From NCBI GenBank assembly GCA_033763895.1, contig JANRJQ010000010.1:624146-688145 (forward strand): 64,000 nt of DNA, given 5' to 3'. Position 1 is the first letter of the stretch. Each line of letters starts with the position of its first letter. The notes under the pieces are model-generated. The model worked only from the letters and a program-made list of their open reading frames with translations. It did not search any database and had not been told where the DNA came from. Shown here piece after piece: positions 1 to 64,000 of this stretch. The position numbers were made by a program, and so were the translations under genes. This DNA comes from Chloroherpetonaceae bacterium (GTDB lineage Bacteria > Bacteroidota > Chlorobiia > Chlorobiales > Thermochlorobacteraceae).

Positions 1-1
1 T

Positions 2-1054
2 GTGAACAATATTCCGAAAACGGGTGAAAAGAAAGGGTTCAATGAGAGTGCTGCCGATTTTATCCGAAGTAATTTTTTTATCCCCGATGCAAGAATGTTT
101 TGGCAATTGACGGCTGTTCGTGAGGGGATAAAGGTTATCAAAACGCATCAAGTGGATGCAATTTATTCGTCGTCGCCACCCTATACTGCTGCGCTCATCG
201 CAAGAAAATTGAGTAAGAAATCCGGATTGCCTTGGATTGCCGGATTTCGAGACCCTTGGCGAGGATTCCTCTCTGCTCCGAATCGGAGCGGAATTGCAGA
301 AATGATTGATACTTATTTTGAACGCTCGGTTTACCAAGAATGTGATCGAATGGAAGTCGCTTGGAAAGGAATCGCAAAAGATTTTCAAGCCAAATATCCT
401 AAGATCAATTCGGAGAAAGTAATTCATATCGAAAATGGCTTTGATGAAGCCGATATTCCTTCTCTTGATTCCCCACGAAACCAAGTATTTACAATAACTT
501 ACACAGGGTCGATGTATGGAAAAAGAACACCGGAGAAATTTTTAAATGCTATTGAAAAGCTGATTCAAGAAAAAAAAATAGAAATTGAGAAGATCAAACT
601 TCGATTTGTCGGCAGGTTTGGTTCAGAAATTCATCGGTATTTCGAAAACCCAATTTATCACTCGGCAATTGAGGTAAAGCAGTATGTTCCGCATCACGAA
701 AGCATCAAACTTTTGCTGGCTTCAGATGCGCTACTTTTAATTGTTGATGAAACTGAGGGAAGCAATGAAATCGTGCCCGGAAAAGTTTATGAGTATATCG
801 GAACATCAAGACCAATCATTACGATTGCTCCGGAAGGTGCAATTTCAACCTTAATCAAAGAAACGGAAAGTGGATGGGTTGGTGCGCCAGATGACCCTGA
901 GAAAATTCAATCTGGAATTCTTAAGCTTTATCAAGATTTTTATAGCGGAAAGAAATTGTGGAACGGAAACCCTCAAGAAATTCAAAAGTACACCCGCCGT
1001 GAATCAACCCGCAAACTTTCAGAACTAATTTTTGAAGTTTGCCGAAATCGGTAA
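2..1054 (+). CDS. Glycosyltransferase, GT4-like (5' end cut by window)
   Basis: Likely transfers a sugar from a nucleotide-sugar donor in surface-glycan synthesis. The visible 350 residues start inside the N-terminal acceptor domain: a segment of the form IYSSSPPY, then GLPWIAGFRDPW, is characteristic of this GT4-like group. The C-terminal donor domain has YTGSMYGKRTPE, and then EIVPGKVYEYIGTSRP, the usual E...K.YEY nucleotide-sugar region. The family normally begins with a Rossmann strand and a glycine-rich stretch that is absent here, and the reading frame is open to the first base of the window. The GTG at position 2 is therefore almost certainly internal. The acceptor sugar cannot be read from the sequence. 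The next gene is convergent, 30 bases away. Confidence 0.85.
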   Translation: MNNIPKTGEKKGFNESAADFIRSNFFIPDARMFWQLTAVREGIKVIKTHQVDAIYSSSPPYTAALIARKLSKKSGLPWIAGFRDPWRGFLSAPNRSGIAEMIDTYFERSVYQECDRMEVAWKGIAKDFQAKYPKINSEKVIHIENGFDEADIPSLDSPRNQVFTITYTGSMYGKRTPEKFLNAIEKLIQEKKIEIEKIKLRFVGRFGSEIHRYFENPIYHSAIEVKQYVPHHESIKLLLASDALLLIVDETEGSNEIVPGKVYEYIGTSRPIITIAPEGAISTLIKETESGWVGAPDDPEKIQSGILKLYQDFYSGKKLWNGNPQEIQKYTRRESTRKLSELIFEVCRNR

Positions 1055-1084
1055 AAAGTTTACTGAGAAAGAGCCGTCGCTCAA

Positions 1085-1735
1085 TTACGAATGAATCCCT
1101 GAATGCATTGAATAACCAAAAGAAAGTTTGGAGATAATATCTGATTCCAAATCAAGAAAGTATTGCCATCGTGAAGCCATTTCTTCAGAAACCCCGATGC
1201 TTTCAGCTAAGTCGAGAAAAATTTTATAATGACCAGATTCCGAAGCGACAAGCTTTTGATAAAAAAGTGCAAGATCTTTTTCAATCGGAAGTGAAGTAAG
1301 AAGAATGAATCGCTCACAAGACCGAGCCTCAATTAATGCTGAAACCAAGAGTCTATCCAAAGTATCAAGTACTCCTTTGCCACTTCGAACATGTTTTCTT
1401 AATTCTTGTGCGTAAGGGTTGTGGTGAATGCGGCTTAAAACTCCTCCCCGATTTTTTAGCATCTTTAATACCATTTCCAAGTGTAGGGATTCATCCTTTG
1501 CAACAGCTGCCAAGGAATCGCACCAAAAAGATTCTTGTTGAATAGATCCCCATCGATTCAGCAATTCTAAGGCATTAAGAGCTGCTTTTTTTTCAAGATG
1601 AGCGTGGTCTGAAAGAAGTTCAAGTGGCTTTTGAGAAACGCGAAAAGCCCATTCTTCTGGAGTTTTCCAAATGAGTGGAAGTGCATTGAGATGTTTTTCC
1701 AATAATGGGGAATAGCTTGTATCACGACTAATCAT
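1085..1735 (-). CDS. miaE: tRNA-(ms2io6A)-hydroxylase MiaE
   Basis: A diiron monooxygenase that uses O2 to hydroxylate the isopentenyl group of ms2i6A37 in tRNA. The 216 residues match the family's length. All expected iron ligands can be located: E48 in the first helix (DHAHLEKKAA), E82 and H85 in KDESLH, E136 in LIEARSCERF, and E166 and H169 in SESGHY. The ATG start gives the usual N-terminus. It is the last gene of a leftward run (exporter, J-domain/WD40 protein, aldehyde dehydrogenase, miaE) with short gaps, 35 bases after the aldehyde dehydrogenase. The O2 requirement is known of the family. It is notable in a lineage best known for strict anaerobes. Confidence 0.93.
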   Translation of the reverse strand: MISRDTSYSPLLEKHLNALPLIWKTPEEWAFRVSQKPLELLSDHAHLEKKAALNALELLNRWGSIQQESFWCDSLAAVAKDESLHLEMVLKMLKNRGGVLSRIHHNPYAQELRKHVRSGKGVLDTLDRLLVSALIEARSCERFILLTSLPIEKDLALFYQKLVASESGHYKIFLDLAESIGVSEEMASRWQYFLDLESDIISKLSFGYSMHSGIHS

Positions 1736-1770
1736 TGAGCGAATATGATGATGTAAAGAAAAAGAATAAA

Positions 1771-3147
1771 CTATTTGATAAATACCGTCTTGGCATTGAC
1801 AAACTCTCTCATTCCGAATTCACCTAACTCTTTTCCAATTCCGGAATCTTTGATTCCCCCAAAGGGTAAACGAGGGTCTGATTTGACCATTGCATTAAAA
1901 AAGCAATTGCCTGCTTCAATTTTTGAAGCTAAACTTTCAAAACGGATTTGATCTTTTGTGAAAATCGTCGTTCCTAACCCGTAAATCGAGTCATTGGCAA
2001 TCTCAATCGCCTCTGAATCATCTTTGGCTTGTATAATTGCGCCAAGTGGGCCAAATGTTTCCTCTTCAAAGGCAGGCATACCTTTTGTAACCTCGCTAAG
2101 CAGTGTGAGAGGCGCATAGAATCCACGCTCAGGAATGTGTTCTGTTCGGTAAACAGTTTTTGCACCTTTTTCTACCGATTTTGCAAATTGCCTTTCAATA
2201 TTTTCGGCAAGGTCGAGTCGAGCAAGTGGACCAATGTCAGTTTCCGGGTTGAGTGGGTTCCCAATTTTCTTTTTAACAAAAACTTCAATCAATTTAGATT
2301 CAAATTCTTTGCGAACTTTTTTCACAACAATAAATCGCTTTGCCGCAATACAACTTTGACCGCTGTTCTGAAGTCTTGAATTGGCGGTTATTTCCGCAGC
2401 CAAATCCAAATCCGCATCTTCAAGAATAAGGTATGGGTCATTTCCTCCGAGTTCTAATACGGAACGCTTCAAATTTTTCCCTGCTTCAGAGGCTATTTTT
2501 CTTCCGGTCTCAGTACTTCCCGTGAATGAGACGCCTCGGATAAAAGGATGCTCAATGATCTCTTTGATACGCTCCGAAACGCGCTCGGGTGAAACAAGGA
2601 TTGAAAAGAAGGTACCTTCAGGAAAACCCGCATCCTTAAAGATATTTTCAATGGCAATTGCACAACCGGTTGTGTTTGGAGCATGTTTAAGTAATACGGT
2701 ATTCCCAGCTAGCAAAACAGGTAAAGCAAATCGAAAGACTTGCCAAAAAGGAAAATTCCACGGCATTACCCCAAGCACAATTCCCAATGCATCGAATCGG
2801 ATATGGCTTTTTGCGGCATCGCTATTGACTTCAATTTGATTAAGAAAAACAAGTGCATCTTTTGCGTAAAAGTCGCAAGCTTTGATACATTTCTCGATTT
2901 CAGCCAAGCTCTGAACAATGGGTTTTCCCATTTCTATCGTGATGAGCTCGGCATACCGATTCTTATTTTTGGAGAGTATTTCGCTGAGTGTAGAAATCAA
3001 TGTAGCACGTTCTTCAATGGGCGTTGCACGCCAATTTTTATAAACTGAATGTGAGATTTTTATACGGTCTTCAATTTCAGCCGCTGAATTTTCTTGATAT
3101 GTGGAAAGGCTTTCACCCGTTGATGGGTTTTTGGTTTCTATCATCAT
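1771..3147 (-). CDS. Aldehyde dehydrogenase, succinate-semialdehyde type
   Basis: NAD(P)-dependent oxidation of an aldehyde to its acid. At 458 residues it resembles the shorter GabD/Sad-like branch. Visible active-site elements are PWNFPFWQ with N131, K154 in VLLKHAPN, the SFTGSTETG cofactor loop near 207-215, general base E232 in LELGGNDP, and the nucleophile C266 in NSGQSCIAAKR. The C-terminus carries the PFGGIKDSGIGKELG signature. Succinate semialdehyde is the likeliest substrate by similarity of the N-terminal NPSTGE segment, but substrate calls in this superfamily are weak. Two adjacent ATG codons start the gene. It lies between the J-domain/WD40 gene and miaE on the same strand, with no gene for a GABA transaminase nearby. 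Confidence 0.88.
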   Translation of the reverse strand: MMIETKNPSTGESLSTYQENSAAEIEDRIKISHSVYKNWRATPIEERATLISTLSEILSKNKNRYAELITIEMGKPIVQSLAEIEKCIKACDFYAKDALVFLNQIEVNSDAAKSHIRFDALGIVLGVMPWNFPFWQVFRFALPVLLAGNTVLLKHAPNTTGCAIAIENIFKDAGFPEGTFFSILVSPERVSERIKEIIEHPFIRGVSFTGSTETGRKIASEAGKNLKRSVLELGGNDPYLILEDADLDLAAEITANSRLQNSGQSCIAAKRFIVVKKVRKEFESKLIEVFVKKKIGNPLNPETDIGPLARLDLAENIERQFAKSVEKGAKTVYRTEHIPERGFYAPLTLLSEVTKGMPAFEEETFGPLGAIIQAKDDSEAIEIANDSIYGLGTTIFTKDQIRFESLASKIEAGNCFFNAMVKSDPRLPFGGIKDSGIGKELGEFGMREFVNAKTVFIK

Positions 3148-3201
3148 AGAGTTGCACGGTGTTCAAATTTCAAGAGTAAGTTAGAATAATTCAACGATGC
3201 T

Positions 3202-4623
3202 TTATTCAATTACTTTGATAAGATCCCAAAATTTAATGGTGCTATCAGCCCCAAAGCTAACCAAAAAATCAGATTGACTTGAAAACCTTGTACGAAATAC
3301 GCCACCAAGATGGGCACTAAGTGTTTCTAATTTTTTGGGGCTTTCTCTTCGATACAATCGAATAATCCCATCAGATCCCGCTGCGGAAAGCAAAGCTCCA
3401 TTTGTAGAATAGATTAAATCCAAAATAAGTGAGGTTTCCGGATCTCCGGCACGAATCGTAGAAGTAGGAATATGAATTTGCCGTATGATTTTATCTTCTC
3501 CTGTGGCAGCCACCCAATCCTTACTTGACGCAACAGGATTCAATCGGCGTCGAGATCGAAGTATCGATTTTCCTGAAGAGCCATCTTGAATTCTTTGCGA
3601 CATAATTTGTGCATCATTCGCGTAGCAAATGAACTCATTGTCTAAATGACTTGCAATGGCAAGTGATGAAATGGCATAAATGCTTGCACCAAAACTTCTT
3701 TTCAATTGAGTGTTCTTCAAATCATAAAAATGCAACGATTTATCTCGGGTAGCGATCATAAGCAATGGGGATTCATTACTGACAGCCAAAGCTGTAACAG
3801 GTTCAGGGAATTGATGTAGGAGTTTTTGAATAACCTTTCGCTGAGCTATCTCATCAATCATTATTTCAAAGATCTCACCGCTACTCGTGCCGATAAATAG
3901 CGAAGATTTAGTGTGAGTAATGGTGGTAATTGCAGAAGTGAATGGTATCTCAAAAAAAGGAGCCGTGACTTCAATTCCGTTTCTTGAGGGGGTGCTTTCG
4001 TAAAACCTTAAAGTATGATTTTGTTGATTCGAATCAGAAAAAGCAAGGGCGATAAGATTACTGAATCCAAAGACCTCCCCGATTCTCGGTTGAAATGATA
4101 GTTTTATTTCTCCTTGATTTATTGCGGGTATAAATCTTAAAACTTCACGAGGTTTATCGGTAATGTCTTCGGGTTTTACAAAACGCCACAAGATCGAAAG
4201 CCCACTCATTAAAAGAATAAGGACGAGAACCCCATTGCGTGCAACTTTGGAATTACCTCTTGTGGCATCACGCATAGACTCAACACTTGAAGAATTAGCA
4301 GCATATTCATTAAAACGACTTCCGTCAAAACCCTTCTTGGAAGCAAAAGCAGCAGCATCGGATAGGCTACGCATATACTGGATGTCATATTCTGCGCGCT
4401 TTGCGGGGTCAAGAAGCGTTTCTTTTGCTTGGTTCAGAAATTGTGCGAGTTTTTCTGCTTTTACACGGTCTTCTTCAGCAATGTTTTGAAGTTTATCGGG
4501 ATGAACGGTTTTAATGAACTGCATGTAGGCTTTCCGAATTTCATCGGGTGATGCCTTATAGGTGAGGCCAAGTAATTCGTAATAATCGATAAAACCTTCT
4601 GAATGTTGATTAGGGCTTTGCAT
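3202..4623 (-). CDS. Membrane-anchored J-domain protein with WD40-repeat C-terminus
   Basis: A three-part protein of 473 residues. Residues 13-80 are a J domain (YYELLGLTYKASPDEIR, then HPD at 41-43), which would stimulate a DnaK/Hsp70 ATPase. Residues 131-148 form one hydrophobic segment (VLVLILLMSGLSILWRF). The rest is rich in beta-propeller repeats, clearest at the end (SDGIIRLYR and GADSTIKFWDL). There is no zinc-finger or CTD substrate domain, so this is not a canonical DnaJ. The inferred topology puts the J domain in the cytoplasm and, if the single segment spans the membrane, the propeller outside. It lies 25 bases downstream of the exporter gene and is probably cotranscribed with it. 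The partner recognised by the propeller is unknown. Confidence 0.85.
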   Translation of the reverse strand: MQSPNQHSEGFIDYYELLGLTYKASPDEIRKAYMQFIKTVHPDKLQNIAEEDRVKAEKLAQFLNQAKETLLDPAKRAEYDIQYMRSLSDAAAFASKKGFDGSRFNEYAANSSSVESMRDATRGNSKVARNGVLVLILLMSGLSILWRFVKPEDITDKPREVLRFIPAINQGEIKLSFQPRIGEVFGFSNLIALAFSDSNQQNHTLRFYESTPSRNGIEVTAPFFEIPFTSAITTITHTKSSLFIGTSSGEIFEIMIDEIAQRKVIQKLLHQFPEPVTALAVSNESPLLMIATRDKSLHFYDLKNTQLKRSFGASIYAISSLAIASHLDNEFICYANDAQIMSQRIQDGSSGKSILRSRRRLNPVASSKDWVAATGEDKIIRQIHIPTSTIRAGDPETSLILDLIYSTNGALLSAAGSDGIIRLYRRESPKKLETLSAHLGGVFRTRFSSQSDFLVSFGADSTIKFWDLIKVIE

Positions 4624-4648
4624 ACTTCAAAACTAATTTGCAATAAAA

Positions 4649-5623
4649 TTATGAGCGACTATTGCGGTCAAGGTCGATTTCAATTTCTTTTTTAACAAAG
4701 AAAAAGTCTTTCTGTTGGGTTAAAAAAATTCCGATAATCGCGATTGACCCACCAATTAAAAAAAGGGCAGAGAGGCGTTCTCCAATCGTTAAATAACTTA
4801 CAGTTGCTGCAACAATCGGCTGAGCATTCATAAAAATAGACACCTTTGAGGCTTCTAGCCTTGAAATTGCATAAGTAAGTAAGAGATAAGCCACTGCCGC
4901 CCCTAAAACAGTTACATAAGCAAAACCAATCCAAGCCGTAGGTGATATGAACTGAAGTGATGTTATGAAATCATTTAATGTGAAATAACCGATTGCTATC
5001 GGTAAAAACTGCACGAAACCAATCATCATAAAAAGTGCTGTTGAAGCAATGGAATCGATTGGCTGAGAGAGTGTATTCATAATTTTTTTCCCGAGCGAAA
5101 TGTAAATCGCCCAACTGATCACTGCACCCAAAATCATCAAATTTCCAAACCATAATTCCTCACCAAATCCGAAGTCAAGACCTCTTGAAAAAAGTACGAT
5201 CAATGCGCCGGTAAAAGCCATTGCAATTCCTAAACCTTTTTGAAAACTGAAACCCTCAGATTTCAAAAATACAATCGAAATTATCATCACAAATAAAGGC
5301 GTCATCGCATAGAGAAGGGCACTGTTGGCGGGAAGTGCATATTTCATTCCTGCTAAAAAAAGAAATTGATTAATCGTGACTCCAAAAAGGGCAAGTACCG
5401 AAAGTTTAAAATAATCTTTGAAGGGAAGAAAGATTTTCTGTATTGAACCGGAAAAAAATAGATAGCAGACAAAAATGAGTGAAGCGCCAAACATTCTCAA
5501 AAATGTGAAGATGACTGGCGGAATTTCTTTTGAAGCATTGTGAGCAAAAGTAAACCCTGACCCCGCTAATAGGGTTTGCCCAAGCATTGCGGCAATCGCC
5601 CATTTTCGCTCACGTTCCGTCAT
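4649..5623 (-). CDS. DMT-superfamily transporter, EamA family
   Basis: A 324-residue inner-membrane protein with about ten hydrophobic helices arranged as two EamA repeats. The N-terminal repeat opens with WAIAAMLGQTLLAGSGFTFA and contains PPVIFTFLRMFGASLIF; the second repeat has AYVTVLGAAVAYLLLTYAIS. Family members export amino acids, purines or other metabolites. The substrate cannot be read here. A charged tail rich in K, E and D follows the last helix. It is the first gene of the leftward run that ends with miaE, and it is divergent from the secreted protein at 5734, so the 110 bases between them should hold both promoters. Confidence 0.88.
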   Translation of the reverse strand: MTERERKWAIAAMLGQTLLAGSGFTFAHNASKEIPPVIFTFLRMFGASLIFVCYLFFSGSIQKIFLPFKDYFKLSVLALFGVTINQFLFLAGMKYALPANSALLYAMTPLFVMIISIVFLKSEGFSFQKGLGIAMAFTGALIVLFSRGLDFGFGEELWFGNLMILGAVISWAIYISLGKKIMNTLSQPIDSIASTALFMMIGFVQFLPIAIGYFTLNDFITSLQFISPTAWIGFAYVTVLGAAVAYLLLTYAISRLEASKVSIFMNAQPIVAATVSYLTIGERLSALFLIGGSIAIIGIFLTQQKDFFFVKKEIEIDLDRNSRS

Positions 5624-5733
5624 TGTTTCTTAATATGATTTTAATCTTGAAATCACCAAAGTTAAACAACCAAGAATGTATATTCAGATTGTTTCGTTTA
5701 CCCGCTTTTATTATAATTCAACTTTATAGCCTT

Positions 5734-7089
5734 ATGAAAAAATTTATATCACTTCTTGCAATCTCATTATTTCTTTCAGTCGGTTCACAAGCCCAAGTTT
5801 TTTTGCTTGACGAATCATTTAGCTCAGGGACTTCTGCAGATTCGCTCAACGGTACAAATGGATGGGTAAAGCATAGCGGTGGTGGTGGAACAAGCCCACG
5901 CGGTGTTGCTCAAATTTATTATGTGACAACCCCAAGTGATTTAGGTAACAGCCTAAACTATTCAGGTTTACTCTTCTCACCATCAGGTGGAAGAATTCAA
6001 ACCATTTCAGGTAACTCTGAAGACTTAAATAAAGCATTATCTACACCTGTTACTTCAGGTGTAGTTTATTTAACTGCTCTCGTAAAAGTATTGAATACAA
6101 CAGGTCTCAGTGCAACCGCGCCGGATTATTTTCTACACTTTGCACAACAATCAGGAGGTACAGGAGTTTCCTCTTTTGGTGGTAGATTGTTTGTACGCTT
6201 AGCAAGCGCCGGCTCTTCAAAAATTCAATTTGGAATTCAAAATAATTCCGGAGGCTCACCAACTCAAACTTGGCAAAGTGATTCTTTAGATGTAAATCAA
6301 ACAGCTGTTGTTGTAGTTAAATATGATTTAACTGCAAGCCCGACTCAAACTGCAACACTTTGGGTTAACCCTACCCTTGGTGGAAGTTCAGAGCCGACTG
6401 CAAATGCATCAAATAACTCTGGAACAAATACATTAACTCAAGTCGGTTCTGTTTGCGTTCGCCAAGGAAATGCAGCAACTGGAAATATTGAAATCGATGA
6501 AATTCGTGTTTCTCAATCTTGGGGCGATGTTTCTCTCCCGGTAGAACTCTCTTCATTTAATTCAAGACTCACCAACCGTGGTGTTGAGCTCACTTGGTCA
6601 ACCGCATCCGAAACAAACAACGCAGGTTTTGAAGTTGAACGCTCAAATGGTAGCGGATGGTCAAAACTTTCATTTGTTAAAGGGAACGGTACAACCACCG
6701 AAGCAAAGTCATATTCATTCAATGATGCTTCTGCGACAGGAAGAGTTTCCTATCGCTTAAAGCAAGTTGATTTTGACGGCAAATTCGAGTATTCATCCAT
6801 CATTGAAGTTGATGCTGGTATGCCCCGGGCTTTCGAACTTTCTCAAAACTATCCGAATCCGTTTAACCCTTCAACAACCATTGCAATTCAATTACCGGTT
6901 GCTTCAGAAGTCAAATTGGAAGTGTTTGATCTTTTGGGTCGCAAAGTGGCAACTCTCTTAGATGGCAAAATGGAAGCAGGTCGTTATTCTCCTGTGTTTG
7001 AAGGTGTGAACCTTTCAAGCGGTGTTTATCTATATCGCTTGCAAGCAGGAGCATTTGTTTCAACCAAAAAAATGATGCTCGTTAAGTAA
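5734..7089 (+). CDS. Secreted protein with T9SS C-terminal sorting domain
   Basis: A 451-residue exported protein. The ATG at 5734 gives a clean signal peptide (MKKFISLLAISLF...SQAQ); longer in-frame starts upstream would bury it. The N-terminal 300 residues are rich in S, T, G and N and look like a jelly-roll adhesive or carbohydrate-binding fold. I recognise no catalytic motif. Next comes the LPVELSSF...ELTWSTASE...GFEVER segment common in T9SS cargo, then the Por-type sorting domain with NYPNPFNPST, LEVFDLLGRKVATL and SSGVYLYRL, ending in KMMLVK. It should be carried across the outer membrane by the type IX machinery, which is not in this window. A terminator follows directly. Confidence 0.85.
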   Translation: MKKFISLLAISLFLSVGSQAQVFLLDESFSSGTSADSLNGTNGWVKHSGGGGTSPRGVAQIYYVTTPSDLGNSLNYSGLLFSPSGGRIQTISGNSEDLNKALSTPVTSGVVYLTALVKVLNTTGLSATAPDYFLHFAQQSGGTGVSSFGGRLFVRLASAGSSKIQFGIQNNSGGSPTQTWQSDSLDVNQTAVVVVKYDLTASPTQTATLWVNPTLGGSSEPTANASNNSGTNTLTQVGSVCVRQGNAATGNIEIDEIRVSQSWGDVSLPVELSSFNSRLTNRGVELTWSTASETNNAGFEVERSNGSGWSKLSFVKGNGTTTEAKSYSFNDASATGRVSYRLKQVDFDGKFEYSSIIEVDAGMPRAFELSQNYPNPFNPSTTIAIQLPVASEVKLEVFDLLGRKVATLLDGKMEAGRYSPVFEGVNLSSGVYLYRLQAGAFVSTKKMMLVK

Positions 7090-7108
7090 GATGAGTAATA
7101 TCTAATTC

Positions 7109-7140
7109 AAAAAGGGCGATTTAACCAATCGCCCTTTTTA
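7109..7140 (+). terminator. Rho-independent terminator after the T9SS protein
   Basis: GGGCGATT (7114-7121) pairs with AATCGCCC (7127-7134) around a five-base loop. Runs of A before and T after the stem extend it and give the U-tract. Confidence 0.85.
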
Positions 7141-7156
7141 TTTCCGGTCAAATTTC

Positions 7157-9466
7157 ATGATAAACAGAATATTAATTTCGTTGCTCCTAATTTGTATAGC
7201 GGTGACTTTTGCAAATGCTCAAAACATTATTCAACGCCAAAGTTTTGAAAGCACGCCAAACGCAACACCTTGGAGCTATACGGGAACACCGGCAATTGTA
7301 ACGGGTAATGGATTACTTCCTGCAACCAATGTCGCCGCAGATGGTTCCGCTGCTTGGGGTGTAACCAATGCCAATACCACCCTTACCTTTTCGAATGTTT
7401 CCGTTTCAGGTTACTCATCAGCCTATATTCAGTTTCGGTTGGCTGCGTTTTCGATGAATACCACAGGAAACGGAATGGAAGCCTCAGATAGTGTCATAGT
7501 AGAAGTAAGTGGCAATGGGGGGACTTCATTCTCAAGAGAATGTATTGTCATTGGCTCCTCCGCCAATAATGCTGTTTGGGATTATTCAAGTACATCTTCC
7601 GCGACTGTTAATTACTCAGGTACCAATTCGCCGCAAGTATTTCAATCAACCGGTTCAGGGGCATCAACAACCGGCGGAGTGAGCACAGTTCGAATCAATT
7701 TATCGAGTCTTTCTCAAGTCACTTTAAGAATCACTGCAAGAAATAACAGTGCCAATGAACGATGGTGTATTGACGATGTTCAGTTGGTTGGCTCTGCACC
7801 TTCGAAGCCTCCGGTAAAATTGGCTATTACTCAAATCACACCGGCAATCCCATTTGCGGGGCAGTCATTTTCATACACAATTCAAGCCCAAGATTCTGTG
7901 GGGGTTCAACAACGAGTTAGCGAATTGACCGAAGTTTCTCTTTCAGTAGCAGAGGGAAGTGGCGTTTTAAGTGGAGCTACAACGGCGATTTTAGAAGAAA
8001 ATGAATCGTCCACCACAGTGACCGGCTTGGTTTATTCACAAGTTGAAAACAACATCAGGCTTCTTGCAAAAGTAACATCCGGAACATCGCTCGATTCGGC
8101 CTTAAGTACGCCGTTTAATGTTCAAGCAGTTGTTGCTCCTGTAAAGTGGAAAATCACATCAATTACGCCTACAACCCTTGTTGCAGGAAGGCCGTTTACG
8201 GTAACCGTTCAAAGTCAAGATTCCAATGGGAATTCACAACCCTTGACCGAAAACAAGCAATTACAGATTTCGAAAGTCGGCGGTACAGGTTCACTTACCG
8301 GTACGATGAGCATTAATGCGGGTGTGGGGCAATCTGTCTTTAATTTCAGTGGTCTTCAATATTCAGTCGCTGAATCAGGTCTTTCAATTGTTGCTTCAAA
8401 TAGCTTGGGAAGTGCTCTCACTTCAGATACAGTTTTTTCAATTTCATTTCAACAACCAACAAGTGGCGTAACCCAAACCGTTTTATTTGAAGGGCAAAGT
8501 GGAACAGGGTTACTCAGTGCGGTGGTTAGTTCGTACAAGCCGAGTTCAACACCAAGCTACGACGCAGCAAGAAATTATCTTTACACCGATGTTTACAATG
8601 TCAATGGGAAACTCTCATGTGTTTACACCGGGTTTACCATCAACTTTACAAGCGGCTCGCCTTCAAATATCAATTGTGAGCACACTTTCCCCCAAAGCAA
8701 AGGAGCAGACGGTCAAGCAAAAAGTGATATGCACCATCTTTATCCAACACGGCCTGATGTAAACAGCGATCGCGGGAGCTATCCCTTTGGCGATATCAAT
8801 GAAAACGCGGTTCAATATTGGTATCGAGATTCGGAGTATCGTAGAACTTCTAAACCAACTTCAAATATTTTAGAATATAGTCGTTACGCTTCTGGAATTT
8901 TTGAACCAAGGGCAGACCACAAAGGAAATGTGGCAAGAGCTGTGTTCTACTTTTATACGATGTATAAATCTCAAGCTGATTCTGAAGACCCCAATTTCTT
9001 TAATGGCATGCGAAATGTATTGTATAGGTGGCATTATCAAGACCCGGTGGATTCAACTGAATATGCGAGAACGCAAAAAATTGCAGGATATCAGGGCGGG
9101 AAAGCTAATCCGTTTGTATTGGATTCAACACTTTTGCGCCGCGCCTATTTCCCAAATATCATTGCCTCAGCAAGTGAAAATAAAAGCATGCCAACCGCGT
9201 TTACACTACGTCAAAATTTTCCGAATCCTTTTAATCCCTCCACGATGATTGAATTTCAGTTGGAAAATTCCGAATCGATAACACTTTCCGTGATGGATAT
9301 TTTAGGCAGAGAAGTTGCTTTATTGGTAAATGGAGAGCGAAGGGCAGCCGGAAGGCATCAATTGCAATTCGATTCAAACCGATACAAACTCAGTTCGGGA
9401 ATTTACTTTTTGAGATTATCTGCCGGTTCAAATCTCGCTACCGTGAAGATGATGCTGGTGAAGTAG
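7157..9466 (+). CDS. Secreted endonuclease I (EndA/NucM family) with Ig-like repeats and T9SS sorting domain
   Basis: A 769-residue extracellular nuclease. Domains in order: signal peptide (1-21, ending FANAQ), a lamin/MAM-like beta domain to about 215, and two similar Ig-like repeats (about 222-325 and 332-432, each opening with a hydrophobic strand and TP). Then comes the endonuclease I domain (about 445-680) and a T9SS sorting domain with NFPNPFNPST, ending KMMLVK. The nuclease signature is intact: NCEHTFPQS with H509, DMHHLYPT at 524-531 and VNSDRGSYPFGD from 535. The family cuts DNA and RNA non-specifically with a divalent metal. Inferred role: breakdown of environmental nucleic acid for nutrients, or biofilm DNA turnover. 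It starts only 17 bases after the preceding terminator. Confidence 0.9.
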   Translation: MINRILISLLLICIAVTFANAQNIIQRQSFESTPNATPWSYTGTPAIVTGNGLLPATNVAADGSAAWGVTNANTTLTFSNVSVSGYSSAYIQFRLAAFSMNTTGNGMEASDSVIVEVSGNGGTSFSRECIVIGSSANNAVWDYSSTSSATVNYSGTNSPQVFQSTGSGASTTGGVSTVRINLSSLSQVTLRITARNNSANERWCIDDVQLVGSAPSKPPVKLAITQITPAIPFAGQSFSYTIQAQDSVGVQQRVSELTEVSLSVAEGSGVLSGATTAILEENESSTTVTGLVYSQVENNIRLLAKVTSGTSLDSALSTPFNVQAVVAPVKWKITSITPTTLVAGRPFTVTVQSQDSNGNSQPLTENKQLQISKVGGTGSLTGTMSINAGVGQSVFNFSGLQYSVAESGLSIVASNSLGSALTSDTVFSISFQQPTSGVTQTVLFEGQSGTGLLSAVVSSYKPSSTPSYDAARNYLYTDVYNVNGKLSCVYTGFTINFTSGSPSNINCEHTFPQSKGADGQAKSDMHHLYPTRPDVNSDRGSYPFGDINENAVQYWYRDSEYRRTSKPTSNILEYSRYASGIFEPRADHKGNVARAVFYFYTMYKSQADSEDPNFFNGMRNVLYRWHYQDPVDSTEYARTQKIAGYQGGKANPFVLDSTLLRRAYFPNIIASASENKSMPTAFTLRQNFPNPFNPSTMIEFQLENSESITLSVMDILGREVALLVNGERRAAGRHQLQFDSNRYKLSSGIYFLRLSAGSNLATVKMMLVK

Positions 9467-9498
9467 TTGAAGAATGGAAAATTTGGGAGTTTGCTAAA

Positions 9499-9530
9499 AT
9501 CAAAAACGGGGCGTTAACCCCGTTTTTGAT
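9499..9530. terminator. Bidirectional terminator between the nuclease gene and atpH
   Basis: A perfect 13-bp stem, ATCAAAAACGGGG (9499-9511) with CCCCGTTTTTGAT (9518-9530), around CGTTAA. T-runs occur on both strands. It serves two convergent genes. Confidence 0.9.
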
Positions 9531-9541
9531 TTCTACCAATT

Positions 9542-10087
9542 TTAGTTTAATGGGGCGTTCAGAAAGGATTCGCGTAACTGTTCAAGTTTGCGTTTGATAC
9601 TACCATCTATTACGGTATCACCGATACGAACGGTAAAACCGCCAATCAAGGAAGAATCTGAACTGACTTTTGGACGAATTTTTTTCATCGTCATTGATTC
9701 AAGCTTTGACATAAGCGCGTTAAGCTGCACGTCATTAAGCGAAATTGCGGATTTCACTTCAACTTCAATTAAACCATTTTTTTCGTCGAGCAAATGAAAA
9801 AACTCAACTGAAACACTTTCAATGTAGGCGGCACGATCTTTTTCTATAATCAATTTCAACGAATTCAGGGTAGCCGGTGAAATTTTATTTTGAAACAGTT
9901 GTGTGAAGATCTGAACCTTATCAAAGTTTTTGATGATTGGGCTTTGAAGTGCTACTGCGAGTTGCCTTGAATTTTTTAGGCTTTCCAGAATAGTTGCAAA
10001 ATCTTCTGAAAATTGTGATAAAGAATTCGTTTCAATAGCAAATTCGAAAATTGCAGATGCGTAACGCCTTCCAACAAGTGATTTCAT
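9542..10087 (-). CDS. atpH: ATP synthase F1 subunit delta
   Basis: The peripheral-stalk subunit that joins the F1 head to subunit b. At 181 residues it has the family's length. The N-terminal domain opens with VGRRYASAIFEFA and the C-terminus has the conserved stretch SSLIGGFTVRIGDTVIDGS. It starts three bases after the end of atpF and is the last gene of the F0 cluster. In most bacteria atpA follows atpH directly, but here a terminator and a convergent secreted nuclease follow, so the alpha, gamma, beta and epsilon genes must lie elsewhere. Confidence 0.95.
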   Translation of the reverse strand: MKSLVGRRYASAIFEFAIETNSLSQFSEDFATILESLKNSRQLAVALQSPIIKNFDKVQIFTQLFQNKISPATLNSLKLIIEKDRAAYIESVSVEFFHLLDEKNGLIEVEVKSAISLNDVQLNALMSKLESMTMKKIRPKVSSDSSLIGGFTVRIGDTVIDGSIKRKLEQLRESFLNAPLN

Positions 10088-10089
10088 AA

Positions 10090-10617
10090 TTACTTTTGCA
10101 ATGTTTCAGTTTTCATTTCATCAATGATTGAAGCAATCACATTTTTATGCTTTTCGGCATCAAGCGTATTGCGAATAATCATTTCAGCCCCTTTAATGGC
10201 AAGGTCGCTGACTTCATTCCGAAGTTGGCTTAAAGCAAGTTGTTTTTCGTTTTCGATTTCAACTTTTGCGTCTGTAACCATTTTTCTTGCCTCAGCACTG
10301 GCTTTATCGCGAATGTCTTGAGCAAGTTTTTCGCCGTAGTTTCTTGCGTCTTTTATAATCTTTTCAGCTTCAATCTCAGCTTTTTTTAAGATTTCCCGAT
10401 TTTCAATCAGAATTTTTTCGGCCTCTTTACGCGCGATTTCTGCTCTTTCAATAGCAGATTGGATATTTTTTTCACGCTCGTCAAGCGCTGCCAGAATTGG
10501 TCCCCAAGCAATTTTCCGGAGAACAAACAGCAGAACAAGAAACGTTATTGCAGTCCAGAAAATCAATCCGGGGTTTGGTGAAAGTAAAGAACCTTCGAGA
10601 ATAACAGGAAAGATCAT
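10090..10617 (-). CDS. atpF: ATP synthase F0 subunit b
   Basis: The peripheral-stalk subunit of the proton channel. Of 175 residues, one N-terminal membrane helix (about 15-35, [20 protein letters not shown]) is followed by [15 protein letters not shown]. The remainder is a long charged coiled coil rich in A, E, K and R, as expected. It lies between atpE and atpH. There is one b gene in the window and no b-prime copy. Confidence 0.95.
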
Positions 10618-10698
10618 AATCTTTTCAAATTTGTTGAGTCAGGTCGCTTAAAAAAAGAAAGGGCACTTTAACAAAAGTAAAATGCCCTATAGCTTCGT

Positions 10699-10926
10699 TT
10701 ACTTACCGGTCAATACGAAAGCAACAACGATTGCAATAATCGCTGCACCTTCGATCAAACCTGCGGCAATCAATGTAATCCCGCGAATAGCACCTTCAGC
10801 TTGTGGTTGGCGGGCAATACTTTCGACTGCTGAACCGGCAACGCGTCCGATACCAACACCGGCGCCAATTGCGGCCATTCCTGCGCCAATTCCTGCTGCC
10901 AAATAGGCAAGTGCTGCATTTTCCAT
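10699..10926 (-). CDS. atpE: ATP synthase F0 subunit c
   Basis: The rotor-ring subunit, a 75-residue hairpin of two membrane helices. The first helix has the glycine repeat GIGAGMAAIGAGVGIG; the polar loop has ARQP. The second has LIEGAA, whose glutamate (E59 from the ATG) carries the ion. The residues after it are G and A, and I see no sodium-binding glutamine/threonine pattern, so a proton ring is likely. I chose the ATG at 10926 rather than an in-frame TTG at 10944, because GGAGG (10938-10942) stands 11 bases ahead of this ATG and overlaps the TTG itself. Confidence 0.95.
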   Translation of the reverse strand: MENAALAYLAAGIGAGMAAIGAGVGIGRVAGSAVESIARQPQAEGAIRGITLIAAGLIEGAAIIAIVVAFVLTGK

Positions 10927-10937
10927 TGTGATGTAAT

Positions 10938-10942
10938 CCTCC
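10938..10942 (-). promoter_or_regulatory. Ribosome binding site deciding the atpE start
   Basis: On the minus strand GGAGG lies 11 bases before the ATG at 10926. It overlaps the codon after the alternative TTG start, which rules that longer start out. Confidence 0.7.
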
Positions 10943-10986
10943 AAATGATGTTATTAAAAAAAAATAATTTTACGACAAGTTAAATT

Positions 10987-11904
10987 TTAATGACTGTGCT
11001 CAGTCGCCATACCAATAAAAACACTGGTAAGCATTGTAAAAATGAATGCCTGCATAAATGAAACAAAGATCTCCAAAAGATAGACACCAAGTGTCACCGT
11101 AACACTTAAAACACCAACCACATAGCTTTGGTATAGAAATGTAAGTCCCAACAAAGTGACAATGACAATGTGACCTGCGATCATATTCGCAAAAAGCCGC
11201 ATTGTGAGCGCAAAAGGCTTAATAAATAAACCAATAACTTCTACAGGAACCATAATTGGCCAAAGAAACCAAGGCGTTCCACCGGTTAAATGTGCCAAAT
11301 AACCACCAACACCGTTTGCTCGAAGTCCCGCATATTGAATAATTAAAAAAGAAAAAATGGCAAGTGTCATTGTTACTGCAATATTACCGGTAGCGGTGGC
11401 CGCGAATGGGATTAATCCTAAAAGGTTGCAACTGAGAATGAAAAAGAAGACGGTTAAAAGATATGGTAAAAAGCGTTGATAACCGTGAGGAATATTCGGC
11501 TTTGCAATATCATTAATCACAAATTCAACAACAACTTCAATGGCATTTTGAAGCCCTTTAGGAGCAGTTGTTGAAGTAGATTGTTTATATGCTCTCGAAA
11601 CACTAATGAAAAGTATAATCAAAATGAGTGTAGCTACCCACATCATCACAACATGCCTTGTGATTGAAAGATCGATTTCAAATCCGCCAACATGTATTGG
11701 TGCAAAGCGAGGTAGGTGAATTTCAAAAAAGGGAAGGAAATCTAGGGTATAAGCATCCATAATATGATGCATTGCATCTATTTTTTCGTCGTGACCAGAG
11801 GATTCAGAGGCCTCAAGAGAGGAAATTGTAAATACAAATAATGTTAGGATAAGGCCTATTTTACAAATTCCTGTATGTGAATTCCGTTTGTAGCTATTTT
11901 TCAT
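10987..11904 (-). CDS. atpB: ATP synthase F0 subunit a
   Basis: The stator channel subunit. The ATG at 11904 gives 305 residues beginning with a signal-like hydrophobic segment (IGLILTLFVFTISSLEAS), a known feature of the Bacteroidota/Chlorobi group. A TTG at 11937 would add 11 residues with no gain. The channel helix with the essential arginine is visible in PFALTMRLFANMIAGH, and the C-terminus has LEIFVSFMQAFIFTMLTSVFIG. Histidine-rich stretches in the N-terminal third (GHDEKIDAMHHIMDA) face the periplasm. It is followed by atpE after 60 bases. Confidence 0.94.
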   Translation of the reverse strand: MKNSYKRNSHTGICKIGLILTLFVFTISSLEASESSGHDEKIDAMHHIMDAYTLDFLPFFEIHLPRFAPIHVGGFEIDLSITRHVVMMWVATLILIILFISVSRAYKQSTSTTAPKGLQNAIEVVVEFVINDIAKPNIPHGYQRFLPYLLTVFFFILSCNLLGLIPFAATATGNIAVTMTLAIFSFLIIQYAGLRANGVGGYLAHLTGGTPWFLWPIMVPVEVIGLFIKPFALTMRLFANMIAGHIVIVTLLGLTFLYQSYVVGVLSVTVTLGVYLLEIFVSFMQAFIFTMLTSVFIGMATEHSH

Positions 11905-11961
11905 TAGAAAAAAACTGCTTTCGTTGAATGAATACAATTCTGCAAATATTTGCCCCTTTTC

Positions 11962-12354
11962 TCATTTCAATTCTTCTTTACTGTGAAGTTGAATCTTTTT
12001 GAGATATGAGAAAATTTCGATGGTAAAGAATATGATGTAGAAGAAAATAAGTCCAAAAATGAACTCGGTTTCTGCGATTTTTTTTCCCAAAATTAAGAAA
12101 GCAGCAATCGCCAAAGTCGCAAACATTCTCACTGCTAAACCACCAAGGACAATCGTAAAAAAACTTTTGGTAGGAAGAGAATAACCGAATTGAAAAAGTG
12201 CAAAACCTATGAGCGAATTAGACACCACGATTCCCCAAGAAACCAAAAGCGACGGCGTTTGATAAGTATTTTGAAACCCAAAAAGGAAATATCCTCCCCA
12301 AAAAAAGAAGCTAAAAATACTTGTCTTTGCAAGAAATTCAAAGAAAACGCGCAT
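11962..12354 (-). CDS. Small four-helix membrane protein of the ATP synthase cluster
   Basis: A 130-residue protein with four predicted membrane helices and a short lysine-rich tail. I do not recognise the family with certainty. Its place between the AtpZ gene and atpB, its size and its helix count match the loose AtpI (subunit I) group, whose members help assemble the c ring or supply magnesium. An arginine in the third helix (GGLAVRMFATLAIA) is the only charged residue inside a hydrophobic run. The start is ATG, with GGAGG 14 bases or more upstream. Confidence 0.6.
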   Translation of the reverse strand: MRVFFEFLAKTSIFSFFFWGGYFLFGFQNTYQTPSLLVSWGIVVSNSLIGFALFQFGYSLPTKSFFTIVLGGLAVRMFATLAIAAFLILGKKIAETEFIFGLIFFYIIFFTIEIFSYLKKIQLHSKEELK

Positions 12355-12508
12355 TAATAAGCGTCTAAACCTCCATAATGATATACTTTACGCTGATGCT
12401 TCCCCTAAACCAAATCGCTTAACCCTTTCAGAAAAGTGTAACTTCACATAAACATCATTTTAAGCGCCGCGAAATTACAACATTTCTAAGCAAAACAAGG
12501 CTATTTTG

Positions 12509-12766
12509 TTATTTTTTTTGAGGGTTTGAAATTTTTACTAAAAGCACCATCATTCCAATCATACCAAAAGCAATCCCGATAATTAAAAATAGAGGAAATG
12601 TATTGATGCTTTTATCAAGCCAATAACCTCCAAGAGAAAAAAAAACGATACTCACTGCAATTTGAAGCCCAACGCCAAGCGCATCATTTGTTTCACGAAT
12701 ATTCGTACTCTGCTTTGGTTTCTTTTCAGATTGAGAATCAGAATCTTTTTCATTATCAAGAGACAT
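12509..12766 (-). CDS. AtpZ/AtpI-family protein
   Basis: An 85-residue protein: a charged, lysine- and glutamine-rich N-terminus of about 30 residues, then two membrane helices. The helix hairpin contains GGYWLDKSINTFPLFLIIGIAFGMIG, the G.WLD......P.F.L.G...G pattern of AtpZ. AtpZ is thought to help ion supply to, or assembly of, F0. It lies 12 bases after the bactofilin gene; a 154-base gap separates it from the next gene in the cluster. Confidence 0.82.
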   Translation of the reverse strand: MSLDNEKDSDSQSEKKPKQSTNIRETNDALGVGLQIAVSIVFFSLGGYWLDKSINTFPLFLIIGIAFGMIGMMVLLVKISNPQKK

Positions 12767-12778
12767 AGGCCGATAAAA

Positions 12779-13201
12779 TTATGCAGTTACATCTAACTTT
12801 GCGAGTTTTTCAGCCTCTTTTCCGGGAGGAAGTTCAGAGGGATGAGGCATTTTGATTTGCATCGAAACCTTCCCATTCAATTGTGCACCGTCTTCGATGG
12901 CTAAAAGTTTGGTGGTCATATCGCCCTGTACGGTAGAAGTTGAATCAAGAATCAAATGTTCAGCTGAATTTAAGTTGCCTGTAATTCTTCCTGATACTTT
13001 AATGTTTTTTGCTGAAATATTCCCTTCAACAATACCCCCTTTTCCAATGGCTACATTTCCGATTGAAACGATATTGCCGATTATTTTTCCGTCAATTCGG
13101 ATATTCCCGGTCGTTTCGAGATCGCCACGGCAAATCGTTCCTTCTGATAGAATACTCAGTTTATCGGTAGGCGTAGGTTCATGATTTTTTTTCCCGAACA
13201 T
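12779..13201 (-). CDS. Bactofilin-family cytoskeletal protein
   Basis: A 140-residue protein whose centre (about 20-115) is a run of short beta strands with regular glycines (ICRGDLETTGNIRIDGK, then GNIVSIGNVAIG), the right-handed beta-helix that polymerises into nucleotide-free filaments. Both ends are charged and disordered, with proline at the C-terminus. Bactofilins position envelope enzymes and appendages. It is the first gene of the F0 cluster and precedes AtpZ; whether that link is functional is unknown. Confidence 0.92.
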   Translation of the reverse strand: MFGKKNHEPTPTDKLSILSEGTICRGDLETTGNIRIDGKIIGNIVSIGNVAIGKGGIVEGNISAKNIKVSGRITGNLNSAEHLILDSTSTVQGDMTTKLLAIEDGAQLNGKVSMQIKMPHPSELPPGKEAEKLAKLDVTA

Positions 13202-13339
13202 AAAAGTTAGGCTGATGTTTCATTGAATTCTTTTGATCGCTTTGTTTTCAAGCAAAGCAAGAGTTGTTAAAGATAGAACAAAATTTGGAAAGCGGATAAA
13301 GGCGAGGTATTTTTAAAACTTGCGATTTAAACACTTCTT

Positions 13340-13413
13340 GCACCCGTAGCTCAACTGGATAGAGTGTCGGTCTCCGAAGCCGAAGGTTGTGGGTTCGACT
13401 CCCGCCGGGTGCA
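13340..13413 (+). tRNA. tRNA-Arg (anticodon CCG)
   Basis: A full cloverleaf can be folded. The acceptor stem is GCACCCG (13340-13346) with CGGGTGC (13406-13412). The D arm is GCTC...GAGT. The anticodon stem TCGGT/GCCGA holds the seven-base loop CTCCGAA, giving anticodon CCG. The T arm is GTGGG/CCCGC around TTCGACT. The discriminator is A at 13413 and CCA is not encoded. It reads the CGG arginine codon. Confidence 0.95.
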
Positions 13414-13655
13414 CATTCCGTTTCTTCACATAAGCCTCAAGATGGATGTTTCCTTTACCCCATCCAAATTCGATTATAAGTTTAATTTTTTTGTTGTAAC
13501 GCCTTGAGAAAAAAGAAATATCGATTTCCCTAACGATTTTTGGTTCTTGATAAGAAAACGGAATTTTCGAAATAAAGAACCTTTAATGATGAAAACTCAT
13601 AGTATTTTCGCACTTCCATAAGTTTCATTTCTTTAAGAAAAAAAGTTTAGAAATC

Positions 13656-14291
13656 ATGTCGGAAAGCACTTTACTTGGCAAAGCGTCTCGTTTTTTTAAA
13701 CATGCTTTAGGGAAAGACAACGAAGAAAAATGGCAGGAGCAATATGCAAAGGGAGAATGGGCTTGGCTTAGAAATATCGATGAACTCGCGCATCACAGCA
13801 TTTTGGCTGGTTACTTCCTTTACTTGAAACACGGCGGCAGTTTACTTGATATGGGATGCGGTGAAGGGCTCTTGCAGGAAAGGCTCAATCCGAATGATTA
13901 CTCTGAATACTTGGGAATTGACTTCAGTGAACCCATAAAAATAGCCTCACTAAAGAATACAGAGAAAACACGTTTCGAAATTGGGGATATGAATACATTT
14001 TCGACTTCAAAGTTATTCGACGCAATTGCATTTAATGAATCGATTTATTACCTCGAAAAGGTAGGAGAGGCATTTCAAAGATATGAAAACTTCTTAAAGC
14101 CAGATGGGGTATTTCTCGTCAGTATTTTTGAAAAAGGAAATCATCAACCTATTTGGAATGAACTCCAAGCCAAATATGAAGTATTGGATTCCGTTACGGT
14201 CACGAATTCAGTTGGCACAGGATGGACTTGTAAAGTACTTGCAAGAAGAGGTTCAATTTCTGTTCCAAAAATTCAAAAGCCAAGTAAGTAA
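13656..14291 (+). CDS. Class I SAM-dependent methyltransferase
   Basis: A 211-residue protein with the SAM-binding motif I LLDMGCGEGLL near 66-76 and an acidic turn LGIDFSEP (motif II). The middle strand FDAIAFNESIYYL is the usual post-motif IV position. It belongs to the broad Methyltransf_25/UbiE-like group. The substrate cannot be told from sequence. It ends 20 bases before the start of the PgpH-like gene, so the two are probably cotranscribed. The N-terminal 50 residues (HALGKDNEEKWQEQYAKGEW) resemble small-molecule or lipid methyltransferases. Confidence 0.82.
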   Translation: MSESTLLGKASRFFKHALGKDNEEKWQEQYAKGEWAWLRNIDELAHHSILAGYFLYLKHGGSLLDMGCGEGLLQERLNPNDYSEYLGIDFSEPIKIASLKNTEKTRFEIGDMNTFSTSKLFDAIAFNESIYYLEKVGEAFQRYENFLKPDGVFLVSIFEKGNHQPIWNELQAKYEVLDSVTVTNSVGTGWTCKVLARRGSISVPKIQKPSK

Positions 14292-14311
14292 TATTCCTTT
14301 TGAAGTGGGGT

Positions 14312-16540
14312 ATGAATATTTCGGGTTACGAGATTAATCGTCAATTCATTCGTGAGAATAAATACATTCGAATCGGTTTATTTGCACTGTTTCTCATCAT
14401 TGTAGCGACGCTTTTCCCAAGGAATAAAATATCATCACTTAGCTATGAGATTGGGTCGGGTTGGTTGCAAGATGATATCATTTCCCCCTTTACTTTCTCG
14501 ATATCAAAAAGCGAATCGATTATTGAAAGTGAACGCAAAATTGCTCGTTCACGCGTTTTACCCGTATTCCGAAAATCGAAGGAATCGTTTAGTATGGTGT
14601 CTTTCAATCAACTGATAGATTCTTTACAACAATGGTCGCAAACCACTACGAACTTAGATGGATTTTCACAGAAGTCTAAACCTTTGGGTATCGAATTGAA
14701 TGATCGAGAATATCAATTAATTCATTCAAGAGAGATTAAAAAAGCCAATTCATCGAAACGGTCTCTTGTGCAGAAAGAAACTCAGACCATAGTCCAAAAA
14801 GGGCTTCTGGAAGAATTTCGTGCAACATTGCCGGCGCAGTTAATCGCAGTTCTTTCGGATGGCGTGTTAGATGTGCCTCGAAAGGAATTAGAAACCGAAG
14901 AAATTGCATTTCGAGCGGATAACAATCGGGAAGAAAAGGTTTATCGACTTTCGTCTCTTCGAGACTCCCTTGAAGCATATAATGCTCTAAAGAGTTTGTT
15001 GGCTACACGGTATGCAAAGAGAGGCGATGATACCGATACATTGCTTTTAGCTCTCAAAATTATTTCACCCTTTTTAACCCCAACCTTACGTTTTGATTCA
15101 AAACAGACAATGACTGAAAGGCTACGTGCAGAGCAATCGGTTCCTATTGCGGAGGGATTTGTACGAGAAGGTGAAAAGATTATCATCAGAGGCGAGCAGA
15201 TTACAGAAACGGCTAAGCGTAAACTTGATTCATACCTTCGAGCAAAAGCCGAACGCGAAGTTTACACCGGTGATATAAAGATTTATATCGGGAAGATTTT
15301 GATTATTGTAATGATGACAGCCCTTTTTGTTGTTTATGTGTATCTGTCACGACCAACGATTTTTTACGACAATCTCCTTTGGATGCTTTTGATGAGCGTT
15401 GCCCTTTCGGAGCTAATCCTAACTTGGTATCTCTTGCGATTTGATAATCTTTCGCCTTATCTCGTCCCGATATCCTTGGCTTCTATCATTTTTGCGGTCA
15501 TATTTGATTCAAGAACTGCCTTTTTGGCAACCGTCACAATCGCAATGCTTGCCGCAACCATTCGAGGGAATGATTTCCCATTTGCGTTAGCGAGTATTTT
15601 TGCAGGTACAATGGCCGTGTTTGTTGCAAGCAATATCAGTCAACGCAGACAGCTTGTACTTGCAGCAATTTATGTTTTCGTTGCTTATTCAATTTCAATA
15701 TTGGCTTTCAATTTCGCACGGTTAGCCTCTCAAGAAGAAATTTTAAATGACCTCAAGTTTGCTGCCATAAGCTCACTCGCGAGCTTTTTGGTTTACCCAA
15801 TTCTTTTAGTGATAGAAAAAATTTTTGGGGTTACTACCGATTTGACCCTAATCGAGCTTGCGAATGTAAATCACCCGTTACTTCGAGAAATGTCTTCGAA
15901 GGCACCCGGCACTTTTAATCATACGATGCAGGTGAGTCATCTCTCTGAAGAAGCCGCTATGGCCATTGGAGCGAATCCGCTTTTATGCAGAGCGGGAGCC
16001 TATTTTCATGACATTGGCAAAGTGAAAGAATCAGATTTTTTTGCTGAGAATCAGCGTGGGGAAAATCCTCATGAGCAGATTCATGTTGTGACAAGCGGAA
16101 GAATTATTGGTGAACATGTCAAAGAGGGAATTGAGGTTGGAAAGCGTTACAAACTTCCTGAAAAAGTTCTTGACTTTATTCCGCAGCATCACGGGACAAC
16201 AGTAATCCACTTTTTTTATGAAAAGGCGAAACGCCAGCTACCGCCAGATCAAGTAAACATCAATGATTTTAAGTATCCGGGTCCGAAACCGCAGTCAAGA
16301 GAAACAGCGATTGTCATGCTCGCAGATGCCGTTGAAGCTTCCGTTCGTTCTTTATCGACAGTAAATGAACAGTCAATCTCTCAAATTATTGATTCGATTG
16401 TCAAAAAGCGGCTGGATGAGGAGCAGTTTTCAGAATGTAACCTAACTTTTGCAGAACTTTCTTCCATTAAGAAGAGCTTCATTAAAACCATTTTGGCATC
16501 TTCACATCGAAGAGTGAAATATCCCGGTCAGAACATATAG
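14312..16540 (+). CDS. PgpH-like 7TM receptor with HD phosphohydrolase domain
   Basis: A 742-residue membrane protein. An extracytoplasmic domain lies between the first helix (about 20-36) and a block of about seven helices (330-490), followed by a cytoplasmic HD domain. The HD signature is intact: FNHTMQVSHLSEEAA, YFHDIGKVKESDFF and PQHHGT. The family (7TMR-HDED) includes PgpH, which hydrolyses cyclic di-AMP; that activity is inferred here. No diadenylate cyclase gene lies in the window. ATG 14312 is preferred to the in-frame TTG at 14300 because a G-rich Shine-Dalgarno-like run lies just ahead of the ATG. Confidence 0.88.
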   Translation: MNISGYEINRQFIRENKYIRIGLFALFLIIVATLFPRNKISSLSYEIGSGWLQDDIISPFTFSISKSESIIESERKIARSRVLPVFRKSKESFSMVSFNQLIDSLQQWSQTTTNLDGFSQKSKPLGIELNDREYQLIHSREIKKANSSKRSLVQKETQTIVQKGLLEEFRATLPAQLIAVLSDGVLDVPRKELETEEIAFRADNNREEKVYRLSSLRDSLEAYNALKSLLATRYAKRGDDTDTLLLALKIISPFLTPTLRFDSKQTMTERLRAEQSVPIAEGFVREGEKIIIRGEQITETAKRKLDSYLRAKAEREVYTGDIKIYIGKILIIVMMTALFVVYVYLSRPTIFYDNLLWMLLMSVALSELILTWYLLRFDNLSPYLVPISLASIIFAVIFDSRTAFLATVTIAMLAATIRGNDFPFALASIFAGTMAVFVASNISQRRQLVLAAIYVFVAYSISILAFNFARLASQEEILNDLKFAAISSLASFLVYPILLVIEKIFGVTTDLTLIELANVNHPLLREMSSKAPGTFNHTMQVSHLSEEAAMAIGANPLLCRAGAYFHDIGKVKESDFFAENQRGENPHEQIHVVTSGRIIGEHVKEGIEVGKRYKLPEKVLDFIPQHHGTTVIHFFYEKAKRQLPPDQVNINDFKYPGPKPQSRETAIVMLADAVEASVRSLSTVNEQSISQIIDSIVKKRLDEEQFSECNLTFAELSSIKKSFIKTILASSHRRVKYPGQNI

Positions 16541-16652
16541 CAAATTTAATAGTCCTTTTTTTGTAAAATTTTTTTTATAGATTAGAGGGTTAAAGTGTCC
16601 GCTTCTGCGGAATGAAAGTGAAAATATGTTAACAAAAGGTAATTCATAAAAG

Positions 16653-17363
16653 ATGATCTCAATTATCACGATTCTAGTCGTCAGTTACTTGATTGGCTCA
16701 ATTCCAACAAGTATCATTGTCAGTCGGTTTACGAAGGGGATTGATATTCGTCAACACGGAAGTGGCAATGCGGGTGGAACAAATGCTTTTAGGGTTTTAG
16801 GGTGGAAAGCCGGGCTATTTGTTACGCTTTTTGATATGCTTAAAGGCGTGGCGGTAGTGCTTTGGGTGGTGGCATATTTTGAGTATAACGGATTCGACCA
16901 ACTTCCGGCGATTAACATTATTGTTCTAAAACTTCTTGCCGGTTGTGCGGCAGTGGTTGGGCATATTTATACAGTTTTTGCCGACTTTAAGGGTGGTAAA
17001 GGAGTGAGCACTGCGGCGGGCATGATGATTGGAATCGCGCCGGTTTCGATGCTTTTAGTAATCGGTGTTTTCTTTGTAACAATGCTTTCTTCAAGATATG
17101 TTTCTTTGGCTTCTATGCTTGCAGCATTAAGTTTTCCGGTTATCATCGCTATTCGAAAGTTTTTCTTTGGGCTTGGTAACGGGTTGGATTATTATGTCAC
17201 CTTTTTTGGTGATCATCACCGGATTCATGATAGCCTTGACATTTCATTAATGATTTTTGGTGCGGCAGTTGCGATTGCAATTATTTATACTCATCGCGCA
17301 AACATCAGTCGATTGCGTTTAGGAACCGAGAATCAGGTCAAACTTTTTTCGAACAAAAAGTAA
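16653..17363 (+). CDS. plsY: Acyl-phosphate:glycerol-3-phosphate acyltransferase
   Basis: An inner-membrane enzyme that makes lysophosphatidic acid, the first phospholipid step, using acyl-phosphate. The 236 residues carry the three PlsY motifs: [11 protein letters not shown] near 16, [15 protein letters not shown] near 37, and the phosphate loop [12 protein letters not shown] near 113. About six membrane helices are visible. The start is ATG. The 112-base 5' region holds a small hairpin (TCCGC/GCGGA at 16598-16611) without a T-run. Confidence 0.95.
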
Positions 17364-17385
17364 TCCCGAGTGATTAAATTTTTTT

Positions 17386-17412
17386 AAGACGGCAATTGCC
17401 GTCTTTTTTTTT
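17386..17412 (+). terminator. Terminator after plsY
   Basis: The perfect palindrome AAGACGGCAATTGCCGTCTT (17386-17405) is followed by a long T-run. Confidence 0.88.
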
Positions 17413-17485
17413 CTTTACATTGATTCTATAAACGAATAGGACTTCTAAACTCTTTTGAAATTGTTCTCTAATTAATCAATCACTT

Positions 17486-17998
17486 ATGAAAATTTTATCA
17501 ATTTTTTTACTTGTTTTTCTCTCAGCCTCAAGTGTTTATGATATTCCTGTAAATACGATAGAAGGTAAAACCTCGAAGCTTTCAGAGTATAAGGGCAAGG
17601 TTATTCTTGTTGTAAATGTTGCCTCAGAATGCGGCTACACCCCTCAATATGCCGAGCTTCAATCGCTGTATGAGGCATACGGTGAAAAAGGGTTGGTCGT
17701 TGTGGGGTTTCCTTGTAACGATTTTGGTGGTCAGGAACCGGGCGGTTCTGAGGAGATAAAAAAGTTTTGTTCCACCAATTACAAAGTTACTTTTCCAATG
17801 TATGAAAAACTTTCAATGCAGCATCCGCTTTATCAGTATTTAACTGAAAATGCGCCGGAAAAGGGGGCTGTAAAGTGGAACTTTGAAAAATTTCTGATTG
17901 GAAAGGATGGAAAAGTTCTCGCGCGTTTCCGAAGCAGAGTAAAGCCGATGAGTGAAGAAATGAAAAAATCAGTTGAAGCAGCTTTAGCGGCAAAGTAA
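17486..17998 (+). CDS. Exported glutathione peroxidase family protein (cysteine type)
   Basis: A peroxidase that reduces hydrogen or lipid peroxides. The 170 residues begin with a short signal-like segment (ILSIFLLVFLSASS), so it likely works in the periplasm. The peroxidatic residue is a cysteine, C49 in NVASECGYTPQY, not selenocysteine. The rest of the tetrad is present: Q83 in GGQEPG and the tryptophan of KWNFEKFL. The segment PCNDF around C77 also matches. Bacterial cysteine forms usually take electrons from thioredoxin rather than glutathione. A terminator shared with the convergent bchH gene follows. Confidence 0.92.
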   Translation: MKILSIFLLVFLSASSVYDIPVNTIEGKTSKLSEYKGKVILVVNVASECGYTPQYAELQSLYEAYGEKGLVVVGFPCNDFGGQEPGGSEEIKKFCSTNYKVTFPMYEKLSMQHPLYQYLTENAPEKGAVKWNFEKFLIGKDGKVLARFRSRVKPMSEEMKKSVEAALAAK

Positions 17999-18000
17999 AG

Positions 18001-18025
18001 AAAAGCGGGGTTAACCCGCTTTTTT
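18001..18025. terminator. Bidirectional terminator between the peroxidase gene and the bchH-like gene
   Basis: AAAGCGGG (18002-18009) pairs with CCCGCTTT (18015-18022), with A and T runs at the two ends. It overlaps the stop codon of the bchH-like gene, so that gene ends by design here. Confidence 0.85.
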
Positions 18026-20465
18026 ATTTAACGATTAGATTTTCTACCAGCGATTTACAAAACGCCTCGATCTCGCTCTTTTTAGCGATTGCGCGTTCAT
18101 CACCTTCTTTTGCTTTTATGAAAATATGATGAATATCATCAATCCCGTTGGCTTTTGCAGCAAGGTGAAGCAATCCAAGTTCGTGTTGATTTTTGAGCGA
18201 CTCAGTAATGAGTTCGGTCATCGTTTCAGCATTTGGATTTTCGCCAAATGTGTGTAAATCAGCACAAATTAATCGGGCTTCCATTTGTTTCAGATAAGCC
18301 ATCACATCAGAGATGTAACGATTGTAATCGGATTCTTTGAGAAGCGGATTAATGTCAAGCTCAATGCCAAGTAAAGAAACCTTGATTGATATTGCACGAC
18401 GGAGTTCCTCACTATCTCTACCAATTCGATAATCATCAATCAAATCTTTTAACGCTTGAAATTCTTTATAAAGACCTGCTCTTGCATAAGGTGGAATTGC
18501 ATGTGAAATTATAGTTGAATAACCTCGCCTTTTCGCAATGTTCGCCTCTGAGGGGTTATTCATCGGATAAATGTAGAACTGAGGCATTGCCCCAAGCAAG
18601 CTATCTGACCAACAGTTATCAGAAAGCCCTAATTGAAGCCCGGGCATCCATTCTGAAGTTCCGTGCATGCCAAAATGAATAACGGCATCTGCCTTAAAGT
18701 GGCGATCGAGCCATTTATAAAACATGATATACTGATGATGAGGCGTGTTTTCTTTATCAAAAAGCAATCGCATCGGATCGCCTTGAATAAAGAGTTGAGG
18801 TTCAGGGCCGATATAAAGATTGCCAAAAACAAAACCACCTAGTATGAATTGATCCTTTCCATATAGTGAAAGATCTCCGGGAGTTGCTCCCCAACGCGCT
18901 TCAATTCTAGATTCATCCTTTTCAGAAATCCATTCACGATAATTTTTCAGTGAGGCAAGAATTGGTGATTCCTCTGCTTTTAACTGTTGCGCGATTCGAT
19001 CGCTTTGCAGCGAAGCGTTCAAGTCTTCAAGAAAGGATTCTGGGTTTTGTTCATATCGCTCAAGAAAATCGCCTGTATCATATCCTTCTCTTTGAAGTGA
19101 TTTGACAATATTCAAGAGGCTATTAGGAACTTGCAATAGTGCTGCGGTGCCGATTTTACCTTGATTTGGCGGGTAGTTATAGAGAACAATGCCAATTTTT
19201 TTCTCATGATTTGATTTCTTTTTGAGAGAAATAAATTTTGAAAGTTGAGCAATCAGGCGGTTCAACCTTGTTTTTCGGATGGTAATCTTTTCATTTTCTA
19301 AAGCTCCTAATACCACCGGAGAGACAGCACCATCCATTTCGGGTAACGAGAACATAATCATTGATTGAATCGGGTTCACCCCGTGCTTTTCCCAGCTTTC
19401 TTCAGATTGAACAAATAATGGTTGAGCAACAATGTAAGGGGAATTGATTTCGCTGAGGATTTCTTGAGCGGAGGGATTGGCTAATCCTGCTTTGGTTGAC
19501 CCTGCTGGTCCTCCCACCAAAGGAAATCCAAATAGATTTACGATTGAATCAACCTTTAATTCGCGAAACCAAGTTCGTGCAACAATGTGAAGTTCAATAC
19601 CAAGTGCATAACAAGCGAAAACACGAAAACCCGCTGCTTCAAACCCTTTGATAACTTCATTTGGATAGGTTTGTCCGGTAAGAATATGCTTACGAGAAAA
19701 AAGAAGCCCAACTTTTGGTTTTTTTTCATCCAAACGACCCGATTTCTTTTCCCACTTCGTGTAAGATTTGATATCGTGGAAAAAGGATTTTTCAGAAGCA
19801 TAATGCTCGGGATGATAAAGGCCATAGGATTGAAATTCTTTTGGAGAATCATACTTAATTTTTTTTCCGAAGAGTTGATTGGCGGTATAAAGCAACATAT
19901 TGATAATGTTTTCTTCGCCGTTATTTGTCCAATAGGTGCCAACCGTCATCCAAACCCGTGCATCATGAAATTTTTCACCCCCGAAACTTTCGGGCATAAA
20001 TTTCATAATTCGATTAGTCATTTTTTGCAACTGAACAAATCCGTAAAGAGCGTCTTCCTCTTTTCCACCACCAATTAATTGGGCAATTCGCTTGACCGGT
20101 TTTGGAATTTCGGACTTCTCAGAAAATGAATAACTCCCTACTTTGTTTTGCTTCATCACAGAAGGCAATGATTCAAAACCAAACACAATTGGAGGAGAAT
20201 ATTTTTTGATTGAGTCAACTAAAATTTCCGCTGATTCATCAATGACCATCAAAGCTGAGAATACCAAATCGCTCTCAGAAATCACTTGCTCAAAACGAGC
20301 TCTATTTTCAATCAGCTCGGTATCATGAAAAACATTAAGTGTAAATTCAGGGCAGAGCGTTTCGAATTGCTTTTTGATCGAGAGAAAGAGATCGGTGTTA
20401 TAACGCTCCATACCGAGTACAATGGTAAAAAGGCGCTTTCGATTGGATTGGGAAAGCAAACTCAT
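18024..20465 (-). CDS. bchH: BchH-family magnesium chelatase large subunit, C-terminally shortened
   Basis: BchH binds protoporphyrin IX and, with BchI and BchD, inserts magnesium in the first committed step of bacteriochlorophyll synthesis. The 813 residues align with the start and middle of the family: N-terminal VLGMERYNTDL, LVGGPAGSTKAGLANP, LYNYPPNQGKIGTAA, then H601-G-T-S-E605-WMPG and NNPSEANIAKRRGYSTIISH. The last two read as BchH rather than CobN. Full-length BchH, BchS and BchT have about 1,200-1,300 residues. The last third, with its conserved PTGRN region, is absent, and the gene runs cleanly into a terminator. The start is well placed, with AAAGGAG ahead of ATG 20465. It could be a pseudogene remnant, a split subunit or a shortened paralogue. 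I see no BchI, BchD or other bch gene nearby. Confidence 0.85.
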   Translation of the reverse strand: MSLLSQSNRKRLFTIVLGMERYNTDLFLSIKKQFETLCPEFTLNVFHDTELIENRARFEQVISESDLVFSALMVIDESAEILVDSIKKYSPPIVFGFESLPSVMKQNKVGSYSFSEKSEIPKPVKRIAQLIGGGKEEDALYGFVQLQKMTNRIMKFMPESFGGEKFHDARVWMTVGTYWTNNGEENIINMLLYTANQLFGKKIKYDSPKEFQSYGLYHPEHYASEKSFFHDIKSYTKWEKKSGRLDEKKPKVGLLFSRKHILTGQTYPNEVIKGFEAAGFRVFACYALGIELHIVARTWFRELKVDSIVNLFGFPLVGGPAGSTKAGLANPSAQEILSEINSPYIVAQPLFVQSEESWEKHGVNPIQSMIMFSLPEMDGAVSPVVLGALENEKITIRKTRLNRLIAQLSKFISLKKKSNHEKKIGIVLYNYPPNQGKIGTAALLQVPNSLLNIVKSLQREGYDTGDFLERYEQNPESFLEDLNASLQSDRIAQQLKAEESPILASLKNYREWISEKDESRIEARWGATPGDLSLYGKDQFILGGFVFGNLYIGPEPQLFIQGDPMRLLFDKENTPHHQYIMFYKWLDRHFKADAVIHFGMHGTSEWMPGLQLGLSDNCWSDSLLGAMPQFYIYPMNNPSEANIAKRRGYSTIISHAIPPYARAGLYKEFQALKDLIDDYRIGRDSEELRRAISIKVSLLGIELDINPLLKESDYNRYISDVMAYLKQMEARLICADLHTFGENPNAETMTELITESLKNQHELGLLHLAAKANGIDDIHHIFIKAKEGDERAIAKKSEIEAFCKSLVENLIVK

Positions 20466-20595
20466 AGGTAACTCCTTTATTTAATTCCTTAAAAACTATC
20501 TTTGGAATATCATGTTCATTTCTATTGAAATTTAAACATAAAGTTTTGAAATATTCGCGGTTTATGAAAGTTCATTTCAATTTGACACTCATTCA

Positions 20596-21252
20596 ATGAT
20601 TGGGAAGAGAAAAAGAAATTGGATTGAGTTTCCCTTTAAAAAGGAATTGCAGAATGCATTTCTTCTGATTGTTATTACTGGTTTGCACTCTTGTCATTTA
20701 TTTCAAACAAGAGAACCTGAATTTCCGGATAATTTTGTTCCTGCCGAATTGGCTTGGAAGCCTTCAACGACATCCGATCAAGTGCTCCTTAATTTTGCGA
20801 ATGCGTTTTCGAGTCTAAATGCCATTGATTACTTACGATCGTATCTCCCAGAACCTACAACAGATAATCTTATGCAAGCAGAATTTACTTTCTCAGCTGC
20901 TCCAGAGACTCAAGGGGTAGCACCGCTAATTTTTTCAACTTGGGATGTATTTGCCGAAAAGAAGTTTTTTGAAAATTTTAGAAATCAAGTTTCTACACGA
21001 GTTCCTCCAAGGGTCATTTTTCAAGTAACTGAGCGAACTCCGACAGCGTTGAATCAAATTCAATTTGTCATTAGTTATACGATTATAATACTATATCGAA
21101 ACGGTTCAGCAGAAGAGCGTTTTGAAGGAAATGCGGTTTTGATTCTCAATCAATCTTCACAAGGGTTTTGGTGGATTCGGGAGTGGCGAGATTTCAGAAA
21201 TACCAATTCTGGATTTGCTTTAAGCGATTTAAAGCTTCGGCACTTCAATTGA
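20596..21252 (+). CDS. Putative lipoprotein of unknown function
   Basis: A 218-residue protein I do not recognise. A basic N-terminus (KRKRNWIEFPFKKE) leads into a hydrophobic stretch (FLLIVITGLHSC) whose final LHSC resembles a lipobox, so it is probably a lipoprotein. The mature part is mostly predicted beta strands with many aromatic residues; the end has GFWWIREWRDFRN, as in small NTF2-like or SnoaL-like cone folds, but I cannot confirm that. Its last 24 bases overlap the end of the convergent REC-GGDEF gene. Confidence 0.6.
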   Translation: MIGKRKRNWIEFPFKKELQNAFLLIVITGLHSCHLFQTREPEFPDNFVPAELAWKPSTTSDQVLLNFANAFSSLNAIDYLRSYLPEPTTDNLMQAEFTFSAAPETQGVAPLIFSTWDVFAEKKFFENFRNQVSTRVPPRVIFQVTERTPTALNQIQFVISYTIIILYRNGSAEERFEGNAVLILNQSSQGFWWIREWRDFRNTNSGFALSDLKLRHFN

Positions 21253-22170
21253 TTGATGCTTTGAATCTGATAGTACGGTTACGAGATTTCGCCCATTATG
21301 CTTTGAATAGTAAAGGGCACTATCAGCACATTTTAAGGTATCAATGGAGGTTACTGAATCGGCGATACCAAAACTAATCGTAACTTTTAGATTTTCAGCG
21401 ATTGTGTGCCAGTCATAATTTTCAATAAGCATCCTTGCTCTTTCGCAAACGGTTTGGGCTTCATGTGCAGTAATTTCAGGAAAAATGATACCAAATTCTT
21501 CTCCACCGTATCTTGTCACAACATCCATTTTTCTAAAGGCGCAAAAAAGAATTTCAGCAACTTTCGCGAGGACTTCATCTCCAATTTGATGAGAATAGTT
21601 ATCATTGATTTTTTTGAAATTATCAATATCTGCCATAGCAAGGCTAAAGGGTCGTTTGGTACGTTGTGCTCTTCCGGTTTCCTCACTTAAAGTTGCATCA
21701 AAATATCTGCGATTAAAAAGCTTGGTTAAACTGTCTTCGTAGGATTGTCGCTCAAGCAACCGGAAGCTTCGAACACGTTCTACCGCTTGCAAAAATCTTG
21801 CATATGAAATTGGTTTTATGATATAATCTGAAGCTTGGAGCTCGAAGGCTTTAATTGCATAATCGGTATAGCCCGTTATAAGTACAACGCGCGGCTTTTT
21901 ATCAAGTTTTGAAATTAAATCAATGCCCGACATATCAGGCATTTCAATATCAAGAAAAATTAAATCAACCGTTTCTTTGGATAAAAATTGAAGCGCTTCG
22001 GTTGCAGATGAACATTGACACTTTAATTCTAAATCATGCGTCACTTCGACAAAGCGTTTCAAAATTGCAAGTGATGATTTATCATCATCAACGGCAATAC
22101 AGGAAATGGTTGTTTTATGTAGGCTTGCTAAAGTTTGGCCGGATGATTGTGTGTGAAATGTTTCATTCAT
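21229..22170 (-). CDS. Response regulator with diguanylate cyclase (REC-GGDEF)
   Basis: A 313-residue signalling protein. Residues about 19-130 are a receiver domain (AVDDD, phospho-acceptor in FLDIEMPDMSG, switch lysine in IIKPIS). Residues about 145-305 are a GGDEF domain beginning with DSLTKLFNRRYF. The active site reads RYGGEEFGIIFPE, a functional GGEEF form. An RKMD inhibitory I-site stands five residues before it, so product inhibition is likely. It should make cyclic di-GMP when phosphorylated. No sensor kinase gene lies beside it. The 3' end overlaps the lipoprotein gene by 24 bases. Confidence 0.92.
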   Translation of the reverse strand: MNETFHTQSSGQTLASLHKTTISCIAVDDDKSSLAILKRFVEVTHDLELKCQCSSATEALQFLSKETVDLIFLDIEMPDMSGIDLISKLDKKPRVVLITGYTDYAIKAFELQASDYIIKPISYARFLQAVERVRSFRLLERQSYEDSLTKLFNRRYFDATLSEETGRAQRTKRPFSLAMADIDNFKKINDNYSHQIGDEVLAKVAEILFCAFRKMDVVTRYGGEEFGIIFPEITAHEAQTVCERARMLIENYDWHTIAENLKVTISFGIADSVTSIDTLKCADSALYYSKHNGRNLVTVLSDSKHQSIEVPKL

Positions 22171-22202
22171 TTTTGAAAGATTGATTTCATATCAACATAA
22201 GA

Positions 22203-24695
22203 ATGTATTTGCAAAGAAAAAGCGACATATTACCTTTCGTGACAAAAACTCAACTATTTTTCAATTTTATGATAATTCGATTTATGATGCTGCTTTTAGC
22301 TTTAAGTGCGAATAACGTTTCTGCACAAAATACTTATCAACTTCCTCCAAAACCAATAGCAGATTTGATAGATGCACCTGCAACTCCAGCGGTAAGTCTT
22401 TCACCTGATTCAAAACTTTTACTCATTATCGAACGAAACAGCTATTTAACACTTTCTGACTTGGCTTCATCCGAATTAAAACTTGCCGGAATTCGCTTTA
22501 ACCCTGAAACGAAAGGTAAAAGCAGAGTCGGTTATTTTAAGTCACTATCAATTAAAATACTGAATGGATTAGAAACATCCCTTAACGAGCCGGCTTCGAT
22601 CATTCGCGGAATTCCAAAAGATGCAAAGATATCCAATGTTGTTTGGTCTCCGGATTCTAAATCAATTGCATTCACTGTTACAAAACGCACTGGAATCGAG
22701 CTATGGATAGCTTCAATGCAAACACTTAAAGCAGAAAAGTTGACGGATGGTATTCTCAATGATCTCTATCCCGGTAATCCTTTTGTATGGCTCAGTGATT
22801 CAAAAAGATTAATCTTTCGAACAATCCTAAAGCAATCAAAAAAGGCACCCAGCCGGAACTTGGTGCCTCCTTCACCAATCATTCAGGAAAATATGGGAAA
22901 GATTGCTGCTGCACCAACCTATCAAGATTTATTGAAGAACTCTTATGATGAAGATCTCTTTGATTTTTATGCGACTTCTGAATTATCATCAATTGACATT
23001 GAATCCAAAGAACTCAAAAGGCTTTCAATTCAAGGGATGATTGATAGTTTTGAATCTTCACCGGATGGAAATTTCCTTTTGGTTGAAATGATTGAACGGC
23101 CATATTCTTATCTCGTTCCTTTTTCTAGATTTCCCCATTCAATTTTAATCTACGACATCAAAGGAAACCTCATAACGAAGTTATACAGTCAACCTCTATT
23201 AGAAGAAGTGGCTCCGGGAAGAGATGCAACAATTCCGGGTAAGCGGGGGTTTACGTGGCGTCATGACGATGAAGCGACCATTCAATGGGTTGAGGCTTTA
23301 GACGATGGGAATCCGAAAAAAGTCTCTGAAAAGCGCGATGCGATTTATTTACTTTCAAAACCATTCACCGGAGAAGCAAAGAAAGTATTTGAAACTGAAA
23401 TGCGTTTTGGCGGCGTTTCGTGGGGAAATGAGAGCTTTGCATTGTTTCGTGAATACTGGTGGCAATCAAGAAAGTTAAGGTGGTGGAAACTCAATCCCTC
23501 CGATTGGAAACAAGCGCCTGAATTGATTTTAGAGCGATCTATGGAAGATCGTTATTCCGACATTGGTTCTCCGGTTTTGAAAGAAACCAAATACGGAACA
23601 AGCATTCTCGACATACGAAAAGGAAGAGAATTATTAATGATTGGTGCCGGTGCGACTCCGGAAGGTGACCGACCTTTTTACTCAAGATTCGATGTTGTTG
23701 AAAAAAAATCCAAAGAGCTTTTTCGCTCCGAACCCCCTTATTTTGAAACACCTGTTGCACCGCTCGACGAAGCCGGGAATATACTCTTGACTCAACGCGA
23801 ATCTCAAAATGATCAACCCAACTTCTTTATTCGAGATCTCAACAACGGAAAAATCATCCAAGTGACTTCATTTCCAAATCCAATGATGGCACTTCAAGGA
23901 ATTTCAAAAGAAATTATTCGTTACAAACGCCAAGATGGGGTTGATTTATCCGGAACACTTTATTTACCTAAAGGATATAAGAAAGAAATGGGACCTTTAC
24001 CAACAATTATGTGGGCCTATCCGCAAGAATTCAAAGATCCTAAAGCGGCTGGGCAAATTTCAGGTTCCCCCTTTCGCTTTACCCGTGTGGGATGGGGTAC
24101 ACCGCTTTTCTGGCTCTTGAGAGGATACGCAGTTCTTGATGATCCTAAAATGCCAATTGTTGGAGAAGGCAAAACTGAACCGAATGACACATACATCGAG
24201 CAACTTTCACAATCGGCGAAAGCGGCAGTTGATGAGGTTGTTCGGCTGGGCGTTGCAGATCGAAAAAAAATCGCCATTGGCGGTCACTCGTATGGGGCAT
24301 TTATGACGGCCAATCTTTTAGCGCATACCGATTTATTCGCGGCAGGAATTGCAAGGAGTGGTGCATACAATCGAACCCTTACGCCATTTGGGTTTCAAGC
24401 AGAAGAGCGATTTTTATGGCAAGCTCCTGAAACTTATATGAAAATGTCGCCCTTTATGTTCGCGGATAAAATTAAAGAGCCTATCCTTTTAATTCACGGT
24501 GAAGCCGATAACAATCAAGGAACTTTTCCGCTTCAATCGGAAAGATTTTATAATGCCCTCAAAGGTTTTGGCGCGACAGCACGCTTAGTTATTCTGCCAT
24601 TTGAATCACACGGATATGCTGCACGAGAATCAATCTTGCACATGCTTTGGGAGATGGATGAATGGCTTGAGCGATATGTTAAAAATAGAAATTAG
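22203..24695 (+). CDS. S9-family serine peptidase (prolyl oligopeptidase type), exported
   Basis: An 830-residue peptidase (808 from the alternative ATG at 22269, which places the signal segment MIIRFMMLLLALSANNVSAQ at the very start and may be the true one). The N-terminal 500 residues form a TolB/propeller-like lid (SPDGNFLLVE, WSPDSKSIAF). The C-terminal alpha/beta-hydrolase carries the nucleophile in GGHSYGAFMT, the acid in HGEADNN and the histidine in FESHGYAARES. The arrangement resembles the glutamyl-endopeptidase branch of S9. It probably degrades peptides in the periplasm. It converges on pdxA with five bases between the stops. Confidence 0.88.
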   Translation: MYLQRKSDILPFVTKTQLFFNFMIIRFMMLLLALSANNVSAQNTYQLPPKPIADLIDAPATPAVSLSPDSKLLLIIERNSYLTLSDLASSELKLAGIRFNPETKGKSRVGYFKSLSIKILNGLETSLNEPASIIRGIPKDAKISNVVWSPDSKSIAFTVTKRTGIELWIASMQTLKAEKLTDGILNDLYPGNPFVWLSDSKRLIFRTILKQSKKAPSRNLVPPSPIIQENMGKIAAAPTYQDLLKNSYDEDLFDFYATSELSSIDIESKELKRLSIQGMIDSFESSPDGNFLLVEMIERPYSYLVPFSRFPHSILIYDIKGNLITKLYSQPLLEEVAPGRDATIPGKRGFTWRHDDEATIQWVEALDDGNPKKVSEKRDAIYLLSKPFTGEAKKVFETEMRFGGVSWGNESFALFREYWWQSRKLRWWKLNPSDWKQAPELILERSMEDRYSDIGSPVLKETKYGTSILDIRKGRELLMIGAGATPEGDRPFYSRFDVVEKKSKELFRSEPPYFETPVAPLDEAGNILLTQRESQNDQPNFFIRDLNNGKIIQVTSFPNPMMALQGISKEIIRYKRQDGVDLSGTLYLPKGYKKEMGPLPTIMWAYPQEFKDPKAAGQISGSPFRFTRVGWGTPLFWLLRGYAVLDDPKMPIVGEGKTEPNDTYIEQLSQSAKAAVDEVVRLGVADRKKIAIGGHSYGAFMTANLLAHTDLFAAGIARSGAYNRTLTPFGFQAEERFLWQAPETYMKMSPFMFADKIKEPILLIHGEADNNQGTFPLQSERFYNALKGFGATARLVILPFESHGYAARESILHMLWEMDEWLERYVKNRN

Positions 24696-24700
24696 AGTAC

Positions 24701-25759
24701 CTAAGACCAATTTTTTTTAAGAGTCTCTACGCGATTTTGATAGAGTTCATGAGCGAGAAGTATCGCCTCTTCAAAACTTTTTGAAGAGGCAATTCCTTTT
24801 CCGGCTATATCAAAAGCCGTGCCGTGGTCAGGCGAGGTTCTAACAATCGGTAATCCCATTGTAACATTTACGCCTGTTTCAAAGGCCAGCATCTTAAAAG
24901 GGATTAGTCCGGAATCGTGATACAAGGCTAGAATACAATCGTAATTTTTATATTGAGCACTTCCAAAAAAACCATCTGCTGGAAAAAACCCTTCAAGTTT
25001 ACAAGAGGGGAATTCATTTCGCATTTCTTCTAAATCAGTTTTCAAATAAGAGGTTTCATCATTGCCAATGACGCCATTGTCTGAGGCATGCGGGTTTAAA
25101 CCGAGAATAGCAATTTTGGGTTGAGAAATGATATAGTCAGTTTTCAAAAAATGAATTAATGCCCTTAATGAGCGTTTAAATGCACCGATTTTTAACCTGT
25201 TTGCAACATCCGAAAGCGGCGTATGAACCGTTGCTAGTGCGATCTTTAATCCACTTCGCCGATCGCATAAAATCATTTCAGAAGTTGCTTGAAATACATG
25301 ACCAAGAAAATCGGTATGACCCTTAAATAACGACCCTGACAGCTTGAGCGACTCTTTGTGAATCGGCGCGGTCACCATTGCGCTGCCAATCTCAGATTTG
25401 CAAAGGTTCGCAGCGGCTTCAATAGAGGTTAAAGCAAGTTTTCCTGCCTTGCCAGAAATTTCTCCAAATTTTACCTCAAAACTATCTGAATCATCAAAAG
25501 GATCATAAAGGTAAATGAAATCCTTCGATTGTTCTTTTTCAATCAAGCGGTTAAAATTCTTAAGATCATCTAAAGAAATTTTTACCAAAGGAATTTCGAA
25601 AACAGGATTCCGATGTGCTAAATGCTGTTGATGAAATAAAAAAGAATGAAAATGTCCAACAACAACCGTTGGAATGGTCATTCTGCACAAGTGAGCCTTC
25701 AAGATGATTTCAGGGCCAATCCCGTTTGGGTCGCCCATAGAGACAAGAATTGGTTTCAC
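24701..25759 (-). CDS. pdxA: 4-hydroxythreonine-4-phosphate dehydrogenase
   Basis: An NAD-dependent step of the DXP-dependent pyridoxal 5'-phosphate pathway. At 352 residues the family signatures are complete: SMGDPNGIGPEI at the N-terminus, GHTDFLGHVF, GLNPHASDNGVIGNDE and ALYHDSGLIPFKML, plus RTSPDHGTAFDIAG near the end. The histidines of these motifs bind the metal. The start codon is GTG at 25759, which gives the standard N-terminus. PdxJ is not in the window. Confidence 0.95.
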   Translation of the reverse strand: MKPILVSMGDPNGIGPEIILKAHLCRMTIPTVVVGHFHSFLFHQQHLAHRNPVFEIPLVKISLDDLKNFNRLIEKEQSKDFIYLYDPFDDSDSFEVKFGEISGKAGKLALTSIEAAANLCKSEIGSAMVTAPIHKESLKLSGSLFKGHTDFLGHVFQATSEMILCDRRSGLKIALATVHTPLSDVANRLKIGAFKRSLRALIHFLKTDYIISQPKIAILGLNPHASDNGVIGNDETSYLKTDLEEMRNEFPSCKLEGFFPADGFFGSAQYKNYDCILALYHDSGLIPFKMLAFETGVNVTMGLPIVRTSPDHGTAFDIAGKGIASSKSFEEAILLAHELYQNRVETLKKNWS

Positions 25760-25905
25760 AGCGATGAAATGATATTCAAAAGGATGACAGTTTCAGTATA
25801 TTAAAGGCTGATTGTTTTTTCAATCAGAAGTTACTCAAACTGAATTTCTCTTCTTGAGAAATTAATCGAGAAGTAAGTAAAACATTTTTGGATAAAGAAT
25901 ATTCT

Positions 25906-26991
25906 ATGCTAACTAACGATTTAGTTTTGCGATCCCTTAGGCGCGAGCCTTGTCACCGAACGCCAATTTGGGTGATGCGTCAAGCGGGTCGGTATCTCCC
26001 TGAATATCGAGCTGTTCGCAGAAAAGCCGACTTTTTAACTTTATGTAAAACACCCGATTTAGCGGCTGAAGTGACCGTTCAACCCGTTGATCTTATTGGT
26101 GTCGATGCTGCGATTATTTTTTCAGATATTTTGGTTGTGCCCGAAGCTATGGGAATGCAACTTGAAATGATTGAATCAGAAGGACCAAAATTCCCCAACC
26201 CAATTCGATCTGCTTCGGATATAGAACGATTAATTGTCCCTGATGTCTCGCGAGCGTTGAGATATGTCGAAGATGCAATTAGGGTTTCCAAAAGAGCCTT
26301 AAATGCAAGGGTGCCGTTGATCGGGTTTGCTGGTGCACCTTGGACTCTTTTTACATACGCTGTTGAAGGGAAAGGAAGCAAAAACTTTCGCTATCCAAAA
26401 GAAATGATTTTTTCACAGCCACGCGAAGCTCACCGAATGCTCGAAAAAATTTCGTCAGTGGTTGCTGATTTCCTTTTGCTCCAAATCGAAGCAGGCGCAA
26501 ATGCCGTGCAAATATTTGATACTTGGGCTTCAGTTCTTTCAGAGCAGCATTTCGCTGAGTTTTCGTTGATGTACATTCAAAAGATTGTGCAAAAGATTAA
26601 ACTCAAACACCCAAAAGTGCCTGTAATTGTTTTTGCGAAAGGAGCAAATACGCTTTTAAAGGAGTTAACCGAAACAGGTTGCGACGCACTCGGACTTGAT
26701 TGGACTGTGGAATTGGCAAAAGCACGGTGGCAACTTTCTGATAAAGTTGCTTTGCAAGGAAATCTTGATCCAACAGTGCTTTACTCGACTCCTGACCGAA
26801 TCAAAGCAGAAGCAACAAAAATATTGAAGTCATTTGGTCAACACAATGAAAATTCAGGTCATGTTTTCAATTTAGGCCACGGTATTTTGCCTGATGTTGA
26901 CCCTGCAAACTTAAAAGCACTTGTCGATTTCGTTAAAACCGAAAGCGTGAAGTATCATGCACACTTTGCCGAAAAATCAAGTTTGAATTGA
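25906..26991 (+). CDS. hemE: Uroporphyrinogen decarboxylase
   Basis: Decarboxylates uroporphyrinogen III to coproporphyrinogen III, the branch toward haem and chlorophyll. The ATG at 25906 gives 361 residues beginning MLTNDLVLRSLRREP; the longer in-frame start is a TTG and adds nothing conserved. PIWVMRQAGRYLPEY holds the catalytic arginine region, AAIIFSDILV has the conserved aspartate, and GFAGAPWTLFTY and LGHGILPDVDP are standard. It is followed one base later by rfbC. A link with the bchH-like gene 5 kb away through tetrapyrroles is possible but not shown. Confidence 0.96.
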   Translation: MLTNDLVLRSLRREPCHRTPIWVMRQAGRYLPEYRAVRRKADFLTLCKTPDLAAEVTVQPVDLIGVDAAIIFSDILVVPEAMGMQLEMIESEGPKFPNPIRSASDIERLIVPDVSRALRYVEDAIRVSKRALNARVPLIGFAGAPWTLFTYAVEGKGSKNFRYPKEMIFSQPREAHRMLEKISSVVADFLLLQIEAGANAVQIFDTWASVLSEQHFAEFSLMYIQKIVQKIKLKHPKVPVIVFAKGANTLLKELTETGCDALGLDWTVELAKARWQLSDKVALQGNLDPTVLYSTPDRIKAEATKILKSFGQHNENSGHVFNLGHGILPDVDPANLKALVDFVKTESVKYHAHFAEKSSLN

Positions 26992-26992
26992 A

Positions 26993-27553
26993 ATGAAAGT
27001 AATTGAAACACCAATTCAGGGTCTTGTGATTCTCGAACCCAAGGTCTTTGAAGATGCAAGAGGTTTTTTCTATGAGAGCTATAATGAAAAGCGTTTTCAC
27101 GAACTTGGAATAAAAGCAAAGTTTGTTCAAGATAACATCAGCCGATCTGTAAAAGGGGTGCTTCGAGGGTTGCATTATCAATTGGCTCCGTTCTCACAAG
27201 GAAAGTTGGTTCGCGTTTCAATTGGTGAGGTTTTGGACGTCGCGGTCGATCTTCGCAAGGGCTCGCCAACTTTTGGTCAGTCGTTCGCGGTCAAACTTTC
27301 CGAACAGAATCGACTTCTTTTTTGGGTTCCGGAGGGATTTGCACACGGCTTCTTGGTGCTCTCAGAAACTGCGGAATTCAACTACAAAGTGACCAATTAT
27401 TATACACCGGCAAGCGATCGGACACTCCTATGGAATGATCCGGGATTGAAGATTGATTGGGGGATTCATAGCAATGAAGTAATTATTTCTGATAAAGATA
27501 GAATTGGCAAAACTCTAAATGAAGCCGAAATTAACTTTGTATTTCAGCCTTAG
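26993..27553 (+). CDS. rfbC: dTDP-4-dehydrorhamnose 3,5-epimerase
   Basis: The third enzyme of dTDP-L-rhamnose synthesis. The 186 residues have the usual cupin fold and motifs: EDARGFFYESYN, NISRSVKGVLRGLHYQ with the catalytic histidine, and WVPEGFAHGFLVLS. It starts one base after the hemE stop, so the two genes are translated together. RfbA, RfbB and RfbD are not in the window. The rhamnose may supply the glycan operon near 45-48 kb, which is an inference. Confidence 0.95.
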   Translation: MKVIETPIQGLVILEPKVFEDARGFFYESYNEKRFHELGIKAKFVQDNISRSVKGVLRGLHYQLAPFSQGKLVRVSIGEVLDVAVDLRKGSPTFGQSFAVKLSEQNRLLFWVPEGFAHGFLVLSETAEFNYKVTNYYTPASDRTLLWNDPGLKIDWGIHSNEVIISDKDRIGKTLNEAEINFVFQP

Positions 27554-27564
27554 AAAAATAAGTT

Positions 27565-28641
27565 ATGTCTAAAACAACCATATTTTCTGAACTTGAAAAC
27601 AAACTAAAAAGGGGAAAACTCGACCCGGTATATTTTTTCTATGGAAGGGAAGAATTCCTGATTGAAAAGCTGGTCTCTCAAGTAAAAGATGCTTTACTAA
27701 AAAAGGATAAAGATGCCGAGTTGAATTTTAGTGTACTATTTGCTAAAGATCCAAATCGCCCAAAACCACTCACACTCAGTGACATTATATCCTTAGCTGC
27801 AACGATGCCAATGTTTTCAGAACTACGGCTTGTCGTAGTTAAAGATTTTGATGAAATCAAGAAGGAAAGTACCAAAGAAAAGCAAAAGTTGGCGTTTATA
27901 GAATTAGAGCAATATCTTAAAAATCCCCCTCCTACGACGATACTTGTTTTAACCGCTGGCGAAATTGAAAAGAAAGAACTTGAGAAGGAGCCTTATTCAC
28001 TCCTGAAAGATGTTACTTATGCATTTGCGCCACTTAAAGAAACTGAGGCAGCACAGTTTGCCGTGGAACAATCAAATCGATATGGCTGGAAACTTACTGA
28101 TGAAGCGGTTCAAAAACTCATCTTATTTGTTGGAACCAGTACTCGAGAAATAGACGCTGAAATACGGAAAATCATTCTCTATATTGGGAATAAAGATGAG
28201 CAAATCATAACAGATGCTGAGGTGATGCAGGTTGTCGGTGTATCAAAAGAATACAATATCTTTGAACTTCAGCGCGCTGTCGTTGCGAAAGATTTAAGAC
28301 AATCCTCCGGAATGATTTTGATGATGATGGAAAAAGATACTGAGCCACTTGCAATTGTAGGTTATTTGACATCATTTTTTCTTAAGATTTGGAAGTTAAA
28401 ACAGCCGGAGTTTCAAAAAATGACTTCAGCTGAAGCCACACGCGAAATTGGACTTTTTGGAAATCAGGCTTATTTTTTTAATGATTATAAATCTTATGCC
28501 GATAGATTTTCGAGCGAGGAAATTGAAAATGCCATTCTTGCTTTAGGAGAAACCGACTTAGCACTGAAAGGCTTTTCGAACATTTCTGGAGATGAGCGTT
28601 TACTAATGTTAAGCCTAATGAAAAAAATTATTGCTGCCTAA
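27565..28641 (+). CDS. holA: DNA polymerase III subunit delta
   Basis: The clamp-loader subunit that opens the beta clamp. The 358 residues begin KLKRGKLDPVYFFYGREEFLIE, the delta-type start, in which the P-loop is degenerate. LRLVVVKDFDEIK marks the middle strand, and the helical collar is the last 120 residues. It follows rfbC by 11 bases in the same operon. The family diverges quickly in sequence, but this N-terminus and the length are distinctive. Confidence 0.9.
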   Translation: MSKTTIFSELENKLKRGKLDPVYFFYGREEFLIEKLVSQVKDALLKKDKDAELNFSVLFAKDPNRPKPLTLSDIISLAATMPMFSELRLVVVKDFDEIKKESTKEKQKLAFIELEQYLKNPPPTTILVLTAGEIEKKELEKEPYSLLKDVTYAFAPLKETEAAQFAVEQSNRYGWKLTDEAVQKLILFVGTSTREIDAEIRKIILYIGNKDEQIITDAEVMQVVGVSKEYNIFELQRAVVAKDLRQSSGMILMMMEKDTEPLAIVGYLTSFFLKIWKLKQPEFQKMTSAEATREIGLFGNQAYFFNDYKSYADRFSSEEIENAILALGETDLALKGFSNISGDERLLMLSLMKKIIAA

Positions 28642-28678
28642 TGATGGCGGTTTGAAGCAAATCGAAAAAACTACAACA

Positions 28679-29557
28679 ATGTTGCCTCAACCTTCTACAA
28701 TCAGCCTAAAAACAATTCTTTGTCCGGTTGATTTTTCAGAACAATCGAAAATGATTGTCACCCACGCCATAAAAGTAAGCGACATTTGGCGTTCTGAAAT
28801 TCTTGCACTCAATACGGTTGATGATAATGCGCCGGAGTACACGCTTTATAGAAACTCAGAAAAGGAGATTCAAACACTTCGCAAAACGATAGAGCAAGAT
28901 TCACAAAAACGCTTACAGTCGCAATTGAGCCCTTTGCTTTCAGGTATTCAAAGTTCACTTCTTACTTCATTTGGAAAAGCAACCGACGCGATACCAAAAG
29001 TCTGCAAAGAAAAAAATGTGGGGCTGATGATGATGTCCACACGAAGTAAAGCGGCAACCGGCGGTCAATTTATTTTAGGCAGCACGACTTATAAAATGAT
29101 TCGTACAGCCCCTTGTCCGGTGATGATTTTCTCACGGCCTGAAGTGAAATTTTCACCCTCGAAAATTCTTTTCCCAACTGATTTCTCCGAAATTTCTTAT
29201 CAAGCTCTTCCCTATGTTTATCGCTTTGCAAAATATTTTGATGCGGAAATTCATTTGGTGCATTTTAAGCCATTAACTGCTCAACCGACCGAGAAAGATC
29301 CCCTAACTCTTTTGGATATGATTCGAAAGCAAGCCGGCGCAGCATTCGGGTTAAGAAAGGTCGTAGTGAATGAGGATTTAAAGGGGCTTACCGCAGGACT
29401 CGCGATTTCGAAGTACTCAAAGGATAATAGCATTGATCTTGTTATCCTTTCCGCTCACGGAGCCTCGGGTTATAAACAATTTTTTATGGGTACAACTGCG
29501 GTTGAAGTGTCAAGTCGATGTGTTTGTCCTGTTTTGGTAATTCGGAAGTCGGAATAA
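28679..29557 (+). CDS. Tandem universal stress protein (two Usp domains)
   Basis: A 293-residue protein of two Usp domains, each starting with a strand of the form TILCPVDFSEQS (about 11) and KILFPTDFSEIS (about 163). The nucleotide-binding loop is clear in both: STRSKAATGGQFILGSTTYKMIR in the first and SAHGASGYKQFFMGTTAVEVS in the second, each with the G(2x)G(9x)G[ST] spacing of ATP-binding members. The ATG at 28679 is chosen over an upstream TTG at 28631, which would overlap holA. It should act in stress tolerance; the exact role is unknown. Confidence 0.9.
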   Translation: MLPQPSTISLKTILCPVDFSEQSKMIVTHAIKVSDIWRSEILALNTVDDNAPEYTLYRNSEKEIQTLRKTIEQDSQKRLQSQLSPLLSGIQSSLLTSFGKATDAIPKVCKEKNVGLMMMSTRSKAATGGQFILGSTTYKMIRTAPCPVMIFSRPEVKFSPSKILFPTDFSEISYQALPYVYRFAKYFDAEIHLVHFKPLTAQPTEKDPLTLLDMIRKQAGAAFGLRKVVVNEDLKGLTAGLAISKYSKDNSIDLVILSAHGASGYKQFFMGTTAVEVSSRCVCPVLVIRKSE

Positions 29558-29576
29558 GACGAATAAAAATTGAAGG

Positions 29577-29613
29577 AACAACAATAGCCGCTATGTCGCG
29601 GCTATTGTTGTTT
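29577..29613. terminator. Bidirectional terminator between the Usp gene and the Mrp gene
   Basis: A 15-bp stem (29577-29591 with 29598-29612) around TATGTC. It is the longest hairpin in the window and sits between two convergent genes. Confidence 0.88.
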
Positions 29614-29629
29614 AAAGTAAAAATGACGG

Positions 29630-30712
29630 TTAAATTTCCACTTCAACTTTTACACCCGATGCATTCCGAATGGCAATTTGTTGAGCTAATTTTTCTGCAA
29701 TTTGAGAAAAATGCTTGGCTTGTTCTGATTCAGGATTTCTGAGTACAATCGGTTTACCTTCATCGCCGCCTTCTCGAACATTTTTCCCAAGGGGAATTTC
29801 TCCCAAAAAAGGAACTTTGAAATCCGTTGCAAGTTTTTCGCCACCCCCTTTTCCGAAAATGTAGTCCTTTGTTCCATCTGGCAGAGTGAAGTAACTCATA
29901 TTTTCCACGACGCCTAAAATTGGAACTTTGACACTTTCAAACATCGAAACCGCCTTGACCACATCTGCAAGAGCAACATCTTGTGGGGTTGTAACAACAA
30001 CCGCACCCGTGAGTGGAGCCGCTTGAACCAAGGTTAGTTGGATGTCTCCTGTTCCGGGAGGTAAATCAAAAAGCAAGTAATCAAGGTCATTCCAAGCGAC
30101 ATCGGTAATAAACTGACGAAGTGCCGAAGAAACCATTGGTCCACGCCAGACAACCGCAGTTTTTTGATCGACTAAAAATCCTATTGAAATTAATTTAACC
30201 CCATACTTTTCTAGTGGGATTAGGGTTTTACCCATTACCGCAGGCTTTTCATCTTTAAGCCCGAACATTGTAGGAATCGAAGGACCGTAGATATCCGCAT
30301 CAATCAAACCTACGCGTGCACCCTTATTTGCAAGCGATACAGCAAGGTTAACGGCGACCGTTGATTTTCCAACCCCCCCTTTTCCCGATGCAACAGCAAT
30401 TAAATTCTTTACTCGTGATAGCGGGTTGTTTGAATCCGATACCGTGTTTGTGGTGGTTACATTCGCCGTCATTTCTACAGTGATCTCCTTTGCCTCTTTT
30501 ACAAAATGCTTAATGGCATTAATACAAGCATTTTTGATCAAGTCTTTGAGAGGGCATGCAGGCGTAGTTAAGACAACGGTAAAAGTAACATTGTTCGAAG
30601 AATCTATTTTTATGTCTTTGACCATTCCTAAAGTAATAAGATCTTTTTGGAGATCAGGTTCAATGACATTTCTCAAGGCATCAATAACTTGCCTTTCTGT
30701 TACAGCTCCCAT
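29630..30712 (-). CDS. Mrp/NBP35-family iron-sulfur carrier ATPase, without the CxxC motif
   Basis: A 360-residue protein. Residues 1-90 are a MIP18 (DUF59) domain with TTPACPLKD. The rest is a P-loop ATPase with the deviant Walker A ASGKGGVGKSTVAVNLA, then LIDADIYGPSIPTMFG, DYLLFDLPPGTGD and VENMSYF. Mrp/ApbC proteins carry iron-sulfur clusters to target enzymes. Most have C-x-x-C just after ENMSYF to hold the bridging cluster; here the residues are TLPDGTKDYIFG, with no cysteine. The protein may still be functional, since other lineages lack the motif, but the cluster site is not where it is usually found. Confidence 0.9.
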   Translation of the reverse strand: MGAVTERQVIDALRNVIEPDLQKDLITLGMVKDIKIDSSNNVTFTVVLTTPACPLKDLIKNACINAIKHFVKEAKEITVEMTANVTTTNTVSDSNNPLSRVKNLIAVASGKGGVGKSTVAVNLAVSLANKGARVGLIDADIYGPSIPTMFGLKDEKPAVMGKTLIPLEKYGVKLISIGFLVDQKTAVVWRGPMVSSALRQFITDVAWNDLDYLLFDLPPGTGDIQLTLVQAAPLTGAVVVTTPQDVALADVVKAVSMFESVKVPILGVVENMSYFTLPDGTKDYIFGKGGGEKLATDFKVPFLGEIPLGKNVREGGDEGKPIVLRNPESEQAKHFSQIAEKLAQQIAIRNASGVKVEVEI

Positions 30713-31015
30713 AATGTGTAAATTTGAATTAAAGAATGTTTATACTATAAATCGTTTCGTTACAGTTGTCCGTTTCAAGATGATGTTTCTTTTGTGAGGA
30801 ATTTTTTCTTCATTATGCAAAAGTGAAAAGAAACGGGCAAGTCGCGAATCTAACGAAATCGCATTAATTTTTATTTAATGAAGGATGTGGGTTATATTCG
30901 TAAATAGGCTTTAGTAAAGCCATTTTTATGATTTGAAGTATCGAGCCTATGATATGGCCGATAAAAATCCTTCTATTAAGTTCTCGGAATTCGTCAATTG
31001 ACTTAAATAAACCAA
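30713..31015. other. Intergenic region, 303 bases, divergent promoters expected
   Basis: Lies between the leftward Mrp gene and the rightward barrel gene, so it should carry both promoters. I see no convincing open frame. A weak hairpin, GGCTTT (30907-30912) with AAAGCC (30916-30921), is followed by five T residues and could be a small terminator or part of a leader. Confidence 0.5.
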
Positions 31016-32431
31016 ATGAGACGAAAACAAGCCTTTCAATTCGGCAAATTTAATTTATTCCTTCTGCTTACGATTTCATCCTTTTTAGTTTTCGGAGATA
31101 TCGCATTGGCGCAACATCCTTTAACGGCCGATGGTCGTTTGTTTAATGTTCTGAAATCTGGGATTCAGCGTAAAGGGAAAACATCTCTGAGTGCAAATAT
31201 CTCCTACGCCTTCTCAGGGGCAGACTATAATTACTTGCCAACCGGCGAGGTAACCAGTTTTTCAAATTTCAATCAAGATTTAACCCTTGATTATGCGTTT
31301 TCAAGAACCACGATGATTTCTTTAGGAACCACTTTGGTTTCTTATCGAACAACATTAAGAGCAGATGGTTCAGGCTATTTTTCAATTCCAACCAGTTTAA
31401 GAATCGCTTACAAATTTGGAAGTGTCAATTTTGCACAAGAGCATGTACAATTAGGGGCAATTATTACTGGTTATATTCCAGTTCAAACCCCAGTCAATCA
31501 ACCCTTTATTCCCGACCAACTAAGTTCTCTTGGGATTGGTGCAGGGTTTTTAACCTCATATTATTTCGACCCAATTTTTCCCGAAAATTCTCCGGGATTT
31601 CATTTTAATTTTTTGTTTAGAGCACATTTATCAAAAGACGAGTTACTTTCGCGCGTACCCAGTGATACGCTTTACCGTACAGATACAAAAACTTTTGCAC
31701 GCTACGGCATAGGTTTCGAATATCCTTTCAAAGCAACGCCTCTCGTCCTTTTTGGCGAATTTTGGGGTGAATATGCGGTGCTCGCACCGGGCAAAGACGA
31801 TGGTTATGTCTATAGCCGGGAAGGATTTGCATTTTTTGGAGCAGGTGCTCGTTACCAATTCGACGATATGATTTCTGGAGAGTTTCTTGCAGAATATTTG
31901 GTTTTTGGAAATGGAAGTGAACAAACAGTTTTTACGCCAAATGCAGCGTCAACCAACGGGTTCTTGAATGGAATTGCGCCGGTTTCAACAGAAAACTATG
32001 CCCCCTTCCGATTTACGATAGGAGTGAAATTTGAGTTTGATAAGCGATTCCGACTTTCAGAAGAAATCTATAAAAATCTTGAAGATGATGAATCTCTTGC
32101 ACCTGAAGATAAACGACGAAACAAGAAAATTTTGGATGTGATCGATGAACGGAGCGAGGACTTGGCACAAGTTTACAGGAAGCTTCGGGCTGAAGATTCA
32201 ACTTTAGCAGGTAGATTATATTTTGATTTGGTAATCTCAAAAACTGGTCAAGTTGATCGTGTAAGGCTTGTTGTTTCTAACCTAGATGAATCTCCGTTAG
32301 CACGAAAGCTTGAAGTAATTTTTGCTGAACAAATTTCCAACTGGCGATTTCCACCCGGTAAAGATGATATTGTTCTAGATGTCTTGAAGTTTGAATTTAC
32401 CAAGCGAGGCGGCTTTTTCGTGATGAGATAA
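31016..32431 (+). CDS. Outer-membrane beta-barrel protein with TonB-C/AgmX-like C-terminal domain
   Basis: A 471-residue exported protein with a signal peptide (LFLLLTISSFLVFGDIALAQ). Residues about 40-345 are alternating aromatic and small strands of a beta barrel (YAFSRTTMISLGTTLVSYR). A charged helical linker (about 345-395) follows, with EIYKNLEDDESLAPEDKRRNKK. The last 75 residues resemble the AgmX/PglI or TonB C-terminal fold: LYFDLVISKTGQVDRVRLVVS, and then the sequence LARKLEVIF, QISNWRFPPG. A barrel joined to this domain on one chain is unusual. I cannot name a function. The C-terminal domain normally sits in the periplasm and binds partners. A terminator follows. Confidence 0.75.
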   Translation: MRRKQAFQFGKFNLFLLLTISSFLVFGDIALAQHPLTADGRLFNVLKSGIQRKGKTSLSANISYAFSGADYNYLPTGEVTSFSNFNQDLTLDYAFSRTTMISLGTTLVSYRTTLRADGSGYFSIPTSLRIAYKFGSVNFAQEHVQLGAIITGYIPVQTPVNQPFIPDQLSSLGIGAGFLTSYYFDPIFPENSPGFHFNFLFRAHLSKDELLSRVPSDTLYRTDTKTFARYGIGFEYPFKATPLVLFGEFWGEYAVLAPGKDDGYVYSREGFAFFGAGARYQFDDMISGEFLAEYLVFGNGSEQTVFTPNAASTNGFLNGIAPVSTENYAPFRFTIGVKFEFDKRFRLSEEIYKNLEDDESLAPEDKRRNKKILDVIDERSEDLAQVYRKLRAEDSTLAGRLYFDLVISKTGQVDRVRLVVSNLDESPLARKLEVIFAEQISNWRFPPGKDDIVLDVLKFEFTKRGGFFVMR

Positions 32432-32459
32432 CCAGTTCTCTAACAGTTAAAGATTGAAT

Positions 32460-32490
32460 AAGGGGCTCATATTTAGAGCCCCTTTTTTTT
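32460..32490 (+). terminator. Terminator after the barrel gene
   Basis: AGGGGCTC (32461-32468) pairs with GAGCCCCT (32476-32483) around a seven-base loop, followed by eight T residues. It may also serve the convergent ackA gene. Confidence 0.88.
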
Positions 32491-32513
32491 GATTTTTTTC
32501 AATTCATTTTCTT

Positions 32514-33761
32514 TTATATCACGGAGTGAATCGTTCGATAAGTATCTCGTGCAATAATCAATTCTTCGTTTGTTGGGATTACATAAGCAGCAAGTTTTGA
32601 AGATTCAGAGGTGAAACGCCCCTCTTTACCACCTTTAAGAGTATCATTTAACTCAGGACTTAATTCAAGCCCAAACCATTGTAATTCCTTACAGATTTTT
32701 TCGCGGATGTAAGGCGAGTTTTCTCCAATTCCTCCTGTAAAGATAATCGCTTGTGCGCCTCCTAATGCGGCAAGATAAGAACCAATATATTTTCGAATTC
32801 GATAGCAGAACATTTCAACGGCTAATTTTGCACGGCGGTCATCATTTTCTTTGGCTTCATCAATCAATTCACGCATATCGTTTGTAAGGCCTGATATGCC
32901 CAAGAGCCCCGATTGCTTGTTCAAAATCGTTTCAATTTCATCGGTTGTGTAGCCTTCTTTATGAGCAATGTGATGCATTGCGGAAAGATCAACATCTCCG
33001 GCACGAGTACCCATTATTAACCCTTCAAGCGGTGTCATTCCCATTGAAGTATCAACCGAAACCCCGCCTTTGATGGCGCAAGATGAACAGCCATTTCCCA
33101 AATGAATTGAAATAATATTGACATTGTTTCTTTCCATACCAACAATGGTTCGATAGCGAAAACTGATGTATCGATGAGATATACCGTGAAACCCATATCG
33201 GCGCACTTTGTGCCTGCGATAAAGTTGGTATGGAATTGCATAGAGATAAGCGAAGTCTGGCAAAGTATGGTGAAACGCAGTGTCAAACACTGCGACATTC
33301 GGAATGTTTATTCCAAAAACTTCGCGAGTGGCGTAAATCCCTTTAAGATTTTGTGGATTATGAAGTGGTGCTAATTCAATACAATCTTCAATTTGACGAA
33401 TGGTATGTTCATCAAGCAAGATTGAAGTGGTTAGTTTTTCACCACCGTGAACAACCCTGTGACCAACTGCATGAATATCCGCGGTGGATGAAATCCCTTC
33501 TATCCCCGAAGAAGGATGGCAAACCCATTGAATGATTCTCTTGATTGCCGCATGATGATCCTTCAATGGCTCGGCAGTTCTAAAGTTTTTTACACCTGAA
33601 CTTAAGTGAACTCTGAAAGTGATTAAAGATTCGCTGCCAATCCTTTCGACAACTCCCGAAGCCAAAGCTCTGTCGGAGTTTTGGTTAATCATATCAAGAT
33701 CTGTTTGGATAACTTGAAATTTAACTGAAGAACTGCCGCAATTAAGAACTAATATATTCAT
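32514..33761 (-). CDS. ackA: Acetate kinase
   Basis: Interconverts acetyl-phosphate plus ADP with acetate plus ATP. The ATG at 33761 gives 415 residues beginning MNILVLNCGSSSVKFQ, the standard N-terminus; an ATG 54 bases upstream adds a non-conserved tail. Other motifs are FDTAFHHTLPD, RYGFHGISHRY with the catalytic histidine, SIHLGNGCSSCAI and FTGGIGENSPYIR. The phosphotransacetylase gene is not in the window. No Shine-Dalgarno sequence is obvious. Confidence 0.96.
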   Translation of the reverse strand: MNILVLNCGSSSVKFQVIQTDLDMINQNSDRALASGVVERIGSESLITFRVHLSSGVKNFRTAEPLKDHHAAIKRIIQWVCHPSSGIEGISSTADIHAVGHRVVHGGEKLTTSILLDEHTIRQIEDCIELAPLHNPQNLKGIYATREVFGINIPNVAVFDTAFHHTLPDFAYLYAIPYQLYRRHKVRRYGFHGISHRYISFRYRTIVGMERNNVNIISIHLGNGCSSCAIKGGVSVDTSMGMTPLEGLIMGTRAGDVDLSAMHHIAHKEGYTTDEIETILNKQSGLLGISGLTNDMRELIDEAKENDDRRAKLAVEMFCYRIRKYIGSYLAALGGAQAIIFTGGIGENSPYIREKICKELQWFGLELSPELNDTLKGGKEGRFTSESSKLAAYVIPTNEELIIARDTYRTIHSVI

Positions 33762-33888
33762 AACTCGAAATTGTGATTTAAATGGGAATGAGGTAAAGCA
33801 TAGGCAAAGATACAAATCATTTCAGTGATAGATTTGAGAAAGGGAACGAAGAAACATATTTATTACTTAAGCCAAAAAGAACTTGCTT

Positions 33889-34341
33889 ATGAAAGAAAAC
33901 GAAATCGATGTCTCCAAAATTGAATTGGAGCGAATGAAACTAAAAACCGCTGATACACCCGGCTTACTTCCTTATGCCCATACCTCAGGAAGTGCCTTAA
34001 TAAAGCCAGAAGATACAGGAAAAATTAAGGGAAGAGCGGTTTCGGCAATGCACGAGCAAACCTCAATGCAAATGAGTCAGCTTTATCAACAGATGGAATT
34101 GCTTGCTGCTCAAGCCAATGCAATAAAAAAAAGGGTGGAAATCTCAGAGAGAATTTATTTGGCGAAGATGAGCTTTGAACCGCTAATTGGTCATACCTAT
34201 TACTTATACCGAAAAGGTGAAGATGATATTCTTTCATTAATTGCTCCGGGAGAATGGGGGAGAAGTAAATCATTCACGGAGTTTGTTGCTAAAGTAAAAT
34301 TACTTGCAGATCATACTTGGGATATCCTCGAAGGGAAATAG
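33889..34341 (+). CDS. DUF2452-family protein
   Basis: A 150-residue soluble protein of unknown function. The conserved end reads MSFEPLIGHTYYLYRKGEDD and SLIAPGEWGRSKSF, which is typical of the family. The centre (about 45-95) is a predicted helical hairpin rich in Q, A and M. ATG 33889 is used; the reading frame also contains a TTG two codons earlier. It converges on the SPFH gene with seven bases between the stops. Confidence 0.85.
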   Translation: MKENEIDVSKIELERMKLKTADTPGLLPYAHTSGSALIKPEDTGKIKGRAVSAMHEQTSMQMSQLYQQMELLAAQANAIKKRVEISERIYLAKMSFEPLIGHTYYLYRKGEDDILSLIAPGEWGRSKSFTEFVAKVKLLADHTWDILEGK

Positions 34342-34348
34342 GTTTACA

Positions 34349-35287
34349 TTATCTTTTCTTTTTGGTGGTGTCCTGAGCGGTACGTATAAGTTCATCAAAA
34401 TTAAGAAATGGCGAAGCTTGACCAGAAACAAGCGGCAAGGCACCATTCCAGCGATTAATTGTTTCAATCATAATTAATTGGGGTGATATAGATTTTGATC
34501 GCAAAAAGTTTGCCGCTGAATCTGCTTTTGCACGAATAATACGCGCTTCTGCATCTGCTTTTGCCTCAATCAATTTTGACTCCGATTCTCCTTTTTGCTT
34601 TGCGATTCTAATAGAGGCTTCTGCTTCAGCCAATCGAACCTCATTCTCCCTTTGTTGCGAGCGTTGAGTGGCTTCAATTTTAGAGTTGATTGCATTCACG
34701 ACTTGTGGTGGCAAACGGAATTCTCCTACAGAGTAAATTCGATCGATAACGATACCAACCGACTTTACTTGATCGGCTACAGAAGACTCAACCCTTTTTA
34801 ACAAGGCTTGACGGCTTTTGCCATAAACATCTTCCATTGTCATTTGCGATGCTTCGGAATTCAATGCATCCCGTACCATATTTCTCAAAAAAATATCGGT
34901 GATTTCATCGATACCTCGCCTGTAGCGCTGAAAGATTGTAGCAACGCTATCAGGGATGATCGAATAGCTGATGCCGAAATCGCCATTAACCGATAACCCT
35001 TCAACAGTTTGGAAAGAAATCGAGCGGTCTCCTTCTTCATTGGATTTTGCCCAAACATAATTTTGCTGGAAAACAGGAAAAGTATAAACTCGCTTTGAAA
35101 ATGAAATTATTAAATAACGCCCAACACCCAACACTTCAATATCTCCGGATTTGTCTTTTTCATCTGAGAGATACACTCTTATCCCTCGATACCCGGGTTG
35201 AACCGTTACACAAGAACTAAATTGTATAAGAAGGGTAAAAATTAAAATTGAGGGGATAGATTTCGGAAAGCTGAATCTCGGTTTCAT
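34349..35287 (-). CDS. SPFH/prohibitin-family lipoprotein
   Basis: A 312-residue band-7 protein. Instead of the usual single transmembrane anchor it starts with a lipoprotein signal: FTLLIQFSSC, in which the cysteine at 26 would be lipidated. The SPFH core (about 28-215) has VQPGYRGIRVY and SVGIVIDRIYSVGEFRLPP. A charged helix of A, E, K and R follows (about 215-265, AEAEASIRIAKQKGESES), as in HflC and prohibitins. SPFH proteins form ring-shaped scaffolds around membrane proteases or microdomains. If the lipobox is used, the ring would be outside the cytoplasm, which is unusual. No NfeD or HflK partner is next to it. Confidence 0.85.
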   Translation of the reverse strand: MKPRFSFPKSIPSILIFTLLIQFSSCVTVQPGYRGIRVYLSDEKDKSGDIEVLGVGRYLIISFSKRVYTFPVFQQNYVWAKSNEEGDRSISFQTVEGLSVNGDFGISYSIIPDSVATIFQRYRRGIDEITDIFLRNMVRDALNSEASQMTMEDVYGKSRQALLKRVESSVADQVKSVGIVIDRIYSVGEFRLPPQVVNAINSKIEATQRSQQRENEVRLAEAEASIRIAKQKGESESKLIEAKADAEARIIRAKADSAANFLRSKSISPQLIMIETINRWNGALPLVSGQASPFLNFDELIRTAQDTTKKKR

Positions 35288-35362
35288 CTTCTTAGTAAGT
35301 CAATCGTTAGAAAACTGATTTCTAAATAAACGATGATTATTCGAAGAAAGTTTTATAAAATT

Positions 35363-36727
35363 TTACGAGGGCTGCTCTTTCTTTTCTTCAGCAGTCTCTT
35401 TCAATTTTCGATAAAGCGTCGCGACGCCAATATCCAATATTCTTGCAGCCTCCTCTTTATTCCCACCGGTTGACTCTAACGTTCTTGCAATCATTATTTC
35501 TTCAATCTCTTCGAGGGTAGTACCAATTGGAAAAGACACGACTTTTGATACTTGTTCTCCGGTGATATAGTCAGGTAAATGAACTTTTTCAATTGTTTCG
35601 CCTTGGCACATCACCGCAGCGCGTTCAATTACATTTTCAAGCTCTCTTACATTGCCCCTCCATCGATTCCCTTCTAAGAGTTTAAGGGTTTCGGGAGATA
35701 TTCCACGAATAATTTTCCCATTTATTCTGGCATACTTTTCAATGAAAAAGTGAGTTAAAGGGATAATGTCTTCTTGGCGTTGTCGAAGGGGAGGCAATTT
35801 AATTTTGATCACATTGAGCCTGTAGTACAAATCCTCTCTAAATCGACCTTCAGAGATTTCATCTTCAATGTCTTTATTGGTGGCGGCAACGATTCTTACA
35901 TCAACTCGCAAAGTTTCTTCGCCTCCCAATCGTTCAAATTCTCCGTCCTGCAAGACACGTAAAAGTTTAACCTGAAGATGCGTGGGCATATCAGCAATTT
36001 CATCTAAAAAAATGGTTCCTCCGTTTGCGAGTTCAAATCTTCCGCGCCGTTGCTTCAAGGCATTGGTAAATGCGCCTTTCTCATAACCAAAAAGTTCTGA
36101 TTCAAGAAGCTGATCGGGTAAAGCGCCACAATTAATTTTGATAAAAGGCTTATCTCTTCTTCCACTCATTTCATGAACTGCCCGTGCAATGACCTCCTTT
36201 CCAGTTCCGCTTTCGCCAAGAAGCATGACTGCTGCTCGAGACGGGGCAACTTGTTCCACAGTATCGAGTATTTCACGAAATAGAGGGCTGAACCCGATGA
36301 TATTTTTTGGAATAAATCGACCAGAAATTTCTTGCTTTAACCGAGCATTTTCAACTCTTAATAACCTTGTTTCGATCGCGCGATTGACGAGCCTACGGAT
36401 ATCACCCATTCGAAAGGGCTTTTGGATATAATCGTAAGCCCCCTGCTTCATAGCCTCTACGGCTGTTTCAACGGTTGCAAAGGCGGTCATGATAATCGCA
36501 ACAATACCGGGGTCATGCTTTTTTATTTCCTTCAGAAGTCGAACGCCGTCAGAATCAGGGATTTTCAAATCGGTGATTGCAATATCGATGTCTTCCTCCG
36601 AAACTATTTTCAAGGCTTCTTTTGCATTTTCAGCAGTGAAAACAAACCTTTCGTCCGGCTTAGATAGCCCATCTGAAAGTGCATCGCGAGTGTTTTTCTC
36701 ATCGTCGATAATCAAAATTTTAATCAT
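35363..36727 (-). CDS. NtrC-type sigma-54-dependent response regulator
   Basis: A 454-residue regulator in three parts: a receiver (about 1-120, ILIIDDEKNTRD, acceptor in AITDLKIPDSDG), a sigma-54 AAA domain (about 140-375), and a Fis-type helix-turn-helix at the end (EEAARILDIGVATLYRKLKE). Walker A is GESGTGKE. The loop that contacts sigma-54 is GAFTNA rather than the consensus GAFTGA; the DEIAD Walker B and the R-finger region are normal. ATG 36727 gives the expected N-terminus; an in-frame ATG at 36760 would add 11 residues. No sensor kinase is adjacent. It is divergent from the VWA gene, which it may control. Confidence 0.93.
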   Translation of the reverse strand: MIKILIIDDEKNTRDALSDGLSKPDERFVFTAENAKEALKIVSEEDIDIAITDLKIPDSDGVRLLKEIKKHDPGIVAIIMTAFATVETAVEAMKQGAYDYIQKPFRMGDIRRLVNRAIETRLLRVENARLKQEISGRFIPKNIIGFSPLFREILDTVEQVAPSRAAVMLLGESGTGKEVIARAVHEMSGRRDKPFIKINCGALPDQLLESELFGYEKGAFTNALKQRRGRFELANGGTIFLDEIADMPTHLQVKLLRVLQDGEFERLGGEETLRVDVRIVAATNKDIEDEISEGRFREDLYYRLNVIKIKLPPLRQRQEDIIPLTHFFIEKYARINGKIIRGISPETLKLLEGNRWRGNVRELENVIERAAVMCQGETIEKVHLPDYITGEQVSKVVSFPIGTTLEEIEEIMIARTLESTGGNKEEAARILDIGVATLYRKLKETAEEKKEQPS

Positions 36728-36869
36728 ATTATGCCGAGTTGAATTTCTGCAATTAAACATAAAGTATTGCTTTCATCAAGCCCCATTCAATAAAAATGAA
36801 ATGAAGAATGGGATTGAGATGTTCTAAAGAGAAGTTAACTTTCAGTAATGTTTGAAAACGAATTAAGCT

Positions 36870-37976
36870 ATGGATTTTAGATACGGCCCTTGGCAAGAAA
36901 GACACGAGAAATCGGACGGGAAAAGCGGGAACGAGAAGCTGCTCTCGATCTTTTTGCAACTGTTAACACTAACAAACGGTAATGTGGGTGAAGCATTGCA
37001 GTGGATGACGGATCTCGACAATCAATATGAGTTAACAGATGGTGACGATGGAATCGGAAATTTTATTGATTGGCTCAAACGGGAAGGCTATATCTCAGAC
37101 GCAGGCGAGGAAGGGAAATTTGAGGTGCTTGGAAAAGCAACAAAAAAAATACGAGAAGACTCATTGAATGAAATCTTTACGAGTCTTCGAAAGCAAAGCC
37201 TAATGGGTAATCACCGAATGGAGAAATCAGGTAGTTCTGAAGAGCCGCTTCCAGAATCAAGAAATTGGAAATTTGGGGACAATCTGCAAAATATTGATTT
37301 CACCGAATCATTGAATAACTCTCTCAAGCGTGCCGGAATTGACGAAATCACTTTTCATGAAGAAGATCTAAAGGTACATGACACCGAGCATCAAACGTCG
37401 TGTGCCACCGTACTTATGATTGATATTTCTCACTCGATGATTCTTTACGGTGAAGATCGAATTACGCCAGCAAAACGGGTTGCAATGGCGCTTGCTGAGC
37501 TAATCACTTCGCGCTATCCTAAAGACAGTCTTGATATTATTCTTTTTGGTGATGAAGCGTGGGAAGTTAGTATTCAAGAGCTGCCATTTGTTAGTGTTGG
37601 TCCTTACCACACCAATACCAAAGCGGGGCTAAATCTTGCTCGAGCATTACTTCGTAGAAGAAAAAATAAAAACAAACAGATTTTTATGATTACTGACGGC
37701 AAGCCCTCTGCGATCAACGAAGGAATAAAAATTTATAAAAATTCTTTTGGGCTAGATAGAAAAATTGTCAATAAAACACTCGATGAGGCGGTGCTTTGCA
37801 GGAAGGATAAGATTGTAATCACAACATTTATGCTTGCAACCGATACATACCTTCAAAATTTCGTCAATGAACTTACCGAAGTGGCAAAAGGTAGGGCATA
37901 TTTTAGTGGGCTCGATCATTTAGGTGACTACATGTTTACCGATTACATCCGAAATCGGAAAAAAAAGTTGAGATAA
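36870..37976 (+). CDS. VWA-domain protein
   Basis: A 368-residue cytoplasmic protein. The C-terminal half is a von Willebrand A domain with an intact metal site: D185-I-S187-H-S189 (LMIDISHSM), a threonine in PYHTNTKAG and the aspartate of MITDGKPSA. The N-terminal half is helical and unrecognised, with EALQWMTDLDNQYE. Such VWA proteins usually act with a MoxR-type AAA ATPase to insert metals or assemble complexes; no such ATPase gene is next to it. It is divergent from the NtrC-type regulator. A strong terminator follows 12 bases downstream. Confidence 0.85.
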   Translation: MDFRYGPWQERHEKSDGKSGNEKLLSIFLQLLTLTNGNVGEALQWMTDLDNQYELTDGDDGIGNFIDWLKREGYISDAGEEGKFEVLGKATKKIREDSLNEIFTSLRKQSLMGNHRMEKSGSSEEPLPESRNWKFGDNLQNIDFTESLNNSLKRAGIDEITFHEEDLKVHDTEHQTSCATVLMIDISHSMILYGEDRITPAKRVAMALAELITSRYPKDSLDIILFGDEAWEVSIQELPFVSVGPYHTNTKAGLNLARALLRRRKNKNKQIFMITDGKPSAINEGIKIYKNSFGLDRKIVNKTLDEAVLCRKDKIVITTFMLATDTYLQNFVNELTEVAKGRAYFSGLDHLGDYMFTDYIRNRKKKLR

Positions 37977-37988
37977 AGTGGTCACAAA

Positions 37989-38020
37989 GCAAAAGGGGAT
38001 GCTACTGCATCCCCTTTTGC
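37989..38020. terminator. Bidirectional terminator between the VWA gene and pckG
   Basis: A perfect 14-bp stem, GCAAAAGGGGATGC (37989-38002) with GCATCCCCTTTTGC (38007-38020), around TACT. It lies between convergent genes. Confidence 0.85.
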
Positions 38021-38035
38021 AATAGACAAACAAAT

Positions 38036-39931
38036 TTACTTTGATTGTTCTGAGTAACGCTCAGGCGCAAGACCCCAGTGAGCCGGAGAGCGCCACAAGC
38101 TTGAAAGAATCAATTCTCTCATCAAAATAAATTCTTTCGGTAATCTGTCATAAAGTTTTTCAAATAGCTCTTCATGCGAAAGTACTTCTTGTTTCCAAGC
38201 TTCTCGATCGACATCCATCAACACATCAAAGTCTTTCTTTGAAAAATTGAGCCCTTCCCAATTCAAGTCTTCATATCGTGGCATCCAACCAAGCGGGCTT
38301 TCGATGGCGGATTTTGTGCCGTGCACTCTATCGATAATCCATTCAAGAACGCGCATGTTGTCTCCAAAACCGGGCCACATGAAGTTGCCATCTTTATCTT
38401 TACGGAACCAATTGACGCAGAAAATTCGTGGAGGGTTAGCCAATGAGCGCCCCATTTGTAACCAATGATTGAAATAATCTCCCATATGATAGCCACAGAA
38501 GGGAAGCATTGCAAACGGGTCTCGTCGAACTTGACCTATATTCCCGAATGCAGCGGCAGTCATTTCGGAACCAATAGTTGAAGCGAGGTAAACGCCAAAG
38601 TTCCAATTTGCAGCTTGATAAACCAAAGGCACCACTGTCGCGCGGCGACCTCCGAAAATAAAGGCTGAGATAGGAACGCCGGCCGGGTTTTCCCAATCTT
38701 TGTCAATCACCGGGCAACGATTTGCGGCAACTGTGAAGCGTGCATTTGGATGAGCGGCTTTGCGTTCTTTCGCATCGGCAGGTGTCCATTTTTTTCCTGT
38801 CCAATCAATACATTCTGCCGGAGCATCGCCATCCATCCCTTCCCACCAAACATCACCATCCGGGGTTAAAGCGACATTTGTAAAGATGGTATCGGCTTTT
38901 ACCGCTTCCATCATATTGGGATTACTCATATAAGAAGTTCCGGGAGCGACGCCAAAGAAGCCTGCTTCCGGATTTATTGCTCGAAGCCCACCGTCTTCGC
39001 TACGCTTAATCCAAGCGATATCATCGCCAATGGTAGTAATCTTCCATCCATTCAAAGCTTTTGGTGGAATAATCATCGCGAAATTTGTTTTTCCACAAGC
39101 ACTTGGGAAAGCTGCAGCCACATATGTTTTTTCACCCTTTGGAGATTCTGCACCTAAAATGAGCATGTGTTCGGCAAGCCAACCTTCATCTCGTCCCATT
39201 ACACTTGCAATACGAAGTGCGAAGCATTTTTTTCCTAATAAAGCATTACCGCCATAACCCGAACCATAAGACCAGATTTCGCGATCTTCAGGAAAATGCA
39301 CGATATATTTTTCAGTTCGGTTACAAGGCCACGGAACATCTTTTTGACCATCCGCTAAAGGTGCACCAACTGTATGAACGCAAGGAACGAAGTCTCCATT
39401 GCCTAAAACGTCCCAGACCTTTTTACCCATTCGAGTCATCAATTTCATATTGATGACAACATAAGCCGAGTCTGTAATTTCAATTCCAATTTGAGATATT
39501 TTTGATCCCAAAGGGCCCATACTGAAAGGAATGATATACATCGTGCGACCTTTCATACAACCATCAAAAATCCGACCTAATGTTTGACGCATTTCGCGTG
39601 GGTCAACCCAATTGTTGGTTGGGCCAGCATCTTGACGGCGAAGGCTGCAAATGAAAGTTTTATCTTCAACGCGAGCGACATCACTTGCATCTGTACGGCA
39701 GTAGTAGCTATTTGGGCGCTTTTCAGGGTTAAGCTTTACAAAGGTACCGGCTTCGACTAACTCATTGCAAAGGCGGTTATATTCTTCCTCAGAACCGTCA
39801 CACCAATGAACATTATTGGGTTTGCAAAGTGTTACAATTTTATTGATCCAAGTTTTTCCTCGGTCATTTCGTACATAATCAGGAATTGATACTGCCGATG
39901 CGACTTCGGCTTCATCGATATAGGTACTCAT
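38036..39931 (-). CDS. pckG: Phosphoenolpyruvate carboxykinase (GTP)
   Basis: Converts oxaloacetate plus GTP to phosphoenolpyruvate, at the start of gluconeogenesis. At 631 residues it is the GTP form, about 100 residues longer than the ATP form. The GTP signature [15 protein letters not shown] has the reactive P-loop cysteine, and the substrate loop reads [15 protein letters not shown]. Other matches are [20 protein letters not shown] and FIFGGRR. A perfect AAGGAGA sits six bases ahead of the ATG. It is flanked by a terminator and a 169-base gap, so it is probably transcribed alone. Confidence 0.95.
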
Positions 39932-39936
39932 AAATT

Positions 39937-39942
39937 CTCCTT
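39937..39942 (-). promoter_or_regulatory. Ribosome binding site of pckG
   Basis: AAGGAG on the minus strand lies five to six bases before ATG 39931. It is one of the few strong Shine-Dalgarno sites in the window. Confidence 0.65.
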
Positions 39943-40100
39943 AAAAAAAGGTTAATTATTCAAAGTTATGTTCATTTTTCGCCTCAGCACATGCATCAGC
40001 ATTATAAAAGTATATAAAGTTGGAAAATGAAAAAGAGACTTCTTTTATTATGTTTTCCGTACATTTATAGAATTTCATTAAAATTTTTTACCGCTTCTTG

Positions 40101-40979
40101 TTAAGGTTCATTTGTTTTGTTTGTTAGCCCTAAAATTCCACCCTTTTTTCTCTGTTCGCGTCTTTCCTTTTCCTGTTGAAGTTCTTCCTCTTTTCGTAAT
40201 TGAGCCTCAAGTACTTTGAAACGTTCGATCTCGATTTCAATACCACCATCGTGATAAGAATTTCTATCGACAAAGTTTCTGACTACAGGGTCTGGCGTTT
40301 CACGAAGTTGATCGATTGACCCTCTGAAATACACTTGACCACCTTCAAGCATAGTCACACGGTCAGCTACCTTATATACACTTTGCATATCATGTGTGAT
40401 TACGATGGAAGTAACTTTTAATTCAATTGCTAATTTTGAGATCAATGAATCAATCGCATCGGACATGATAGGGTCTAACCCTGTGGTTGGTTCATCATAA
40501 AAGATGTATTGCGGATTGGTTGCTAAGGCTCGGGCCAAACCAACGCGTTTCCGCATCCCACCTGATAGTTCTGATGGCTTTAAATGCTGAATTTCAGGAA
40601 GCCCGACCATTTCAAGTTTCTCCGCCACAATTTTATTGATTTCACCATTCGTCATGTGATAAACCTCATGAAGCGCAAGCCCGATATTTTCGCCGACAGT
40701 GAGAGAATCGAATAAAGCAGCGCCTTGAAAGACAAGTCCAATTTTTTGACGCATAGCGGCAAGTTCTTTCGGAGTCATATCTTCGACAATTTTTCCGTCA
40801 ATTCGAACCTCTCCTTTATCCGGCGTCAAAAGACCAACGATAAGTTTAGTCATAACTGATTTACCACAACCGCTTCTTCCAATGATGACCATTGTTTCCC
40901 CATTTTGGACATTCATAGTCACACCGCGGAGCACTTCCTTATTCCCGAATTGTTTGTGAAGATTTCTAACTTCTATCAT
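40101..40979 (-). CDS. mlaF: MlaF-like ABC transporter ATP-binding protein
   Basis: The ATPase of an MCE/Mla-type lipid transporter. The 292 residues contain Walker A GRSGCGKS, the Q-loop VFQGAALFDSLTV typical of MlaF, the signature LSGGMRKRVGLARAL, Walker B YIFYDEPTTGLDP and the switch histidine VITHDMQ. A charged, coiled C-terminal tail (EEELQQEKERREQRKKG) is longer than in the Escherichia protein. Its partner genes (MlaE permease, MCE-domain MlaD) are not adjacent. It starts six bases after the GAF-PP2C gene. Confidence 0.87.
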   Translation of the reverse strand: MIEVRNLHKQFGNKEVLRGVTMNVQNGETMVIIGRSGCGKSVMTKLIVGLLTPDKGEVRIDGKIVEDMTPKELAAMRQKIGLVFQGAALFDSLTVGENIGLALHEVYHMTNGEINKIVAEKLEMVGLPEIQHLKPSELSGGMRKRVGLARALATNPQYIFYDEPTTGLDPIMSDAIDSLISKLAIELKVTSIVITHDMQSVYKVADRVTMLEGGQVYFRGSIDQLRETPDPVVRNFVDRNSYHDGGIEIEIERFKVLEAQLRKEEELQQEKERREQRKKGGILGLTNKTNEP

Positions 40980-40985
40980 TGGTCA

Positions 40986-42278
40986 TCAAGAAAAGGTTCG
41001 GATATAAACCGAAGTTAAATCGTCATTAACATGCTCTTGGTGAAGGTGCTTATTGATCTCTTCAAGGAGAGTGGGAAGAACGGAATCAAAAGGGAGAGAT
41101 GCTGATTTCTTAAAGAATTCATAAACCCGTTCATCCCCAAAAAAATCGATTTCTTTTGGATGAAAATCTTTTTCAGAATGTAATGAATGGTTTATAACAG
41201 CCTCTGTAATTCCATCTGTGAATAGAGCAATTGCATCACCACTATTAAAATCAAGGGACGCACTTTCGTAACTGGAATCCGGAAAAATCCCTAAAGGAAA
41301 CCCTCCAACGGTGAGCTCTTGAATTGAACCGTTTGAAATAAACAGTTGTGGGAGATGACCGGCATTAACATATTCTATTTCTTTTCTTTCAGTGTCAATT
41401 AAAATCGCAAAAAAAGTGATATACCGTTCTACTGTGGTTCCTTCTTGAATAGCTTTATTTAATTTTGTCACCAGTATCTTTAAATCTTCTGCACCACCAA
41501 CCAACGCATGAAGCCAAGCCTGCATTGAGGAAACAAGAAGAGCGGCGGGCACCCCCTTTCCGGCGACATCTGCAATAATGACCAATACACGCGTATCACT
41601 AAGTTTTATGATGTCATAAAAATCTCCACTTACACTTCGGCTTGGAATATTAAAAGCGGAAATAGATAAACCTTCAATTTGCGGGATATTTTTTGGAAGC
41701 AATAATCTTTGGATTGATGCAGCAATGTCAAGTTCTTTTTCAATACTTTCTTGTTCAATGGCTTTTCGATGGAGCATTGCGTTTTCAATAGCAAGTGATG
41801 CGTGAACAGAAAGAAGTGAGAGATATTCTTCGTCTTGCTTATTAAACTTACCCTTTTCTTTGTTGAGCAATTGAAATACACCAATTATTTTTCCTACACT
41901 GTTTCTCATTGGCATTGTCAGCATTGAAGTAGTTCGAAACCCACTGACTAAATCGGTTTTTCTTGAGAAGCGTGGATCTTTATAGGCATCCTTAAGATTA
42001 ATCGTTTCTCCAGTAGAGCCCACATAACCAGCAATTCCTTCTCCCAAAGGCAAGCGAATTTCGATTCCTGAATTTTCTTGCATAACGTGAGACCAAATTT
42101 CATTGGTTTTTCGATCAATGAGGTATATGGTTCCTCGATCTGCTTTGCAAGATTGCGTCGCTAAATTTAAAATTATTTGTAATAGTTCCTTTAAATCGAG
42201 CGTTGAATTCAGCAACTTACTTGCTTCCAAGAGGCGCGACATCACTTGAACTCGACTCATTTTAGAGGTTTTTGGCAT
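40986..42278 (-). CDS. GAF-domain PP2C phosphatase (SpoIIE/RsbU type)
   Basis: A 430-residue signalling protein. Residues about 25-165 form a GAF sensor domain (KELLQIILNLATQSCKADRGTIYLID). A helical linker (ESIEKELDIAASIQRLLLP) and a PP2C-type serine phosphatase (about 195-425) follow. The phosphatase has SGDFYDIIKLSD, VIIADVAGKGVPAALLVS and ALFTDGITEA, with the metal-binding aspartates present. RsbU-like enzymes dephosphorylate anti-sigma-factor antagonists. No STAS or anti-sigma partner is beside it. It is followed six bases later by the MlaF-like gene, which makes one operon. Confidence 0.92.
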   Translation of the reverse strand: MPKTSKMSRVQVMSRLLEASKLLNSTLDLKELLQIILNLATQSCKADRGTIYLIDRKTNEIWSHVMQENSGIEIRLPLGEGIAGYVGSTGETINLKDAYKDPRFSRKTDLVSGFRTTSMLTMPMRNSVGKIIGVFQLLNKEKGKFNKQDEEYLSLLSVHASLAIENAMLHRKAIEQESIEKELDIAASIQRLLLPKNIPQIEGLSISAFNIPSRSVSGDFYDIIKLSDTRVLVIIADVAGKGVPAALLVSSMQAWLHALVGGAEDLKILVTKLNKAIQEGTTVERYITFFAILIDTERKEIEYVNAGHLPQLFISNGSIQELTVGGFPLGIFPDSSYESASLDFNSGDAIALFTDGITEAVINHSLHSEKDFHPKEIDFFGDERVYEFFKKSASLPFDSVLPTLLEEINKHLHQEHVNDDLTSVYIRTFS

Positions 42279-42379
42279 ATGCCTTTTGTGTACATTCTAA
42301 AAGATTGAAGTTATTTTCATAAAATAGTCAATAAATCGGAATGAAATTTTTCATTTCAAGTTAAACATCGAAAGAGAAA

Positions 42380-43195
42380 ATGAATGGTTTAAAAGAAGGC
42401 GGGGATTTGATTATTGCCGATAAATCTTTTCGCTCAAGGCTCTTAATGGGAACCTCTCGTTTTCCCAACCCACAAACAATGCTCGAGTCTCTAGAAGCCA
42501 GCGGAGCAGAAATTGTGACCTTGGCTGTTCGTAGAATTGAATTAAAAGATCGTTCAGAAGAAAGCTTAATCCACTACCTTGAGAGCAATAAATATTTTTT
42601 CCTTCCAAATACGGCTGGTTGCTTTACGGCAAAAGAAGCAATCTTAACGGCTGAATTGGCTCGAGAGGCATTGGAAACGAATTGGATTAAGTTGGAGGTC
42701 ATTGGTGATGATGAAACACTTTTCCCTGATGTAGTTGAACTTTTGAAGGCGGCATCTGCGCTTGTTCAGAAGAATTTTATCGTTATGGCCTATTGCAACG
42801 ATGATGTCATCATCTGTAAAAAACTGCGGGATATCGGCTGCGCTTCTGTGATGCCTTTGGGTTCGCCAATTGGTTCTGGAATGGGAATACGAAATCCATA
42901 TAATATGCAGATTATTCGTGAGCAAATTACCGATATTCCGTTGATAGTCGATGCCGGTATTGGAACTGCTTCTGATGCGGCACTTGCAATGGAATTAGGC
43001 TATGATGGCGTTCTATTGAATACGGCTGTTTCTCAGGCAAAGCATCCGATAAAAATGGCTCGTTCGATGCGATACGCTGTTGAATCCGGCAGACTTTCTT
43101 TTGAAGCAGGAAGAATTCCAAAAAAACTTTATGCTACGGCTTCAAGCCCGGTAGAGGGTTTAATCTCCTTATCCGAAACTAACATTCATTCATGA
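42380..43195 (+). CDS. thiG: Thiazole synthase
   Basis: Builds the thiazole phosphate half of thiamine from 1-deoxyxylulose phosphate, dehydroglycine or glycine imine, and the ThiS thiocarboxylate. The 271 residues form a TIM barrel. The Schiff-base lysine is K104 in [15 protein letters not shown], and [13 protein letters not shown] and [12 protein letters not shown] are the phosphate-binding and family signatures. Its last four bases (ATGA) overlap the start of the next gene. ThiS, ThiF, ThiH/ThiO and ThiC are not in the window. Confidence 0.96.
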
Positions 43196-43806
43196 TTCAA
43201 TCCCGACTCTTATTAATCACAGACCGTAAAGCATGTGGTGAAAGAACATTGGAACAAGTTGTTGAGGCTTCTTGCAAAAACGGTGTAAGACTTGTTCAAT
43301 TTCGCGAAAAGGATGTCTCTCCAAGAGATGCTTTCGGATATGCAAAAGCTTTAAGAGAAATCACGGTGAAGTATGGAGCGAAGCTCATTATCAATTCTTT
43401 TCTCGATATTGCTTTGGCTGTCGATGCCGATGGAATTCATTTAAGCTCAACAGGAATTCCGATTCATGAAATTCGAAAACAAAAACCAAACCTTCTTTTA
43501 GGAAAAAGTACCCACTCGCTTAGTGAAGCCCTTGAAGCTCAGTTACAAGGTGCTGATTACATTCAATTTGGACCGGTTTATGATACTCCGTCAAAAAAGA
43601 TATATGGCCAAGCACAAGGTGTTGAAAAACTATCGGTGATTACATCGAAACTTCACATCCCGGTTTTTGCAGTTGGAGGAATCACGCCCGAAAATGCAAG
43701 TGCCTGTATGAATGCTGGTGCTGCAGGAATTGCGGTGATTCGATCTTTAATGACCGCAAAAGATATTTCAAGAACCTTGCAATCGTTTAATTTGGCTTTG
43801 AGTTAA
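43192..43806 (+). CDS. tenI: TenI-like thiamine phosphate synthase family protein
   Basis: A 204-residue TIM barrel of the ThiE/TenI family. It has [32 protein letters not shown] and [12 protein letters not shown]. The NDRVD segment of true ThiE is replaced by NSFLD, and there is the STHS form, both typical of TenI, the thiazole tautomerase. It starts inside the end of thiG (ATGA overlap), so the two are translationally coupled. It could instead be a second ThiE; TenI is the better fit. Confidence 0.78.
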
Positions 43807-43811
43807 GTGAA

Positions 43812-44441
43812 ATGAAGTTAGAAATCAAAAAGGGTGGAATATGCGTGATTACAGATTCCTTAATTCAAAATCGATTTACGCACGAGAAACTTGCTGAGCT
43901 TGCTATCAAAGGTGGTGCTTCATTGATTCAATTACGAGAAAAGCAAAAAAGTGATGCTGACCTTTTTGAAATTGCACAAAAGGTAAAAGTTGTTTGCAAT
44001 CGATTTAAAATCCCGTTTATCATTAACGATCGCGTCGATATCGCGCTTCTTTCAGGTGCTGATGGCGTTCATCTTGGTCAAAATGACCTTCCCATTGTTG
44101 TTGCACGTAAGATTTTAGGGGAAAATAAAATTATTGGAGGAAGCGCAGGTTCTCTTGCTGAAGCAAAGCAAGTGGAGCGTGATGGTGCCGACTATATTGG
44201 GATTGGTCACATATACCACACATCAACGAAAGAAAAGCTTTCTGAACCGCTTGGGCTCGAAAAATTGAAAGAGATTACGAGTCAGATTTCAATACCAATT
44301 TTTGCAATCGGCGGAATTAATCACAAAAATATCAAACCAGTTTTTTTGGCGGGGGCTTCCGTTGTTGCGGTAATTTCTTGTGTTGTATCTGCCGAAAATC
44401 CTGAACTCGCAATGAAAGAATTGATATCGTCTTGCGTTTAG
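43812..44441 (+). CDS. thiE: Thiamine phosphate synthase
   Basis: Joins the pyrimidine pyrophosphate and thiazole phosphate to make thiamine phosphate. The 209 residues have the ThiE motifs QLREKQKS, IINDRVDIALLSGADGVHLGQNDLP and GIGHIYHTSTKEK. The usual GVSTH loop reads GGSAGS. It follows the TenI-like gene by five bases, completing a thiG-tenI-thiE operon. The 3' end overlaps the convergent glycosyltransferase gene by four bases. Confidence 0.9.
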   Translation: MKLEIKKGGICVITDSLIQNRFTHEKLAELAIKGGASLIQLREKQKSDADLFEIAQKVKVVCNRFKIPFIINDRVDIALLSGADGVHLGQNDLPIVVARKILGENKIIGGSAGSLAEAKQVERDGADYIGIGHIYHTSTKEKLSEPLGLEKLKEITSQISIPIFAIGGINHKNIKPVFLAGASVVAVISCVVSAENPELAMKELISSCV

Positions 44442-45625
44442 AATCCTGCTTTTGGAGACGGAATATTCAACAATCGCCGATAGACAGATAGCGTTTCACT
44501 TGCCGTAGCTTTCCAGCTAAAAAACTTTTCCCTTTCAAATCCTTTTTGAATGAGTTGGTTTTCTAAAATAGGGTTGGTTAAAACCTTCGTTAGCTTTTCT
44601 GTAAGCTCTTCGGGAGAATTGAAATAAAGACCTGCATCTCCAATAACTTCCGGCATACTTGATGATTCTCTTGCTATAACCGGGCAGCCACATTTCATCG
44701 CCTCAATTGCAGTTAGCCCAAAACCTTCATAAAAACTTGGTAAAACAAATACTTTGGCAGATTGATAAAGGCTAATGAGTTCTGGTTCTGAAATTCTTCC
44801 TGTAAAAGTTAGCGAGCCGCCACTCTTTGCAATTATTTCAGAAAATCGTTTGAATTTTATTGGATGAAGTGATAACGCACCGTCACCGGCAATGACCAAA
44901 GGCGATTTTATCCCTTGATTTAATAGTTTTTGATAAGACTCTAAAAGGGTTCCTAATCCCTTGATTTTTCTTGCTGCGCCAACAAACAGAATGAAATTTT
45001 TAAACGGTAATCCAAATTTCTTTAGAACCCTTGCTTGAGTTGTCGCGGGGTTTTCTGTGAAATACAGGTTCTCTTTTAGTGTAATTGCCGCGGCTTCATA
45101 AATCACAGTGATTTTTTCGGAATCGACACGAATCGTTTTAATGATATCACGTTTTGTATTCTGAGAAACTGCTATGATTTCATCTGCCCTTTTTATGGAA
45201 GGGACTCCAAAGCGCTGAAAGTATAGTTTTGACTTAAAATCAACCTCAGTTGATTGAACAATTGGGAATACATCATGAACGGTGGTAAGGTAAATGACCC
45301 CGTTTCTTTTTGGCCCCAAAGGTAAAAAAGCGCTTAACCCGTGAATCAACTTGATATTCTCTTTTTCAATAACTCGCTTTAATTGAAGCGAGAGATTGAA
45401 CAAACCTACAAGTTGTTTACCTCCGGTTTGAATCCCTTTGAATGTCCAATTCGGAATCGATTCGGGTTTAATTCCTAAATCTTTGAGGTTGACTTTTGAA
45501 TCGTGAATCACTAAAAATTTTTCTGAAGGTAGTGCTTCAATCAAATGTTTAATTAATTGAAGTGAATAGTTTCCCACCCCTGAATTTTGATTGCGGAGGG
45601 CTAAAGCTTCAATAAGTATGGTCAT
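44438..45625 (-). CDS. GT4-family glycosyltransferase
   Basis: A 395-residue GT-B enzyme of surface-glycan synthesis. The donor domain has ILFVGAARKIKGLGTLL, FTGRISEPELISLYQSAKVFVLPSFYEGFGLTAIEAMKCGCPVIA and SMPEVIGDAGLYF, with the usual E(x7)E nucleotide-sugar motif. The acceptor domain opens MTILIEALALRNQNSGVGNYS, typical of GT4. It is the last of four glycosyltransferase genes and overlaps the previous one by 17 bases. Confidence 0.92.
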   Translation of the reverse strand: MTILIEALALRNQNSGVGNYSLQLIKHLIEALPSEKFLVIHDSKVNLKDLGIKPESIPNWTFKGIQTGGKQLVGLFNLSLQLKRVIEKENIKLIHGLSAFLPLGPKRNGVIYLTTVHDVFPIVQSTEVDFKSKLYFQRFGVPSIKRADEIIAVSQNTKRDIIKTIRVDSEKITVIYEAAAITLKENLYFTENPATTQARVLKKFGLPFKNFILFVGAARKIKGLGTLLESYQKLLNQGIKSPLVIAGDGALSLHPIKFKRFSEIIAKSGGSLTFTGRISEPELISLYQSAKVFVLPSFYEGFGLTAIEAMKCGCPVIARESSSMPEVIGDAGLYFNSPEELTEKLTKVLTNPILENQLIQKGFEREKFFSWKATASETLSVYRRLLNIPSPKAGF

Positions 45626-46646
45626 TAATTCTTTGGCTTAAAATGTGATTAAGTTGATTCAAAACATCATCCGGAAGAATTGATTTCATACATTCGTTAT
45701 TCGTGCATTTCGCGAATGTTCTTCCATCGTAACAAGGGCGACAAGGTAAATTATCACCACCCCAAAGTGTTATCACATCTGAACGAACAGGAGAAAAGTT
45801 GCAAGGGTTTGTAGGGCCAAATAAAGCAATGATTGGCGTTGAAGTCAACGATCCTAAGTGGAGATTGCCGGTATCATGTGATACTAAAGCATTACTATAT
45901 GAAATGACTTCAACACATTCCAATAGCGTCGTTTTTCCCACGAGATTAATCACATTCGGAAGGTGAGCGAAATGCTTTGCGTCCGCAAGATCCGATGGTG
46001 CTCCTATTAAAACGACCTTGATTCCAAACTCGCTTAATTTTGTTGCCAGAGTTAGGTAATGTTCAATTGGCCACCGTTTCAAAGGTGCTTCCGATAAAGC
46101 GTTTTTCGCCCCGCCTACACTTAAACAAACATACGCAGACTTTTCGCTGAAAAATTGTTTCACTTGAGAAGCCTCTTCTCGTCGTTGGAGCTGTGGAAGA
46201 GCAGCGGATTGATTTTCAAAGGAATCAAGATTCAAATACAGATTAAGGTATTCATTAGAGTAATGTCTTGAGGGGTTAGGTAGAACTCTTCCTTTTCTTT
46301 TGAAAAATCGCGTCTCTTTCGCTGTTGTAAAAAGTGAGATTAACCTAAATCGACTATCTGAATGAAGCGTGAGAATAAGTTCAAATTTCTTTAAGAATAA
46401 TGACTTCCAAACTTTGAAAAGTTCGGTTCCTTTAGAGAAAAAAGAGGTTCCAAAGAGCTTTTTCTCATCAACAATTATAGGGGTAATAATTTCTTTAAAA
46501 GGTGTAAGCAATTCAGCAGAAGATTTCCCAATAACCCAAGTTACTTGAGTTTCAGGCTCATACTTTTGAATCCAATCAATAATCGAAAGGGACATGACAA
46601 CATCACCAATTCCGAGAATCTTTACAATCAGTACCTTTTTAGACAT
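45609..46646 (-). CDS. GT9-family heptosyltransferase-like protein
   Basis: A 345-residue GT9 enzyme, the family of ADP-heptose:LPS heptosyltransferases. The N-terminus VLIVKILGIGDVVMSLSII and the C-terminal block VSHDTGNLHLGSLTSTPIIALFGPTNPCN are diagnostic. A cysteine-rich stretch (PCRPCYDGRTFAKCTNNEC) near the end is also common in the family. It overlaps its neighbours by 8 and 17 bases. The donor may be heptose or another sugar, and no waa genes are present. Confidence 0.92.
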   Translation of the reverse strand: MSKKVLIVKILGIGDVVMSLSIIDWIQKYEPETQVTWVIGKSSAELLTPFKEIITPIIVDEKKLFGTSFFSKGTELFKVWKSLFLKKFELILTLHSDSRFRLISLFTTAKETRFFKRKGRVLPNPSRHYSNEYLNLYLNLDSFENQSAALPQLQRREEASQVKQFFSEKSAYVCLSVGGAKNALSEAPLKRWPIEHYLTLATKLSEFGIKVVLIGAPSDLADAKHFAHLPNVINLVGKTTLLECVEVISYSNALVSHDTGNLHLGSLTSTPIIALFGPTNPCNFSPVRSDVITLWGGDNLPCRPCYDGRTFAKCTNNECMKSILPDDVLNQLNHILSQRINDHTY

Positions 46647-47706
46647 GAGAATACGGATTCTTCTTTGGGCTAATCATAATTGAAACAATCATTTTTACCC
46701 GTTGAAAATCGAAGATGAGCAAGTTTTTCATGAAAAGAAATAACATAAAAAAATAGAAGACCAATAAATTTTGCGGATAAAACTTAATTTGAAATAGCAA
46801 TCGACTTCTTAAATCGAAATATTCACCTTTCAAATCTGATTTGCCTTTTAGAGGAATCGTAGCACTTTGTTTATGTAAAACTATACTTCTTTCACAAAAT
46901 CCGTTTTGAAATAATCCCTTCCCACGAAGCGATAAATCGATTTCTTCATGATAAAGAAAGTACTGTTCCTCAAACATTCCAACAGAATCAATCAACTCAC
47001 GGCTCATGAAAAGTGCCGCGCCGGAAATAAAGTCGCAATGATTTGGTATTCCATTTGGATACAGGTTCTTTAAGGTGGATAGTTTGAAGCCATTATAAGA
47101 TGGTGTAGCAACGCCAAAAAATGAAAGATAGCTTGCCCCACCAGCCATTTGAACAGTGGAAGGGTTTTCAAAATCAAGAATGAGAGAACCAATCAAATGC
47201 GAATTCGGTCTTGAGATCTGATATGTTACAAGTTCATTCAGAGAATTCGGTAAAACGAAAGTATCATTGTTTAAGATCCAAAAAAAAGTTGAGTTAAATC
47301 TGCTCAAAGCGAATCTTATTCCAACATTGTTTCCTCCACCATAACCTAAATTTGAACCGGTATCTATGACTGTAATTAGGCGAGTGAGGCGATGAAGTGT
47401 TTCAGACACTTTTTTGAATTCTTTTTCTTCGTACCGATAATTTTCGATCGAATACGGAATGTGAGGTTTATGTTCTTTTACGACAATATTGTCAATTTCG
47501 GGGAAGTCAACTTGAAACGATAACTGCCCTTGTAGCCAATCATGAATTTTATCAATAGAATGATCTGTAGAGTGATTATCACAAAGGATGATTGAGAAAT
47601 TAGGGTACTTTAACTGAAGAACGCTTGAAAGACAGGTAATAGTATCTCTCCAATTATTCCAATTGAGGATGATAATGGAAACATGAGGAAAAAGTTGATC
47701 TCTCAA
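46639..47706 (-). CDS. GT2-family glycosyltransferase
   Basis: A 355-residue inverting GT-A enzyme, related to rhamnosyltransferase-like GT2 proteins. The fold start is VSIIILNWNNW with CDNHSTD, and the metal-binding region reads FFWILNNDTF. ISGAALFMSRELID and FLYHEEIDLSLRGK are the usual acceptor-side motifs. The last 70 residues contain a hydrophobic segment, FFMLFLFMKNLLIF. The only plausible start is TTG 47706, whose last bases overlap the stop of the previous gene as TTGA, a translational coupling. No in-frame ATG lies nearby. Confidence 0.9.
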   Translation of the reverse strand: MRDQLFPHVSIIILNWNNWRDTITCLSSVLQLKYPNFSIILCDNHSTDHSIDKIHDWLQGQLSFQVDFPEIDNIVVKEHKPHIPYSIENYRYEEKEFKKVSETLHRLTRLITVIDTGSNLGYGGGNNVGIRFALSRFNSTFFWILNNDTFVLPNSLNELVTYQISRPNSHLIGSLILDFENPSTVQMAGGASYLSFFGVATPSYNGFKLSTLKNLYPNGIPNHCDFISGAALFMSRELIDSVGMFEEQYFLYHEEIDLSLRGKGLFQNGFCERSIVLHKQSATIPLKGKSDLKGEYFDLRSRLLFQIKFYPQNLLVFYFFMLFLFMKNLLIFDFQRVKMIVSIMISPKKNPYSHV

Positions 47707-48806
47707 GCGGCTTTCATTAGGTTTAATAATCCTTCAAATTCTGAAATCGATTTCCCCCAAGAAAACTCTTTGACTACAGGTTGAGCTTTCTCGGCAAGTG
47801 TGATGCGAAGCCGCTCATCATGAATAAGCCTCAAAATACTTTGAGCGAGCATTTTGGGTTGAGACGGTTCAACAATCAACGCCGTTTGTTCATGCATTGC
47901 AAATGAGCGACACCCACCATTATCTGCAGTGATTAATGCGCAACCGCATGCCATCGCTTCTATTGAAGGCAGACCAAACCCTTCAAAATGAGAGGGATTT
48001 ATAAAAATCGACGTTTGATTCATTAATGAACATAGCTCAGTATCACTGATGGATTCATAAAATGAGAGATACTCCGGAAGCCTCGAAGGTTTGTGGGAAC
48101 CAAAGCACCAAAATTGAAGCCCGTTTGGTATTTGCTTATGCAGAATATCAAGCGTTGCAAGCATGTCTTGATAACCTTTATAGGGTTGAAATCGATATGG
48201 AAACCCTATGGCGCATCTTAAAGGAGAATCGATGGGTTCTTTAATATTGAAAACTTGATCGTCGATAGCATTAGGAATATAAGTGACCGCTTTCGCACCA
48301 CACGATTTCAAGAGTTCATCATTTACCAATGAGGTCGATACAAATCTAATCTCGGATTGGTAGTTAAGCGTCATGATTTCTTTGATTTCCGGACTTGAAA
48401 GCATAAAGCGTTCATATTCATGCATGATTTGCATGCCTATTCCTTTTGATTTGGATAACCGATGAAGATAGAGCGACTCCTCCCAAGAAGAAGAAATGAT
48501 AAAGTCAGCATCGGGGAGATATTTCGAGCGAAAGTCGGGAACATAAGAATACCTTATCGAAGGGTGAAGTTTGAACCAACGAATCAGTGGCCCACCTTTC
48601 CAACCCCATTGATACAGAAGGTAAATTCCCTTCCGCTTAAGTTGATATTTCAATGAAGTGTTTTTATGATATGGATGACCAACGGTCGCGCATAGAATAT
48701 TAATCTCATGACCTTTTTCAGCCAATCGATTGGCAAATTCAAGCATGATTTTCACTCCACCGACAGGGTGAAGAGAAACCCCATTCATCAAAAAAGTTAA
48801 CTTCAT
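47703..48806 (-). CDS. GT4-family glycosyltransferase
   Basis: A 367-residue GT-B enzyme. The N-terminus LTFLMNGVSLHPVGGVKIMLEFA is of the WbdN/WaaG-like GT4 type, with the glycine loop for the acceptor. The donor domain has FINPSHFEGFGLPSIEAMACGCALITADNGG. It is the first of the four glycosyltransferase genes, 24 bases after serA, and its stop overlaps the next start. It probably adds an early residue of the glycan. Confidence 0.92.
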   Translation of the reverse strand: MKLTFLMNGVSLHPVGGVKIMLEFANRLAEKGHEINILCATVGHPYHKNTSLKYQLKRKGIYLLYQWGWKGGPLIRWFKLHPSIRYSYVPDFRSKYLPDADFIISSSWEESLYLHRLSKSKGIGMQIMHEYERFMLSSPEIKEIMTLNYQSEIRFVSTSLVNDELLKSCGAKAVTYIPNAIDDQVFNIKEPIDSPLRCAIGFPYRFQPYKGYQDMLATLDILHKQIPNGLQFWCFGSHKPSRLPEYLSFYESISDTELCSLMNQTSIFINPSHFEGFGLPSIEAMACGCALITADNGGCRSFAMHEQTALIVEPSQPKMLAQSILRLIHDERLRITLAEKAQPVVKEFSWGKSISEFEGLLNLMKAA

Positions 48807-48830
48807 GACAACTGCAATTGAAAATGAAGT

Positions 48831-50414
48831 TTAATTTAATCGAACAATTTTTGGATCAAAAACTCCATCGACCTTTTCAACTTCCGTTAACACCGAGTCA
48901 TCAATTGTATTGTCGATTGAGATTATCGTAAGTGCTTCAGTTTTTTCTTCATTTCTTGAAAGAGAGAGATTCGCAATATTGATATTTCCCCTTAAAAGCT
49001 TTGCCCCAACGCCAGCGATAACGCCGGGCTTATCAACATTTCTATAAATAAGAAGATTACCCTCGGGTTTAAATTCACAAATAAAGTTATCGACCATTAC
49101 AACACGTCTATCTCGTTTACCAAGTACGACGCCCCCAATCAGTTTTCTGCCAACTTCAGTGGTGTATTCGATTCGAATGAGGCTTGTATAATCGGGGTGC
49201 TCCTTTTCGCGAACAAAGTCAACAACAATTCCAAGCTCTTTGGCTTTAGAAAAAACATTGATGTAGTTGATTTCGCTATTTTGAATCGCATCCAAAAATC
49301 CTTTAACCGCCGCCGCTGCAATTGGTTCAATAAATCGGCGAAGTGAATCTCCTGATACAATAACTTTTAACTTTGTAGGTAAACCCTTTTGCAACTGTGC
49401 TTGAATCGATCCAAGCTTTTCAGCAAGAAGCAAATATGATTGGACTTCCGGATCATGTGCAAGTTCAACCGCAGAGGCATTTACTGCGCCGGTTAGTCTG
49501 CCACTCGATTTCCAATCAGCAATTTGCTCCGCGATTTGAATTGCTACCTTTTCTTGTGCCTCAAGTGTGGACGCAGCAATGTGAGGTGTAACGATAATAT
49601 TTTCAATCGAAAGAATTGGATGTCCTGCTTTAATCGGTTCCTCTTCAAAAACATCTAATGCAGCAGCTGCAACTTTACCAGATTTCACTGCCTCGCATAA
49701 ATCAGCTTCTTGGATAATGCCTCCACGTGCGCAGTTGACAATTCGCACACCCTGCTTCATCATTTCGAATGTCTCTTTTCTAAAAAGATATTTTGTGGCC
49801 TCGTTGTATGGGGTATGAATCGTAATGAAATCTGCTTGCTTGAAATTTTCCTCGATTGACATCACTGATATTCCCATTTTTTCAGCAACCTCAGCTGGAA
49901 GCATTGGGTCGTAGCCGATGGTTCTCATTCCAAATGCCTGCATTCTTTTTGCGACCTCGCGGCCGATTTTACCCAAGCCGATAACAGCGAGAGTTTTACT
50001 TTCTAATTCGCGCCCAAGCCATTTCTTTTTATCCCAAATTCCTTGCTTCAATTCACCGTGGGCTTGAGGTATAAGGCGTGCTACAGAAAGTAGCATACCA
50101 CAAGTGTGCTCTGCAGCTGAAATTGTATTTCCGCCGGGCGTGTTCATCACAATAATGCCTTTTCGAGTTGCAGCTTCAAGATCAATATTATCAACACCGG
50201 CACCAGCTCTACCGATGAGTTTTAGTGAGTGGGCTTCTTCAATAATATCCGCTGTTACTTTGGTAGCACTCCGAACAAGCAAAACTTCGATATCCTTAAT
50301 TTGACTTTTTAATTCCTCTTTGGTGAGTTTGGGAGCTTCGATGACTTGAAATTGATGTTTTTTTAGAAAATCACCACAAGTTTTTTCGATGTTGTCTAAA
50401 ATGAGAACTTTCAT
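48831..50414 (-). CDS. serA: D-3-phosphoglycerate dehydrogenase
   Basis: The first step of serine synthesis. At 527 residues it is the long form, with two substrate/NAD domains, an intervening ASB domain and a C-terminal ACT domain. Motifs: NTPGGNTISAAEHTCGML, the NAD fold AVIGLGKIGREVAKRM, the catalytic histidine region in NIIVTPHIAAST and, in the ACT domain, NVDKPGVIAGVGAKL. Serine feedback through the ACT domain is expected. It heads the five-gene leftward operon with the glycosyltransferases. Confidence 0.96.
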   Translation of the reverse strand: MKVLILDNIEKTCGDFLKKHQFQVIEAPKLTKEELKSQIKDIEVLLVRSATKVTADIIEEAHSLKLIGRAGAGVDNIDLEAATRKGIIVMNTPGGNTISAAEHTCGMLLSVARLIPQAHGELKQGIWDKKKWLGRELESKTLAVIGLGKIGREVAKRMQAFGMRTIGYDPMLPAEVAEKMGISVMSIEENFKQADFITIHTPYNEATKYLFRKETFEMMKQGVRIVNCARGGIIQEADLCEAVKSGKVAAAALDVFEEEPIKAGHPILSIENIIVTPHIAASTLEAQEKVAIQIAEQIADWKSSGRLTGAVNASAVELAHDPEVQSYLLLAEKLGSIQAQLQKGLPTKLKVIVSGDSLRRFIEPIAAAAVKGFLDAIQNSEINYINVFSKAKELGIVVDFVREKEHPDYTSLIRIEYTTEVGRKLIGGVVLGKRDRRVVMVDNFICEFKPEGNLLIYRNVDKPGVIAGVGAKLLRGNINIANLSLSRNEEKTEALTIISIDNTIDDSVLTEVEKVDGVFDPKIVRLN

Positions 50415-50516
50415 ATTACTGAATAAGTAATTTTCTTAAAGGTAAGAATTCAAAATGGCTGCAAATGTACGAAAATTCTTATTCCATCTCTCGAACACCG
50501 TTTTTTGTTTTATAAT

Positions 50517-52001
50517 ATGACAAAGGAAAGAATCAATATCGTATGGTTCAAAAGAGATTTAAGACCAAACAACCATCTTCCACTAAATGAAGCGATAAAA
50601 TGTGGCTATCCCACAATGTTGATTTTCCTCTTTGAACCGGCTCTTCAAAACGCTCCTGATTATTCACCTCGCCATTATCAATTTGCGCTTGAATGTCTTC
50701 AAGAGTTAAATGACGAATTCTCTCGATATGGGAAATGTATCAACCTCTGTTATTGTGATTCCATTCCATTTTTTCAAACCATTTCTTATCAATTCGAAAT
50801 TCAGACAGTATTCAGTTATCAAGAAACCCATAATTGGGCATCATTTCAAAGGGATAAAAATGTTGCCAACTTTTTTAAGGAAAGAAACATTCAGTGGATA
50901 GAATTTCAGAATGGTGCAATTCAAAGGAAATTGAAGTCTCGAGAAGGTTGGGAAGCAAACTGGAAAAACATTTCTTTTGAAAAGCCGATTGAGGTTGATC
51001 TTTCAAGAATAAATACAATTAAACTTACTTCCGATTACGATAGCATACTCTTAAGCCCTTCAGACAAATTTGAAATCAATGCTCGATTTCAAAAAGGAGG
51101 TTTTCGTAAAGCATTGACCTTGCTGCAAAACTTCAAAAATTCTAGGGCGGAGAATTACTTAAAAAATATATCGAAGCCAAACTTGAGTATCAATTCATGC
51201 AGCCGGCTTTCCCCCTATTTAACTTGGGGTTGCATGACTACAAACGAAATTGTTCTTGAACTGAACCTCACGAACCCTAATTTTTTTTATAAAAAGGAAA
51301 ATCGAAATGTGAATCAATTTTTCGAGAGAATTCGATGGAGAGAGCATCTTATCCAAAAGTTTGAAACAGAATGCCAAATGGAATTTCGAGAGTTAAATCA
51401 AGCGTATCAAAAATTTGAATGGGAAGAGAATCATGAATACCTCTCAAGATGGATCGAAGGCAATACGGGCTTCCCCCTTATTGATGCAGTAATGCGATGT
51501 TTGAGTGAAACGGGTTGGATTAATTTCAGAATGAGAGCGATGATCACTTCATTTATTACACAACTCTGTCGGCAACACTGGAAAAAACCTGCACTTCATT
51601 TGGCCAAAGTCTTCTTGGATTATGAACCCGGTATTCACTATCCACAAATTCAAATGCAAGCCGGAGTTACCGGAGTTCATACGATTCGAACTTATAATCC
51701 AATTAAACAATCTTTTGATAACGATACCGATGGCACATTTATCAAGTTGTGGGTTCCGGAACTTTCGCATTTACCGATTCGCTTAATTCACACCCCTTGG
51801 GAGATCACGCCATTAGAAGAGCAATTCTTTAATTTCAAATTGGGGGTTGATTATCCAAAACCAATAATTGATCACGAAGAAAGGTATCGGCTAATCAATA
51901 AACTTCTATGGGACTGGCGCAAGAGAAGTGAAGTTCTTAAAGAAAACGATAGAATCAATCGAATTCATCGCATAACAACATTCGTTGAGCCTGAACTATG
52001 A
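50517..52001 (+). CDS. Cryptochrome/DNA photolyase family protein
   Basis: A 494-residue flavoprotein. The N-terminal antenna domain opens [18 protein letters not shown]. The C-terminal FAD domain has [13 protein letters not shown], the tryptophan-rich [41 protein letters not shown] and [21 protein letters not shown]. The family repairs UV-made pyrimidine dimers with blue light or acts as a light sensor. The exact lesion class is not certain; four cysteines for an iron-sulfur cluster are not seen in the C-terminal half. ATG 50517 is chosen over a TTG four codons upstream. Confidence 0.9.
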
Positions 52002-52005
52002 CCTC

Positions 52006-52362
52006 TTAATTGAGAGGTAAAGCTAAAGCCTCGGTCGATAATTTTTTAAGAAGAAGAATTGTTTTTGCCGATTCTAAGAGATCCCGCAATTGATAAACTT
52101 CTTCCGCATGAAGTGCCATCGTAATTCCTGCCGGTTCAAGGGCTAAAAAGATTTTGCGGTGATAAGGCTTATTCTTATTGCCTAAAGTGAATTTCTCAAT
52201 ATTGATTTTATCGATGCTTTCCTTAAATCCCTCAAGCCCTTGATAATCAAACCTCAAGAATAAATTTCCAAATTCAAGTTGGATTGAAGTGCATCCCTTG
52301 TCAGATACAATACAACCTCGTTCGTTGCGGTAAACGGTAGTTTTTAGAGAACGGTCATTCAT
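52006..52362 (-). CDS. Conserved hypothetical protein
   Basis: A 118-residue soluble protein I do not recognise. It has two cysteines near the start (RGCIVSDKGC), then LEFGNLFLRFDYQGLEGFKES, and ends in a leucine-rich helix. No signal peptide or membrane helix is visible. It converges on the photolyase gene with four bases between the stops. It is divergent from tyrS. Confidence 0.65.
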   Translation of the reverse strand: MNDRSLKTTVYRNERGCIVSDKGCTSIQLEFGNLFLRFDYQGLEGFKESIDKINIEKFTLGNKNKPYHRKIFLALEPAGITMALHAEEVYQLRDLLESAKTILLLKKLSTEALALPLN

Positions 52363-52433
52363 AATAATTATTATTTAGACTAATTCTAAATTAGAGATTT
52401 GTTTTCTTAAAAAAAAGTATTTCGTGGTATGAA

Positions 52434-52471
52434 CTAAAAAAAGATGCAACCTATATTGCATCCCTTTTTTT
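52434..52471. terminator. Terminator-like hairpin between divergent genes, in the tyrS leader
   Basis: GATGCAA (52443-52449) pairs with TTGCATC (52456-52462) around six bases, followed by CC and seven T residues and preceded by seven A residues, so it could act in both directions. It stands 25 bases before the tyrS ATG and about 75 bases before the divergent start, with no gene ending nearby. Confidence 0.55.
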
Positions 52472-52496
52472 GAATTCATTCAATTGTCTTGTCAAA

Positions 52497-53693
52497 ATGC
52501 AGTTTCCTTCTGTCAACGAACAAATGGATTTGATACGGAGAAATTCCGTTGAAATCATTTCTGAAGATGAACTTGTTAAAAAAATCGAAAACGCAATCAT
52601 CTCACAGAAACCCTTAAAGATTAAACTTGGTGCAGATCCTTCGCGTCCTGATTTGCATTTAGGTCATAGCGTCGTGCTACGAAAACTCAGAGATTTTCAA
52701 GATCTTGGACATCACGCAATTTTGATTATCGGAGATTTTACTGCGATGATTGGAGACCCATCAGGAAAAAATAAAACACGCCCCCAATTGACTTCAAAAG
52801 AAACCAAAGAAAATGGGAAAAGCTACTTTGATCAAGCCTCAAAAATTCTGTTAGAAACAAAAACTGAAATTCGCTATAACTCCGAATGGCTTGGTGCAAT
52901 GAGCTTTGAAGCGGTAATTCGACTTGCAAGCCGTTATACCGTTGCTCGTATGCTTGAAAGAGATGATTTTGAAAAGCGATATAAATCCGGAGAGCCAATC
53001 TCGGTTCATGAATTGCTTTATCCTTTGGCACAAGCAATGGATTCCGTCGAATTAAAAAATGACGTAGAATTAGGTGGCACTGATCAAAAATTTAATCTTC
53101 TTGTTGCGCGTGATATTCAAAGAGAATATGGAATCACCTCCCCACAAGTTTGTGTGACCTTGCCTCTTTTGGAAGGAACGGATGGTGTTCAAAAGATGTC
53201 AAAGACTTTGGACAATTATATCGGATTTCACCACACTCCAAATGAAATGTTCCAACGCTTGATTAATATTCCAGATACTCTAATGATGAAGTATGCATTG
53301 CTCACCGGTATTCTAACAAAAGATGAAATCACTGTCTTAGAGCAACGCATCAACGAAAACCCAAGAGAAGCAAAGCATTTTTTAGCTATGAGAATCACCA
53401 GTTTCTTTCATTCCGAAGAAGATGCAGGTCGTGAAAAAGAGATTGCAGATGGAAAAACAGATTCTTTAACAATATTTTCACTTAAGGATGATATAGTTGT
53501 ACCCTTAATCGATATTTTGATAAATTATGGTAAGATTACTTCTAAAACTGAAGCAAGAAGATTGATTATTCAAGGTGCAGTTTCCATTGATGGAGAGAAA
53601 GTTTTAGATGTAAATATGCTTGTAGACCTTACGAAACCGCGTACCTTTAAGGTCGGTAAAAAAATAATGTTTGCTATTTTTAGAGATATATAA
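52497..53693 (+). CDS. tyrS: Tyrosyl-tRNA synthetase
   Basis: Charges tRNA-Tyr. The ATG at 52497 gives 398 residues starting FPSVNEQMDLIRRNSVEI, the usual beginning of the long bacterial form; an in-frame TTG at 52470 lies inside the hairpin tail. The HIGH motif appears as LHLGHS, the tyrosine pocket as GGTDQKFNLL, and the KMSKS loop as QKMSKTLDN. The last 60 residues are an S4 RNA-binding domain (TEARRLIIQGAVSIDG). A terminator-like hairpin occupies its leader. Confidence 0.95.
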   Translation: MQFPSVNEQMDLIRRNSVEIISEDELVKKIENAIISQKPLKIKLGADPSRPDLHLGHSVVLRKLRDFQDLGHHAILIIGDFTAMIGDPSGKNKTRPQLTSKETKENGKSYFDQASKILLETKTEIRYNSEWLGAMSFEAVIRLASRYTVARMLERDDFEKRYKSGEPISVHELLYPLAQAMDSVELKNDVELGGTDQKFNLLVARDIQREYGITSPQVCVTLPLLEGTDGVQKMSKTLDNYIGFHHTPNEMFQRLINIPDTLMMKYALLTGILTKDEITVLEQRINENPREAKHFLAMRITSFFHSEEDAGREKEIADGKTDSLTIFSLKDDIVVPLIDILINYGKITSKTEARRLIIQGAVSIDGEKVLDVNMLVDLTKPRTFKVGKKIMFAIFRDI

Positions 53694-53832
53694 TTGGAAA
53701 AGTTTTTCTTAGAAACAGTTTGCTATCATTAAATTTTATTTCCTCCTTCTTTTTTAGAGCTTGATTCATTTATTTTTACAGCCGTTTTAATTCAGGAGTA
53801 ATACTCCAATCACTTAATTTCTAATCTTAACT

Positions 53833-53837
53833 GGGAG
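53833..53837 (+). promoter_or_regulatory. Ribosome binding site supporting the TTG start of pdaD
   Basis: GGGAG lies six bases ahead of TTG 53844. The palindrome GGAGT-AAT-ACTCC (53795-53807) about 37 bases before the start could be an operator, but nothing else supports that. Confidence 0.6.
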
Positions 53838-53843
53838 CCTACA

Positions 53844-54395
53844 TTGTCATTCGTTCCAACCAAAATCTTCTTCACAAAGGGTGTCGGCAGGCATCGTGAA
53901 TATCTTTCATCTTTCGAATTGGCATTACGCGATGCCAAAATTGAAAAGTGTAACCTTGTAACCGTTTCGAGCATCTTTCCAACAGGATGTAAGCGCATTA
54001 CAGTGGAAGAGGGCGTTAAGTTACTCGCCCCCGGTCAAATTACCTTTTGTGTAATGGCAAGAAATTCAACAAACGAGCCTAACCGTTTAATCGCATCTTC
54101 GATTGGTGTTGCTTTACCTCAAGATATCAACACACAATACGGTTACCTTTCTGAGCACCACCCTTATGGAGAAACAGAAAAAAAAGCCGGTGACTATGCA
54201 GAAGATTTAGCCGCAACGATGTTAGCTACCACCTTAGGCGTTGAATTTGATTCAAATACCGCTTGGGATGAACGCGAAGATATTTACAAAATGAGCGGCA
54301 AAGTTGTCAAAACATTTAACATCACCCAATCAGCGGAAGGTGATAAAAATGGATTGTGGACAACTGTAATAGCGTGCGGTATTTTACTTCCTTAA
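53844..54395 (+). CDS. pdaD: Pyruvoyl-dependent arginine decarboxylase
   Basis: Makes agmatine from arginine for polyamine synthesis. The 183-residue proenzyme cleaves itself between the serines of [11 protein letters not shown] (S42/S43), which turns S43 into the pyruvoyl group and gives beta and alpha chains. Other matches are [41 protein letters not shown] and [13 protein letters not shown]. The start is TTG: the family N-terminus MSFVPTK is translated exactly from it, and GGGAG precedes it. The enzyme is known from archaea, chlamydiae and green sulfur bacteria. Confidence 0.94.
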
Positions 54396-54408
54396 CAATT
54401 TTCATCGA

Positions 54409-55119
54409 ATGGAAAGAACAGCCTTAATCACAGGCGGTGCCGGATTTTTGGGTCAAGCTGTTGTTCGCTCTTTTCTGAGATTAGGCTATCGCGTTATCAT
54501 TACTATTCGTAAAGACGAGCAGCTAAATGTCAAGTCAATTGCAGAATTAAAAGAGGGTCATTTAAGGCTTCATACAGTTCGTGTAGATCTGACAAATGAA
54601 AATGAAACACAATCGGTTGTAAAAGATCTCATTCAAAAGTTTGGAAAAATTGATACAGCCGTTTTTTGTGTCGGTGGGTTTCAATTGGGAACTTTTTTAG
54701 AAAGCGACATTAATGCTATTGAATCAATGATTCAGTTGAATTTTTTTACAGCCTATAATGTCGCCCGACCTGTGTTTAACGAAATGCTTGGAGCTGAATT
54801 CGGAAGAATTGTCTTGATTGGTGCGAAACCGGCCTTAGAGCCTAAATCCGGAAACTTTGCCTTTGGATATTCGCTTTCAAAATCTTTGATAGTGAAATTT
54901 GCCGATCTCTTGAATGCCGAGGGAGAATCTAAAAATGTGATCACATCGGTTATTGTGCCAAGTATTCTCGATACACCCGTCAATCGAGAGTCGATGCCTG
55001 ATGCAGACTATTCAAAGTGGGTAACACCAGAAGAAGTCGCTGAGGTGATTGCAATAACAGTTTCAGATAAGTCTTTTGCCCTTAGGGATCCTGTGATTAA
55101 GGTCTATGGAAAATCATAA
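54409..55119 (+). CDS. Short-chain dehydrogenase/reductase
   Basis: A 236-residue NAD(P)-dependent oxidoreductase. The Rossmann motif is TALITGGAGFLGQAVVR, the active-site tyrosine and lysine stand in FGYSLSKSLI, and VFCVGGFQLG replaces the usual NNAG motif. A strand-4 pattern of F-G-x-I-D-T and the aspartate in RVDLTNE are present. The substrate is unknown. It follows pdaD by 13 bases, probably in the same transcript, and is followed by a terminator. Confidence 0.88.
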   Translation: MERTALITGGAGFLGQAVVRSFLRLGYRVIITIRKDEQLNVKSIAELKEGHLRLHTVRVDLTNENETQSVVKDLIQKFGKIDTAVFCVGGFQLGTFLESDINAIESMIQLNFFTAYNVARPVFNEMLGAEFGRIVLIGAKPALEPKSGNFAFGYSLSKSLIVKFADLLNAEGESKNVITSVIVPSILDTPVNRESMPDADYSKWVTPEEVAEVIAITVSDKSFALRDPVIKVYGKS

Positions 55120-55126
55120 CATTTAG

Positions 55127-55153
55127 ATGGCGGCTTTGGTCGCCATTTTTTTC
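55127..55153 (+). terminator. Terminator after the SDR gene
   Basis: ATGGCG (55127-55132) pairs with CGCCAT (55141-55146), followed by seven T residues. Confidence 0.85.
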
Positions 55154-55171
55154 TAACCAATAAATTTTAGG

Positions 55172-55633
55172 ATGAACTTAAAAGAAAGAGTGACAGAAGA
55201 CCTGAAAAACGCAATGAAACAAGGCGATAAGGTCAAAGTTGAAACCCTTCGTTTTATTAAAAAGGAACTCTTGGAAAAAGAAACCGTTCAGAAGCGAACC
55301 GTACAAGGAGAGTTAACCCCAGAAGAGGAAATCGAGGCTTTAGTTGCGATGGTTAAGCGGCGTAAAGATTCCATCGAACAATTTAAGAATTCCGGCAGAG
55401 CAGATTTAGCTGAATCTGAATTAAAAGAATTGGTGATTGTTGAATCGTATCTTCCCACGCAAATGACAGAAGATGAAGTAAAAACTTATTTATTGGATGT
55501 AATTGCAAAAATGGGTGTAACCTCTCAGAAGGAAGCCGGAAAAGTAATGGGTTTTGCGATGAAAGAACTGAAAGGGAAAACAGAAGGAACGATCGTTCAA
55601 AAAATTCTTAAGGAATTGCTTCCTGCTGTTTAA
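55172..55633 (+). CDS. GatB/YqeY-domain protein
   Basis: A 153-residue protein of the YqeY family, a standalone form of the C-terminal GatB helical domain. It begins MNLKERVTEDLKNAMKQGDK and has RRKDSIEQFKNSGRADLAE, ELVIVESYLPTQMTEDEV and GKVMGFAMKELKGK, all diagnostic. The GatB domain binds tRNA in the amidotransferase; the free protein's role is not settled. It is 12 bases upstream of the GNAT gene. Confidence 0.93.
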   Translation: MNLKERVTEDLKNAMKQGDKVKVETLRFIKKELLEKETVQKRTVQGELTPEEEIEALVAMVKRRKDSIEQFKNSGRADLAESELKELVIVESYLPTQMTEDEVKTYLLDVIAKMGVTSQKEAGKVMGFAMKELKGKTEGTIVQKILKELLPAV

Positions 55634-55644
55634 TTGGGATAGAA

Positions 55645-56253
55645 ATGAAAATCTATTCAACCCGATTATGCCTTTCTTCCATTTCTATTGAAGACGCAGA
55701 AGATATTTATAACGAAATCGTTTTTTCAAGAATTGAACTTCAACCGTGGCTTCCTTGGGTTACAGATAGTTTTTCACTTGAAGACGAAAAAAGGTTCATT
55801 CAGGAATCCAATCAAAAGATGTTTGAAAACGAATCGTTTACGTTTTCAATTCGCGAACGAACTACGAATCAACTCATTGGCACTATTGGAACACATCCAA
55901 TTGAGTGGGGAAATCAAAGCACGGCCATTGGGTATTGGACATCGTCTCGTTTTACAAAAAAAGGGTATGCGACAGAATCCACTTTGCTTCTATTAGAATT
56001 CTTAATTTGTGAATTAAAACTCCATCGCGTTTCGGCTACTGCCGCTAAAAAAAATATTCCAAGCAATCGCGTCATTGAAAAGTTGGGATTCAGAGTCGAG
56101 GGAGAATTGCTTCAGGCTTATAAAGTAGGGAATTCGTGGCAAGATCTTGTAAGTTACGCCATTCTTGATTGGGAGTACAAAGGCAAAAGAAAAGAACTCA
56201 GAGAAACATTTCTCGTAGGTGAAGCCCCAAAAATCAAATTTGAAGATTTTTAA
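55645..56253 (+). CDS. GNAT-family N-acetyltransferase (RimJ/RimL type)
   Basis: A 202-residue acetyltransferase. The RimJ-type fold shows [15 protein letters not shown] at the start, the acetyl-CoA region in [20 protein letters not shown], and [18 protein letters not shown] near the end. Likely targets are protein N-termini or small molecules; which one is unknown. Its stop codon overlaps the stop of the convergent B12-binding gene by four bases. Confidence 0.9.
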
Positions 56254-56669
56254 GAAACTCCAACAGCACGATTTTTCTCAACCCAATCTTGAATAAAAGT
56301 TACAATCTCAGACATTGAGGCACCGGGCGTAAAAACCCTCCCGATACCGATTTGATAAAGTTTTTCTGAATCCTCGTCAGGGATGATTCCGCCTCCCAAA
56401 AGCAAAACATCATTCAAACCCTCCTTTTTCATGAGTTCCATTATTTTGGGGAAAATGGTCATGTGAGCTCCCGAAAGAATGCTGATTCCAATGGCATCTA
56501 CATCCTCCTGTAAAGCTGATTGAACAATCATTTCCGGCGTTTGTCTGAGTCCGGTATAAATAACTTCCATTCCGCGATCTCTTAAGGCGGAGGCAATTAC
56601 TTTCGCTCCTCGGTCATGACCGTCTAACCCTGCTTTTGCGATTAAAACCCTGATTTTTCTTTTCATCAT
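56250..56669 (-). CDS. Free cobalamin-binding domain protein (mutase small-subunit type)
   Basis: A 139-residue B12-binding domain as found at the C-terminus of methylmalonyl-CoA-type mutases. The base-off motif DGHDRGAKV supplies the cobalt-ligating histidine, and the SILSGAH and [11 protein letters not shown] loops hold the corrin tail. No catalytic barrel partner lies in the window, so it should pair with a large subunit encoded elsewhere. It starts two bases after the 71-residue gene. Confidence 0.93.
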
Positions 56670-56671
56670 TT

Positions 56672-56887
56672 CTAAAGTTCTGCTAAAATCATTTTGCCAT
56701 ATTCAAGTTTCTTAAAAACCTCAGAAGCTTTTACACGGCGCTCTTTGTCAAAAATTTTAATCTCATCAAGCCCTTTATCAAAATTGACTGCCTTAAAATA
56801 CCCAATAATACTCTGCCGTTCGTCACGAACCTGAATATAATCAGGAACAATCCCTTTACCTTTTGACTTCAGTAAAAATACCCTCAT
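56672..56887 (-). CDS. Small conserved protein beside the B12-binding gene
   Basis: A 71-residue soluble protein I do not recognise. It has mixed strands and charged residues ([23 protein letters not shown]) and no cysteines. It is translated just before the B12-binding gene, with only two bases between the stop and the next start, so the two should be made together. A role with the mutase is a guess from position only. Confidence 0.65.
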
Positions 56888-56970
56888 TTGTGAAGTTTGA
56901 AGTTGAATAAGAAAATTAAATTATTATACTTCGCTAACACATCAATACTAATAAACTCTAATTACCTCAA

Positions 56971-57813
56971 TTAAGTTTTCGTCCATTCTCCGATTAATCG
57001 TAACCCTCTAAGAACGCCATTTTGAACCAAAATACTTTCATTAATAAACGGTTGCAAATTTATTGCATCTCCACCGGTGATAATAACTTTTGACCCTTTT
57101 CCCGTAATTCCCTGCAAATAAGATTGAATCATGTCAATTATTCCTTGAGTTTGTGCTTTGAACCCGTGATACAAACCGGCTTCTAAACAAGAACGCGTTG
57201 AATTCCCAATAATGGATGCCGGTTTTATAAACTCATAGGGCGGAAGTTGTGCCGTATTTTGAATGAGTGCCGACTTAACAGTCCCTATGCCGGGCAAAAT
57301 CAACCCCCCTAAATAGGTGTTGAGATATGTAACAATATCGTAAGTAATTGCGGTTCCGGCATCAATACAAATGATATTTTCTCCCCCAAATTCAAGGTTG
57401 GCAAAAGAAACAAAAGCGATTCTATCGCTACCAAGTGTATGAGGCGTTTCGTAATAAATCTTAACTGGAAGATGTGTCTCTGAATTCACAAAACAAGGGC
57501 CTTTAAAAGATGGATTATCAAAAATGAAAGTTGAGATAAAATTCTTTATTACCTCGTTTAATGATGGAACCACAGAACTGACCCAAATTTCATTTTTCTC
57601 GGCACTCGATTTGATTAGGCTACTTAGAGAGGAAAAAAAATCGGATAATTCTTTGATTAGCTCTGGTGAATGTTCTTTGATTCGGGGCGTTGATAATTTC
57701 CTTAACAATACAGGTTCAAGAGAATGAGGCATGAAAAAAGAAAGGGAAATCGTCGTATTTCCTAAATCGATTGCAACGATATTTTTCTTAAAATCTCCAA
57801 CTTTCTTAAGCAT
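56971..57813 (-). CDS. coaX: Type III pantothenate kinase
   Basis: Phosphorylates pantothenate, the first step of coenzyme A synthesis. It is a 280-residue ASKHA-fold enzyme. The phosphate-1 loop is VAIDLGNTTISLSF, the pantothenate-binding GSDRIA and DAGTAITYD motifs are intact, and YLGGLILPG and TGGDA close the site. The type III enzyme is not inhibited by CoA. It is followed by the 71-residue gene after an 83-base gap. I see no type I or type II kinase nearby. Confidence 0.95.
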   Translation of the reverse strand: MLKKVGDFKKNIVAIDLGNTTISLSFFMPHSLEPVLLRKLSTPRIKEHSPELIKELSDFFSSLSSLIKSSAEKNEIWVSSVVPSLNEVIKNFISTFIFDNPSFKGPCFVNSETHLPVKIYYETPHTLGSDRIAFVSFANLEFGGENIICIDAGTAITYDIVTYLNTYLGGLILPGIGTVKSALIQNTAQLPPYEFIKPASIIGNSTRSCLEAGLYHGFKAQTQGIIDMIQSYLQGITGKGSKVIITGGDAINLQPFINESILVQNGVLRGLRLIGEWTKT

Positions 57814-57917
57814 TTTGTTTAATTATTTCGATCAAATCCTTGAAAAATGAGATACTTTGAAGATATTTTGAAACCTTAACAAATTATTAAAGTATAGTTA
57901 AAAAAAATCTATTTGAT

Positions 57918-58118
57918 ATGAAAAAGCTCTTTCGTTCTAAATCTGAGAAGATGATTGCTGGTGTTTGTGGCGGTTTAGCGAGTTACTTTTCGCTTGACCC
58001 CACCTTGGTACGCATAGCATTAGTCGGGGTGACCCTATTAGGCGGGTCAGGGCTAATTTTTTATTTAGCGATGTGGATAATTGTTCCAATTGAGAGCGGA
58101 TACCGGGAGGTTCAATGA
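57918..58118 (+). CDS. PspC-domain membrane protein
   Basis: A 66-residue protein. The first half (FRSKSEKMIAGVCGGLASYFSLDPTLVR) is the PspC signature; a single membrane helix follows (GLIFYLAMWIIVPIE). PspC proteins sense or buffer envelope stress. Its stop overlaps the start of the next PspC gene as ATGA. Confidence 0.92.
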   Translation: MKKLFRSKSEKMIAGVCGGLASYFSLDPTLVRIALVGVTLLGGSGLIFYLAMWIIVPIESGYREVQ

Positions 58119-58570
58119 AAAAGCTGTATCGAATTCGCGAAGGAAAAGTTCTTGCAGGTGTCTGTACCGGCTTGGGCGATTACTTCATGATAGACCCTGT
58201 ATTAATCAGGGTTCTTTTCATTGTTTTTACTTTTACCGGTGGAGCGGGTTTTATTACTTACTTGATTTTATGGGTAGTAATGCCCGAACGCGATTTATTT
58301 CTAATGGATATTAAGCCGGTTGAAGGTCAAAAACCGATTTCAGAAGTGAAACAACCTTTCGATGCGGCTGAACTGAAAGAAAACTCAAATTTTATCTTTG
58401 GCGTCATTCTTGTCACGCTCGGAGCAATTTTCCTTGCCGATAATCTTCTTCCCTTTTTCAGCTTCAAAGACACGTGGCCATTTGTGCTTATCGTTGCCGG
58501 AGGATTGCTATTGTGGAACACACTAAGAAAAAAAGATTCAGCCAATGGAAATAATACCTCAGGAACTTAA
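58115..58570 (+). CDS. PspC-domain protein with extra membrane region
   Basis: A 151-residue protein. Residues 1-60 repeat the PspC signature (LYRIREGKVLAGVCTGLGDYFMID, then TYLILWVVMPE). A polar linker and a LiaI/LiaF-like helix pair follow (FIFGVILVTLGAIFLADNL, WPFVLIVAGGLLLWN). It overlaps the first PspC gene by four bases and precedes the toastrack gene by 26 bases. Confidence 0.9.
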   Translation: MKKLYRIREGKVLAGVCTGLGDYFMIDPVLIRVLFIVFTFTGGAGFITYLILWVVMPERDLFLMDIKPVEGQKPISEVKQPFDAAELKENSNFIFGVILVTLGAIFLADNLLPFFSFKDTWPFVLIVAGGLLLWNTLRKKDSANGNNTSGT

Positions 58571-58596
58571 GAACTAAAGTTAAAAGGAATGGTCAA

Positions 58597-59634
58597 ATGA
58601 AAACAAGCAGCATTTTTTGGGGTGTCTTTCTAATTGTGATGGGGGCATTGTTTTTGCTCAACAACATTGGAATATTAACGCTTACGCTTGACTCCGTCAG
58701 GCAATTTTGGCCTTTGGTTTTAATATTGTTTGGGGTCTCTCTTCTTGTTGGAAATCAGGTAATTACCCGAGTAATGGCGGTTGTTAGTGCGATTATTGTT
58801 GGTCTGATTATTTGGTCTTTCTTACCCTTTGGAAAATCTTACCAATATTGGAGCAGCCGTTCAAAACCAATCAGCGTAACTGTTGAAAGCGAAGGGTTGA
58901 GTTCAAGTGAAGGATACACACAATCATTTACTGAAGGCTTTAATGACAGTATTTCATTTGCCACATTAAAACTGGATGTTGGTGCAGGTGAATTTGAAAT
59001 TTGTGATACTACCCACGAGCTAATAGAGATGAATGTGGAAAGTACATTTGGAAAATATACACTCAAAAGAACCAGCAGCTCAGAGCGCGAATTTATTGAT
59101 GTGCGAATGAAAGATGCGACAATTAAAATCAGTGATGTCGGAAGTAATAACGGTGAAAATAATTGCAAAATTCGTTTGAATCAAAAACCGGTTTGGGATA
59201 TGGATATTGATGTTGGAGCTGCCGAAGCAAATTTTGATTTCAGCAGTTATAATGTCCGTAAAGTAAAGCTTGATGCGGGTGCGGCATCCATTCGGTTGAA
59301 ACTTGGCAGTCTTGCAGAAAAAACCAATGTGATGATTAAAACCGGCGTTTCACACATTGAAATTGATGTTCCTGAAAATGTTGGCTGTGAAGTAATCTCC
59401 CGTTCAGGACTATCAAGTTTCAATCATGAATCGTTGATTGCCATCGGGAAGAGCACATATCGCTCACCAAACTTTGATGCATCACAAAAAAAAGTATTTA
59501 TAACACTCGAAACAGGAATGTCAAATATTGAGTTAAATCGTTTTGGTGCGGAGGATGAACCCGAGCTCGCTCCTCCGGAGCCGCCATCACAACAGGAGCC
59601 GGTTTCAGTACCTGCTGCGCCAAAAGCACCCTAA
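58597..59634 (+). CDS. LiaF-like membrane protein with toastrack (DUF4097-like) domain
   Basis: A 345-residue protein. Residues 1-75 hold LiaF-type helices (FWGVFLIVMGALFLLNNIGIL, FWPLVLILFGVSLLVGNQ). The rest is a repetitive beta solenoid of the toastrack kind (LKLDVGAGEFEI, DMDIDVGAAEANFDF, VKLDAGAASIRLKLG), ending in a proline-rich tail, EPELAPPEPPSQQEPV. Such proteins, next to PspC genes, control envelope-stress signalling. No LiaS/LiaR two-component pair lies beside it. A terminator follows. Confidence 0.88.
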   Translation: MKTSSIFWGVFLIVMGALFLLNNIGILTLTLDSVRQFWPLVLILFGVSLLVGNQVITRVMAVVSAIIVGLIIWSFLPFGKSYQYWSSRSKPISVTVESEGLSSSEGYTQSFTEGFNDSISFATLKLDVGAGEFEICDTTHELIEMNVESTFGKYTLKRTSSSEREFIDVRMKDATIKISDVGSNNGENNCKIRLNQKPVWDMDIDVGAAEANFDFSSYNVRKVKLDAGAASIRLKLGSLAEKTNVMIKTGVSHIEIDVPENVGCEVISRSGLSSFNHESLIAIGKSTYRSPNFDASQKKVFITLETGMSNIELNRFGAEDEPELAPPEPPSQQEPVSVPAAPKAP

Positions 59635-59652
59635 ATGATAAATCATAAACTT

Positions 59653-59679
59653 AAAAAACCCGGAAAATCCGGGTTTTTT
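59653..59679 (+). terminator. Terminator after the PspC operon
   Basis: AAAAAACCCGGA (59653-59664) pairs with TCCGGGTTTTTT (59668-59679) around three A residues. Confidence 0.88.
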
Positions 59680-59762
59680 CGTTATTGGGAATGAACGCTG
59701 TGATTGAAATGGTCGTTAGTAATTCGTGTTTAGACATCTTTTGAACGGCCTCTCGTTATTCT

Positions 59763-60944
59763 ATGAATATTGCAGCATCAATCAAAAACGATACCTATCA
59801 TAACTTACATGAACCGGGATCTTACGAATGGTGGTATTTTGATGCAATTGATGAGAAAACAGGGTTTTCTTTTGTTGTAATATGGTATTCTGGTTTTCCC
59901 TTTTCTCCTTATTACTTGAAACGATACCGTAATTGGAAGGATATGAATTCAGAGGTTATTCCAACACCTCTTGAACATGCAGGCTTCAGTTTTAATCTTT
60001 ATGAAAACGGAAAAGAACTTGTAAACTTCATCAAAGAAGGTAATTCCCATCTCTTTCAAACTTCTACAGAAACACCGTTCGCAAAATTTGAAGACAGCCA
60101 ATTTTCTTACAACGAGAAATTAAATCGTTACGAATTATCGATTTCATTTTTTATGCCTTCGAGAAGAAAGAAAATCAAAGCGGCTCTTTTTTTTGAGGTA
60201 TTGCCTGTTGAGGGTTTGGAAAAGGTTGAAAAAGCCGCCGGTGGAGAAAAGGCGCATACTTGGGTACTCGCCGCGCTTTCCTCTAAAGTTACCGGCGAAT
60301 TTGAATTTACAGAAGGGAATCAGGAAATGTTAATTCCTTTTAACGGTTCTGGTTATCATGATCACAATTACGGACGAGTCCCTATGGGTGAAGATATTTA
60401 CAATTGGTATTGGGGGAGGGCACATTCGGAAAATAAGGATTTGGTTTATTATGTGATCTCTTACAAAGATGAAAACAAATCCCCTTTTGCAATCCTATTT
60501 CTGAAGGAAAAAGATCAAATTACAGATGTCTTTACAGGTCTTACGGTTGATTCTGAAAACTCGCAAAAAGGGTTTTTAATCCCAGAACATAGCCGTTCAT
60601 TGACACTTTCAAATGATAGAGTAAAGTGCATGATAACCCACTCTCATGACCTTGAAACTGGCCCATTTTATCTCCGGTTCAACTCGATATTCTTACTCAA
60701 AATTAACAATCAATCGGTTTGGAGTTTACAAGGAATCTCAGAATTTCTTCACCCCGATAGAATCGATTCTGAACTTGTTCGGAATTTGATTAAAAGTAAA
60801 ATTTGGCGGGAAGGGGAGAACTCATTGATGTACACGCTTTACAATTTTTTTAACAGTTGTTATGAAAGGTTACAACGATTTCATTGGTCTTTGAAGCCGT
60901 TTAGAACTAAAAATAAATTGAGTGTGTTACAAAATCGTCCTTAA
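59763..60944 (+). CDS. crtC: CrtC-like carotenoid 1,2-hydratase
   Basis: A 393-residue member of the AttH/CrtC lipocalin-like family. It has PGSYEWWYFDAIDE at the start, GSGYHDHNYGRVPM and NWYWGRAHSE, all signatures of the hydratases. In green sulfur bacteria this enzyme adds water to the 1',2' double bond of chlorobactene or gamma-carotene before glycosylation. It lacks a signal peptide. No other carotenoid gene lies beside it. Family relatives of unknown function exist, so the substrate is inferred. Confidence 0.82.
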   Translation: MNIAASIKNDTYHNLHEPGSYEWWYFDAIDEKTGFSFVVIWYSGFPFSPYYLKRYRNWKDMNSEVIPTPLEHAGFSFNLYENGKELVNFIKEGNSHLFQTSTETPFAKFEDSQFSYNEKLNRYELSISFFMPSRRKKIKAALFFEVLPVEGLEKVEKAAGGEKAHTWVLAALSSKVTGEFEFTEGNQEMLIPFNGSGYHDHNYGRVPMGEDIYNWYWGRAHSENKDLVYYVISYKDENKSPFAILFLKEKDQITDVFTGLTVDSENSQKGFLIPEHSRSLTLSNDRVKCMITHSHDLETGPFYLRFNSIFLLKINNQSVWSLQGISEFLHPDRIDSELVRNLIKSKIWREGENSLMYTLYNFFNSCYERLQRFHWSLKPFRTKNKLSVLQNRP

Positions 60945-61024
60945 TTTTCTATTATTAGTTTTGTAGTTGATCATTTGTGCAGAAGTCATTAACAAAGTAC
61001 TTAATTTTAACTTTAATCACATTC

Positions 61025-61030
61025 AGGAGG
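61025..61030 (+). promoter_or_regulatory. Ribosome binding site of petC
   Basis: A full AGGAGG lies four bases before ATG 61035. It is the strongest Shine-Dalgarno site in the window and suggests high expression. Confidence 0.7.
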
Positions 61031-61034
61031 AAGA

Positions 61035-61589
61035 ATGGCAGAGATAGTGAGAGGTCAATTTGATCGTTCAAAACGCCTCGAAACAATTACCGAGGGAGAT
61101 GCCGAAAGAAGAAAATTGATTGATGAAACTCAAAAAGAAATTCAATCATCCGCAAGCGAACCGAAAAGCGAAGGTCGTAGGAATATTCTTGGCTATATCG
61201 TGGGTGCAATTGGAGGGCTATTTACTCTAACTTCTCTTTACCCCGTGATTCGGTTTGTCGTGCCACCTGAAAAAAAAGTTAAAAGTGTTTCTTCAGCAGT
61301 GGTAGGAAAAGAGACGGATGTTCCTCCGAACTCTGGAAAAATCTTCAAGTTTAATGATCAACCGGTATTTGTTCTCAATTCAAACGGAGAATTATCGGCA
61401 ATGTCCGCCAAATGCACGCATTTAGGTTGCAATGTCCAGTGGCAGCCACAAGAAAAAGTTGTTTGGTGTGCATGTCATAATGCAAAGTACAATACCGATG
61501 GGACAAAGCTTTCAGGCCCACAACCGGCTGATCTTGCGAAGTTCGCTGTCAAAGTACAAGATGGTAATATTGTTCTCTCTAAAGTCTAA
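61035..61589 (+). CDS. petC: Rieske iron-sulfur protein of the cytochrome b complex
   Basis: The high-potential 2Fe-2S subunit of the quinol oxidising complex. The 184 residues start with a long charged cytoplasmic stretch, then one membrane helix (about 52-70, GYIVGAIGGLFTLTSLYPVI). The cluster ligands are C127 and H129 (CTHLGC) and C145 and H148 (CACH), with the disulfide pair C132 and C147. It begins after a perfect AGGAGG and precedes petB by 13 bases. No cytochrome c1 or f gene is in the cluster, as known for green sulfur bacteria. Confidence 0.95.
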   Translation: MAEIVRGQFDRSKRLETITEGDAERRKLIDETQKEIQSSASEPKSEGRRNILGYIVGAIGGLFTLTSLYPVIRFVVPPEKKVKSVSSAVVGKETDVPPNSGKIFKFNDQPVFVLNSNGELSAMSAKCTHLGCNVQWQPQEKVVWCACHNAKYNTDGTKLSGPQPADLAKFAVKVQDGNIVLSKV

Positions 61590-61602
61590 TCTGTAAAATA
61601 AT

Positions 61603-62700
61603 ATGTCTGAAATAATTGCAAAGCTAAAAATCGGCGTTGCTGAAGTGCCCGACTGGGTTGTTGGAAGAATTGGCTCATTGAAGCCAGCGCTTGATTATTT
61701 GGGAAAAAAGACTGTTCCACAACATCGTGCCTCGATATGGTACTATTTTGGAGGTCTGACCCTTTTCTTTTTTATCGTACAAATCATCACCGGGCTTCTT
61801 TTGCTACTCTATTACAAACCTACTGAATCAGAAGCGTTTGAGTCATTCGTTTATATCCAAAAAGAAGTTCCGTTTGGTTGGCTTTTTAGACAAGTACACT
61901 CTTGGTCAGCAAATCTAATGGTACTCATGATGTTTATTCACATGTTTAGTGCTTACTTCATGAAAGCATACCGAAACCCTCGCGAATTAATGTGGCTTAC
62001 CGGCTTTGTCCTTTGTTTATTAACACTTGGTCTCGGTTTTACCGGTTATTTGCTCCCTTGGAATGAACTCGCATTTTTTGCAACAAAAGTTGGTGTAGAA
62101 ACGGCTTCTTACACTGGCCCGCCCGGACAATTTGCAGCTTCAATCTTAAAAGGTGGCGACGAAGTTACCGGCGAAACGCTTACAAGAATGTTCGGATTTC
62201 ATGTGGTCCTATTGCCCGGTTTAACGTTATTAGTTCTCTCCGCCCATCTTATTTTGATGCAAACTCTTGGAACTTCAATTCCAATTGGGTATCAAGAAAG
62301 AGGGTTAGTTAAAGGTCATGAGCCATTTTTCCCCAATTTCCTATTGAAAGATTTCATTGGTTGGATGCTTGGCTTTGCACTGCTTATTTTCCTTGCAGTA
62401 ATGTACCCGTGGGAAATTGGTGTGAAAGCTGATCCACTTGCCGTGACTCCGGTGAATATCAAGCCTGAATGGTATTTTTGGGCTCAGTTTCAACTTCTCA
62501 AACAAGTTCCGGGGATAGTCGCTATAGCGTTAATGAGTATCGCTATTCTTGCTTGGGCGTTGATTCCCTTTATCGATAGAAAAGCTTCTCGCGAAGAGAA
62601 AAGCCCTGCATTTACCATTTTTGGTGTCCTTACAATTGCATTTTTCTTGGTAGAGTGTTTTATTGTGTATTACGATTATTATCTCAAAGGCTCACATTAA
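61603..62700 (+). CDS. petB: Cytochrome b of the Rieske/cytochrome b complex
   Basis: A 365-residue protein of eight membrane helices that unites cytochrome b6 and subunit IV in one chain. The four haem ligands are H99, H113, H200 and H215. The last pair is spaced 15 apart, the b6 pattern, and the first 14. PEWY of the quinol-oxidation site reads [15 protein letters not shown]. It forms one operon with petC. It passes electrons from menaquinol to a soluble or membrane cytochrome c encoded elsewhere. A terminator follows 18 bases after the stop. Confidence 0.95.
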
Positions 62701-62717
62701 AGAAACTGTTTGATTCT

Positions 62718-62746
62718 AAGCCCGAAGCAATTCGGGCTTTTTTTAT
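62718..62746 (+). terminator. Terminator after petB, abutting the next start codon
   Basis: AAGCCCGAA (62718-62726) pairs with TTCGGGCTT (62731-62739), followed by a T-run to about 62745. The next start codon is at 62751. Confidence 0.85.
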
Positions 62747-62750
62747 TGAC

Positions 62751-63230
62751 ATGACTAAAATATTGTTTGTTTGCCTTGGCAATATTTGCCGCTCTCCCTC
62801 GGCTGAGGGCGTTTTCCGAAAGAAAGTGCAAAATCGGAGATTAGAGAATCGTTATGTAATCGATAGTGCCGGCACTGCCAATTATCATGAAGGCGAGATG
62901 GCTGACCCCAGAAGCATAAATCATGCGGCTCAGAGAGGGTATAATCTTTCTTCGCACCGAGCAAGACAAATCACACCAGAAGATTTTATGAACTTTGATT
63001 GGGTGATTGCAATGGATAAAAATAATTACGAAGGTTTGAAGGCAATCGCCCCTACCCATTTGAAGGGGAAGATTCATCTGATGTGCAGTTTTGTAAAAGA
63101 CTGGAATCCATTACCCGTTTATCAAGAAATTCCTGATCCTTACTATGGGGGAAAGCAAGAATTTGAACTTGTTCTAGATTTATTAGAGGTTAGTACTGAA
63201 AAGTTATTAGACTATTTAGAAGGCAGCTAA
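62751..63230 (+). CDS. Low-molecular-weight protein tyrosine phosphatase
   Basis: A 159-residue phosphatase. The active-site loop C8-L-G-N-I-C-R14-S (CX5R) is at the very start (ILFVCLGNICRSPSAE), and the general acid lies in IPDPYYGG near 128. The ATG at 62751 gives the standard N-terminus; no other start fits. There is no Shine-Dalgarno site, because the petB terminator ends five bases before the ATG. In surface-glycan systems such enzymes act on BY-kinases; none is seen here. Confidence 0.93.
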   Translation: MTKILFVCLGNICRSPSAEGVFRKKVQNRRLENRYVIDSAGTANYHEGEMADPRSINHAAQRGYNLSSHRARQITPEDFMNFDWVIAMDKNNYEGLKAIAPTHLKGKIHLMCSFVKDWNPLPVYQEIPDPYYGGKQEFELVLDLLEVSTEKLLDYLEGS

Positions 63231-63307
63231 GACAGTGTTTAGGTTTGGACAAATTCTAATCTTTCTGAAATTAAGTGTTAGGAAAAGAATAAGTGCTACA
63301 TTGAAGC

Positions 63308-63658
63308 ATGAAAAGAAATTCACCAAATACGTATTCTTCGTTCTTGCTTGCAATCTTATTCTTGATGTCAAGCCTCTGTGCAATACTTGATGACACAGGG
63401 TTTGATCATTCCATAAATCAATTCAAAAAGGTTGAGCGCTGTGAATTAACAAACTGCCCGGTTTGTGGAACGCTTTCTGCCTCATCAGAAAATAGTATTG
63501 TTTTCAAAGTAAATCAGGATGGAGAGTATCACTTTGACCCACTTTTCGCGAATACAAAGTACCATTCATTAGAACTTATAAATAATTCCCAATCTTTTCA
63601 CTTTACTTCCAAACAGCCTTCTCTCAATAATCCACAATTTTCTATTCTAAGGGTATAG
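63308..63658 (+). CDS. Small exported cysteine-containing protein before the efflux gene
   Basis: A 116-residue protein with a signal-like N-terminus (SSFLLAILFLMSSLCAI). Its mature part has a three-cysteine stretch, CELTNCPVCG, that could bind a metal, and a histidine-containing tail (GEYHFDPLFANTKYHS). I do not recognise the family. It is followed 42 bases later by the TolC-type gene, which suggests a role in metal sensing or transport. That role is inferred from position. Confidence 0.6.
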   Translation: MKRNSPNTYSSFLLAILFLMSSLCAILDDTGFDHSINQFKKVERCELTNCPVCGTLSASSENSIVFKVNQDGEYHFDPLFANTKYHSLELINNSQSFHFTSKQPSLNNPQFSILRV

Positions 63659-63700
63659 TGCATTGATTTTTTTGACTTTACAAACCAAAAAAATCTTACA

Positions 63701-64000
63701 ATGCTCATTATTTATTTCTTCTTTCTACAATTTTTTATTCCTCAACCGCAGGAGGATTCGATATCGGTATCGCAAGCCGTATCGCAGGCGATTTCGCGAA
63801 GCTTATCATTAAAGCAGCAGACGGCATACTTAAAAGCAGGCTTTTATCAATCGCTTCAAGATGTCAGTCCCGATAAACCTACCGTATCATTTTATACAGA
63901 GGAAATGCTGAACGGGCCAAACGAGATTCAAAGTGTGAATCGTTGGCAGATTTCTCAAAAGTTTGAATTTCCGTTGGTATATCTCGCAAAAATCAATCGA
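63701..64000 (+). CDS. TolC-family outer-membrane efflux protein (3' end cut by window)
   Basis: The first 100 residues of a TolC/CusC-like channel. A hydrophobic start (IIYFFFLQFFIP) is followed by the first helix, ISVSQAVSQAISRSLSLKQQ, then PTVSFYTEEMLNGPNE and WQISQKFEFPLVYL, typical of the CusC-type proteins encoded with heavy-metal RND pumps in Bacteroidota. The pump and adaptor genes should follow beyond the window. The start is ATG 63701, and no stop is seen. Confidence 0.8.
   Translation, partial: MLIIYFFFLQFFIPQPQEDSISVSQAVSQAISRSLSLKQQTAYLKAGFYQSLQDVSPDKPTVSFYTEEMLNGPNEIQSVNRWQISQKFEFPLVYLAKINR

Follow-up and report, generated by a model that had tools for sequence, protein, structure and literature searches.

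A magnesium-chelatase H subunit probably encoded as two unlinked halves in three genera of one family of the Chlorobiales

The window analysed here is a stretch of 64,000 nucleotides from contig JANRJQ010000010.1 of a Chloroherpetonaceae bacterium (genome of 3.55 Mb in 14 contigs, 99% complete), and its minus strand carries an intact gene of 813 codons, open from its ATG in the sequence and the list of open reading frames, for the N-terminal part of the magnesium-chelatase H subunit. H is the catalytic subunit, of ~140 kDa, of the enzyme with which (bacterio)chlorophyll synthesis starts, and acts at the committed step. The features of the locus are the following:

17486-17998, plus strand: glutathione peroxidase gene, convergent with the N-half gene
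18001..18023, minus strand: terminator hairpin directly after the N-half stop, with a 9-pair stem that includes 5 G-C pairs
18024..20465, minus strand: N-terminal half of the split magnesium-chelatase H subunit, 813 aa, with PF02514, TIGR02025 and ChlH matches
18546..18548, minus strand: codon for Glu640, equivalent of the ChlH active-site residue E660, in NNPSEAN (from alignment to 4zhj and to 6yt0 and 6ytn, the E660D/E660W variants)
18651..18653, minus strand: codon for Glu605, equivalent of the ChlH active-site residue E625, in HGTSEWMPG (from alignment to 4zhj and to 6ytj, the E625K variant)
20472..20478, complement: ribosome-binding site AAAGGAG in the sequence, 6 nt upstream of the ATG

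The N-half gene is monocistronic, with its own ribosome-binding site and a terminator that probably also serves the convergent peroxidase gene. It is located at C10:642172-644082, in the interior of a 978-kb contig, and so does not mark an assembly end. Divergent from it, at 20596-21252 (+), is a 218-aa open reading frame with no Pfam match, and hemE (uroporphyrinogen decarboxylase) is found ~5.4 kb away, at 25888-26991 (+), in a separate transcription unit.

In profile searches the N half aligns with positions 2-655 of the 1090 of PF02514 (540.8 bits), corresponding to the first ~63% of H, and with positions 3-772 of the 1271 of TIGR02025 (718.9 bits), and it covers chain residues 66-804 of the ChlH structure 4zhj (E 5.5e-117). 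The two glutamates listed above correspond to the residues that were mutated in the solved active-site variants of ChlH (6ytj, 6yt0, 6ytn), and the PTGRN motif is absent. The protein is 58-61% identical to the standalone N halves of related genomes. Its AlphaFold model is of middling confidence (pLDDT 73) and matches ChlH by Foldseek (E 3e-33), but the global superposition is poor (TMq <0.4), and we therefore claim no domain arrangement from it. The model's confidence is lowest in the conserved loops of the active site (560-570, 602-612 and 635-665), as one would expect of loops that the C half brings into order; we take this as no more than suggestive, as low model confidence has other causes as well.

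A search of the organism's own genome revealed three H-type loci: the N half of the window, a standalone C half and a full-length H. The C half, of 481 aa, is encoded at C7:140777-142150 (+), inside a 525-kb contig; it contains PTGRN and aligns with positions 627-1089 of PF02514 (542 bits), positions 824-1271 of TIGR02025 (654.7 bits) and chain residues 923-1350 of ChlH. Both halves exceed the gathering cut-off of PF02514 (24.5 bits). The curated cut-off of TIGR02025, 829 bits, refers to one polypeptide of ~1270 aa, and each half scores below it as a single chain, so that we class the window protein as one part, the N-terminal one, of a split variant rather than as a BchH equivalog. The full-length H (C4:898333-901590, 1267 aa; L001:1021-4824) has a long branch (0.64) and is 58% identical to its relatives in the family, those relatives being 79-94% identical to one another; because it is fast-evolving, its position in the tree is less sure.

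The break between the halves lies in a linker that measures 53-69 residues in the full-length H proteins of the order. The N halves end 12-25 residues past one conserved anchor and the C halves start 33-57 residues before the next, the gap between the two TIGR02025 matches (772 to 824) being this variable linker. Together the halves cover the whole of H, with no homologous segment lost at the break. Isolated C-terminal stretches of ChlH are available as solved structures (6ys9, 410 aa; 5ewu, 388 aa), which fits an autonomous C-terminal module.

The unlinked pair is present in five genomes from three green sulfur bacterial genera of one family: the window genome (G000), GBChlB (G001; JPGV01, 100% complete), and three genomes of Thermochlorobacter (genus g3), namely G002, G004 and Ca. 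Thermochlorobacter aerophilum (G006; PHFL01). GBChlB has been described as a hot-spring member of the Chlorobi that is photosynthetic and probably aerobic (PMC4161750). A survey of 98 genomes from the order found a standalone gene for such a C half in these five only, and the matching N type in the same five and in G010 of family f3, where it is a fragment cut by a contig end and the C part was not found. The halves are never adjacent, being on different contigs or, in GBChlB, ~24 kb apart, and their gene neighbourhoods differ between genera; both observations rule out a local rearrangement. A coproporphyrinogen oxidase gene of the hemF type follows the C half directly, in the same direction, in G004 and G006 (L059:7662-8390 and L061:10076-11005). 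Apart from genes truncated by a contig end, all other H genes examined consist of one uninterrupted open frame.

The initial annotation had described an intact N-terminal part that ends at a terminator and a convergent peroxidase gene, and had argued against an assembly break and against a fresh frameshift with the remainder nearby. All of this is borne out: both genes are inside large contigs, the pattern recurs in five genomes, and the remainder lies on another contig or, at the closest, the distance given above for GBChlB. Its proposal to look through the whole genome for the missing C-terminal part led to the standalone gene; the comparison with relatives that it suggested returned the same split under purifying selection, and an adjacent C fragment, which would have pointed to local rearrangement, was seen in none of the five genomes.

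Full-length H accompanies the pair in the window genome and in G002, and it is the only form, with both halves absent, in genus g4 (G003, G005, G007, G008). In GBChlB, G004 and G006 full-length H was not found. The genome data contain sequence gaps, such as the 9.5 kb of consecutive N that interrupt bchL in G025 (C1; L208:1502-11001), and G022, G034 and G048 gave no BchL although one was expected there; for these reasons our statements of absence are provisional. With the same reserve, no BchM above the TIGR02021 cut-off and no BchH of the Chlorobiaceae type were found in G000-G008 and G010 (families f1 and f3), and within this set BchL scores above its cut-off only in Thermochlorobacter. Adjacent genes for this type of BchH and for BchM occur in G022 and G009. 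The missing BchM and BchL were not counted as evidence, given that control genomes lack an expected BchL too, probably because of the sequence gaps.

Trees built separately for the two halves recover the N halves as one clade and the C halves as another, each with an SH-aLRT of 100, and the inner branching is the same in both, with the window genome first, then GBChlB, then Thermochlorobacter. Both halves fall on the BchS/BchT side of the family, separate from the BchH type of the Chlorobiaceae and from the full-length H of their own family. In the N and concatenated trees they stand beside the H proteins of the Chloroflexales (support 93 and 91, not starred), and the C tree leaves the placement open. 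An H of Chloroflexus has been named bchS/T-like (PMC9316378), in agreement with this placement. Judging from these trees, a single fission before the divergence of the three genera would be the simplest account.

Both halves evolve under purifying selection, with pairwise ω of ~0.03-0.08 wherever dS could be estimated, which are rough values given that dS is near or at saturation. The columns that are invariant in 31 full-length H proteins are kept to 93-96% in the N halves and to 97-99% in the C halves; for comparison, the full-length Chloroflexales clade, when left out, keeps 89% and 94% of the invariant columns. The N half evolves faster than the C half, and in two genomes its frame is shifted, by one base missing in an A-run in G004 (L058:8655-11074) and by two missing bases in G006 (L062:8786-11204), which may reflect sequencing error or recent decay. 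As for the partners, BchD scores above its cut-off in 12 of 12 genomes tested, with BchI-like AAA+ matches beside it or elsewhere. FmoA is present in the family (only as a short piece in G008), and an open reading frame for a PscA-like reaction centre occurs in all tested genomes except G006. BchI/BchD and FmoA are also found in GBChlB, G004 and G006, the genomes in which the pair is the only H detected. Taken together, the selection, the conserved residues and the presence of chelatase partners, FmoA and reaction-centre genes point to a working enzyme and speak against both decay and a loss of phototrophy.

We consider the best explanation, with a probability of roughly 0.8, to be an ancient single fission of a BchS/T-like H gene that gave rise to a working H subunit made of two polypeptides. 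The gene would have split once, in the ancestor of the three genera, at the linker preceding the C-terminal module, and its two parts are now unlinked genes. Non-covalent association of the N and C polypeptides most likely produces an H-like body around the active site, to which the N part would bring the glutamates E625/E660 and the C part PTGRN and the rest of the body. Such a rebuilt H would work with BchI and BchD, inserting Mg2+ into protoporphyrin IX. In ChlH, domains of the body bind the integrin I domain of ChlD (PMC6604950). Formation of the heterodimer and catalysis by it are what the conserved sequences lead us to expect, and in GBChlB the pair would presumably be the only H. It need not be the main chelatase of the window genome, which also has the full-length protein.

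This coexistence, seen in G002 as well, together with the position of the pair on the BchS/BchT side of the tree, could mean that the pair is functional but accessory, a BchS/BchT-like heterodimer that tunes flux or one pigment branch while the full-length H does most of the chelation. We find this unlikely, since GBChlB, G004 and G006 show the pair only and genus g4 the full-length H only, so that either form appears able to serve alone. The faster evolution of the N half and its frameshifts in two of the three Thermochlorobacter genomes would suit a decaying relic, both halves being remnants of a broken H gene, but decay is very improbable in view of an ω of ~0.05, albeit at saturated dS, the retention of 93-99% of the invariant residues, and an architecture common to three genera, with frames that are otherwise open and no further indels among G002, G004 and G006. 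The initial annotation had rightly taken the intact frame as an argument against old decay, although it had listed a relic in a lineage losing phototrophy among three possible meanings; strong purifying selection on both halves and the presence of phototrophy genes speak against that one.

Another of the three meanings was a shortened H paralogue that has taken on a new role; the version considered here, in which it would act without the C half, could draw on the N half being a monocistronic gene with its own signals. It now appears highly improbable, given that the active-site residues are kept and that in five of five testable genomes the N half comes with a conserved and complementary C half, which is absent together with it in genus g4 and shares its branching order. 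The meaning that held was the remaining one, a split H with its C half encoded elsewhere, the C half being present in the same genome and the same split in four more. As for a covalent rejoining of the halves into a normal H, by a split intein or trans-splicing, split inteins typically occur where the halves of a protein are encoded by unlinked genes. Yet the 12-25 and 33-57 residues at the break add up to about an ordinary linker, leaving no room for intein halves; a split intein is ruled out by this length, and we give rejoining as a whole almost no credence.

Within the preferred reading, an ancient fission with a working two-part H, the split might also be adaptive, separate expression of N and C providing a control point for an H that works under oxygen. 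The lineage has no Chlorobiaceae-type BchH and, if its apparent absence is genuine, no BchM, the neighbour of that BchH, either; the pathway would then begin with Mg chelation and the subsequent methylation by rebuilt, non-canonical machinery. This extension is speculative, and we hold it to be rather unlikely.

Compared with BchH/ChlH (TIGR02025, 4zhj), the pair shows whole-length sequence similarity once the halves are combined, so that all regions of H are encoded by the protein set, along with equivalents of E625/E660, PTGRN, and BchI and BchD as partners in the genome; the difference is that here two polypeptides are produced from unlinked genes. The closest full-length relatives are BchS/BchT of Chlorobium and the S/T-like H of the Chloroflexales (e.g. 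Chloroflexus islandicus, L086), which share 39-45% identity with the N halves and 52-61% with the C halves and lie on the same side of the tree, but are single chains of ~1270-1300 aa. CobN (7c6o) and the heme dechelatase HmuS (9d26) are members of the same PF02514 superfamily, and the N-half model matches both by Foldseek. Both are much weaker matches than ChlH, with 164 and 158 versus 395 bits for the N half and at most 232 versus 399 bits for the C half. An identity as CobN was rejected, as the N half scores 264 bits with TIGR02257 versus 719 with TIGR02025, and in the trees both halves fall among the H proteins, with CobN as the outgroup. No natural split of BchH/ChlH was found in the literature searched, with the main Thermochlorobacter paper (PMC3446795) outside that search. 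The two-part H would work like BchH/ChlH.

A stable natural break marks a site at which H tolerates being cut while remaining under selection, and it bears directly on the question of whether the C-terminal part is an autonomous module. Being smaller, the split halves could also help structural studies of an enzyme that is still poorly understood. For the phototrophs of this family, automated annotation that scores the halves below the BchH cut-off may call them chelatase-deficient.
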